IMG/VR virus record: IMGVR_UViG_3300043435_000120
Location: 1 to 36,437 of that record
Length of the DNA stretch: 36,437 nt
Direction: 5' to 3' (one strand)
Origin: a virus
Both the position numbers and the translations under genes were made by a program. Shown one piece after another: positions 1 through 36,437 of the stretch. The notes beneath the pieces were generated by a model. It was given only the letters and a program-made list of their open reading frames with translations, ran no database searches and had not been told where the DNA came from. How positions within the stretch are numbered: position 1 is the first letter of the stretch; the number at the start of each line of letters is the position of its first letter.

Positions 1-1
1 T

Positions 2-1366
2 CACGACACCAAAACCATCAGGTTTCCTTATTACTCACAAGCCGGACAACTGGTTGGCTTTAAGAGTAGGGACACCGACAAGGACTTTAGGTGGACTGGT
101 AAGAACGAAGACCATGCCTTGTTTGGTCAACAACTATGGGGACGGGGTAAGGAGATTGTCATCACCGAAGGCGAGTTAGATTGCCTTAGCGTGTATCAAA
201 TCCGCCCAACCTGGCCGGTTGTTAGCCTTCCAAACGGCGCTGCTGGTGCTAAGAAAGCTCTCCAACACCAGTTGAAATGGTTGATGGGGTTTGAATCAAT
301 CATCCTATTCTTTGATTCAGATGAGCCAGGACAACAAGCAGCACAAGACTGTGCTAGTTTGTTCCCACATGATAAACTGTTTATTGCCAGACTTGATTCC
401 TACAAAGATGCCAACGAGGCATTAATTGCAAAAGACTATGAGGCGATCACATCGACAGTCCTATGGAACAAGAAACCCTATTCCCCAAAGACTGTCATCG
501 ACGGACGAGACCTATTCTCTCTTGCAACTCGGCCACTTCATGGTAGGGATGCTGATTGGCCCTTTACTGCTCTTGACCGTATCACTAGTGGTCTTAGGAA
601 AGGGGAGTTGGTTACCGTTACCTCAGGTTCCGGCGTCGGTAAGAGTACCTTCTGCGGTGAAATAGCCCAGGCTCTTGTTGATCAAGGTGAGAAGGTAGGA
701 TACATTGCCCTTGAGGAAAGTCTTCAACGGACTGCCCTTAGGTTGATGTCAATCAAGGCAAACAAACCCCTTCATCTAAACAATGAATTACCTGAGAAGG
801 ATCTTAAGGATGCCTTTGATGCTAGTCTTGGTACTGGTCAGGTATACCTGCGTGATGGGTTTGGTAGTGTTGACCCCGACAGTATCCTCAGCGACTGCCG
901 GTTCATGGCACTTGCCAAGGAGGTTGGTTGGATTATTCTGGACCACCTATCTATTCTTATGTCCGGTAATGAGAGCCATGACGAACGTAAGCTCATTGAT
1001 GTGACAATGACTAAGCTGCGTTCCTTTGTGGAGGAGACTGGCATTGGGATGCTCCTTATTAGCCACCTGAAGCGCCCTCAGGGCGACAAGGGACACGAGG
1101 ATGGCCAACAGGTCAGCCTAGGTCAGCTTAGAGGGTCTCACTCCATTGTCCAACTATCCGACATGGTGATTGCCCTTGAGCGGAACCTCTCCGCAGGGGA
1201 CAACATGGCCAACATCCGAGTCCTTAAGAACCGGTTCAACGGTCAAACTGGACAGGCTGGAACCATTGCTTTTAACGGATCTACTGGTAGAATGACCGAA
1301 GACCTCACCACCGCCTTCAAGCCCACCAACAAAAACAATGACGATGACTATGAATGTGGATTCTGA
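2..1366 (+). CDS. T7 gp4-like primase-helicase, 5' end cut by window
   Basis: The reading frame is open from base 2, so the true start and the N-terminal zinc-binding primase domain lie left of the window. It would unwind DNA at the fork and make primers. A TOPRIM domain shows first (EGELD near nt 167-181, DSDEPGQ near nt 314-334). The hexameric RecA-like helicase follows, with Walker A GSGVGKST near nt 626-649, ILDHLSILMSG near nt 935-965 and a conserved ISHLKRPQG stretch near nt 1058. The C-terminus is acidic and ends in phenylalanine (NNDDDYECGF), like the T7 gp4 tail that docks on the polymerase. An internal TTG at 119 is not a believable start because homology-like sequence (FPYYSQAGQLVGFKSRD) continues upstream. 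The family is clear; only the extent is uncertain. Confidence 0.95.
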   Translation, partial: HDTKTIRFPYYSQAGQLVGFKSRDTDKDFRWTGKNEDHALFGQQLWGRGKEIVITEGELDCLSVYQIRPTWPVVSLPNGAAGAKKALQHQLKWLMGFESIILFFDSDEPGQQAAQDCASLFPHDKLFIARLDSYKDANEALIAKDYEAITSTVLWNKKPYSPKTVIDGRDLFSLATRPLHGRDADWPFTALDRITSGLRKGELVTVTSGSGVGKSTFCGEIAQALVDQGEKVGYIALEESLQRTALRLMSIKANKPLHLNNELPEKDLKDAFDASLGTGQVYLRDGFGSVDPDSILSDCRFMALAKEVGWIILDHLSILMSGNESHDERKLIDVTMTKLRSFVEETGIGMLLISHLKRPQGDKGHEDGQQVSLGQLRGSHSIVQLSDMVIALERNLSAGDNMANIRVLKNRFNGQTGQAGTIAFNGSTGRMTEDLTTAFKPTNKNNDDDYECGF

Positions 1367-1508
1367 TGAGGTTTGTATCACGTGCGGATGGAACGTTTTC
1401 ATTTACAGTGAAATGATTCCTGGTGGCTGGTTCTGCGAAGAATGCGGCACACCTTCCGCCAAGACACAAGAACTTCTCGACCGGGAAGAGCCCGGAAACT
1501 GGTCATGA
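1350..1508 (+). CDS. Small zinc-ribbon protein
   Basis: A 52-residue frame overlaps the end of the helicase gene and ends in an ATGA overlap with the next gene. It holds two CxxC knuckles (CITC near the start, CEEC about 20 residues later), the pattern of a four-cysteine zinc ribbon. In-frame ATGs at 1338 and 1344 are equally possible starts. Proteins of this size and pattern often bind nucleic acid or a polymerase, but nothing here gives the target. I do not recognise a specific family. The overlaps on both sides and the intact cysteine set argue that it is real. Confidence 0.6.
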   Translation: MNVDSDEVCITCGWNVFIYSEMIPGGWFCEECGTPSAKTQELLDREEPGNWS

Positions 1509-1849
1509 CTAACCCCATCACCCCACCGCTGGAGCTGGTGCAGCAGTGGGGGCACGACGCCAACCTTTCAGGCGTGCCACACAACGATGAGCACTGGGCA
1601 TACGAACAACACATCGCCACCCGCGCCGCCCAATGGGGCGCCAACCAGGAGCTGGAGGCGTGTTGTGAGTGGCTTTGCGAAGACGCCATACCCAACACTT
1701 CCAATAGGCTCCGCAACGCCCGCCGCCCCAAGCCGCCAAGCTTGAAGAAGCAGGCGCTCAGTGATCTCACTCATGCCTACAACGCAGACAAGATTGACGA
1801 CACGACGTTTGAAAACCTCCGCCGCGCTCTGGAGCAACTCGATGACTGA
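1505..1849 (+). CDS. Cyanobacterial-style small protein (TNPITPP...ELVQQW type)
   Basis: This 114-residue protein begins MTNPITPPLELVQQWG. Short proteins opening with this phrase are frequent in Synechococcus/Cyanobium genomes and their phages; their function is unknown to me. The middle is rich in E, W and A (EHWAYEQHIATRAAQWGANQ, then ELEACCEWL) and the C-terminus looks helical (FENLRRALEQLDD). The start at 1505 is chosen because it forms an ATGA overlap with the zinc-ribbon stop; an upstream ATG at 1442 would run through that gene. The DNA is visibly richer in GC than the flanking helicase and polymerase genes, which suggests acquisition from a host-like source. Confidence 0.7.
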   Translation: MTNPITPPLELVQQWGHDANLSGVPHNDEHWAYEQHIATRAAQWGANQELEACCEWLCEDAIPNTSNRLRNARRPKPPSLKKQALSDLTHAYNADKIDDTTFENLRRALEQLDD

Positions 1850-2093
1850 CCTTTCCCCCGCCGCGCAGGCGGTACTGGATGCCGCCAACGGTCGCAGCTC
1901 CTACGGTCCAGATGACTGCCTAAATGAGTCACGCTGGATTGCTGCCGCCGCCCTCCGCGCTGCTGCAGATCAGGTGGTGCCAGAGACTGCTCCTCCACTA
2001 ATCGGCACACCCTTTGTGCGTTGGGACGCTATGGACGAGATCCGCGCCCAACTCCTCGCCATCGCCGCCGAGCTGGAGGCCCTGCCCGAATGA
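1842..2093 (+). CDS. Cyanobacterial-style small protein (LSPAAQAVLDA type)
   Basis: This 83-residue protein begins MTDLSPAAQAVLDAANG and carries ALRAAADQVVPE, phrases I associate with a family of small hypothetical proteins in Synechococcus and its phages. It ends in a helical stretch (DEIRAQLLAIAAELEALPE). It overlaps the previous gene by 8 bases and the polymerase start by 4 bases (ATGA at 2090-2093), so it sits inside a translationally coupled run. Its GC-rich codon use matches its upstream neighbour rather than the polymerase. The biochemical role is unknown. Confidence 0.7.
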   Translation: MTDLSPAAQAVLDAANGRSSYGPDDCLNESRWIAAAALRAAADQVVPETAPPLIGTPFVRWDAMDEIRAQLLAIAAELEALPE

Positions 2094-3877
2094 GACTTCT
2101 CTTCGACATTGAAACCAACGGCCTACCCCGTCAGGGGTTAGATCACATCCATTGCGTTGTCGCCAAGGACATTGACAGTGGACAGGTATTTCGCTTTAAC
2201 GACACTGGCTCCGCTAATTCTGTAACCAATGGTATTACCCTTCTCCAAGAGGCTGATGTTCTCATCGGCCATAATATTGTTGGCTTTGACATACCGGTTA
2301 TCCAGCAAATATACCCGTTCTTCCAAACCAAAGCCACCCTATTCGATACTCTGATCCTTAGCCGAATGTTCTACCCGGACATTCTTTCTAGGGACTTTCG
2401 TAAGAAACCCATTGGGATGCCACCTAAACTATTTGGGCGTCATTCTCTGGAGGCATGGGGTTATCGCCTTGGTGATTACAAAGGTGAGTTTGCTAAGACC
2501 ACGGACTGGGCTGACTGGTCCCAAGAGATGGAGGATTACTGTGAGCAGGATGTTCACGTCTGTGATTCCCTGTTTCAATTAATGGGGCAAAAAGATCGTC
2601 TTGCCCGGTATGCTGACTCGATTGGGTTGGAGCATGACTTAGCTACCATCATGGCTAAGCAGGAAGTATCTGGCTGGCCCTTTGATATTGTTGCTGCTCA
2701 GAAGCTAGAAGCCACTCTCCGAACAGAGATGGATCAACTAGCTGATCAAATGCGGGAAGCCTTTCCGTATGTTGATGGGGGACAGATGATACCAAAACGT
2801 GCCAACGCCACGCGTGGGTACATCAAAGACGCACCCTTCACAAAACTAAAGGAGTTCAATCCCACAAGCCGCGACCACATCGGCTGGGCCTTTATGACCT
2901 GGCGGGGGTGGAAACCAGAAACCTTCACCGACACAGGTAGGCCAAAGATTGATGAGGGCATCCTTATGGGCATTGATACGAACGAAGCTAAGATCTTTGC
3001 TCGTCTCCTTGAACTACAAAAGGCCCTTGGTCAACTATCCGATGGTGCTAATGCTTGGCTAAAGACTGTTACCAAAGAAGGACGTATCCATCACGTCTGT
3101 CAACTCGCAACCAACACAGGTCGTAATGCACATTCGCGTCCCAATCTTGGGCAAACGAGCAGTGATCCGCGCTGCCGTAAGTTGTTTCTACCGGGTAAAG
3201 GCATGTGTCAAGTGGGTGCGGATGCTTCTGGTTTGGAGCTTCGTATGCTTGGTCATTATCTTGCTCATTTCGATGGAGGGTCTTTTGCTGACGTTGTTGT
3301 CAATGGGGACATTCATCAACAAAATGCTGATCGAGTTGGCTGTTCACGCAAGGATGTTAAGACACTAACGTATGCCTTTATTTATGGTGCTTCGGATCGC
3401 AAGATCGGCGCTTCCCTAGACAAGTCCCTAGATGACAAGAAAGCAGTCACCTTGGGTAAGGACATTCGTAAGAAGTTCCTTGAGGCCATACCTGGCCTGG
3501 AAGGTCTCCTGACGGCTGTTGCCAAGCGAGCGGAGGGTGATGTACTCAAGGGCCTTGATGGGCGTCCTATCCGCCTTCAAGGCAAGAAACACGCTGCCCT
3601 CAACTACCTACTCCAGAGTGCTGGGGCCATTGTTTGTAAGCGATGGAACGTCATTACTTATCAACAACTTAATGAGCTTGGATACCGGTGGGACATTGAC
3701 TATCAATGGCTTGGCTGGATTCACGATGAAATTCAATTAGCTGTTAAACCACACATTATTTCTGATGCCAAGTTCCAACTCGAATGGGCGATTGTCCAAG
3801 CCGGTGAATACTACAACCTCAAAGTCCCCCTTGCCTCTGAAGCAAAAGATGGTAGCTCCTGGGCAGACTGCCACTGA
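2090..3877 (+). CDS. T7-like DNA polymerase (PolA family, with 3'-5' exonuclease)
   Basis: This 595-residue replicative polymerase starts at the ATG that overlaps the upstream stop; MRLLFDIETN matches the T7 gp5 N-terminus. The exonuclease residues are D6/E8, D67 in GHNIVGFD and Y150-D154. The polymerase motifs are TGRNAHSRPN (about 343-352), motif A with D378 in GADASGLELR, the O-helix with R420/K424/Y428 and motif C H545-D546-E547. The O-helix tyrosine matches T7 Y526. T7 gp5 is 704 residues. From exonuclease D154 to palm D378 is 224 residues here against 301 in T7, so the deficit is about the size of the T7 thioredoxin-binding insertion, which therefore looks absent. The gene lies between coupled small genes and the exonuclease, as in T7. 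Confidence 0.95.
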   Translation: MRLLFDIETNGLPRQGLDHIHCVVAKDIDSGQVFRFNDTGSANSVTNGITLLQEADVLIGHNIVGFDIPVIQQIYPFFQTKATLFDTLILSRMFYPDILSRDFRKKPIGMPPKLFGRHSLEAWGYRLGDYKGEFAKTTDWADWSQEMEDYCEQDVHVCDSLFQLMGQKDRLARYADSIGLEHDLATIMAKQEVSGWPFDIVAAQKLEATLRTEMDQLADQMREAFPYVDGGQMIPKRANATRGYIKDAPFTKLKEFNPTSRDHIGWAFMTWRGWKPETFTDTGRPKIDEGILMGIDTNEAKIFARLLELQKALGQLSDGANAWLKTVTKEGRIHHVCQLATNTGRNAHSRPNLGQTSSDPRCRKLFLPGKGMCQVGADASGLELRMLGHYLAHFDGGSFADVVVNGDIHQQNADRVGCSRKDVKTLTYAFIYGASDRKIGASLDKSLDDKKAVTLGKDIRKKFLEAIPGLEGLLTAVAKRAEGDVLKGLDGRPIRLQGKKHAALNYLLQSAGAIVCKRWNVITYQQLNELGYRWDIDYQWLGWIHDEIQLAVKPHIISDAKFQLEWAIVQAGEYYNLKVPLASEAKDGSSWADCH

Positions 3878-4607
3878 CCTTCAATTGAGGGTTGATGCTG
3901 ACTTCTACGCCTATCGGGCATGTCAATCAGCAGAGACAGAGCTTGATTGGGGTGATGATCTGATTACCATTGCCTCTAACTTTCGTGTCGTACTAGACAT
4001 TTTTGAAGGAGAGATGAGCAAGCTTCGCAGTAAGTTTGACACAACCAATGTCACTCTTTACTTCTCTGATACCAACAACTTTCGCAAGATAGTATGCCCT
4101 GATTACAAAGGGAAGCGTACCAAACGTAAGCCCGTTGGTTATCGTAGGTTGCTGGAGTGGTGTGCCAAGCATTACAAAGTTGTGCGCTACAAGAATGTAG
4201 AAGCTGATGATGCGCTTGGTATTGAATGTCACCTAGACCCAAGGGACTTCATATTGGTTAGTCCCGACAAAGACATGAAGCAGATCTCCTGCCGATTGTA
4301 CAACGGGGAAGATGAGTTCAATGTAACTCCAGAGGAAGCTGACTACTGGTTTTGGACGCAGTGCCTTACCGGTGACCCCGTTGACGGATACAAAGGAGTA
4401 CCCGGCATCGGAGCAGTATCCAGTAAGAAGATCCTTGACGCAGCCGGTGACAACCCTTGGCAAGATATTGTTGCCGCATACGTCAAGGCAGGACAAACGG
4501 AGGAAGACGCCCTACGCAATGCTCGCCTAGCACGAATCCTACGTCCTGGTGAGTACAACTCAACAACCAAGGAACCTATCCTATGGACCCCACCCTCATT
4601 GGATTGA
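3849..4607 (+). CDS. T7 gp6-like 5'-3' exonuclease
   Basis: This 252-residue protein resembles T7 gp6, which removes RNA primers and degrades host DNA. Visible signatures are an N-terminal DADFYAYRA, FSDTNNFRK followed by DYKGKRTKRKPVGYRRLLEW, the metal-binding VEADDALGI, SPDKDMKQI, and the helix-3-turn-helix region GDPVDGYKGVPGIGAVSSKK. The C-terminal RLARILRPGEYN...LW also matches gp6. The start at 3849 overlaps the polymerase end by 29 bases and leaves few residues before the first conserved block. An upstream in-frame start at 3765 would lie deeper in the polymerase gene and is less likely. The nuclease assignment is firm. Confidence 0.9.
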   Translation: MVAPGQTATDLQLRVDADFYAYRACQSAETELDWGDDLITIASNFRVVLDIFEGEMSKLRSKFDTTNVTLYFSDTNNFRKIVCPDYKGKRTKRKPVGYRRLLEWCAKHYKVVRYKNVEADDALGIECHLDPRDFILVSPDKDMKQISCRLYNGEDEFNVTPEEADYWFWTQCLTGDPVDGYKGVPGIGAVSSKKILDAAGDNPWQDIVAAYVKAGQTEEDALRNARLARILRPGEYNSTTKEPILWTPPSLD

Positions 4608-4614
4608 TTCTGGT

Positions 4615-4878
4615 ATGACAAACAATGTTTATGACCGAGACCAAGACGAAAGTATCGTGACCTATTCAAAGACCAACCCTAAGCATTATCAGCATGGACG
4701 CATCCAGGTTTGGGATTTTATTGTGGATCAGCAGCTTGACTTTCTGGCTGGTAACGTCATTAAGTATATCTGCCGTGCTGGTCACAAAAATCACGAATCA
4801 GAACTTGATGACTGGCTCAAAGTTAAAGCCTATGTTGAGCGTAAAATCCAACAACTCTCTCACGAACGCAACCGATGA
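4615..4878 (+). CDS. DUF3310 protein, possible nucleotide kinase domain
   Basis: This 87-residue protein carries the DUF3310 core: NPKHYQHGRIQVWDFI (about 21-36), LDFLAGNVIKYICRAGHK (about 41-58) and a trailing LDDWLKVKAYVERK helix. T7 gp1.7, a nucleoside monophosphate kinase, contains this domain, so a role in dNTP supply is plausible, but the catalytic function of such short versions is not established. It ends in an ATGA overlap with the MazG-like gene, the first link of the nucleotide cassette. The ATG at 4615 gives the compact family form; an upstream start at 4549 would overlap the exonuclease. Confidence 0.8.
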   Translation: MTNNVYDRDQDESIVTYSKTNPKHYQHGRIQVWDFIVDQQLDFLAGNVIKYICRAGHKNHESELDDWLKVKAYVERKIQQLSHERNR

Positions 4879-5255
4879 CAACCACACCGAAGTACCTAAT
4901 TGAACAGGCTTTTGTCTTTCGTCTTGCGGCTGAGCAATCCTTAGATCCAAAGGATGAAGGTGTTCAAGATATGCAGATGCGCTTGATTCGGGAAGAGTTC
5001 CATGAATTTATTGAAGCACACTGTGCCGAAGATCACAGCGATAGTGCTGAGCATACCCTCAAGGAACTAGCAGATCTCGTTTTTGTCTGCTACCAGTATG
5101 CCTTGGCTCGTGGCTGGAATCTGGACACCGCAATGGCAAGAATCTTTGAAAGCAATATGAGCAAATTCGTGGATGGCAAGCCCCTCCGCCGCGAAGATGG
5201 TAAGATACTCAAGGGACCCAACTACCAACCACCATTCCTGACTGACCTTCTATGA
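4875..5255 (+). CDS. MazG-like nucleotide pyrophosphohydrolase
   Basis: This 126-residue all-alpha NTP pyrophosphatase-like protein has the paired metal-binding motif of the family: E41-x-x-E44 in REEFHEF and E64-x-x-D67 in KELADLV. The tail FESNMSKFVDGKPLRREDGK and KGPNYQPP is typical of phage members. Such enzymes hydrolyse (d)NTPs to monophosphates. In cyanophages, MazG proteins have been proposed to tune nucleotide or alarmone pools, but the substrate here cannot be read from sequence. It overlaps both neighbours by ATGA, which ties it to the reductase genes. Confidence 0.85.
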   Translation: MTTTPKYLIEQAFVFRLAAEQSLDPKDEGVQDMQMRLIREEFHEFIEAHCAEDHSDSAEHTLKELADLVFVCYQYALARGWNLDTAMARIFESNMSKFVDGKPLRREDGKILKGPNYQPPFLTDLL

Positions 5256-6640
5256 CTGCCTCTCGTATTGCCCGCACAGGTCGGGTTCAAAGCTGGATTG
5301 ATGATCCAGAATCACGCCTGCCTGTGTCTTGTACTGTCTTCGTTGTTGAAGATGAAATGGAAGGTCCCAATGGAATCGAAGCCAGTTGGAGATTCGTCTC
5401 CCATGCCCTCCGTAACGGAGCAGGAGTTGCTGTCCACCTTTCTAAACTCCGTGAGCGGGGAAGTGAAAATGGTAAAGGACTCGTGGCGTCAGGTCCTGTC
5501 TCTTTTGCCCGCATATATTCAACGCTCAATGAAATCCTAAGACGTGGTGGCATTTATAAAAATGGTGCTGTTGTCTGCCACCTTGACTATACTCATCCAG
5601 ATGCCCTTGAATTTATCAACGCATCACGCTCTGAGTTGTCCTGGGTTAAGCGATGTCTTAACGTTGATGGTGCCTTCCTTTCCGGTGCATCTCCTGAGCT
5701 AGTAGAAGCAGCCCTTGAAGGTATTAAGAAGGGTGACATCTGGCTCAATAAGATCCGGTATGACTCAGAAGGTAATCGTATTTATGGAAATGTCTGCCTT
5801 GAAGTTTATCTACCTAGCCGTGGCACTTGCCTTCTTCAGCACATCAATCTGGGTGCTTGTCAGCTTGAAGATCTCACTCCAGCTTTCGTAGAAGGAATGA
5901 CTTCCCTGATTAATCTTCACGCCAATACAGGTGTTGGAGATACAGGTGAGTATCTTTCTCCTGAGGTAGATCGTCAGGTTGGTCTAGGTGTTCTTGGGTT
6001 GGCTAACTTCCTATGTCAGAATGGGGTAACTTACAAACAATTTGGCGAAGCTCTAGATGCTTACATCTCACACCAACCAGTACATACACCAGCATACCTC
6101 CTTGTCTCGGAGTTGGCTAAGTCCATCGAGATTGCGGCGCAGATCGCTCGTCATGCGAACATGCAACGGGCCTTTGCCATTGCTCCTACCGCTTCTTGTA
6201 GTTACAATAATGTTGATCTTCGGGGGTACACTACCACTCCTGAGTTGGCTCCTCCTATTAGCCGCAACGTTGACCGCGATTCTGGGACGTTTGGAGTTCA
6301 ATCGTATTCATACCCGCCTGATTGCGAGATTGCATCGGAAGTTGGTTGGGATGATTACAAAAAGGTAGCTGATGGAATTGTAACGTTGTTCCGATCAACG
6401 ATGCTATTTCATGGGTACTCCTTTAACTCATGGTCCGATGTTGTTACTTACAACCGTGAGTTCCTAAGGGATTGGATGGCGTCATCCCAAACATCCCTCT
6501 ACTATGCCCTTCAAGTATTGCCAGACACCCAAGCAAAGGATGATGCAATGGCTGCGCTTGATGATGACTTTAGAGATCTTTTTTCCTTTGAGGAAGAGAC
6601 TGAGTTTAAAAACGAACCTTGTATTCCTTGTGGAGAATGA
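5252..6640 (+). CDS. nrdA: Compact class I ribonucleotide reductase alpha subunit
   Basis: This reduces ribonucleotides to deoxyribonucleotides with the NrdB encoded next. It has 462 residues, against roughly 700-760 for standard NrdA. The core catalytic set is visible: redox cysteines C27 and C203, the radical triad N180-C182-E184 (GNVCLEVY), PTAS at 312-315, the radical-transfer pair Y417-Y418 in SLYYALQ, and a C-terminal CxxC (C457, C460) for re-reduction. There is no N-terminal ATP-cone. It resembles the compact phage reductases known from Synechococcus phage S-CBP4. Coupled translation with MazG-like and NrdB is suggested by 4-base overlaps at both ends. Membership in that clade is my inference. 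Confidence 0.9.
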   Translation: MTASRIARTGRVQSWIDDPESRLPVSCTVFVVEDEMEGPNGIEASWRFVSHALRNGAGVAVHLSKLRERGSENGKGLVASGPVSFARIYSTLNEILRRGGIYKNGAVVCHLDYTHPDALEFINASRSELSWVKRCLNVDGAFLSGASPELVEAALEGIKKGDIWLNKIRYDSEGNRIYGNVCLEVYLPSRGTCLLQHINLGACQLEDLTPAFVEGMTSLINLHANTGVGDTGEYLSPEVDRQVGLGVLGLANFLCQNGVTYKQFGEALDAYISHQPVHTPAYLLVSELAKSIEIAAQIARHANMQRAFAIAPTASCSYNNVDLRGYTTTPELAPPISRNVDRDSGTFGVQSYSYPPDCEIASEVGWDDYKKVADGIVTLFRSTMLFHGYSFNSWSDVVTYNREFLRDWMASSQTSLYYALQVLPDTQAKDDAMAALDDDFRDLFSFEEETEFKNEPCIPCGE

Positions 6641-7368
6641 CTAAACATACATCACCTTATGATCAAGTAATCTCCAGAAAGCGAAAGTGGACGCCTGTTG
6701 CTGTTCAAAAGAATAAACTTGTTGACGGGGCTGAGGACGCGATTTATCGTGCCCTTGGTCTTCGTCACCTAGAACTACCCGTTCGTGAATTCCTACAACA
6801 GGGACTTGAAAAGGAACTACCTAAGACCCCTGGTGTTAGGGAAGCCCTACTGTCTAATCAATTGGATGAAGAGAGGCATGATCAAGCTCTTAATTATGTA
6901 GTAGCTGCTCATGGTTCAGATCAGAAGTTTGAATCAGAAGCAAAGCACATTCTTAAGGCGTGGCTAGATGCCCCTGAGCATCCATTACTAAAAGCCGCAA
7001 TCCTTGAACGCAGTGTCTTCTTCGTCATCCTTCCCTTCTTCCGATTCAATGGTGACATCGGAATCAGAACCACAGCAGCCGACATCTCCAGAGATGAGCA
7101 AACCCACGTTGCCATCCACTCGATGGTCTGCTCAGAGCTGGGACTTAAGTCCACATCAAGCCTCAATCGACTTCGCAGAGCGACTGTGGGATGGGTAGTA
7201 GATGGGCTTGGTAAATCTGAAAGCAAGTATCTTGATAAGGATTTCTGGTTGGCTCAATCAGATTCCCTTTATGAAAAAGGAAAGGCGCCAGGCTTGTCGG
7301 ACACGACTCGTGCCAGAATGCCTTGTTTTTTTGAGGCAGCAAACAATGACCTCCCCCAATACGGTTGA
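6637..7368 (+). CDS. nrdB: Ribonucleotide reductase beta subunit (ferritin-like)
   Basis: This is the radical-generating partner of NrdA, 243 residues, shorter than the usual 320-380. Likely metal ligands are E46 (HLELPV), E78-x-x-H81 (EERH), E124 (LERSVFF) and E154-x-x-H157 (DEQTH), the expected carboxylate/histidine set of a dimetal site. The residue at the spacing of the E. coli radical Tyr122, seven after the first Glu of the ExxH motif, is L85; the nearest tyrosine is Y87. The C-terminus ends NDLPQYG, a plausible docking tail for alpha. It starts inside the nrdA stop (ATGA). Confidence 0.9.
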   Translation: MTKHTSPYDQVISRKRKWTPVAVQKNKLVDGAEDAIYRALGLRHLELPVREFLQQGLEKELPKTPGVREALLSNQLDEERHDQALNYVVAAHGSDQKFESEAKHILKAWLDAPEHPLLKAAILERSVFFVILPFFRFNGDIGIRTTAADISRDEQTHVAIHSMVCSELGLKSTSSLNRLRRATVGWVVDGLGKSESKYLDKDFWLAQSDSLYEKGKAPGLSDTTRARMPCFFEAANNDLPQYG

Positions 7369-7376
7369 CGTTTGTT

Positions 7377-7706
7377 ATGCTTGACTGCAACTGCTGCTCA
7401 CAGATCCTTCCAGAATCAGCTTTTTACAAAGAGACTCGCACTAAACGAGGCTACCAACGCAGGTGCAAGTCCTGCCAAAAAGCTGGCGCTGCGTATTCTT
7501 ATGAAAAGAATCAAGACGGTAAATGCTTGATCTGCGGAAGCACAGATTCGTGTCACAACTCAGGTCAGTTTGTTGTAGATCACTGCCATTCTACCGGAGT
7601 TGTCAGGGGGTTGCTATGTCATCATTGCAACTTACTACTGGGTCACGCTAAGGATTCCACTGTAACTCTACAAGCTGCTATTAACTATCTTAACAATCAT
7701 GGCTGA
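7377..7706 (+). CDS. Endonuclease VII-type homing nuclease
   Basis: This 109-residue protein has an N-terminal zinc-ribbon-like set (C4, C6, C7, then C30-x-x-C33). The endonuclease VII fold follows: C50-x-x-C53, the catalytic DHCH at 68-71 and C81-x-x-C84 in GLLCHHCN. T4 endonuclease VII resolves branched DNA, but free-standing copies scattered between phage genes usually behave as homing nucleases. The ATG at 7377 is preferred; a TTG at 7365 overlaps the nrdB stop. It overlaps the next gene by 8 bases, so it has been stitched tightly into the operon. Confidence 0.85.
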   Translation: MLDCNCCSQILPESAFYKETRTKRGYQRRCKSCQKAGAAYSYEKNQDGKCLICGSTDSCHNSGQFVVDHCHSTGVVRGLLCHHCNLLLGHAKDSTVTLQAAINYLNNHG

Positions 7707-7899
7707 CGCTTACTACGACGCTGAAACTATTCCCCTAACCAGTGTTGTTGGTGGACGCATTGATCTAGCTGTTCTAACTGAAGAGTTGGATCGGATGTAT
7801 CCAGATGATTATCCTGATCATGAAATGACAACGTGGGAAGCTGGTCGTATGGCTGGTGCCATTGCGGTGATCCGTTACCTTAAATCTAAACTAACTTAG
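7699..7899 (+). CDS. Small acidic protein of unknown function
   Basis: This 66-residue protein (MADAYYDAETIPLTSVVGGR at the start) has an acidic middle (EELDRMYPDDYPDHEM) and a C-terminal helix (AGAIAVIRYLKSKL). I do not recognise the family. It starts within the last codons of the homing nuclease and sits just before the gp7.3-like and portal genes. Good codon flow and tight spacing support a real gene. Confidence 0.6.
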   Translation: MADAYYDAETIPLTSVVGGRIDLAVLTEELDRMYPDDYPDHEMTTWEAGRMAGAIAVIRYLKSKLT

Positions 7900-7903
7900 T
7901 ATC

Positions 7904-8122
7904 ATGTGCCTTTCTCCAAAGATGCCTGCGATGCCGGAACCACCACCCCCGGTTCCAGCTCCTGTTCAAGCTACTGCCGATACAACACCAACCACAGTTA
8001 AACCCTCTAAGTCAAAGCGTGAATCCCTTCAACAAGCAGGTAAGGGTACTTCTAGCCTGACCATTCCTCTCAGTACCGGTGGTGCTGTTCCTTCAATGAC
8101 TAACCTTAGTATTGGTAAATAA
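7904..8122 (+). CDS. Possible T7 gp7.3-like tail assembly protein
   Basis: This 72-residue low-complexity protein begins MCLSPKMPAMPEPPPPVPAP and has a lysine patch (KPSKSKRESLQQAGKG) before a C-terminal SSLTIPLSTGG. T7-like phages carry a small protein directly upstream of the portal (gp7.3) with a K/R-rich middle and an S/T/G C-terminal motif, often starting MC. The position and composition match; the sequence is too simple to be certain. The N-terminal Met-Cys echoes the gp14-like protein at 16898, which also begins MC. Confidence 0.5.
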   Translation: MCLSPKMPAMPEPPPPVPAPVQATADTTPTTVKPSKSKRESLQQAGKGTSSLTIPLSTGGAVPSMTNLSIGK

Positions 8123-8127
8123 CAAAC

Positions 8128-9780
8128 ATGGAAAATCAATCTGCCGCAAGTCGTTACTCTAAGTTGGCAAGCGACAGAACGATCTTTCTCGATACTGCTA
8201 GGGATTGTGCGGCGCTTTCTGTTCCTTATCTATTGACACCCACAGGTGTTGTTAATGGACAGAAGCTACCCACACCTTGGCAGTCCATGGGCGCTAAAGG
8301 CGTTAACGTCATGGCATCTAAGCTGATGCTAAGTTTGTTCCCCGTGAATGCAACTTTCTTCAAGCTTCAGATTAATGATGGTAAGCTTAGCTTGGACCCC
8401 AGTTTAAGTGCTGCTGTTAAATCAGAGATTGACCTATCGCTTTCCAAAATGGAACGAGTGGTCATGCAAAACATTGCTGAATCACAGGATCGTGTTATCC
8501 TTCACCAAGCAATGAAGCACCTAATTGTAACCGGAAATGCTCTGGTATACATGGGTTCAAGTGGTGTTAAACTTTATCCTCTTGACCGATATGTGGTCGT
8601 CCGTGATGGAGAGGGTAATCCCACCGAGGTCGTTACTGTTGAATCAATTGACCGTCAATTCCTACCTGCTGAATTCCAAACAGAACAAGCAAGGAATGTA
8701 AATGATGTAGCTGATAATACTAGTGCTCCTAGTGTTGATGTTACTGTTGGTGAAAATGAAGTTGCTGTTTACACTTGGGCTAAGCTCAAGGATGGACAGT
8801 GGCGATGGAGACAAGAAGCAGAAGGGAAGATTCTTCCCGACTCTCTTGGTAAAGCTCCAAAGAATACAACGCCTTGGCTTCCACTACGCTTTAATGTCGT
8901 GGATGGTGAAGACTATGGGCGTGGACGCATAGAAGAGTACCTAGGCGATCTGAGGTCCCTTGAGGGGCTGATGCAAGCGATGGTGGAGGGTTCTGCTGCT
9001 GCTGCTAAGGTAGTGTTCCTGGTGAGCCCAGCAGCCACTGTGAAGCCCAGTACGCTGGCTAAGGCAGGCAATGGAGCCATCATTCAAGGTAGGGCTGAGG
9101 ATGTCACTGCTGTTCAAGTGAGCAAGCAGGCTGACTTCTCTTCTGCCTATCAGATGATCCAGTCCCTGACGCAGCGGCTGTCGGAGGCGTTCCTGATCCT
9201 TTCCGTAAGGCAGTCGGAGCGTACTACCGCAGAAGAGATCCGCGCTACCCAGCAGGAACTCAACGAGCAGCTTGGGGGAATCTATGGTAACCTTACGGTG
9301 GAACTCGTTCGCCCGTACCTCCAACGGAAACTCTTCACCCTTCAACGTTCTAAGGAACTACCACAGCTACCAAAGGGTATTGTTTACCCAACCATTATCG
9401 CTGGCCTTGAAGGCATTGGCCGTGGGCAAGATCGTGAATCACTCATGATGTTCCTTCAGACAATCTCACAAGCCCTTGGTCCCGAAGCTATGGCTCAATA
9501 CATCGACCCAGAGGAAGCCGTTAAGCGTCTTGCTGCTGCTCAAGGTATTGATACCCTTAAGCTGGTTAAGACCGCAGAGATGCGGCAACAAGAACAACAG
9601 AAGACTATGCAAATGCAAATGACTTCTAATCTTGTTGGGCAGGCAGGGCAACTTGCTAAAGCCCCGATGATGGACCCAACCAAAAACCCTGATTCTATTG
9701 AAGCCTTACAAAATGTCGTCAATTCAGCCTCGCAAGCAACCGGCCAACCAGCCCAAGGACAACCTGCCCCTCAACAGTAA
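8128..9780 (+). CDS. Portal protein (T7 gp8-like head-tail connector)
   Basis: This 550-residue protein would form the dodecameric ring at the DNA entry vertex of the procapsid. The N-terminal region TPWQSMGAKGVNVMASKLML with SLFPVNATFFKL matches the T7 gp8 signature (TPWQAVGARGLNNLASKLML). The length is close to that of gp8 (536). Later conserved blocks include DGEDYGRGRIEEYLGDLRSL and SERTTAEEIRATQQEL. The C-terminus is a low-complexity Q/A/P tail (GQPAQGQPAPQQ). It lies upstream of the scaffold gene as in T7. Confidence 0.95.
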   Translation: MENQSAASRYSKLASDRTIFLDTARDCAALSVPYLLTPTGVVNGQKLPTPWQSMGAKGVNVMASKLMLSLFPVNATFFKLQINDGKLSLDPSLSAAVKSEIDLSLSKMERVVMQNIAESQDRVILHQAMKHLIVTGNALVYMGSSGVKLYPLDRYVVVRDGEGNPTEVVTVESIDRQFLPAEFQTEQARNVNDVADNTSAPSVDVTVGENEVAVYTWAKLKDGQWRWRQEAEGKILPDSLGKAPKNTTPWLPLRFNVVDGEDYGRGRIEEYLGDLRSLEGLMQAMVEGSAAAAKVVFLVSPAATVKPSTLAKAGNGAIIQGRAEDVTAVQVSKQADFSSAYQMIQSLTQRLSEAFLILSVRQSERTTAEEIRATQQELNEQLGGIYGNLTVELVRPYLQRKLFTLQRSKELPQLPKGIVYPTIIAGLEGIGRGQDRESLMMFLQTISQALGPEAMAQYIDPEEAVKRLAAAQGIDTLKLVKTAEMRQQEQQKTMQMQMTSNLVGQAGQLAKAPMMDPTKNPDSIEALQNVVNSASQATGQPAQGQPAPQQ

Positions 9781-9928
9781 CAATGAAGAGGTTCGTCATC
9801 GTTGGGATGATAGTGCCCTTGATAAAGAGCAGGCTCCAGTAAAGATCACACCAAAGGAACAATTCAAGTATGGTGATGTTAAAGTCACCTCTCCTGGTGT
9901 TGGCCGTGTTTCCATTACCATTCACTAA
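9713..9928 (+). CDS. Small protein between portal and scaffold
   Basis: This 71-residue frame starts inside the portal gene and continues to just before the scaffold. Its distinctive C-terminal half includes RHRWDDSALDKEQAPVKITP and VTSPGVGRVSITIH. No ATG occurs in this frame after the portal stop, so the first 23 codons overlap the portal tail; this overlap is the weak point. I do not recognise the family. The stop lies 5 bases before the scaffold ATG, the spacing seen elsewhere in this block. Confidence 0.5.
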   Translation: MSSIQPRKQPANQPKDNLPLNSNNEEVRHRWDDSALDKEQAPVKITPKEQFKYGDVKVTSPGVGRVSITIH

Positions 9929-9933
9929 ACCAA

Positions 9934-10785
9934 ATGTCTGAAATTGTTTTTGATGCTACTGATCCAGATGTTACGTCTGCTCGGGAAACTGAGGAGCTAC
10001 GTCTCATGGAACAAGGTAGTCAGCTAATTGAAAAACAAGAAGCTGAGGCCGAAGATAAATATCGCCGCAGTGAACTTGAAGCCCAAGAACACTCTCAGTA
10101 TGCTGGTAAATTTAAATCAGCAGAAGACCTTGAAAAGGCTTACCTAGAGCTTCAAAAGAAACTAGGTCAGAAAGAAACTGATGAGTCCTCTTCGACAGAT
10201 GAAAACGAGAGCGATGAGTCCGAAGACGCTACCCCTGATGAAACTGAGTCCCCGGTAGCCAAGCGGGTAAGTTTTTTAAAGGAGGCATCAGACGAGTACT
10301 ACTCCAATGATAATCAACTTAAGCCGGAGACAATCGAAAAGCTTAAGGAGATGCCTTCTGAGGAACTCATCGAAGCTTATCTTGAACTACAAAAGAACAA
10401 TCCTGTTGTTCAATCTCAACCCCTATCTGATGATGCTGCTAAGAGTATTGTAGCTTCTGTTGGTGGACAGGATGCTTATAATGATACATTAGCCTGGGCT
10501 GCTGATAACCTCAAACCAGAGGAAGTTGCTGCTTATGACAACGTTGTCAATAGTGGGAACAAAGATGCTATCTTCTTTGCTGTTCAAGCACTGAACCAAC
10601 GGTATAAAGATTCCGTAGGGTTTGAAGGTCAACAAGTCTCAGGTAAAGCACCTAAGGCTACTGTTAAGGGATTCCGTTCCAATGCTGAATTGGCCGCAGC
10701 AATTAGTGATCGTAGGTATCGTACTGATCCTGCGTATCGCTTTGATGTAGAACAAAAGCTCGCTAGTTCTGGCGACTTGCTCTGA
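9934..10785 (+). CDS. Scaffold / capsid assembly protein (T7 gp9-like)
   Basis: This 283-residue, strongly acidic, mostly helical protein has a Ser/Asp/Glu-rich linker (about residues 85-105). The C-terminus carries the gp9-type phrase FRSNAELAAAISDRRYRTDP and AYRFDVEQKLASS, which in the family contacts the coat protein. Scaffolds guide capsid assembly around the portal and then leave. The position between portal and major capsid fits. A candidate terminator lies 10 bases after the stop, unlike in T7, where gene 10 has its own promoter upstream. Confidence 0.92.
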   Translation: MSEIVFDATDPDVTSARETEELRLMEQGSQLIEKQEAEAEDKYRRSELEAQEHSQYAGKFKSAEDLEKAYLELQKKLGQKETDESSSTDENESDESEDATPDETESPVAKRVSFLKEASDEYYSNDNQLKPETIEKLKEMPSEELIEAYLELQKNNPVVQSQPLSDDAAKSIVASVGGQDAYNDTLAWAADNLKPEEVAAYDNVVNSGNKDAIFFAVQALNQRYKDSVGFEGQQVSGKAPKATVKGFRSNAELAAAISDRRYRTDPAYRFDVEQKLASSGDLL

Positions 10786-10795
10786 TTAAAATGAT

Positions 10796-10827
10796 GGTGA
10801 CCGTCGGGATGACAGGCCACCTTTTTT
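10796..10827 (+). terminator. Candidate terminator after scaffold gene
   Basis: A hairpin with GGTG pairing CACC and an inner CC-GTC/GAC-GG stem around a GGGAT loop is followed by six T (10822-10827). It has one mismatch and a bulge. It would end or attenuate transcription before the RlpA-like gene. Confidence 0.6.
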
Positions 10828-10834
10828 AGTCGAC

Positions 10835-10863
10835 TAAAATGGACGCGCCGTAAGCAATATAAA
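10835..10863 (+). promoter_or_regulatory. Candidate promoter upstream of the RlpA-like gene
   Basis: TATAAA at 10858-10863 is preceded by GTAA (10850) and TAAA (10835). The same three elements with the same spacing occur before the major capsid gene (11315-11343). The -35 match to sigma70 is weak. It lies between a terminator and a start codon, which is where a promoter is expected. Confidence 0.35.
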
Positions 10864-10882
10864 AGTTCTTTGCACAAACCTC

Positions 10883-11179
10883 ATGTTACCTCTTCTGACT
10901 ACTCTGTCTGTTCTTAGCTCTTGGTATGGTCCTGGCTTCCACGGAAACCTAACAGCCAATGGTGAACGATATAATGAAAACGGCCTTACGGCAGCGCACA
11001 AGACACTACCATTTGGAACACGCCTTAAGGTTTGTTTTGATAGATGTGCCATTGTTCGTGTCAATGATCGGGGTCCCTATGCTCATGGTAGGACACTAGA
11101 TCTAAGTAAAGGTGCTGCTGACAGGATCGGATTGACCAGCTCTGGAGTTGGTAGAGTCTTAGTGACTCGCCTTAATTAA
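10883..11179 (+). CDS. RlpA-like double-psi beta-barrel protein
   Basis: This 98-residue single-domain protein has the RlpA-type double-psi barrel: SSWYGPGFHGNLTANGERYN, LTAAHKTLPFGT with H39, VRVNDRGPYAHGRTLDLSKG with D62, and a GVGRV ending. In the family, the His/Asp pair belongs to the active site of peptidoglycan lytic transglycosylases. Here there is no SPOR domain and no clear signal peptide, only a short hydrophobic start (MLPLLTTLSVLS). It lies between scaffold and capsid genes, where T7 has no such gene, and has a hairpin on each side. It may help cell-wall penetration, lysis or resistance to superinfection; none of these is proven. Confidence 0.85.
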   Translation: MLPLLTTLSVLSSWYGPGFHGNLTANGERYNENGLTAAHKTLPFGTRLKVCFDRCAIVRVNDRGPYAHGRTLDLSKGAADRIGLTSSGVGRVLVTRLN

Positions 11180-11186
11180 ATGGATT

Positions 11187-11214
11187 GGGGGCACCTCAGA
11201 GTCGGACCCCCTTT
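11187..11214 (+). terminator. Candidate terminator/hairpin after the RlpA-like gene
   Basis: GGGGG (11187-11191) pairs with CCCCC (11207-11211), with an inner CC/GG pair, and a short TTT follows. The weak T tract makes efficient termination uncertain. Confidence 0.4.
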
Positions 11215-11244
11215 CCCCTTGAGGAAGGATACCTCGTTAAAAAA

Positions 11245-11331
11245 CCAACCGGTTGGAGTATTGGCCCGCTGCGGTGGACACCCAATACAACACATGTTTA
11301 TTGGTTATTCTTTTTAAATACAAGTACTTGT
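11245..11331. repeat. Palindromes in the capsid leader
   Basis: Three symmetric elements occupy the leader of the capsid gene: a perfect 12-bp palindrome CCAACCGGTTGG (11245-11256), an inverted repeat GTATTGG/CCAATAC (11258-11264 and 11282-11288), and a second perfect 12-bp palindrome ACAAGTACTTGT (11320-11331). They could be protein-binding sites or RNA hairpins; nothing identifies the partner. Confidence 0.6.
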
Positions 11332-11343
11332 AATCGTTATAAA
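11315..11343 (+). promoter_or_regulatory. Candidate promoter upstream of major capsid gene
   Basis: TAAA (11315), GTAA (11330) and TATAAA (11338-11343) repeat the spacing seen before the RlpA-like gene. The start codon follows 21 bases later. The palindrome at 11320-11331 sits between the outer elements, where a regulator could act. Whether host or phage RNA polymerase would use it is unknown. Confidence 0.35.
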
Positions 11344-11364
11344 TCCCTTTTATTCATTATCCTA

Positions 11365-12384
11365 ATGACTGCTACCGTATCTTATCTTGGCGCCGCTAAC
11401 AAAGCGGGCGGCCAATCTCCTACTTATGCTCAGCGGACTAACTTGTTCCTGAAGCTCTTTACGGGTGAGGTTTATGAAGCCTTCCGTAACTCTACTATTG
11501 CTAAGGATCTGGTGATGAACCGGACCCTGCGTGGTGGTAAGCAAGCTCAATTCATTCACACTGGCCGTATCACCGCTGCTTATCGCACTCCTGGTGTGCC
11601 TATCCTCGGTTCGGGTAACCCAGCAGCAGCTGAAACCACCATCGCGTTGGATGATCTGCTGGTCGCCTCTGCTTTCGTTGATAACCTCGACGAGATCATG
11701 AGCCAGTATGACATTCGTGGCCCTATCGCCCGTCAGATTGGTCAAAGCTTGGCTGAATTCTATGATCGCCGTATCTTCCGCGTTCTGGACAAAGCCTCTG
11801 CTGCTTCGGCTGCTGTGACCGGTGAGCCTGGTGGCTTCCAAATCAACCTTGGTGCTTCCAAGGAATATGACGCTCAAGCACTGGTTGATGGCTTCTTTGA
11901 AGCTGCTGCCCGTCTTGATGAAGTGGCTGCTCCTAAGGATGGCCGTGTGGCTGTTCTGAGCCCCCGTCAGTACTACGCCCTGATCTCTCAGGTTGATACC
12001 AATATCCTTAACCGTGAGTACGGTGCTGCCGGTGGTAGCATGAACTCTGGTGATGGTCTCTATGAGATCGCTGGTATCTCCATCAAGAAGTCCAACAACA
12101 TCCCCTTCCTTGGGAAGTATGGTTCGGCTTCTGGCGCTGCTATTGATGCTGCTGCTGTGACTGGTGAGAACAACACCTATGGTATTGCTACTGACTTCAC
12201 CAACAGCTGTGGTTTGATCTTCCACCGCGATGCTGCTGGTGTCGTTGAGGCTATTGGCCCCTCCGTGCAAACCACGGGCGCTGATACCAAGGTGATCTAC
12301 CAAGGTGACGTGATCGTGGGCCGTCTGGCCTATGGTTGCGGTGCTGTGCGCGTCGGCGTTGCCGGTGCCTTCCGTAACACCTAA
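11365..12384 (+). CDS. Major capsid protein (T7 gp10-like)
   Basis: This 339-residue coat protein, close to gp10A (345), begins MTATVSYLGAANKAGGQS. The HK97-type fold signatures of the T7 group follow: NLFLKLFTGEVYEAF, GGKQAQFIHTGRITAAYRTP, IALDDLLVASAFVDNLDEIM, SQYDIRGPIARQIGQSLAE and a late GLIFHRDAAGVVEAIG. The ATG at 11365 is chosen over an upstream in-frame start because the leader codons look noncoding. Codon use is more GC-rich than the neighbours, as is common for highly expressed genes. I see no slippery site for a 10A/10B-type frameshift near the stop. A strong terminator follows, as in T7. Confidence 0.95.
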   Translation: MTATVSYLGAANKAGGQSPTYAQRTNLFLKLFTGEVYEAFRNSTIAKDLVMNRTLRGGKQAQFIHTGRITAAYRTPGVPILGSGNPAAAETTIALDDLLVASAFVDNLDEIMSQYDIRGPIARQIGQSLAEFYDRRIFRVLDKASAASAAVTGEPGGFQINLGASKEYDAQALVDGFFEAAARLDEVAAPKDGRVAVLSPRQYYALISQVDTNILNREYGAAGGSMNSGDGLYEIAGISIKKSNNIPFLGKYGSASGAAIDAAAVTGENNTYGIATDFTNSCGLIFHRDAAGVVEAIGPSVQTTGADTKVIYQGDVIVGRLAYGCGAVRVGVAGAFRNT

Positions 12385-12391
12385 TAACCAA

Positions 12392-12405
12392 CTCCTAATT
12401 AGGAG
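12392..12405. repeat. 14-bp perfect palindrome after capsid gene
   Basis: CTCCTAATTAGGAG lies just past the capsid stop and before the terminator. It has no separate loop, so a DNA-binding or nuclease recognition site is as likely as an RNA hairpin. It lies next to the gap that received a homing nuclease. Confidence 0.5.
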
Positions 12406-12422
12406 CAAATTAGGTTTTCATT

Positions 12423-12459
12423 AGGACTCAGCTTATTATGGGTTGGGTCCTTTTCTTTT
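12423..12459 (+). terminator. Strong intrinsic terminator after capsid gene
   Basis: AGGACTCAGC pairs with GTTGGGTCCT (10 pairs, two of them G-U), followed by TTTTCTTTT. The position matches the T7 late terminator downstream of gene 10, which keeps coat protein transcription high relative to the tail genes. Confidence 0.85.
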
Positions 12460-12469
12460 AATAACTATT

Positions 12470-12880
12470 ATGTCTAGTAAAGTTTGTTCTAAATGTAAAG
12501 AAGAGAAGTTAGCAGAGGAATTCTACAAAGACTCTTCAAAAAAAGATTGCCTAAATATCATATGCAAAGAATGTTCTAGCAAACAGTGTAGTGCATATCG
12601 CGCAGCTAACTCCTTCAAATTAAAAGATAACAAATTACGTCGTAGTTATGGTATCTCTCTTGTAGATTACCTTGAAATGCTTGAGGCCCAGAACGGTCGC
12701 TGCAAAATCTGCAAGACCGATGTTCCTGGTGGCGCTGGGTCCTTTCATGTGGATCATTGTCACAGTTCAAACAAAGTGAGAGGATTATTATGCCATCATT
12801 GTAATGTTGGCATTGGTAATTTTAAAGATAACATTTCAACCCTAGCTTCAGCAATCCTTTACCTAAGTGAACATCAGTGA
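12470..12880 (+). CDS. Endonuclease VII-type homing nuclease (second copy)
   Basis: This 136-residue protein has an N-terminal double CxxC zinc ribbon (C6-x-x-C9 and C32-x-x-C35). The endonuclease VII domain follows: C78-x-x-C81, DHCH at 95-98 and C108-x-x-C111 in GLLCHHCN. It shares the architecture of the copy at 7377 but is clearly diverged, so it is probably an independent arrival. Its AT-rich DNA contrasts with the capsid gene upstream. It sits between the capsid terminator and tail tube A and overlaps the latter's GTG by 4 bases. Confidence 0.85.
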   Translation: MSSKVCSKCKEEKLAEEFYKDSSKKDCLNIICKECSSKQCSAYRAANSFKLKDNKLRRSYGISLVDYLEMLEAQNGRCKICKTDVPGGAGSFHVDHCHSSNKVRGLLCHHCNVGIGNFKDNISTLASAILYLSEHQ

Positions 12881-13476
12881 CCACACAACTTCAAGCCATT
12901 AACAAGATGTTGACGGCCATTGGCCAAGCTCCGGTAGTGTCGCTCGACATCTCTAACCCCGAAATCTCTACTGCTCTTGCTGTTCTTGATTCTGTTAATC
13001 GGGAAGTTCAAGGGGAAGGGTGGCATCTAAACACCGAAATTAAATACCCCTTTACTCCTAACTCTAATGATGAAATTATCATTCCTGATAATATTCTTCA
13101 AATCTCAGACAACAAATACGAGAACGTCCAACAGTATCAAACTGTGATTAGAGGCGGTAAGCTTTACGATAAGATCAGCCATAGCTTTACCACTTGGCTC
13201 GTAAGTCCTGTTCTATGTGATGTGGTATGGTTGTTACCATTTGAGGATCTTCCTCAGGTCTTTAAGGATTACATTACCCAACGAGCAGCTCGTGTGTTTG
13301 CGGGTAGTGTGGTTGGATCAAAGGAGATGTTCCAGTTTAACCAACAAGATGAAGGAATACTCAGGGCTAACTGTATTGCTTATGATACAAATACATCTGA
13401 GGCTAATATCTTTGGGATTGAGACTGGTCAAAACTTCTACATTTCTTATACTCCGTTCCGTACTATTGCACGATAA
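12877..13476 (+). CDS. Tail tubular protein A (T7 gp11-like)
   Basis: This 199-residue gatekeeper protein (T7 gp11 is 196) would form the ring below the portal. The N-terminal TQLQAINKMLTAIGQAPV and EVQGEGWHLNTEIKYPF are typical, as is FKDYITQRAARVFAGSVVGS. The start is a GTG at 12877 that overlaps the stop of the homing nuclease, so the insertion may have reshaped the start of this gene. The stop overlaps the tail tube B start by one base. Confidence 0.92.
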   Translation: MTTQLQAINKMLTAIGQAPVVSLDISNPEISTALAVLDSVNREVQGEGWHLNTEIKYPFTPNSNDEIIIPDNILQISDNKYENVQQYQTVIRGGKLYDKISHSFTTWLVSPVLCDVVWLLPFEDLPQVFKDYITQRAARVFAGSVVGSKEMFQFNQQDEGILRANCIAYDTNTSEANIFGIETGQNFYISYTPFRTIAR

Positions 13477-16436
13477 TGGCAGCCATTTCACAAAAGATTG
13501 GAAACCTAATTGGTGGTGTTTCACAGCAACCCGACACCAATAAATTTAATGGGCAATTACGCTCGTGTGATAATTTCTATCCAGACACTGCTCTTGGTCT
13601 TACCAAACGCCCTGGACTACGGGGCATTAGTAAGCTAGCTAATGCTGTTGCTGATGGTACTTGGTTTCCGATCTTTCGTGATGACCAAGAGAAATATATC
13701 ATTCAGTTTAGTAAGGCAGGTGCTCTTAAGATTTGGAGTGCCAATAGTGGTCTTCAACAAACAGTGAATGCTGTTGCTGCTGAGTCAATTACTTATGCTA
13801 CTCATAAGTCAGCAGATGAACTACAAACCCTTCAAATCAATGATTACATCTTTGTTCTAAATAGGACAAAGACAGTAGAAGCAGGAACAGCAGCGGCAGC
13901 AGCACAAACGCCGTTTGGTTTTGTTACTATTAATACAGTAGCTTATAGCTCTAATTATACAATCACACTTGACAACGCAACCAGCTTTAGCTACGCAACG
14001 CCTGTAACCACCGCTCCACCTCAAGCACAGCTAAACGTTAATGATATTGTTGGTAATCTTGTCAGCTCCATTAACGCTAACGCGAATTATTATGCTGCTG
14101 GTATTGGTAATACAATTTATATAAGCCGGATCAACGGTGCTAACTTTGCACTCTCAGCAGTTGGCGGTAATGCTGGTACATCCATCACTGCGTTTAAGGG
14201 TTCTGTAACCTCTGCTGCTCAATTACCTAAGTCATTTTTTAAGGACTGGAAGATAAAGGTTGAAGGCACTACTGATTCAGGTACTGATGATTACTGGGTA
14301 AAATTTATTACCAGTGATAACACATCTGCTGGTGCTGGGTTTTGGGAAGAGACTATTGCTCCTGGGGTCATTCAGGATCTTAACGCCACCACGATGCCTC
14401 ATGTCATCATAAGAGAGGCTAATGGTACCTTCACCTATCGTCAACTGGATTTAGCATCTGCCACTGGATCAGCAGGTCCATCCACGGTAACGGGTATTGT
14501 CACCGCAGTTGCCATTAGCTCTGCAACCAGTGGTGGTCACGTTGTTGGGGAACAGTTCGCTGCAAATGGTGGTACTGGTAATAACTTAAGACTTCAAGTC
14601 GATAGGGTTACTAATTCTGTATCTTCAGTCAGTTCTGCTGCTAATTCCTCTAGTTATATTAGACAAGATAGGACACTGATTGGATATACTACAGCAGGAC
14701 GAACTACATCTCCAGCTTACCGTTACACCTACGTCTGGATCTTTAATGGTCAACAGATAGGCGTAAACAGTAATGGTGCTCCATTGACAATTGGTAATAC
14801 CGTTTATCAACAAAACGGAGCCTATCAAACTATTGGAAATGAACTAAGAGCAGGCATCACAGCAACCACAACCATAAACGGCGTGATCAGTGCTATTAGT
14901 ATTGTTCAAGCTGGTCAAGGGTATACTGCTACCAACACTGTTTCAAATAGTGCCGGTGATACCTTTACGATTACAACGGTCAACGCAGCTCCTTTGGAAG
15001 GCGATGCTAGTCGTCTTAACTTCTGGAAGTATCGGGAAATAGGTGATGCCACCACTAACCCAATGCCTTCGTTTGTTGGGTATCCAGTTGATTTAATTTC
15101 CTTTTACAAGAACCGTATTGTTTTTACAAGTCGTCAAAATGTCATCTGCTCACAGGCAGGAGATTACTTTAACTTTTTCGCTAGTACTGTAATTACAATT
15201 GTTGATAGTGATCCTGTTGATATTAGTGCTAGTACTCTAAAGCCCATTCGCCTAAAACATGCTATCTCTACTCCGCAAGGGTTGCTGTTGTTTGGTGATA
15301 ATGCTCAGATGCTTTTATCAACCACAACTGAAGCGTTCTCTCCAAAGACTGCTGAGGTTAACCTGCTATCTACCTTAAGTCAAACTGATCGTATTGCTCC
15401 AGTAGATATTGGTAGTAGCTACATATTCGTTGAGGAAGGAGTCAAGGCTTCTTCTATTTATGAAATGGCTGTTACGGATATTAATACTAAGCCGCAATCA
15501 ACAGAGCTAACACGACCACTTCCATCGTATATTCCATCTGCTATTGTTGATATGCAAGTATCGCAATCAGCAGGAACGTTGGCAATACTAAGTAAGCAAG
15601 AAACCCGTAACCTTTATCTCTATCGTTGGTTTCAACTTGGTGATAATCGTGTGTCGGGGTGGTTCCGATGGATCATGCCTTCTGATGTAGAGTTCTTTAC
15701 GTTTGATCACGACATCTTATTTGTTGTTACCAAACATGGTAGTAATTATGTATTGAGTAGGATGTCATTGCTTACTGATACACCTGCTGAGTCATTGCTA
15801 TTTGAAGGGCAGTACTTGGATGTACGTCTAGATCTCTTTGATTATAATCCTACCCGTGTTTATAATTCAGGTACGGATCTTACTCGTATCTGCTTCAAGG
15901 ATGGGTTTGAGGATACAAATCTACAACCCGTATTGATGTTCCTTAATGCTGATGTTGCTGGTTACTTTGAAGAACAAACTCTTCAATATGATGCCGCAGC
16001 AGCAGTGGGACAGAAGTACTTCCTTACGGTTGATGGTAATCAAACCACCTCTAAGTTTGCAATTGGATATAAGTATGAAGCTAGTGCTCAACTACCAGCA
16101 TTCTATTTTGTTAAGGATGACCGAGGTGGTAAGGATACCCTTAACATTCCTAGGGTCAGTAGGATCAAAGTAAATAGTTATAACTCTGGTCCATACCGGG
16201 CTGTGATTAGGGCTGAGGGAAGAGATGATTTTGTATTAGAACTTCCCCAAGTTAATGCTGATAACTATCTAGCTAATAACATCCCTATCATTCGTAATGC
16301 TCAAAGTACAATACCAGTAATGGCTAAGGGTAATCAATTTGAATTTGAATTGATTGCTGATAGTCCATTCCAAACAGCCTTTACCTCTATTGATTGGGAA
16401 GGTACCTACAACAACAAGGGAATCCAATCCCTCTGA
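13476..16436 (+). CDS. Tail tubular protein B (T7 gp12-like nozzle)
   Basis: This 986-residue tail nozzle protein is longer than T7 gp12 (794). The N-terminus AAISQKIGNLIGGVSQQPDT with TLGLTKRPG-like text (ALGLTKRPGLRG) is the gp12 hallmark. The middle, about residues 130-500, is rich in G, S, T and A with beta-type composition and probably holds the extra length. SFYKNRIVFTSRQNVICSQAG with DYFNFFAST near 540-570 and LFGDNAQMLLST further on return to the conserved core. It joins the portal/gp11 ring and contacts the fibres. Confidence 0.93.
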   Translation: MAAISQKIGNLIGGVSQQPDTNKFNGQLRSCDNFYPDTALGLTKRPGLRGISKLANAVADGTWFPIFRDDQEKYIIQFSKAGALKIWSANSGLQQTVNAVAAESITYATHKSADELQTLQINDYIFVLNRTKTVEAGTAAAAAQTPFGFVTINTVAYSSNYTITLDNATSFSYATPVTTAPPQAQLNVNDIVGNLVSSINANANYYAAGIGNTIYISRINGANFALSAVGGNAGTSITAFKGSVTSAAQLPKSFFKDWKIKVEGTTDSGTDDYWVKFITSDNTSAGAGFWEETIAPGVIQDLNATTMPHVIIREANGTFTYRQLDLASATGSAGPSTVTGIVTAVAISSATSGGHVVGEQFAANGGTGNNLRLQVDRVTNSVSSVSSAANSSSYIRQDRTLIGYTTAGRTTSPAYRYTYVWIFNGQQIGVNSNGAPLTIGNTVYQQNGAYQTIGNELRAGITATTTINGVISAISIVQAGQGYTATNTVSNSAGDTFTITTVNAAPLEGDASRLNFWKYREIGDATTNPMPSFVGYPVDLISFYKNRIVFTSRQNVICSQAGDYFNFFASTVITIVDSDPVDISASTLKPIRLKHAISTPQGLLLFGDNAQMLLSTTTEAFSPKTAEVNLLSTLSQTDRIAPVDIGSSYIFVEEGVKASSIYEMAVTDINTKPQSTELTRPLPSYIPSAIVDMQVSQSAGTLAILSKQETRNLYLYRWFQLGDNRVSGWFRWIMPSDVEFFTFDHDILFVVTKHGSNYVLSRMSLLTDTPAESLLFEGQYLDVRLDLFDYNPTRVYNSGTDLTRICFKDGFEDTNLQPVLMFLNADVAGYFEEQTLQYDAAAAVGQKYFLTVDGNQTTSKFAIGYKYEASAQLPAFYFVKDDRGGKDTLNIPRVSRIKVNSYNSGPYRAVIRAEGRDDFVLELPQVNADNYLANNIPIIRNAQSTIPVMAKGNQFEFELIADSPFQTAFTSIDWEGTYNNKGIQSL

Positions 16437-16451
16437 TAAAGGGGACACGTT

Positions 16452-16922
16452 ATGTCGTTAATCCACCCGGCGAGCCGCTCAGACGCAATCTGGGTGGCTC
16501 AACACCTACAAGAAGATGATCGAAGGGAATTAGAGGGACTAGGGCACACCATTATGGAAGCTACCCTATGTCTCTCTCTTGACCTCTCAGACAATCCTGT
16601 GACCTTTCGGAACCCCATCGGAGAGATCTGCGGGGTAGCGGGGGTATCCAGAACAGATGCCCATTGCGGAGCCATATGGATGCTAACCACACCCCAGGTC
16701 CGTCCGTATCCAAAGCTATTTTTTAAGGAGGCTAAGAAATGGGTCGAACAACAAACCTCCTATGAGATGTTGCATAACATAGCTGATCCAAGGAATAAAC
16801 TACATATGAAACTTCTTCATATGCTTGGATTTAAAAAGCTTATGTATGTCACCACTCAAACCAATCTTACTTATGTTGAATTTGCTAAATTAACGAAATG
16901 TGTACACCCGCCATTGCCATAG
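16452..16922 (+). CDS. T7 gp13-like internal virion/assembly protein
   Basis: This 156-residue protein lies in the gene 13 position between tail tube B and internal protein B. It has an acetyltransferase-like outline (IGEICGVAGVS, then AIWMLTTPQV, then DPRNKLHMKLLHMLGFKKL), the same style as T7 gp13 (138 residues). Unusually for this genome, a purine-rich AGGGGA lies about 8 bases before the ATG and could act as a ribosome binding site. Its end overlaps the next gene by 25 bases. Confidence 0.75.
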   Translation: MSLIHPASRSDAIWVAQHLQEDDRRELEGLGHTIMEATLCLSLDLSDNPVTFRNPIGEICGVAGVSRTDAHCGAIWMLTTPQVRPYPKLFFKEAKKWVEQQTSYEMLHNIADPRNKLHMKLLHMLGFKKLMYVTTQTNLTYVEFAKLTKCVHPPLP

Positions 16923-17518
16923 GGGTTGCAACGGGCCTTATGGGTGCCGTTCAATCCATTGCTGGTTATCAAGCTCAAAGTCAAGCTGCTCGTGCTTCTG
17001 AACGCGCATACCAACAACAACGTACTCTTAATCAGGAAGCTGCTAATCGGGCTTATCAACAAACACAACTTAAGATGAAGGGTGAGATGGAGAAAGCCTC
17101 CCAGCAGGCTGAGCAAGGGCTTGTGAGACGTCTTCAAGCACAGGGCAGTACTCTAGCTGCTGGTCGTACTGGACAAGGCGTTACGGGGCTCCTGGCTGAT
17201 GCTGAGAGGGTTGAGGGTCGTGACCTTGGATCACTTGGTATGAACCTTGCTTATGCTCAACAAGATTACTTCTTTGGCATGGAGAACATCTATCAACAAC
17301 AGAAGTCTGCTGACATCACTGCTGCCTCTCAACGACAGGCTAAGCCTAGTGCTGGTGGGTTGGCGCTTGGTCTTGCGGGTTCTGCTCTTTCTGGAGTACA
17401 AGCAGGGTTGGCACTTAAGGCCCCATCAGCGGGGGGTAAAGGAGGTGCTCCTAGACCTTTGCCCTATGATACAGCCTTACCCGGTGGACGGGCCGGTACA
17501 GTTATTAAGTGGACTTAA
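16898..17518 (+). CDS. Internal virion protein B (T7 gp14-like)
   Basis: This 206-residue protein starts MCTPAIAIGVATGLMGAVQS, like T7 gp14, which also opens with Met-Cys and a hydrophobic helix. A long alanine/glutamine-rich helical part follows (about 25-150), with GRTGQGVTGLLADAERVEGR in the middle and a glycine-rich end. In T7, gp14 leaves the core first and forms the outer-membrane pore of the ejection channel. Position, length and start all agree. Confidence 0.88.
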   Translation: MCTPAIAIGVATGLMGAVQSIAGYQAQSQAARASERAYQQQRTLNQEAANRAYQQTQLKMKGEMEKASQQAEQGLVRRLQAQGSTLAAGRTGQGVTGLLADAERVEGRDLGSLGMNLAYAQQDYFFGMENIYQQQKSADITAASQRQAKPSAGGLALGLAGSALSGVQAGLALKAPSAGGKGGAPRPLPYDTALPGGRAGTVIKWT

Positions 17519-17521
17519 CCA

Positions 17522-20092
17522 ATGGCTAGCATTTATGAATCCCCTGGCCAGCAGGTTGCTCTAACTGGATCTCAAACAGGTGTTTCTTTTCAACCCGGCA
17601 TTGCTTACGATCCTAGTCGGCAAATGCTTCAACAGTCGGAAAGGGACCTTGGTGCTTTTGCTCAGTTCTCTGATACGCTTACTAAGTTTATCACCAACAA
17701 GGCAAAGGAAAAGAATGAACAAGATTTGAATCTAGGTATCGCTGATATTCTCAATGGAGAATTGACGATGAAACCAGATCAAATGGCTCAATACCAACAG
17801 CAAACCGCATTGTTGGAACAGGCTGCTGATAATGAAGTAGCAACATCCACCCAACTAGCAGCGACCAACCCCGCTATGGGGGAAACATATCGCCAACAGA
17901 ACCCAGCCATTCGTGGGTGGAGGGCATATGGTCAGGCCGTTGGTAAGGCACAGATGGCAGCAAGTCAGGCTGAATCGTTGTTTGGAACGTTCCTTCGGGA
18001 CACCAAAGAACAGATCACTATTCGTCAACCAGATGGCACCCTAAAGCAATTTAGTCCTGCTGAGGCAGAGAATGAACCAGAGTTGATGGCTGCCTATTCC
18101 GTAGGTATTCAGAAGTTCATGCAATCTGCTGGTATTACGAATTTAAATCCAGCCATTCTTGTAGAGCATCTTACCCCTACCATGCTAAGGGTTAGGGCTA
18201 AGGTTCTTGGGGAACGGATGGGTGAGATTACTCGTGCCCGTCAAGCAAACGAACAGGAAGCAATCAATATCAGTGTTGGTCAAAACCTTGAAGGACTTAA
18301 AGATCCTGAACCAGCTCAAGCCATCTTATCTGGGTTCTTGATAAGTGCTAAGCAAACCTTTAATGGTAACTGGGCACAGGGTAATCAATTTGTTAATGAT
18401 GCTATTCTTAGTAAGTTGGTAGCCAAGGGTCAAGGTGATCCGGCCATGGCTAATGCTATCTTGGATTCCTATGGAAGTCTTCTGGTTAACCCTAGTAAGC
18501 CTGAGCTTGGGACGATTTATAATCGCTATGCTGAAGAGATTGAAAAGACACGAGCCATTATCAAGGGTTCTGCTAAAGAGAAAGCAGCAGAAGAGGATGC
18601 AACCATAAAGGATGAGATCGAAACCATTGTTAATACTTGGAGATCTGCTTCTGAGACGGGTAACCTTGCTGAGTCACAGCGAGCATTTGATGCTGCGGAA
18701 CAGGAACTAGGTAAGCTATCAGGCAAATACCCAGAAGCCACTGAGGCACTGTCTCGGATGCGTCAGGTTGGTCGTAATTTCAATAGTCTTACTGAAGAAA
18801 GCGTCACCCAAGCTGTTGCTAATCGCTCTATCAAGAGTCGTTCTGAGCTTCAACTGTTGGCTGCCAATGGATACATCAGTGCTGATACTGCTAATAAACT
18901 GGCAGAGCAACTTCCTGAGGATGACTCTTCGGAGATGGTTAAGACGCTACGTCCAAGAATAGAAGCGTTGATCCGTAACGAACTAAGGGCAAAATTTAAA
19001 AGCAGTGGTGCTGATTTTGATTCCTTTAAGGATCAAACCCTTCCTCTTGTTGGAGCATTGACGGATGAATTAATGGAAGCTGGCCTGTCCAGAATGCTAG
19101 AGCTTAAAGCCGCTGGTAAAACAACGGGCACTGCTCAACTTCAATCCTTCTTGGAAAAGCAAGCCCTTGATGCTCTTAAAACTGAAAGGTTTAAACCGCA
19201 AGAGGCAAAAGACAAGAATGGAAAAGTAATTCCTGGAAAATTTATCCTTCCTACCCCTGGTCGTGATCTTCCCGGTGTTGTTCCTTACCAAACTGGTCCT
19301 AATGGTAGGGACTATTCAAGGCAAATCATTAACCGTCTTCCCCCAGTAGTCTCCGCTAAGCGTGATGTATTGCTTGACGCTGATAAGGTTCAAGCTAACA
19401 TTGATGCTCTCAATAATGGTGGACAACCTAGTGCTGATCTGGTAACGATTGCTAAGGCTTCTGGATTGTCTGTTCAACAAGTGCTTACTCAACAAGCACA
19501 AAAGAACAACATTACTTACACCCCAAGTTCTGCTGATAAGGCAGCCAAGCAGTTTGAAGTTAACTCTAAGTTAGATTCAGCAGCTGCTCAGATCCTTGCT
19601 AATCCTCGGTCTACTGCTGCTCAACGCATTCGTGCTACGGCTAGGTTGGCTGAAGCAAAACGTAGACAAACATCCAATAACATGCCAACCAACGTATCTG
19701 CTTTCCGTCAAGCTATTATTGGTAAGGAGTCTGGAGGAAACTACAACGCAGTTAATCCCGATTCTGGTGCGCTTGGAATTGGTCAAGTAATGCCAGAAAA
19801 TGTTGGACCTTGGACCAAACAATATCTCGGTAAGAGTTTAACTCCACAGCAATTTTTAAAAGATACGGCAGCTCAAGATGCTGTTGTTAATGGTCGTTTT
19901 AAAGATATGCTTGCCGATCAAGAAGCCGCTGGATTTTCTGGTGAACAGATGATTCGACGTGCTGCTGCTGTTTGGTATTCAGGCCAAGCAAGACTTTGGA
20001 ATGATACTAAACCTCAATACTCAAACGGTCGTCAGTATCCTTCAATTGCTGAATACACAAAGGCTATTTGGCAAAGTTATCTTGGCAAATAA
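17522..20092 (+). CDS. Internal core protein (gp15-like) with C-terminal lytic transglycosylase domain
   Basis: This 856-residue protein sits in the gene 15 position (T7 gp15 is 747). Most of it is helical and Q/A-rich. The last 130 residues form a soluble lytic transglycosylase-like domain: the catalytic glutamate is E736 in GKESGGNYNAVN, followed by GALGIGQVMPENV and AAAVWYSGQARLWND. In T7 the transglycosylase domain is at the N-terminus of gp16 instead. The domain would open a hole in peptidoglycan for the ejection channel. The start MASIYESPGQQVALTGSQTG is preceded by an A/C-rich leader. Confidence 0.88.
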   Translation: MASIYESPGQQVALTGSQTGVSFQPGIAYDPSRQMLQQSERDLGAFAQFSDTLTKFITNKAKEKNEQDLNLGIADILNGELTMKPDQMAQYQQQTALLEQAADNEVATSTQLAATNPAMGETYRQQNPAIRGWRAYGQAVGKAQMAASQAESLFGTFLRDTKEQITIRQPDGTLKQFSPAEAENEPELMAAYSVGIQKFMQSAGITNLNPAILVEHLTPTMLRVRAKVLGERMGEITRARQANEQEAINISVGQNLEGLKDPEPAQAILSGFLISAKQTFNGNWAQGNQFVNDAILSKLVAKGQGDPAMANAILDSYGSLLVNPSKPELGTIYNRYAEEIEKTRAIIKGSAKEKAAEEDATIKDEIETIVNTWRSASETGNLAESQRAFDAAEQELGKLSGKYPEATEALSRMRQVGRNFNSLTEESVTQAVANRSIKSRSELQLLAANGYISADTANKLAEQLPEDDSSEMVKTLRPRIEALIRNELRAKFKSSGADFDSFKDQTLPLVGALTDELMEAGLSRMLELKAAGKTTGTAQLQSFLEKQALDALKTERFKPQEAKDKNGKVIPGKFILPTPGRDLPGVVPYQTGPNGRDYSRQIINRLPPVVSAKRDVLLDADKVQANIDALNNGGQPSADLVTIAKASGLSVQQVLTQQAQKNNITYTPSSADKAAKQFEVNSKLDSAAAQILANPRSTAAQRIRATARLAEAKRRQTSNNMPTNVSAFRQAIIGKESGGNYNAVNPDSGALGIGQVMPENVGPWTKQYLGKSLTPQQFLKDTAAQDAVVNGRFKDMLADQEAAGFSGEQMIRRAAAVWYSGQARLWNDTKPQYSNGRQYPSIAEYTKAIWQSYLGK

Positions 20093-20107
20093 ATAGATGG
20101 ATAAAGG

Positions 20108-20171
20108 AGTCTATTCTGCGGGGTAGACTTTCCATCACAACTACTTTTCAATAAACCACCTCTGCGGAGGT
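20108..20171 (+). promoter_or_regulatory. Two hairpins in the gp15-gp16 gap
   Basis: AGTCTA (20108-20113) pairs with TAGACT (20124-20129). Next, ACCTC-TGCG-GAGGT (20158-20171) makes a tight stem with a four-base loop. The only good GGAGGT in the leader is buried in this second stem and lies 20 bases before the ATG. Termination is possible but there is no T tract. Confidence 0.45.
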
Positions 20172-20191
20172 AAACTAACTCTCCAACAACG

Positions 20192-23100
20192 ATGGCTGAA
20201 ATTGTACCAGGACGGTCCACAGGTGGGCCTGTTGAAGACTTTACTCAAACTAGAAAACGCGAGGAAGGAGCTGCTCTGCTTAAGAAGCAACAAGAGGATG
20301 AAGCTCGTAAACGAAAGCTTGCTCAAGCAGCAGAAGCTGAACGGCAACGTAAGGCCAAGCTTGATGCTACGATGGTCAATCCAGTTGCTGGACTTCAAGG
20401 ACCCATTCGTGGCATTACTGAAGCATCAACAGCCATCACAGATCGTCTTAAAGGTACCCCTTTGGAGGGACCTGCCCAGTTCGGTCAAGAACTCCGTAGA
20501 GCCACCACCAAGGGCCTTGTAGGTATTGCTGAGGGTGTTCTGAATGTCGGCACTCAAGCCGTCATGGATCTTACTACTAATCGTAACAAAGAAAAGGACG
20601 AGTACCTTCGGGCTGCTTATGACTTTGGTGTTACTCCTAAGACGCAAGCAGGACAAGCAGCAGCTAAGATCATTGGCTTTATTATTGGTACGAGAGTTGC
20701 TGGTAGAGCACTTGGTCCCCTTGGTAAGATTGGTACGGCTCCTGTTCCTACGGGACTTAAGGGTGGTGCTAAACTTGCTGCTCAAACCCGTAAGCTGGTT
20801 ACTGATGGATTGATTCCTGGTGCGGTTGCTGACTTTATCCTTACGGACCCCCGTGAAGGTAACCTTAGTAGTTCCATCAGAGACTTGGTTCCTGAACAGT
20901 ATCGGGACAATGTAGCCTTTGCTCTTGCCGCTAAGGAAGATGACAACCCTTGGATTAATCGCCTTCGTTCTACCTTTGAAGGTGGTCCCCTTAATGCTGC
21001 TGGTAATGGCATCACTGCTCTTATCTTTGGTAACAAAGCAGCCCGTAAGGTATTAGAAGCAGGTGGTTCAAAGGATGAAGCACTTGGAGCTGGCATCAAA
21101 GCAGCGTCAGATAAGTCAGATGAGTTGATGAAGGCTGATGTTGATGCTCAAGAATTGGAACGGGTCCGTTGGACCGATGCCCAAGAAAAGGAGATGCTTA
21201 ATCTTCAATCAAGGGAACAGCTTATTTTAGAAAAATTGGCAACCCTGGAGCCAAATGCTGCCAAGCCAGTTGATAGTACAACAGGATTACCTGAGCTTGG
21301 TAAAGCTCTGGGTGGAAGTATAGTGGCAGGTCTACGAAACGGACTCTGGGCTTCGTGGCAAAAAGGATCTACTAAATTTGCGGGCATAAACGATCCTGTA
21401 CTGATTGCAGCTAAAAATGCTGGTATTTCTCAAACAGATCGAACGGCTTTTGATGCCTTTATTGATAACTACGGTGGACCGTCTAAGCAACCTTCAACTC
21501 CGAGTAAAGTCGTTGTTGATTCTGATATTTCAGATGAAAGCAAAGCTTTAACCGAAGAGCTAGAGCAAGTACGCCTAGCACAAGCAGACCTAGAAAACAC
21601 CATCTTTGAAGGTGCTGATGTTAATGTTAAGTATGAGCCATGGGAATCACAAGCAGCAATCAGAACAGAACCTGATTTCAATAACGTTGTTGCTAAGCAG
21701 ATTGAACTAGAGAGTGGCTATACCCGCCCTCAAAGCGAGACTGGGTTTGTTCCTGGTAAACAGATCTCTCATGGTGGTGGTGGTAAGGTCTTTACTGATG
21801 CTCAACTCCGCATCATGAATGTGGATGAAGGTGCTGAAGAAATCATCAAGAAGTACTCTAAGAAGATTGACTTTAAACAGATTGCTCGTAAGTCTGGTCG
21901 TACCGTGGATCAAGTGGTTGCTGATGCTACCCGCATCTATACCGACTTCATGGATTCCCTTAAGACCTATGATGATCTGGTTAGTGAAGGTGATCTGATT
22001 AAGAAGCTTTCGGAAGCCGGTGGTACCCTAACGGAACCCAAAGGTGTCTTCCCTACTCCTGAGGGTAACATTGCTGTCAAGGCAATTGCTTCTGATCTTT
22101 CTGCTCAAATATATGACATTGCTTATGGTGCTGAGGAAATTGACTTTGCTCAACTTGGTAATGCCAATAATTTTGATAGATTGATTGACCGCTTTACGGG
22201 TCTCATGGAGATCTACAAAGCTGGTGCTCAATATCAAGGTGGTGGTCTTAATGCGTACAAGATTCGCATTGGAGCTAATGCCCCTGGTGAAGCTGCCGAG
22301 GCTATGCGTGAATTTGAAGGAGAAGATACTCTTACTATCCGTCAAATCCGTAAGTGGGCCAGTGATATTAAAGAAGCATTCCGTCGTGGTGATGCTGATG
22401 CTCAAGATCAAATGAGGGCATTAACAAGAGCCATGATTCTTGCTGGTGGTGATCCATCCAAGACTGTTTCGTTTGGTCGTACTGCTATTGAAATCTTTGG
22501 CAAGAACCAGATGGGTGTGTTTTATAACAGCATCCTATCGGGTACAAAGACCATGATTCGTAACCTTAGTGCGGTCTATCGCCTTGTTGAGGCTCCTACT
22601 AGCATTGCTCTTATGGGCATGAGGAAGGGTGACCCTGCTCTTGTGCGCTCAGCGATGGCTGGTTTCCATGCTATTACTACGTCTACGCAAGAAGCCTTTA
22701 CGGTTGCTGCTAGAACATGGAAGTCTGGTATTCCGCAGACTTGGACACCTAAGATGGTGGTGGAGCAAGCCGAAATGGCTGCCATGATTGAGTCTATGGA
22801 GAAGATGGCTAAGAATCCAAAGGAGGAAATGGCTGTTGGATTCCTCAAGGGACATATGCGTATTGCTCAGTATTTTGATTTCCCAAGCAAGATCTTGATG
22901 AGCACTGATGATGCTCTAAAAACTATTCTTGTTAGGCAACGAATCGCAGAGCAAGCTATGTATAAGGCAATGACCGAAAGCAAAGATCCAACGGATGTTG
23001 CTGGTAAGGTCAAGACTTACATGGATGAATACTCTAAGTTCATGGACCCACAGACTGGTAAGGTGACAAATGCTGGTCTTCAGAAGTATGCTGAGATAGG

Positions 23101-24436
23101 TACGTTCCAAGAAGACCCAGGTATTGGTATCAATAGTCTTGGTATGTTCCTTGAGAATATGCCCTTTGTAGGTCCCCTTGGTAAACTTGTGATTCCCTTT
23201 CTGCGTACTCCAGCAAACATCCTTCGTTATCAAGTTCAACATACTCCTCTTATTGGTAAGTATGCTGGCGAATACCTAGCGGTGAAACAGTCTGGTGATG
23301 CTCTTCGTGTTGCTGAATATGAAGGCAGGGAAATGATTGGAGCAATGACTCTTGCTGTTGGTGGTAGTCTTGCTGCTGCTGAATTGATTACAGGTAATGA
23401 GCCTGCTAATCCAAGAGAACGTGCTCGATGGAAGACTCTTGGCATTCGCCCTAGGTCTATTAAGATAGGTGATCGGTGGATCTCTTATAATACCATTGAA
23501 CCTCTTTCAAACATCCTTGCAGCTTCTGCTGATCTTGTGATGGTGGCTAAGACGGGCCTTAATGAGGATTGGGTGGAAAACCTTGCTGGTCAACTCGGCC
23601 TAGCTATTGCTGCTTCCCTTACTGAGAAGAGTTACTTTGCAGGCCTTGAAGCCTTATCAGCGATTGCTACTCCTACAGAATTGATGAAGGGTGACACAGT
23701 TCTCAAAGGGTTACTTGCTACTGGTAACAACATGGTCCCCCTTGCCGGAACAAGGCGAGCATTTGCTAACTCCTTGGACCCCTACATGAGGGAATATGAT
23801 AATGAGTTCCAACGTGCTGCGGCTGCTGCTATTCCTGGTGTTAGTAAGTTCTTCCCTGAAAAGATCAATGTTCTTACTGGGAAGCCCCTAAACAACCCCA
23901 ATGGTGGCCCGTGGAATGCTCTTGTTCCTTTTGAAACCAGTCCAGATAATAAAGATCCAGTAGCAAAGATGCTAATGGAGACTGAGTTTAACTGGTCTGA
24001 TACGCTTGAAACTAGTCCTACTGGTTATCGGTTGTCAGGGGAAGAGAAGAGTTATATCCGTACAGAGATGTCACGGAATGGTCTTCGTTCCCAACTAGAT
24101 GATCTTCGTAAGTTAGATTGGTTCAAGCGTGATCTTGCTAATTGGAAGAAGCGGTCCATAGGTGATATTGGAACGGATCGTAGGCAATGGCCGCGTTTCT
24201 ATACCGAGATTCAAGACATCTGGGAAAGTAGCCGCACTAGGGCTTTTGATAAGATGGAATCTGAAAAGATTGAAACTGGACAGAAGCTAATTAGGGTACG
24301 TCAAGGCCAAGCTAATGTACAAGCAGGGCAGTACGATCTAACTAAACCTCTTTCAGCGGAGGACTTTAGTACCGCAGATGAAGCTGGAGCAACTCAAGTC
24401 TACAATGAATTGATGAAATTTGGTAACCCCCAGTAA
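20192..24436 (+). CDS. Internal core protein D (T7 gp16-like)
   Basis: This 1414-residue protein is the largest in the window and is in the gene 16 position (T7 gp16 is 1318). The N-terminus is a charged coiled-coil-like stretch (residues 20-60, K/E/R/Q-rich), followed by a glycine-rich hydrophobic segment near 155-185 (AAKIIGFIIGTRVAGRALG). There is no transglycosylase domain at its N-terminus, consistent with that domain being carried by the gp15-like protein. In T7, gp16 helps form the channel and pulls DNA into the cell. I read the identity from size, position and composition rather than from a catalytic motif. Confidence 0.85.
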   Translation: MAEIVPGRSTGGPVEDFTQTRKREEGAALLKKQQEDEARKRKLAQAAEAERQRKAKLDATMVNPVAGLQGPIRGITEASTAITDRLKGTPLEGPAQFGQELRRATTKGLVGIAEGVLNVGTQAVMDLTTNRNKEKDEYLRAAYDFGVTPKTQAGQAAAKIIGFIIGTRVAGRALGPLGKIGTAPVPTGLKGGAKLAAQTRKLVTDGLIPGAVADFILTDPREGNLSSSIRDLVPEQYRDNVAFALAAKEDDNPWINRLRSTFEGGPLNAAGNGITALIFGNKAARKVLEAGGSKDEALGAGIKAASDKSDELMKADVDAQELERVRWTDAQEKEMLNLQSREQLILEKLATLEPNAAKPVDSTTGLPELGKALGGSIVAGLRNGLWASWQKGSTKFAGINDPVLIAAKNAGISQTDRTAFDAFIDNYGGPSKQPSTPSKVVVDSDISDESKALTEELEQVRLAQADLENTIFEGADVNVKYEPWESQAAIRTEPDFNNVVAKQIELESGYTRPQSETGFVPGKQISHGGGGKVFTDAQLRIMNVDEGAEEIIKKYSKKIDFKQIARKSGRTVDQVVADATRIYTDFMDSLKTYDDLVSEGDLIKKLSEAGGTLTEPKGVFPTPEGNIAVKAIASDLSAQIYDIAYGAEEIDFAQLGNANNFDRLIDRFTGLMEIYKAGAQYQGGGLNAYKIRIGANAPGEAAEAMREFEGEDTLTIRQIRKWASDIKEAFRRGDADAQDQMRALTRAMILAGGDPSKTVSFGRTAIEIFGKNQMGVFYNSILSGTKTMIRNLSAVYRLVEAPTSIALMGMRKGDPALVRSAMAGFHAITTSTQEAFTVAARTWKSGIPQTWTPKMVVEQAEMAAMIESMEKMAKNPKEEMAVGFLKGHMRIAQYFDFPSKILMSTDDALKTILVRQRIAEQAMYKAMTESKDPTDVAGKVKTYMDEYSKFMDPQTGKVTNAGLQKYAEIGTFQEDPGIGINSLGMFLENMPFVGPLGKLVIPFLRTPANILRYQVQHTPLIGKYAGEYLAVKQSGDALRVAEYEGREMIGAMTLAVGGSLAAAELITGNEPANPRERARWKTLGIRPRSIKIGDRWISYNTIEPLSNILAASADLVMVAKTGLNEDWVENLAGQLGLAIAASLTEKSYFAGLEALSAIATPTELMKGDTVLKGLLATGNNMVPLAGTRRAFANSLDPYMREYDNEFQRAAAAAIPGVSKFFPEKINVLTGKPLNNPNGGPWNALVPFETSPDNKDPVAKMLMETEFNWSDTLETSPTGYRLSGEEKSYIRTEMSRNGLRSQLDDLRKLDWFKRDLANWKKRSIGDIGTDRRQWPRFYTEIQDIWESSRTRAFDKMESEKIETGQKLIRVRQGQANVQAGQYDLTKPLSAEDFSTADEAGATQVYNELMKFGNPQ

Positions 24437-24439
24437 ACA

Positions 24440-27349
24440 ATGGCAATCACTAGCAACACCTACACAGGAAACGGCTCTAATAAGCTGTTCTCTATTACCT
24501 TCCCATACATTGAAACCACTGATGTAGATGTCTATTTAAATGGCACTCTTCAGACAATTACAACTCAATACTCATTTGCCAACGCTACTACGATTGAATT
24601 TGTAGCTGCTCCTGCTAATGGAGCTAAGGTTTACATTCAACGTACTACTGCTAACGACACCAACGCAGCTACATTCTTTGCGGGGTCATCCATTAGGTCA
24701 TCTGATCTGAATGATAATTTCGATCAAGCCCTTTATACCCGTCAAGAACTAATTGATAATAATTGGAACAACACAGATCAAACAATTGAATCCGTAGAGA
24801 CATGGGTATCTAGTGATGCTTACATTGCTACTACCCAATCAATTGATCAACGTGTTGATTTTAAGATTGATACAGCACTAACAAGTGATGTCTTTGGATC
24901 TGATGGGGTATCCATTACGGATAATACTCCTGGTTCGGGACAGATCACTGTTGGTCTCAGTGCTAATTCTGTTGATCTTGATCGGATTAAGGATGCTGAT
25001 ATTATCACCACAGCAGAACAAGATGCTGGTAGCCCTTCTTGGGTAAGTGATGATACTAAGATTCCTACCATTGGTGCTTCTGCTAAGAGGTTTGATACCA
25101 TTGTTCAAACAGGAACACCTGTTGCCAGTAACTATCAAGTAGGTAAGACCTGGCTTCAGAATGATGCTAATAATACCCTTTCTATTTGGAATGGTTCTAC
25201 TTGGTTAGGTGTTGCTTCTGGTGGTACGTTCACCACGCAACCCACTGTTATCTATGTTGATAACATCAACGGTAACGATACTAATGATGGTCACCGCATC
25301 ATCAATCCAAAGAAAACCATCAAGAACGCCGTAGCGTCTGCTGCTGCTGGCGACATCATCAAGGTGGCACCTGGCGTTTACCAGGAGGTACTGCCTATTG
25401 ACATCACTGTTGCCAACCTCTCGATCGTTGGTGAGGCACAGCGGTCTTGCTTCGTTCACCCGACCGTTGCTACGCAGGAACAGATCATGTTCCGCTGCAA
25501 CAGCGGCACCTACATCGACGGGTTCACGTTTGCGGGCCTGAAGGCATCTGGGTCAAGGGGTGGTTATGCAAACGATAATGATCCGGTCTATGGTCTACCC
25601 ACCAACCAAGGCTGGGTTGCTGGTTTCTATCCAGGGGCCATTATTCGTAAATCGCCTTTCATCAACAACGCCACCAACTTTGCCGACAGTGGCATCAATA
25701 ACGCTGCGTTCGATCCGAACAACTACTCCGGCACTGGTGGTGACACAACGTCGGCCCCAACCGGTGGTGGCATCATCGTTGACGGGTCGTTGCCAGATGT
25801 CACAAGCCCACTGCGGTCCTTCGTCATTAACGAGTTCACCCAAGTCTGTCTTGACGGTCCAGGTCTTCTTGTTTGTAATAATGGCTACGCCCAGGCGGTG
25901 TCGTTCTTTGGTCTCTTCTGTCACTACCACGCTAAGGCGTTGTCTGGCGGCCAGATCAACATGGAGGTCGGCACCACTGACTTCGGTCGGTACGGCTTGA
26001 TTGCTGACGGCAAGAGCAGCACTGCAATCTTTACCGCCACAGCCAATGGTGCTGCTTCTGCTGGTGCCACTACCTTCGCCATTGGCGCCCCAATCCCTGA
26101 TACTGCCGGCACTTGGTTCGGTGATGCAACCCGTCCGGCTATCAACATGCTGGTCCAAGTTAGCGGGATTATTTATCCAATTCTTAGTGCTACTGCTAAC
26201 GGTGCTGGATGGAACGTTGTCATCAGTCGCCCCAACCCCAGCAACAGGACCGAGAACCTTGGCTTGGGTACTAGCCACAGCAACGGGGCAGCGGTTAGCT
26301 TTTTTCTGCGGTCGATGATTAGTACTGCGTCCCACACGATGGAGTACGCCGGGTCTGGCACCAATTACACCGCGCTGCCGGAGAACGGTGGGGTTGCTGA
26401 CGAAAGCAAAGAAGTTACCAACCTGAACAACGGCAAGGTTTGGTTGACCAGCACCGACCAGAACGGCAAGTTCAAGGTAGGTGACACATTTGAGGTGGAT
26501 CAACAGACGGGCTTTGTCAACATTGACCCAAGCGCATTTTCCGCCAACCTTGTTTCCGACCCGACTCCAGAACTTGGCGGAAACCTAGATGTGCTGTCTC
26601 GAAACATTTATAGTTCGGTAGGCAACGTTTCCATCAACGATACAGCTGTTGTGAGTGGAAATCTAGGCGTTAACGGAGCGTCGCCTCAGTCTCCACTAGA
26701 TGTAATTGCAAATGCTTCTGGCTATGCAACGAGTTTTCGTGGTCGCAGTGGTGACAATCTTTGCGAGTTAAGATTTGCATCTAATAATCACGCAACTGTT
26801 TATGCAATTCTCCAATCCGGCCCAACCTATCTAGCAGCACAAGTAAATGGCAGCGAGCGCCTGCGCATCGGCTCAGATGGCCTTCTTACGCTTGCTACTG
26901 GCCCCGGCATCAAGTTCCCCGCAACCGCCGTCGCCAGCGCCGATCCAAACACGCTGGATGATTACGAAGAAGGGACGTGGACGCCGACGGTAATTGGATC
27001 CACCACTGCGGGCACTGCTACATATGCTGTGCAAAATGCCAGATACACAAAAACTGGGCGAACGGTTTTTGTTGAAGTATTGCTTAACTGGTCGGCAGGT
27101 ACTGGAACAGGCAACTTGCGTGTTAGCGGCCTTCCTTTTACTTCCTCAAGTACCGTAACAACACCTTCGCTTGCGCTTTCTATTTGCTCAGACATTGCTG
27201 TAACAGCTTTACACATACTGACGGCCCGCATTGCGGATAATTCAACGCAGATTGAGTTCCTTAGTTACCCATCAGGAGGCGGAGCTTATGTAATTGTGGC
27301 ATATGACGGAGCAGGAGTAATAGGTATTTCCGGCTCATACACTGTCTAA
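24440..27349 (+). CDS. Tail fibre with gp17-like N-terminus and beta-helix body
   Basis: This 969-residue receptor-binding protein has an N-terminal 150 residues matching the T7 gp17 tail-attachment domain (NTYTGNGSNKLFSITFPYIE, and AATFFAGSSIRSSDLNDNFD). From about residue 265 a pectate-lyase-like beta-helix begins (VIYVDNINGNDTNDG, NPKKTIKNAV, VAPGVYQE). A connector includes TSTDQNGKFKVGDTFEVDQQ and PELGGNLDVLSRNIYS. The C-terminal 150 residues carry the common YEEGTWTP module. The DNA for residues about 260-705 is clearly GC-richer than both ends, a sign of recombination. A T-rich run follows the stop. Confidence 0.9.
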   Translation: MAITSNTYTGNGSNKLFSITFPYIETTDVDVYLNGTLQTITTQYSFANATTIEFVAAPANGAKVYIQRTTANDTNAATFFAGSSIRSSDLNDNFDQALYTRQELIDNNWNNTDQTIESVETWVSSDAYIATTQSIDQRVDFKIDTALTSDVFGSDGVSITDNTPGSGQITVGLSANSVDLDRIKDADIITTAEQDAGSPSWVSDDTKIPTIGASAKRFDTIVQTGTPVASNYQVGKTWLQNDANNTLSIWNGSTWLGVASGGTFTTQPTVIYVDNINGNDTNDGHRIINPKKTIKNAVASAAAGDIIKVAPGVYQEVLPIDITVANLSIVGEAQRSCFVHPTVATQEQIMFRCNSGTYIDGFTFAGLKASGSRGGYANDNDPVYGLPTNQGWVAGFYPGAIIRKSPFINNATNFADSGINNAAFDPNNYSGTGGDTTSAPTGGGIIVDGSLPDVTSPLRSFVINEFTQVCLDGPGLLVCNNGYAQAVSFFGLFCHYHAKALSGGQINMEVGTTDFGRYGLIADGKSSTAIFTATANGAASAGATTFAIGAPIPDTAGTWFGDATRPAINMLVQVSGIIYPILSATANGAGWNVVISRPNPSNRTENLGLGTSHSNGAAVSFFLRSMISTASHTMEYAGSGTNYTALPENGGVADESKEVTNLNNGKVWLTSTDQNGKFKVGDTFEVDQQTGFVNIDPSAFSANLVSDPTPELGGNLDVLSRNIYSSVGNVSINDTAVVSGNLGVNGASPQSPLDVIANASGYATSFRGRSGDNLCELRFASNNHATVYAILQSGPTYLAAQVNGSERLRIGSDGLLTLATGPGIKFPATAVASADPNTLDDYEEGTWTPTVIGSTTAGTATYAVQNARYTKTGRTVFVEVLLNWSAGTGTGNLRVSGLPFTSSSTVTTPSLALSICSDIAVTALHILTARIADNSTQIEFLSYPSGGGAYVIVAYDGAGVIGISGSYTV

Positions 27350-27384
27350 TTTTTTTTCCAAGCCCGCAACACGGCTTAAAACTA

Positions 27385-27439
27385 GGTGACGACTACGTCG
27401 CCATACGACCCATCCAAACCCGTTCCTGCCAGTCGGCAG
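27385..27439 (+). promoter_or_regulatory. Two hairpins between fibre and lysis region
   Basis: GGTGACG-ACTA-CGTCGCC (27385-27402, 7 pairs with one G-U) and CTGCC-AGTC-GGCAG (27426-27439, 5 pairs) lie in the 98-base gap. Neither has a T tract after it, though eight T follow the fibre stop upstream. They may process or stabilise the mRNA; function is unknown. Confidence 0.45.
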
Positions 27440-27447
27440 TTCCTAAA

Positions 27448-27651
27448 ATGGCTCTAGTTAAAGAAGTCGTCATCGACAAAATCGAAGTCCTGGAATCTGG
27501 TTCTATCCAGGTCCGCCAGGCCACCCGCGTCCTTGAGGATGGCGAAGTGTTGTCCACCTCCTACCACCGTCACGTACTTGAAAAGGATGCAGACCTGACC
27601 AACGAAGATCCAAGGGTAGCTGCCATTGCTACTGCCGCTTGGGCTGACTAA
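27448..27651 (+). CDS. Small conserved-looking protein of unknown function
   Basis: This 67-residue, strongly acidic protein (VVIDKIEVLESGSIQVRQAT, then LEDGEVLSTSYHRHVLEKD) has a beta-strand pattern that suggests a small folded domain. Similar short proteins occur after fibre genes in cyanophages and pelagiphages as I remember them, without assigned function. Its stop overlaps the next start (TAATG). Confidence 0.7.
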   Translation: MALVKEVVIDKIEVLESGSIQVRQATRVLEDGEVLSTSYHRHVLEKDADLTNEDPRVAAIATAAWAD

Positions 27652-27779
27652 TGGGCAAGCCTAAATCACTAGCAAAAGTGGATCACATTCCAGGTCCACC
27701 AAAGAAAACACGTCAAGGACAAGGACAAAATAGCCTTCCCAAGGCAACCCGTAAACTTTCTCGCGGTCAAGGCCGCTAA
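27651..27779 (+). CDS. Very small basic protein
   Basis: This 42-residue, lysine- and arginine-rich protein (MGKPKSLAKVDHIPGPPKKT then RQGQGQ, ending RKLSRGQGR) is below the usual gene-calling length. The TAATG overlap with the upstream gene and the 4-base gap to the next support it. It is probably a nucleic-acid-binding or virion protein by charge alone; no family is recognised. Confidence 0.55.
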   Translation: MGKPKSLAKVDHIPGPPKKTRQGQGQNSLPKATRKLSRGQGR

Positions 27780-27783
27780 TTAA

Positions 27784-27984
27784 ATGCTTACTTTTCTTGG
27801 TCTTAAGGTTTCCTACGAAACTCTTGCCTTTCTCGCTTTGTTTTTGGGTTCTGAAGTTGTTGGTGCCAGCAAACTTAAGGAGAATAGCATTGTTCAACTA
27901 CTGCTTAACGCTGTTAACTCCCTGAAGCCCTTCCGTACTGAAGACGACAAGATCTCTAAGGTTAAGGATACCCTTCTTAAGTAA
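27784..27984 (+). CDS. Small membrane protein in holin position
   Basis: This 66-residue protein has one predicted membrane helix (YETLAFLALFLGSEVVGAS, about residues 11-29) and a charged C-terminus (FRTEDDKISKVKDTLLK). It stands directly before the endolysin-like gene, where T7 has holin 17.5. One membrane span fits a class III or pinholin-like protein, but the holin assignment rests on position and hydrophobicity only. Confidence 0.5.
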   Translation: MLTFLGLKVSYETLAFLALFLGSEVVGASKLKENSIVQLLLNAVNSLKPFRTEDDKISKVKDTLLK

Positions 27985-27989
27985 ACCTA

Positions 27990-28544
27990 GTGACTATTAT
28001 CAAGGTCCCTCAGTATTTTCCTCAACTTGATAGTACCACCCGTCATGGCAGTAGGATGTGCTTTAGTTCGTCTGCTGCCATGGCTATCAAGTACCTGAAG
28101 CCAGAAGCCCTTATGGGGTCTAATGCTGATGATGATTACCTCAAAACGGTACTCAAGTATGGTGACACCACCGAAGCAACCGCACACATTCGAGCAGCCT
28201 TTGATTATGGAGTCAAGGCCACCTTTTATCAAAACGGAACCCGTACCATCCTTGAAAAGGAGTTAGATGCTGGGTATCCTGTGGCTTGTGGCATCCTCCA
28301 CCATGGCCCTGCTCACGCTCCTAGGGGTGGTGGGCACTGGATGCTCGTGGTGGGGCTTACGGATACCCATGTGGTGTGTCATGACCCCTATGGGGAGTTA
28401 AATAACTCAGATGGGGGGTATCCAAAACCCGGATGGGGTGGTAAAAACATCTCTTATACCTGGAAAAACTGGTCTAAACGGTGGATGGTTGACGGGAATG
28501 GCTCTGGTTGGTACATGACATTCCGTAAACTACCCCTTAAATAA
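27990..28544 (+). CDS. C39-like cysteine peptidase, candidate endolysin
   Basis: This 184-residue protein has a papain-like C39 outline: C24 in RMCFSSSAAMAIKYL, H116 in GGGHWMLVVGL and D132 in CHDPYGE, the expected Cys-His-Asp order. The start is a GTG at 27990. No signal peptide or cell-wall-binding repeat is seen. Its location after a membrane protein and before the small terminase suggests that it is the lysis enzyme, cutting peptide cross-links rather than sugar chains. A virion or processing protease is an alternative. Confidence 0.75.
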   Translation: MTIIKVPQYFPQLDSTTRHGSRMCFSSSAAMAIKYLKPEALMGSNADDDYLKTVLKYGDTTEATAHIRAAFDYGVKATFYQNGTRTILEKELDAGYPVACGILHHGPAHAPRGGGHWMLVVGLTDTHVVCHDPYGELNNSDGGYPKPGWGGKNISYTWKNWSKRWMVDGNGSGWYMTFRKLPLK

Positions 28545-28562
28545 ACACTTTTATTAAATATC

Positions 28563-28904
28563 ATGGCTTCTATTACAACTGATGCCGCAACAACTGTGGG
28601 TACATTCCTTACGGAACCCAGTACTACGGCATTTTCCCTTGGGGCATCACGTTCCATTACTCTTGCGGCGACAAGTGTAAACCAAGCACTGACGACAACG
28701 TGTCGTTTTGTGTCAATTAAGTGTGCTGGTGGTAATCACTGTCATTATATAATTGGTGTTGGCGCTCAAACTGCTACTGCTTCGTCTCATTACCTGCGTA
28801 CTGGCGAACGGATTGTACTAGCAGTTCCTCCTAATGCTAACATTGCTGCTATTCAAGGTGCTGGTGCTTCTACAACTTTGTATATCACTGAACTTGCTGA
28901 TTAA
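28563..28904 (+). CDS. Small beta-rich protein, probable virion component
   Basis: This 113-residue protein is rich in T, A and S with alternating hydrophobic strands. It includes RFVSIKCAGGNHCHYIIGVG and HYLRTGERIVLAVPPNANIA. The composition and location resemble small decoration or fibre-associated proteins in cyanophages, but I cannot name a family. Two Cys-His stretches (KCAGGNHCH) could hold a metal; this is speculation. Confidence 0.6.
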   Translation: MASITTDAATTVGTFLTEPSTTAFSLGASRSITLAATSVNQALTTTCRFVSIKCAGGNHCHYIIGVGAQTATASSHYLRTGERIVLAVPPNANIAAIQGAGASTTLYITELAD

Positions 28905-28906
28905 GC

Positions 28907-29137
28907 ATGACACAACGAGCAAATGAAGATCAGTTTAACGAGCTTCACGGCCTCGTTACCGAAGAACTGATTGGTCGAATTAAATCAGGCACAGCCACCA
29001 CACAAGACCTAAAGGCTGCCACTGATTGGCTATCTAAAAATAACATCACAGGTGTTCCTGTGCTTGGTTCTCCACTTGCCACCCTGTTTAGTAGTCTTGA
29101 ATTGGAGCTGGAGGATGTCGAACGGGCCATCAGATAA
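28907..29137 (+). CDS. terS: Small terminase subunit (T7 gp18-like)
   Basis: This 76-residue protein has the pattern of the T7-group small terminase: NELHGLVTEELIGRIKSG then DLKAATDWLSKNNITGVPV, ending in an acidic helix (LELELEDVERAIR). It would recognise concatemer DNA and regulate the motor. It is separated from the large subunit by about 3 kb, far more than in T7. The next gene overlaps its end by 23 bases. Confidence 0.8.
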   Translation: MTQRANEDQFNELHGLVTEELIGRIKSGTATTQDLKAATDWLSKNNITGVPVLGSPLATLFSSLELELEDVERAIR

Positions 29138-29345
29138 TGAAGAGGATATGTCAACAATGCTTAGGAACCTAGCAGCAACTGCTTTCCTAGCACTCTTTAG
29201 TTGGCACCTGATCACTCTTCACAACATTGCTAAATCAGTTGAGGTGCTTGTCGAACGGGTAAGTGCCTCTAACTCAAGGATTGAGCGCCTCGAAAACGAA
29301 GTATTCTTTAAACCAGATGGCGCAAGCAAAGAAGAAGTCCGCTAA
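29115..29345 (+). CDS. Small membrane protein with coiled coil
   Basis: This 76-residue protein has a hydrophobic helix (LAATAFLALFSWHLITL, about 19-35) followed by a heptad-like stretch (SVEVLVERVSASNSRIERLE). A membrane anchor with a periplasmic coiled coil is the build of an inner-membrane spanin. T7 places its spanin gene 18.5 at this point between the terminase genes, so a spanin role is the best guess. An alternative in-frame ATG is at 29148. Confidence 0.6.
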   Translation: MSNGPSDNEEDMSTMLRNLAATAFLALFSWHLITLHNIAKSVEVLVERVSASNSRIERLENEVFFKPDGASKEEVR

Positions 29346-29583
29346 GTATTATGCGGCAAATCCAGATGCTGCTGCCAAGAAAGCGGCCTATCAACGCAAA
29401 CTGAATAAAAAACCAGACGTAAAGAATGCCTCTGAGGAACGATGGGGTGAACGCCGTCGCAGGGGCATTGCGGGTAAAGGTGGTGCTGACCTTTCCCACA
29501 CTAAGAGTGGCCGAATGGTATTGGAATCGCCCTCAAAGAACAGAGCACGAAATGGACACAACGGTAAGAGCCCCCGAAAATGA
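29317..29583 (+). CDS. Basic small protein (AKKKSAKYYAANP type)
   Basis: This 88-residue, highly positive protein contains YYAANPDAAAKKAAYQRKLN, then RWGERRRRGIAGKGGADLSH and SPSKNRARNGHNGKSPRK. I recall similar proteins in cyanophages of several families, with no proven function. It overlaps the previous gene by 29 bases and the next by 4. Strong charge suggests binding to DNA or RNA. Confidence 0.7.
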   Translation: MAQAKKKSAKYYAANPDAAAKKAAYQRKLNKKPDVKNASEERWGERRRRGIAGKGGADLSHTKSGRMVLESPSKNRARNGHNGKSPRK

Positions 29584-29717
29584 ACAAAGGAAACGCTAAG
29601 CCACCCGGCCTTTACGCAAACATGAATGCCCGCAAAGCAGCAGGTAAGAGTCGCCCCAAAAGCAAAAGCACTATTTCTAAAGCTGCTTATGCTAATATGA
29701 AAGCAGGTTTCCCTAAA
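29580..29717 (+). CDS. Very small basic protein, possibly frameshifted at its end
   Basis: This 45-residue frame reads MNKGNAKPPGLYANMNARKA, then KSRPKSKSTISKAAYANMK, before SRFP and a stop. If one A of the AAAA run near 29699-29702 is skipped, the end becomes KAGFPKKKK with a stop at 29728-29730, which fits the lysine-rich style better. That could be a sequencing slip or a real +1 shift. An ATGA overlap with the upstream gene supports the start. Confidence 0.5.
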
Positions 29718-29748
29718 AAGAAGAAGTAAATTTACTCCTATCGAGTCA

Positions 29749-30066
29749 ATGCTACTCAAGGGTCCTTCTGATTACCTTTTTAATTTAAGGGCTATGTCTT
29801 CCTCAGAAGCTAAACGACTTTGGCGATCTGCAATTAAAGAACATTGGAATAATCAATGTGTTTATTGTGGATCAAATCATGATCTAACGTTGGATCACGT
29901 CATTCCAAAAGCCCGTGGAGGTCATAATATCACATCTAATGTGGTACCTGCTTGTCGCAAGTGTAACCAGAGCAAAGGTTCTAGTCACTGGCTCAGCTGG
30001 TGGATAGGACAGGAACACTTTGACCATTCTAATTTTTCAAAAGTCCTTACTTGGACAACCGGTTAA
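29749..30066 (+). CDS. HNH endonuclease
   Basis: This 105-residue protein shows the complete HNH fold: C37-x-x-C40, the catalytic DH at 49-50 within LTLDHVIPKARGGHN, N64 in TSNVVPAC, and C69-x-x-C72. Such free-standing genes between phage genes are usually homing nucleases; some help terminases, and this one lies between the two terminase genes. An internal ATG at 29794 is an alternative start. The DNA is AT-richer than the genes around it. Confidence 0.85.
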   Translation: MLLKGPSDYLFNLRAMSSSEAKRLWRSAIKEHWNNQCVYCGSNHDLTLDHVIPKARGGHNITSNVVPACRKCNQSKGSSHWLSWWIGQEHFDHSNFSKVLTWTTG

Positions 30067-30091
30067 CGTTAACATTTACAACCCTACAACG

Positions 30092-30631
30092 ATGTCTACT
30101 ACTGCTGACTCGACTACTTACGGTTCCATCTCTAACGATCCTGGCCGTCGTTCCGAAAACCAACAGACCAATAAGGTTCACACCACGGCTAACGTGTCAG
30201 GTGGCACTACTACGACCACTACTATTGCTGCTTCTTATGGTGCTGCTGCCACTGACGTTGCGGTTAACGCAACTGTTGATGCTGCTGAAACCGCCATCTT
30301 CACCGTGCGTCGTGCTCGCACTACCCCGTCTACCCTTCCTACCGCAAAGGTAACGGGAACTGCTACCCGTAAGGAAACCGGTGCTGTTGCTACCTTTGGC
30401 ACCCGCGTTAACGGCTCTGGTTATACCTCTGGCACCTATACCAATGTTGCCCTTAGTGGTGGTTCTGGTTATGGCGCTACCGCTAACATCACCGTGACTT
30501 CTGGTGCTGTTACTGCTGCTACCCTTGTTAGGGGTGGGCAATGGTACACCACTAGCGACACCCTGTCCTGCCAACTGATTGGTGCGGGCACCTTGTTTGC
30601 TCTGCCTGTTGCTACTATTACTCAGGGTTGA
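30092..30631 (+). CDS. Probable virion structural protein, glycine/threonine-rich
   Basis: This 179-residue protein is rich in T, A, G and V. The C-terminal 70 residues hold the phrase GSGYTSGTYTNVALSGGSGY followed by GATANITVTSGAV, a beta-structured module seen in many phage virion proteins. The ATG at 30092 is preferred because it clears the upstream HNH gene. GC-rich, highly regular codon use like that of the capsid gene suggests high expression. Confidence 0.65.
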   Translation: MSTTADSTTYGSISNDPGRRSENQQTNKVHTTANVSGGTTTTTTIAASYGAAATDVAVNATVDAAETAIFTVRRARTTPSTLPTAKVTGTATRKETGAVATFGTRVNGSGYTSGTYTNVALSGGSGYGATANITVTSGAVTAATLVRGGQWYTTSDTLSCQLIGAGTLFALPVATITQG

Positions 30632-30636
30632 TTGTC

Positions 30637-31497
30637 ATGGCTCCTAAAAAGAAACCCCCTGTTACAAGTTCGCGTACCCGTCAAGAGCGCGTTAAAGATC
30701 GGGGCAAAGCCCCTGCTAGTACCCCTAAGCCTCGGACAACAGCCGCAGGTAATCGTGGCGCACAAGCTGGCCCCCTCAAGCCTGGAACCCGTACCTCGGG
30801 TACTCCAATGGTGAATAGCAACAGTCCTGCTATGCGTCAAATTCAAGCTAAAGCTACTGAATTACGCAACCAAGTAAATCGTGGTGTACGGGCAGTTCGT
30901 CAACCTGCTACGGTTCTTCCTAACTCGGTTCGTGCCGGTAGGAACCTGATCCGTGAAGGCGCTAATCGTATGCGTAATCTGGCCGATTCTGGTCAGGTAC
31001 GGGCTGCCGCCCAGCGTGGTCAACAGGCCGTAGAAGCTGCTATGCGTAACCGTGCTCGCCTTGCTGCTGGGGTAGGTAAAGGTGCTAAAGAAGCTGCTGC
31101 TTTGAAAGGAGGACTTTCAGCACTTCGGGGTGGAGCTGGTGCGGCTGGCGGCACTGATCTGCTCATTAAAGGCAGTCAAATGCTTCGCGGTGCGATGGAA
31201 CGAGCTGGATTTAAACCACCTGCTGGTAGCAGATCTCAGGCTGAAATTGCACAACGGCGTAATGCTCCGGCAAAGCCCGCTACCCCCAAGGGTCCTACAG
31301 CTGCTCAACGGAAATCTATGGATTCCCAAGAACGCAAGGCCCGTCAAACCCTAGCTGCTCGCAAGAAAAGCACAGGTTCAGCCCAAGGCACTGCAAACAC
31401 CGCAGCCTCCTTTGATGATGCGTTCAAGGATGCTCGTCGTGCCAAGGTTGGTTCCTTTACCTGGCGTGGTAAAAAGTACACCACTGAGATGAAATAG
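30637..31497 (+). CDS. Large basic protein with FTWRGKKYTTE C-terminus
   Basis: This 286-residue, strongly basic protein has a K/P/R/T-rich disordered start (about 1-60), a long helical alanine/arginine stretch (about 65-200) and a second disordered part. It ends in ASFDDAFKDARRAKVGSFTW and RGKKYTTEMK. A short C-terminal motif of this form (FDxAFxxAR...FTWxGKxYxT) recurs in many tailed phages without known function. A DNA-binding or virion role fits the charge. Confidence 0.65.
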   Translation: MAPKKKPPVTSSRTRQERVKDRGKAPASTPKPRTTAAGNRGAQAGPLKPGTRTSGTPMVNSNSPAMRQIQAKATELRNQVNRGVRAVRQPATVLPNSVRAGRNLIREGANRMRNLADSGQVRAAAQRGQQAVEAAMRNRARLAAGVGKGAKEAAALKGGLSALRGGAGAAGGTDLLIKGSQMLRGAMERAGFKPPAGSRSQAEIAQRRNAPAKPATPKGPTAAQRKSMDSQERKARQTLAARKKSTGSAQGTANTAASFDDAFKDARRAKVGSFTWRGKKYTTEMK

Positions 31498-31501
31498 TCT
31501 A

Positions 31502-31753
31502 ATGGCCCCCAAAAAGAACCCAAGTCTATCTCTTGGACGTGGTGAGAAATCACCAAAGGGGGGCCTTACCGCCAAAGGCAGGGCTAAATACAACAAGGCA
31601 ACGGGGTCTAACCTAAAGGCCCCTCAGCCCGAAGGTGGTCCCCGTAAGAAGTCCTTCTGTGCTCGCATGGGCGGTAACCCTGGCCCAATGAAAACCCCAA
31701 GTGGTAAGCCTACTCGGAAGGCACTAGCTCTTAAACGTTGGAAGTGTAGTTGA
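31502..31753 (+). CDS. DUF6321-like small basic protein
   Basis: This 83-residue protein carries a widespread phage/bacterial pattern: GGLTAKGRAKYNKATGSNLK, then APQPEGGPRKKSFCARMGG, then GPMKTPSGKPTRKALALKRW. I believe this is the DUF6321 type; its function is unknown. It is very basic and carries a single FCARMGG core. It is the last gene of the basic cluster and is closed by a terminator. Confidence 0.7.
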   Translation: MAPKKNPSLSLGRGEKSPKGGLTAKGRAKYNKATGSNLKAPQPEGGPRKKSFCARMGGNPGPMKTPSGKPTRKALALKRWKCS

Positions 31754-31761
31754 TCACCAGA

Positions 31762-31785
31762 GGGGCCTTTATAGGCCCTTTTTTT
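31762..31785 (+). terminator. Intrinsic terminator before the nuclease and large terminase
   Basis: GGGCCT (31763-31768) pairs with AGGCCC (31773-31778) around a four-base loop, followed by seven T. It is compact and strong. Transcription of the next two genes would need read-through or a new promoter. Confidence 0.85.
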
Positions 31786-31797
31786 ATCTTTAAATAT

Positions 31798-32124
31798 ATG
31801 AAGTCTACCTCATCTTTTGGCGCATACGGCGAATTATTTGCTTGTAATTATTTTATTAATTTAGGACTGAAAGTATTTCGAAATGTAAGTCCATCCGGCC
31901 CAGTAGATATTGTAGTCCTTAATACAGAAACAGGCAAATCAATATTGGTTGATGTAAAAGCCACCAGATCAGCATATGTCAAAGTCGATGGAACCCAAAC
32001 TTTTCCTATGGGACCCAAACTTCGGGAAGATGGCGTGTGGCAGATTCTTTATGTCCACGGAGAGGCAGTTGTACGCCTTCCTGCCGGGCTTTGGGAAGCT
32101 TTAGGTATGGAGACAGCCGAATGA
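31798..32124 (+). CDS. PD-(D/E)XK nuclease-like protein
   Basis: This 108-residue protein has the core of the restriction-endonuclease fold: E12 in GAYGELFACNYF, D37 in GPVDIVVL and D52-x-K54 in LVDVKATR. The C-terminus has RLPAGLWEALG. Related folds include Holliday junction resolvases and Mrr-type domains. It overlaps the large terminase start by 4 bases, which suggests a packaging or recombination role (for example trimming branched concatemers), but this is inference. Confidence 0.75.
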   Translation: MKSTSSFGAYGELFACNYFINLGLKVFRNVSPSGPVDIVVLNTETGKSILVDVKATRSAYVKVDGTQTFPMGPKLREDGVWQILYVHGEAVVRLPAGLWEALGMETAE

Positions 32125-33887
32125 CCGCAAAACACGACACAGGCGATCCTCGAAGGGCTGAGTCAAAAGACTTTGAACAACGCCTGAAGGACGACTTTAA
32201 ACTTTTTCTACGTCTTTGTTGGAAATCTCTTCAACTTCCACCTCCAACACGAGCCCAATTGGCTATGGCCCGCTACCTACAACACGGAGGTAAACGCATA
32301 CAACTACAATGTTTCCGTGGACTAGGAAAAAGCTGGGTTACAGCTGCGTTTGTGTTGTGGGCACTTTTTTGTGACAAAGATAAAAAAATTATGGTTGTGT
32401 CAGCCAGTAAACAACGTGCTGATGACTTTTCCATTTTTTGTCAACGGTGTATTCTTGAGTTTGAATGGTTAGCCCACATGCGTCCCTCTGACGACGATCA
32501 GCGTTGGAGTCGCATTTCATTTGACATAGCTGGATGCAAACCTGCCCAATCGCCCTCCGTTAAAAGCGTCGGCGTGTCCGGTCAGTTAACTGGTAGCCGT
32601 GCTGATCTTTTAATTGCTGACGACATCGAAACTCCTAATAATAGTGCAACAGATATGATGAGGGAAAAACTACTTCAACTTGTCACCGAGTTTGAATCAG
32701 TTCTTACACCCAAAAAAGATAGTCGTATTGTCTTTTTGGGAACACCTCAATCAAATTTTAGTATTTATCGGCAGCTTCGGGAACGGGGTTACATTCCAAT
32801 GGTGTGGCCTGCTCGGTACCCAAAAAATCTTATTGGGTATGAAGATGTTCTTGCTGAAGAATTAACTGCGGATATTGAAAAAGAAGGACTCGATAAGTTA
32901 GCTTGGAAACCAACCGACACAAGGTTTTCCGAAATTAACTTGCTTGAACGGGAACAGTCAATGTCTCGTTCAAATTTTTCCCTTCAGTTTCAACTTGACA
33001 CGTCCCTTAGCGATGCCCTTAAGTTCCCCCTCAAACTCAGCGACTTTTCAGTACTGCCGCTTGATCGGGAAAAGGGTCCTAGTGACTTGGTGTGGGGCTC
33101 CGATAAAGAGACTTTGCTGGACATGCCTGCTGTCGCTCTCCCTGGCGATAGATGGCACCGGCCTAAGGCTGTTTCGGAATTTGTCCATTACGGGCAAACC
33201 ATTGTGGCCGTTGATCCGTCCGGACGAGGAAAAGACGAAACTGTGGCCGTAGTTCTGTCACAGATCAATGGACTTATCTTTATCAGGGACATGATGGCTA
33301 CCCAAGATGGGTACTCCGATAAGACCCTTTGTGGGATTCTTCGTATGGCGGGAAGGTACGGGGCGTCTATGTGTCTCATTGAGTCTAACTTTGGAGACGG
33401 GGCTGTGATGGAGCTGATGAAGAAACACGCCCAAGAAATGAAGGTTGGTATGGCCTTTGAGGAAGTACGCGCTACTACCCGTAAGGAAGACCGCATCATC
33501 GACACCTTGGAGCCCGTCCTGAACCAGCATCGCCTTGTCATTGACCAACGCCTCATTGATTGGGACTACCGCTCAAACCCAGAGATGGCCCCCGAAGAGA
33601 GGTTACCAAGAATGCTCATGTACCAGCTGACACGGATGTGCCGTGAGAAGGGGGCCGTCAAGCACGATGACCGGGTGGACGCACTGGCCCTTGGCGTGAA
33701 ATACTTTCAAGACGTCTTAGCCATCTCCGCTAAGGAACAGGAGATAGGCAGAACCCGACAACAGTGGTCCAACATGGTTGAGGGGTTCCTCTCTGCCCCC
33801 ACCCTAGCAACCGATTTGCTCGTGGCGGGAAGCACCTTTGACGAGCCCATAACCCAGGAAGAGGGCGCCATCTTTACTTGGATCTAA
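32121..33887 (+). CDS. terL: Large terminase subunit (T7 gp19-like)
   Basis: This 588-residue packaging motor (T7 gp19 is 586) has an ATPase part with Walker A FRGLGKSW (K70) and Walker B LLIADDIE (D166, D167). The nuclease part has D365 in VAVDPSGRGKDET and D516/D517/D520 in HDDRVDALALG. The ATG at 32121 is chosen for its 4-base overlap with the nuclease gene and family-like length; an upstream start at 32037 would overlap more. It cuts concatemers and drives DNA through the portal. Confidence 0.95.
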   Translation: MTAKHDTGDPRRAESKDFEQRLKDDFKLFLRLCWKSLQLPPPTRAQLAMARYLQHGGKRIQLQCFRGLGKSWVTAAFVLWALFCDKDKKIMVVSASKQRADDFSIFCQRCILEFEWLAHMRPSDDDQRWSRISFDIAGCKPAQSPSVKSVGVSGQLTGSRADLLIADDIETPNNSATDMMREKLLQLVTEFESVLTPKKDSRIVFLGTPQSNFSIYRQLRERGYIPMVWPARYPKNLIGYEDVLAEELTADIEKEGLDKLAWKPTDTRFSEINLLEREQSMSRSNFSLQFQLDTSLSDALKFPLKLSDFSVLPLDREKGPSDLVWGSDKETLLDMPAVALPGDRWHRPKAVSEFVHYGQTIVAVDPSGRGKDETVAVVLSQINGLIFIRDMMATQDGYSDKTLCGILRMAGRYGASMCLIESNFGDGAVMELMKKHAQEMKVGMAFEEVRATTRKEDRIIDTLEPVLNQHRLVIDQRLIDWDYRSNPEMAPEERLPRMLMYQLTRMCREKGAVKHDDRVDALALGVKYFQDVLAISAKEQEIGRTRQQWSNMVEGFLSAPTLATDLLVAGSTFDEPITQEEGAIFTWI

Positions 33888-34093
33888 ATTCCTTGAAACC
33901 CCTTGCCACAACAGAGCCCGAGAGAAGGTGCCTATTATTACCCAGGGAGGTGGTGCTTCTTGGGGGTGGAAACAGCGACAAAGGGGGGAAAGAGGGGGGT
34001 TTCTTTTCTCTTTCCTTCTGTGGCTATTTCCAGGATTAACCATTCCCGTCGAAACTATTAACCCAGAAGGGACGGGTATGGGTATGGAAAGAC

Positions 34094-34127
34094 AAAGGAG
34101 GAAGGATGACAAATTTTAACCTCCTTT
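34094..34127. repeat. 8-bp perfect inverted repeat
   Basis: AAAGGAGG (34094-34101) pairs with CCTCCTTT (34120-34127) around an 18-base loop. An AT-rich run follows, without a clean T tract. It may terminate terL transcription or bind a protein. Confidence 0.5.
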
Positions 34128-34315
34128 ATTATTACTATGTTAGTAGCGAAGCGCCCGTACATTTCCAGCCTAAGAAAAAAAGAAAAAAGAAACGACAAAT
34201 AAAGATTCCTATTACCGTATATAACGCGGAGCGTAGCGGAGCTTATATTGTTAATTATCTTCATTAATATTAATAATAACAGTAATTATTCTTTTTATTG
34301 TTCTTAAAGGTAGAA

Positions 34316-34364
34316 TGTATCACGATAGGTTAGATCAGAGTACTGACCGACCTATTACGATACA
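34316..34364. repeat. 49-base three-segment hairpin
   Basis: TGTATC pairs with GATACA (outer), ATAGGT with ACCTAT (middle) and TCAG with CTGA (inner), around an AGTA loop. Internal loops are 3/3 and 4/3 bases. Sixteen pairs in 49 bases without coding potential suggest a structured RNA or an extended DNA-binding site. Confidence 0.6.
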
Positions 34365-34413
34365 GCCATAAGAGAAAAAATGTTAAGTATTACTAGACAG
34401 TAAGACAAGTATT

Positions 34414-34450
34414 AGGTTCTGTTGGATAAATACCAACCAACCTTTTTTTT
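34414..34450 (+). terminator. Strong terminator before the HNH gene
   Basis: AGGTT pairs with AACCT (outer), and GTTGG (34421-34425) pairs with CCAAC (34433-34437) around a seven-base loop; eight T follow from 34443. It closes the noncoding region just 20 bases before the HNH start. Confidence 0.8.
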
Positions 34451-34469
34451 TAATAACATTATTAATATT

Positions 34470-34940
34470 ATGTGGAAACCAATTCCAACTTATTCAAACT
34501 ATGAAATTTCTGATCTTGGAGAAGTTCGACGTATTGGCTCTATTAAACTGCGAAAGCAGGAAACACTTAAAGGTGATCATCCCTATCAATTTATAACTTT
34601 GTCTGCTGCTGGAAAACAAAAGAAATTTTCAGTTCATCGTCTGGTGCTTCAAGCGTTTGTTGGTCCGTGCCCCGACGGTTGTGAATGTATGCACCTTGAT
34701 GATAACCCTAAAAATAACAAACTAGAAAATTTAAAGTGGGGAACAGTCAAGGAAAACCGCAGTACCATCAAACGCAAAGGAGAACATGGTAGTAACTCTA
34801 AACTAACAACTGAACAGGTACTTATAATTAGAGAATTAGTGTCGTACGGAAATAAACAAACTCTTCTTGCCAAAGATTTTAATGTTACGCAGGCGGCCAT
34901 TAGCAATATGGTCACACGTCGCACCTGGCCCCACATTTAA
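34470..34940 (+). CDS. NUMOD4/HNH homing endonuclease with helix-turn-helix tail
   Basis: This 156-residue protein has a NUMOD4 motif at the start (WKPIPTYSNYEISDLGEVRR), an HNH_3 core with H56 (VHRLVLQAFVG), H75 (CMHLDDNPKNNKLENLKWG) and N83, and a C-terminal DNA-binding helix-turn-helix (LLAKDFNVTQAAISNMV). This is the usual build of a phage homing nuclease. It lies just upstream of thyX in AT-rich DNA. The ATG at 34470 gives the exact family N-terminus; the upstream frame from 34422 is leader. Confidence 0.9.
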   Translation: MWKPIPTYSNYEISDLGEVRRIGSIKLRKQETLKGDHPYQFITLSAAGKQKKFSVHRLVLQAFVGPCPDGCECMHLDDNPKNNKLENLKWGTVKENRSTIKRKGEHGSNSKLTTEQVLIIRELVSYGNKQTLLAKDFNVTQAAISNMVTRRTWPHI

Positions 34941-34970
34941 TTTTTCTTTTACCCTCCCTTTTTTTTCCTC

Positions 34971-35618
34971 ATGCCTCCCTTTGAATCACCGTTCGCTAAC
35001 GTGACCAAGCTTATCTGGATCACACCAGAAGCTGAACAACAGATTGAATACTGTGCAAGAGTCAGTAACCCAAAGGGTCAAGATAAGATAGACACAACCG
35101 GAAAGTTGCTTCGCTATCTTGTAAAGCATAAACATTGGTCTCCCTTTGAGATGGCCTCAGCGTGTGTCGAAATAACAACCACGAGAGACATCAGTGCACA
35201 GATACTCCGACACAGAAGCTTTTCCTTTCAGGAGTTCTCTCAGCGGTATGCGGAAGTTTCAGCAGTTCCCGTTGTCCCTGAACTACGGAGACAAGATCAT
35301 ACAAATAGACAAAACTCTATTGATGATCTGGACTACTTGAGACAAGATCTCTACTCTTCAAAGATTCAACACCTCTTTGATGAGTCGTATCGTCTTTATA
35401 ACGAGTTGCTTGAAGAAGGTATCGCTAAGGAGTGTGCTCGAAAGATCCTTCCCATTAACAGCCCTACCCGGCTTTATATGTCGGGAACCATTAGGTCGTG
35501 GATTCATTACCTTTCCGTAAGGCGAGAGGCGGGTACTCAGTTAGAGCATAGGCTTATTGCTAATGAGATCTATCAAACCCTCAACAAAGAGATGCCTAAC
35601 CTATGGAAAGTCCTTTGA
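34971..35618 (+). CDS. thyX: Flavin-dependent thymidylate synthase ThyX
   Basis: This 215-residue enzyme makes dTMP from dUMP with FAD and a folate donor. The defining RHRx7S motif is present: R80-H81-R82, then S90, in LRHRSFSFQEFSQRY. LLRYLVKHKHWSPFEMA and the late IRSWIHYLSVRREAGTQLEH support the fold. The length is typical. It completes the dNTP supply started by the reductase cassette, although it sits 28 kb away on the window. It overlaps the next gene by 16 bases. Confidence 0.95.
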   Translation: MPPFESPFANVTKLIWITPEAEQQIEYCARVSNPKGQDKIDTTGKLLRYLVKHKHWSPFEMASACVEITTTRDISAQILRHRSFSFQEFSQRYAEVSAVPVVPELRRQDHTNRQNSIDDLDYLRQDLYSSKIQHLFDESYRLYNELLEEGIAKECARKILPINSPTRLYMSGTIRSWIHYLSVRREAGTQLEHRLIANEIYQTLNKEMPNLWKVL

Positions 35619-35917
35619 CGGAACAGAAACTACTCCTGAATGAGTTCAAGGCTCTTTATCGGGTACTAAGGAGAGGGATGCCGCCCTGGGCTTCCTTTTT
35701 GGTGTTTGGGTTCTTGGTGTGGGTTGAAGAACGCTTCATCCAACAGCGGGTGACTGCGACTGTTAATGAAGCGATTGAGGAGTATGAAACACTTCACTCG
35801 CCCCCAAAGGTGGTCATCCCTCCGCCCGTGTATTCGGAAACTGGAACGGACTTCTTTGATGAGATGAGGCTGACTGCACCCTGGGTGGACCGGGAAGGGC
35901 CCTCTAAGCCGTCTTAG
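35603..35917 (+). CDS. Small membrane protein of unknown function
   Basis: This 104-residue protein has one hydrophobic segment (PWASFLVFGFLVWVEERF, about 27-44), a helical middle (VTATVNEAIEEYETL) and a proline-rich, acidic end. I do not recognise it. The tight overlap with thyX indicates co-translation. Membrane location is predicted only from hydrophobicity. Confidence 0.6.
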   Translation: MESPLTEQKLLLNEFKALYRVLRRGMPPWASFLVFGFLVWVEERFIQQRVTATVNEAIEEYETLHSPPKVVIPPPVYSETGTDFFDEMRLTAPWVDREGPSKPS

Positions 35918-35973
35918 GTGTATGGACAGCCTTTGCCTGGTAGAGGGGCCTTGCTGGGCTTCCTGGTGGGCCT

Positions 35974-36039
35974 TGATAAAAAATGAAACAATCTGATAAA
36001 AAATAAAGTAATTTGGTGGGGGCCTGATAAAAAATGAAA
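35974..36039. repeat. Three near-identical AT-rich direct repeats
   Basis: TGATAAAAAATGAAA occurs at 35974-35988 and 36025-36039, and TGATAAAAAATAAAG at 35994-36008. The first and third copies are also preceded by GGTGGG...CCT. The spacings are 20 and 31 bases. They lie in noncoding DNA and could be iteron-like replication sites or phage promoter copies. Confidence 0.75.
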
Positions 36040-36339
36040 TAAATTTACAAACCCCTTACGCCTGTGCGTGGCCGGCTGCTGACCCCCATGGCCCCCCTCC
36101 TGCCCGAAAACCAAGGCCACCCCCACCCCATCTATGTCCAAACCGTGTCCAGCCTGGTGTGGACCGGGCCAAACCCCTTGCCCTGACGGGGTTGCGTCAC
36201 TGCTGAATAGACAGGTACGCAAGGATCTGGACACCAATAGCAGTACAAATGCACCATGTGCTACATATAACGCGGGCACACATGCGCTTATGCGCGTACA
36301 CGCATTCTTTATATATAAAATCTGTGCCCCATCAGGTTT

Positions 36340-36407
36340 ACTTATCATTGACATAAGCAACACTTATCAATAACCCCTTGACATCGGCAGGGGGGAGGGG
36401 TGATGAT
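36340..36407 (+). promoter_or_regulatory. Candidate host-type promoter with direct repeats
   Basis: TTGACA (36378-36383) is followed after 18 bases by GATGAT (36402-36407), a moderate sigma70-like pair. A second TTGACA at 36348-36353 has no good -10. ACTTATCA repeats at 36340-36347 and 36362-36369, 22 bases apart, with an inverted ATAAG between, as an operator might. An ATG follows at 36432. Confidence 0.4.
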
Positions 36408-36437
36408 TACCTCAGTTGAAACAAACAACCAATGACT

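Follow-up and report, generated by a model that had tools for sequence, protein, structure and literature searches.

The stretch of DNA analysed here (the window, a virus record of 36,437 bases) has its genes arranged as in a T7-like cyanopodovirus, running from primase-helicase through DNA polymerase A, exonuclease, a MazG-like pyrophosphohydrolase, ribonucleotide reductase (RNR) α, RNR β and endonuclease VII to the portal gene and onward. The gene pair at 5252-7368 is the clade Ø (also termed Cyano SP) RNR of this cyanopodovirus. The ATG of the β gene at 6637 overlaps the stop codon of the α gene in the sequence ATGA (6637-6640). The window also carries, besides endonuclease VII (7365-7706), two HNH endonuclease genes (29749-30066 and 34422-34940), one of which adjoins a thymidylate synthase gene (34971-35618). 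The features of the RNR pair are as follows:

5252..6640, + strand: RNR α (catalytic) subunit, 462 amino acids, clade Ø type, without an ATP cone (PF02867, E = 9.7e-22)
5795..5797, + strand: α C182, catalytic (thiyl) cysteine in NVCLE, invariant in 211 α proteins
6500..6505, + strand: α Y417-Y418, radical-transfer tyrosine pair, invariant in 211 α proteins
6620..6631, + strand: α C-terminal C457-x-x-C460, reducing cysteine pair (CxxC in 141 of 211 α proteins, CxC in 69 of 211)
6637..7368, + strand: RNR β (small, ferritin-like) subunit, 243 amino acids, Cyano SP / clade Ø family (PHROG 6799, similarity to cyanopodovirus β, AlphaFold2 model)
6688..6690, + strand: W18, which probably corresponds to W48 in the electron relay of E. 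coli, invariant; the equivalence is drawn from position
6772..6774, + strand: E46, metal ligand 1, a Glu shared with classes Ic and Id where Ia and Ib have Asp; invariant, equal to P-SSP7 E42
6865..6867, + strand: D77, the second-sphere Asp that precedes E78 and marks the clade, invariant, equal to P-SSP7 D70
6868..6879, + strand: E78-x-x-H81, metal ligands 2 and 3, invariant
6889..6891, + strand: L85, codon CTT, four residues past His81, where E. coli has its radical tyrosine Y122; Leu in all relatives covering the column; aligns with F127 of C. trachomatis R2
6895..6897, + strand: Y87, codon TAT, the earlier candidate for a shifted tyrosine; four of 270 sequences have Phe here and one has Asn; its counterpart in C. 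trachomatis R2 is Y129 by alignment
7006..7008, + strand: E124, metal ligand 4, invariant
7093..7107, + strand: D153-E154-x-x-H157, second-sphere Asp and metal ligands 5 and 6, invariant
7360..7362, + strand: Y242, the last residue but one and probably the counterpart of Y356 in the relay between subunits, invariant; role in the clade proposed in Burnim 2022

The window β matches PHROG 6799, "ribonucleotide reductase class Ia beta subunit", at E = 4.9e-113 and is 50-65% identical to cyanopodovirus β proteins; identity of the α subunit to its cyanopodovirus counterparts is mostly 63-71%. With the window β as query, tblastn matched 56 phage records, all but a few of them from cyanophages; identities were 36-65%, and each match covered 96% or more of the protein. 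As a clade member the window protein is divergent: it shares 64-65% identity with the proteins of Syn5 and SS120-1 and 53% with that of P-SSP7, and many environmental contigs are closer. Named members of the clade, which spans cyanopodo- and cyanosiphoviruses, include P-SSP7 YP_214198.1 (locus L082), Syn5 gp34 and S-CBP4. The β gene of S-CBP4, the phage whose α subunit was solved, is interrupted as deposited (NC_025464.1; L084 2507-3226), with a shorter CDS, a match in two pieces and a stop in frame.

The β family was first recognised by Harrison 2019 (PMC6370689) in YP_214198.1; there the P-SSP7 protein is described as having no Tyr122, ligands E,E,H,E,E,H and an Asp-Asp second sphere, and perhaps as a new subclass "If" (Table 4). 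Burnim 2022 reported Leu or Phe at the radical-tyrosine site of clade Ø and placed the clade as ancestral to classes I and II. The window pair agrees with the published description throughout and shows no functional difference from it. The α subunit is minimal (462 residues; published mean about 412), lacks an ATP cone and has the tyrosine pair Y417-Y418 and the double-cysteine tail C457-x-x-C460. Directly 3' lies the short ferritin-like gene (243 residues against about 240), which encodes the redox-inert Leu (L85) at the radical-tyrosine site and the E,E,H,E,E,H ligand set with D77 and D153, and whose product ends one residue past the relay tyrosine (Y242-G243).

Two observations on other members concern the reach of the clade. 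In Microcystis phage Mic1 (L083 3983-4753) the α gene, at 74772-76049, lies about 12 kb from the β gene at 61630-62367; thus, unlike in the clade report, α and β are not always adjacent. In the related viral contigs (L103-L109), α was likewise not found in the β flanks. Thirteen β loci came from bacterial or archaeal metagenome-assembled genomes (MAGs) and single-cell genomes (L090-L102), and 11 of them have cyanopodovirus genes as neighbours, among them portal, exonuclease and scaffold genes. Because of these flanks, the 11 "bacterial" clade Ø loci are probably phage sequences within MAGs and single-cell genomes, and a phage origin of such loci may bear on the published claim that the clade occurs in marine bacteria.

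The fold of the β subunit points to an R2 protein. A Foldseek search of the PDB placed R2 proteins first (Bacillus halodurans R2, a clostridial R2, the Flavobacterium class Id protein, NrdF and the Mn/Fe NrdB of C. trachomatis); the best matches, among them classes Id, Ic and Ib, were modest (TM about 0.5-0.6, E about 1e-3). When the window β alone was searched by sequence against the PDB there was no match, no Pfam or NCBIfam model reached threshold for it, and the R2 matches obtained with the β family profile were all weak. The R2 assignment therefore draws chiefly on clade membership, ligand set and fold. It might be supposed that β is some other ferritin-like oxidase or oxygenase that merely lies downstream of α, particularly as Foldseek also returned, at rank 32, a Prochlorococcus aldehyde-deformylating oxygenase (as expected for the ferritin-like fold) and the window β falls in no Pfam family at threshold. 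We regard this as very unlikely: β overlaps the α stop codon, the class I tyrosine pair is kept in all 211 α proteins, the relay Trp, the Asp and the penultimate Tyr are kept in β, and the R2 Pfam model picks up 25 of 86 family members, though weakly (best E = 1.8e-5). Co-expression of P-SSP7 α and β, as reported in Harrison 2019 (PMC6370689), also speaks against it. That the β gene has decayed or been misassembled has next to no probability, as the frame is open at full length, the active-site residues are invariant and near-identical full-length relatives occur in many independent assemblies; the intact family already refutes this idea, and nothing was found in its favour.

The original prediction held that the β subunit lacks the radical tyrosine, and this was borne out. 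Counted from the ATG at 6637, E78 (GAA, 6868-6870) and H81 (6877-6879) form the E-x-x-H motif exactly as had been described, and the residue four past His81, at the E. coli Tyr122 position, is L85; its coordinates and numbering were likewise exact. From relatives collected on 248 viral contigs, in 8 phages and on 13 genome contigs, β proteins were extracted and aligned. Position 85 is Leu in every sequence that covers the column (248/248 viral-contig, 8/8 phage and 12/12 genome-contig relatives, about 268 in all); the probes of the viral scan excluded residue 85, and one of the two genome-contig probes contained it. The family is not a set of near copies: mean pairwise identity is about 62%, and only 43 reference columns are invariant, 4 of them thin N-terminal ones. 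As all covering relatives of so diverse a family carry Leu, the residue at position 85 is, on this alignment, neither chance nor a sequencing slip. F128, L132 and I150, which form the predicted hydrophobic pocket around L85, are also invariant among the aligned relatives; judged from their spacing to the ligands, we take them to correspond to E. coli F208, F212 and I234 and so to line the radical-site pocket. The β subunit is thus genuinely without a radical tyrosine, and since this has been published for P-SSP7 and for the clade, it was already known at the family level. What is added here is the invariance of Leu at position 85 across about 268 relatives, together with the case against Y87 presented below.

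The set of metal ligands is complete. All six ligands that had been thought present are found (E46, E78, H81, E124, E154 and H157), and they align with E42, E71, H74, E117, E147 and H150 of P-SSP7 β, matching its set. These six residues, along with D77, D153, W18 and Y242, are invariant wherever covered among the aligned β relatives. In the α subunit the active-site cysteines C27, C182 and C193 and the pair Y417-Y418 are invariant where covered in 211 proteins, and for the penultimate tyrosine of β a relay role has been proposed for the clade (Burnim 2022). With relay residues invariant in both subunits, the predicted radical route to substrate has no gap; what is missing throughout is the residue on which the radical is usually stored.

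It had also been proposed that a shifted tyrosine might be used. On this view Y87, six residues past the histidine, would hold a stable radical beside a diiron or dimanganese centre. Conservation would favour such a role, as position 87 is Tyr in 265 of 270 sequences (Phe in 4, Asn in 1; the alignment counts the window twice), far beyond the other core tyrosines, but other lines of evidence make it quite improbable. The AlphaFold2 model of β (pLDDT 90.6, pTM 0.87) has residues 67-92 as one helix, and a helical wheel drawn on it places E78, H81 and L85 on one face (0-60 degrees) and Y87 at 240 degrees, about 160-180 degrees off L85 and E78, a facing read from the wheel and not a measured distance. 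By this helical-wheel reasoning Y87 would face away from the metal side. A profile alignment with C. trachomatis R2, of weak score but spanning the E-x-x-H motif, sets L85 on F127 and Y87 on Y129, and that R2 is itself the type case of a tyrosine-less R2, class Ic (PMC4118035).

Natural variation at position 87 also speaks against a radical there. A quick tree requires four changes, fitting three to Phe and one to Asn. At loci L057 (whose β shares 88% identity with that of the window) and L090, the Phe87 protein is complete in length, has lost none of the ligands or relay residues and is encoded next to an intact α. In the β proteins of L057, L059 and L090 none of the four ferritin-core helices contains a tyrosine, yet all ligands and relay residues are kept. 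The helix facing, the Phe87 variants and the Tyr129 of C. trachomatis at the same place suggest that Y87 is probably structural. The Asn87 protein is a solitary clade Ø-like β from Calothrix membranacea FACHB-236 (L100 3001-3711) that departs from the family at the near-invariant W109 and R152; no α was found within 3 kb or in the Calothrix draft genome, a search that had no positive control for α there. Given the missing α and the departures at other near-invariant sites, this variant is given little weight. The natural Phe87, core-tyrosine-free β proteins of L057 and L090 (and also L059) provide a ready-made experimental test of a non-tyrosyl oxidant.

Without a radical tyrosine the oxidant might instead be a radical stored on some other residue, for example W18, Y242 or the conserved W109 and W186, with the dimetal site only generating it. 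W18, W186 and Y242 are invariant and W109 is nearly so, yet W18 and Y242 match class I relay residues, which store no radical, and W109 and W186 lie in AlphaFold2 helices 96-111 and 174-188, outside the four ligand helices. We consider storage on such a residue unlikely.

The window β was also compared with the characterised subclasses. Class Ia and Ib R2 proteins (E. coli NrdB, NrdF) share the fold, the ligand pattern and the Trp and C-terminal Tyr relay, but they have Tyr four residues past the histidine and Asp as ligand 1, where the window has L85 and E46. Metal-free class Ie proteins have lost three carboxylates and have a DOPA-forming Tyr, whereas the window β keeps all carboxylates and lacks the Tyr. 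Class Id (Flavobacterium johnsoniae, Mn2), whose structure is among the best Foldseek matches, shares the Glu as ligand 1, an α without an ATP cone and, in all likelihood, the metal-centred oxidant, but retains an unused tyrosine at the radical site and has Cys or Ser before ligand 2, where the window has L85 and D77. The class Ic R2 of Chlamydia trachomatis (1SYY, Mn/Fe) likewise lacks the radical Tyr and has Glu as ligand 1 (E46 in the window), a Tyr six residues past the histidine (Y129) and the R2 fold. The window β differs from it in having Leu and not Phe at the radical site, in being about 100 residues shorter and in having Asp (D77) and not Glu before ligand 2. The class Ic cofactor is Mn(IV)/Fe(III), with Y222 as the activation relay in C. 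trachomatis R2 (PMC4118035), and the window β has no equivalent of Y222, D149 standing at that place in the weakly scoring profile alignment. Published β trees set the clade apart from Ic (PMC6370689). Plain class Ic membership is rejected because of the Asp at 77 and the missing Y222 equivalent, and class Id membership because the tyrosine is lost.

The reading we hold with fair confidence is that clade Ø β is a minimal ferritin-like radical generator without a radical tyrosine, in which the dimetal cluster itself most likely stores the oxidising equivalent that is relayed to α. The Leu substitution, the full ligand set, the full relay and their invariance can be read from the aligned sequences; a metal-centred oxidant in the window β is what we infer from them. 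A high-valent cluster held by E46, E78, H81, E124, E154 and H157 would store the oxidising equivalent, which would then pass by W18 and Y242 to Y418 and Y417 of α and on to α C182. In support, Y87, the sole nearly conserved tyrosine of the bundle, is dispensable in natural variants, and ligand 1 is the Glu that Ic and Id also have. On the other side stand the missing counterpart of Y222 and the second-sphere D77, which fits no characterised subclass. Of the two cofactors first suggested, the tyrosine-independent one (putatively Mn/Fe- or Mn2-like) is best supported and is also the proposal of the literature, while the shifted tyrosine is disfavoured. An Ic-like Mn/Fe cluster is slightly favoured over an Id-like Mn2 one, although nothing in the sequence fixes the metals. 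That the window β works like Ic or Id is supported; that it is Ic, or is Id, fails in each case on a tested feature. More tentatively, and with considerable doubt on our part, clade Ø β may be a separate radical-generating subclass, perhaps near-ancestral, with a metal-centred oxidant unlike either the Mn/Fe of Ic or the Mn2 of Id; it could, for instance, be activated without a Y222-type relay and be tuned by the unique D77.

A 2026 preprint describes biochemical characterisation of the clade as still to come (PMC12918982). DNA-precursor synthesis in many lytic cyanophages starts via clade Ø chemistry.
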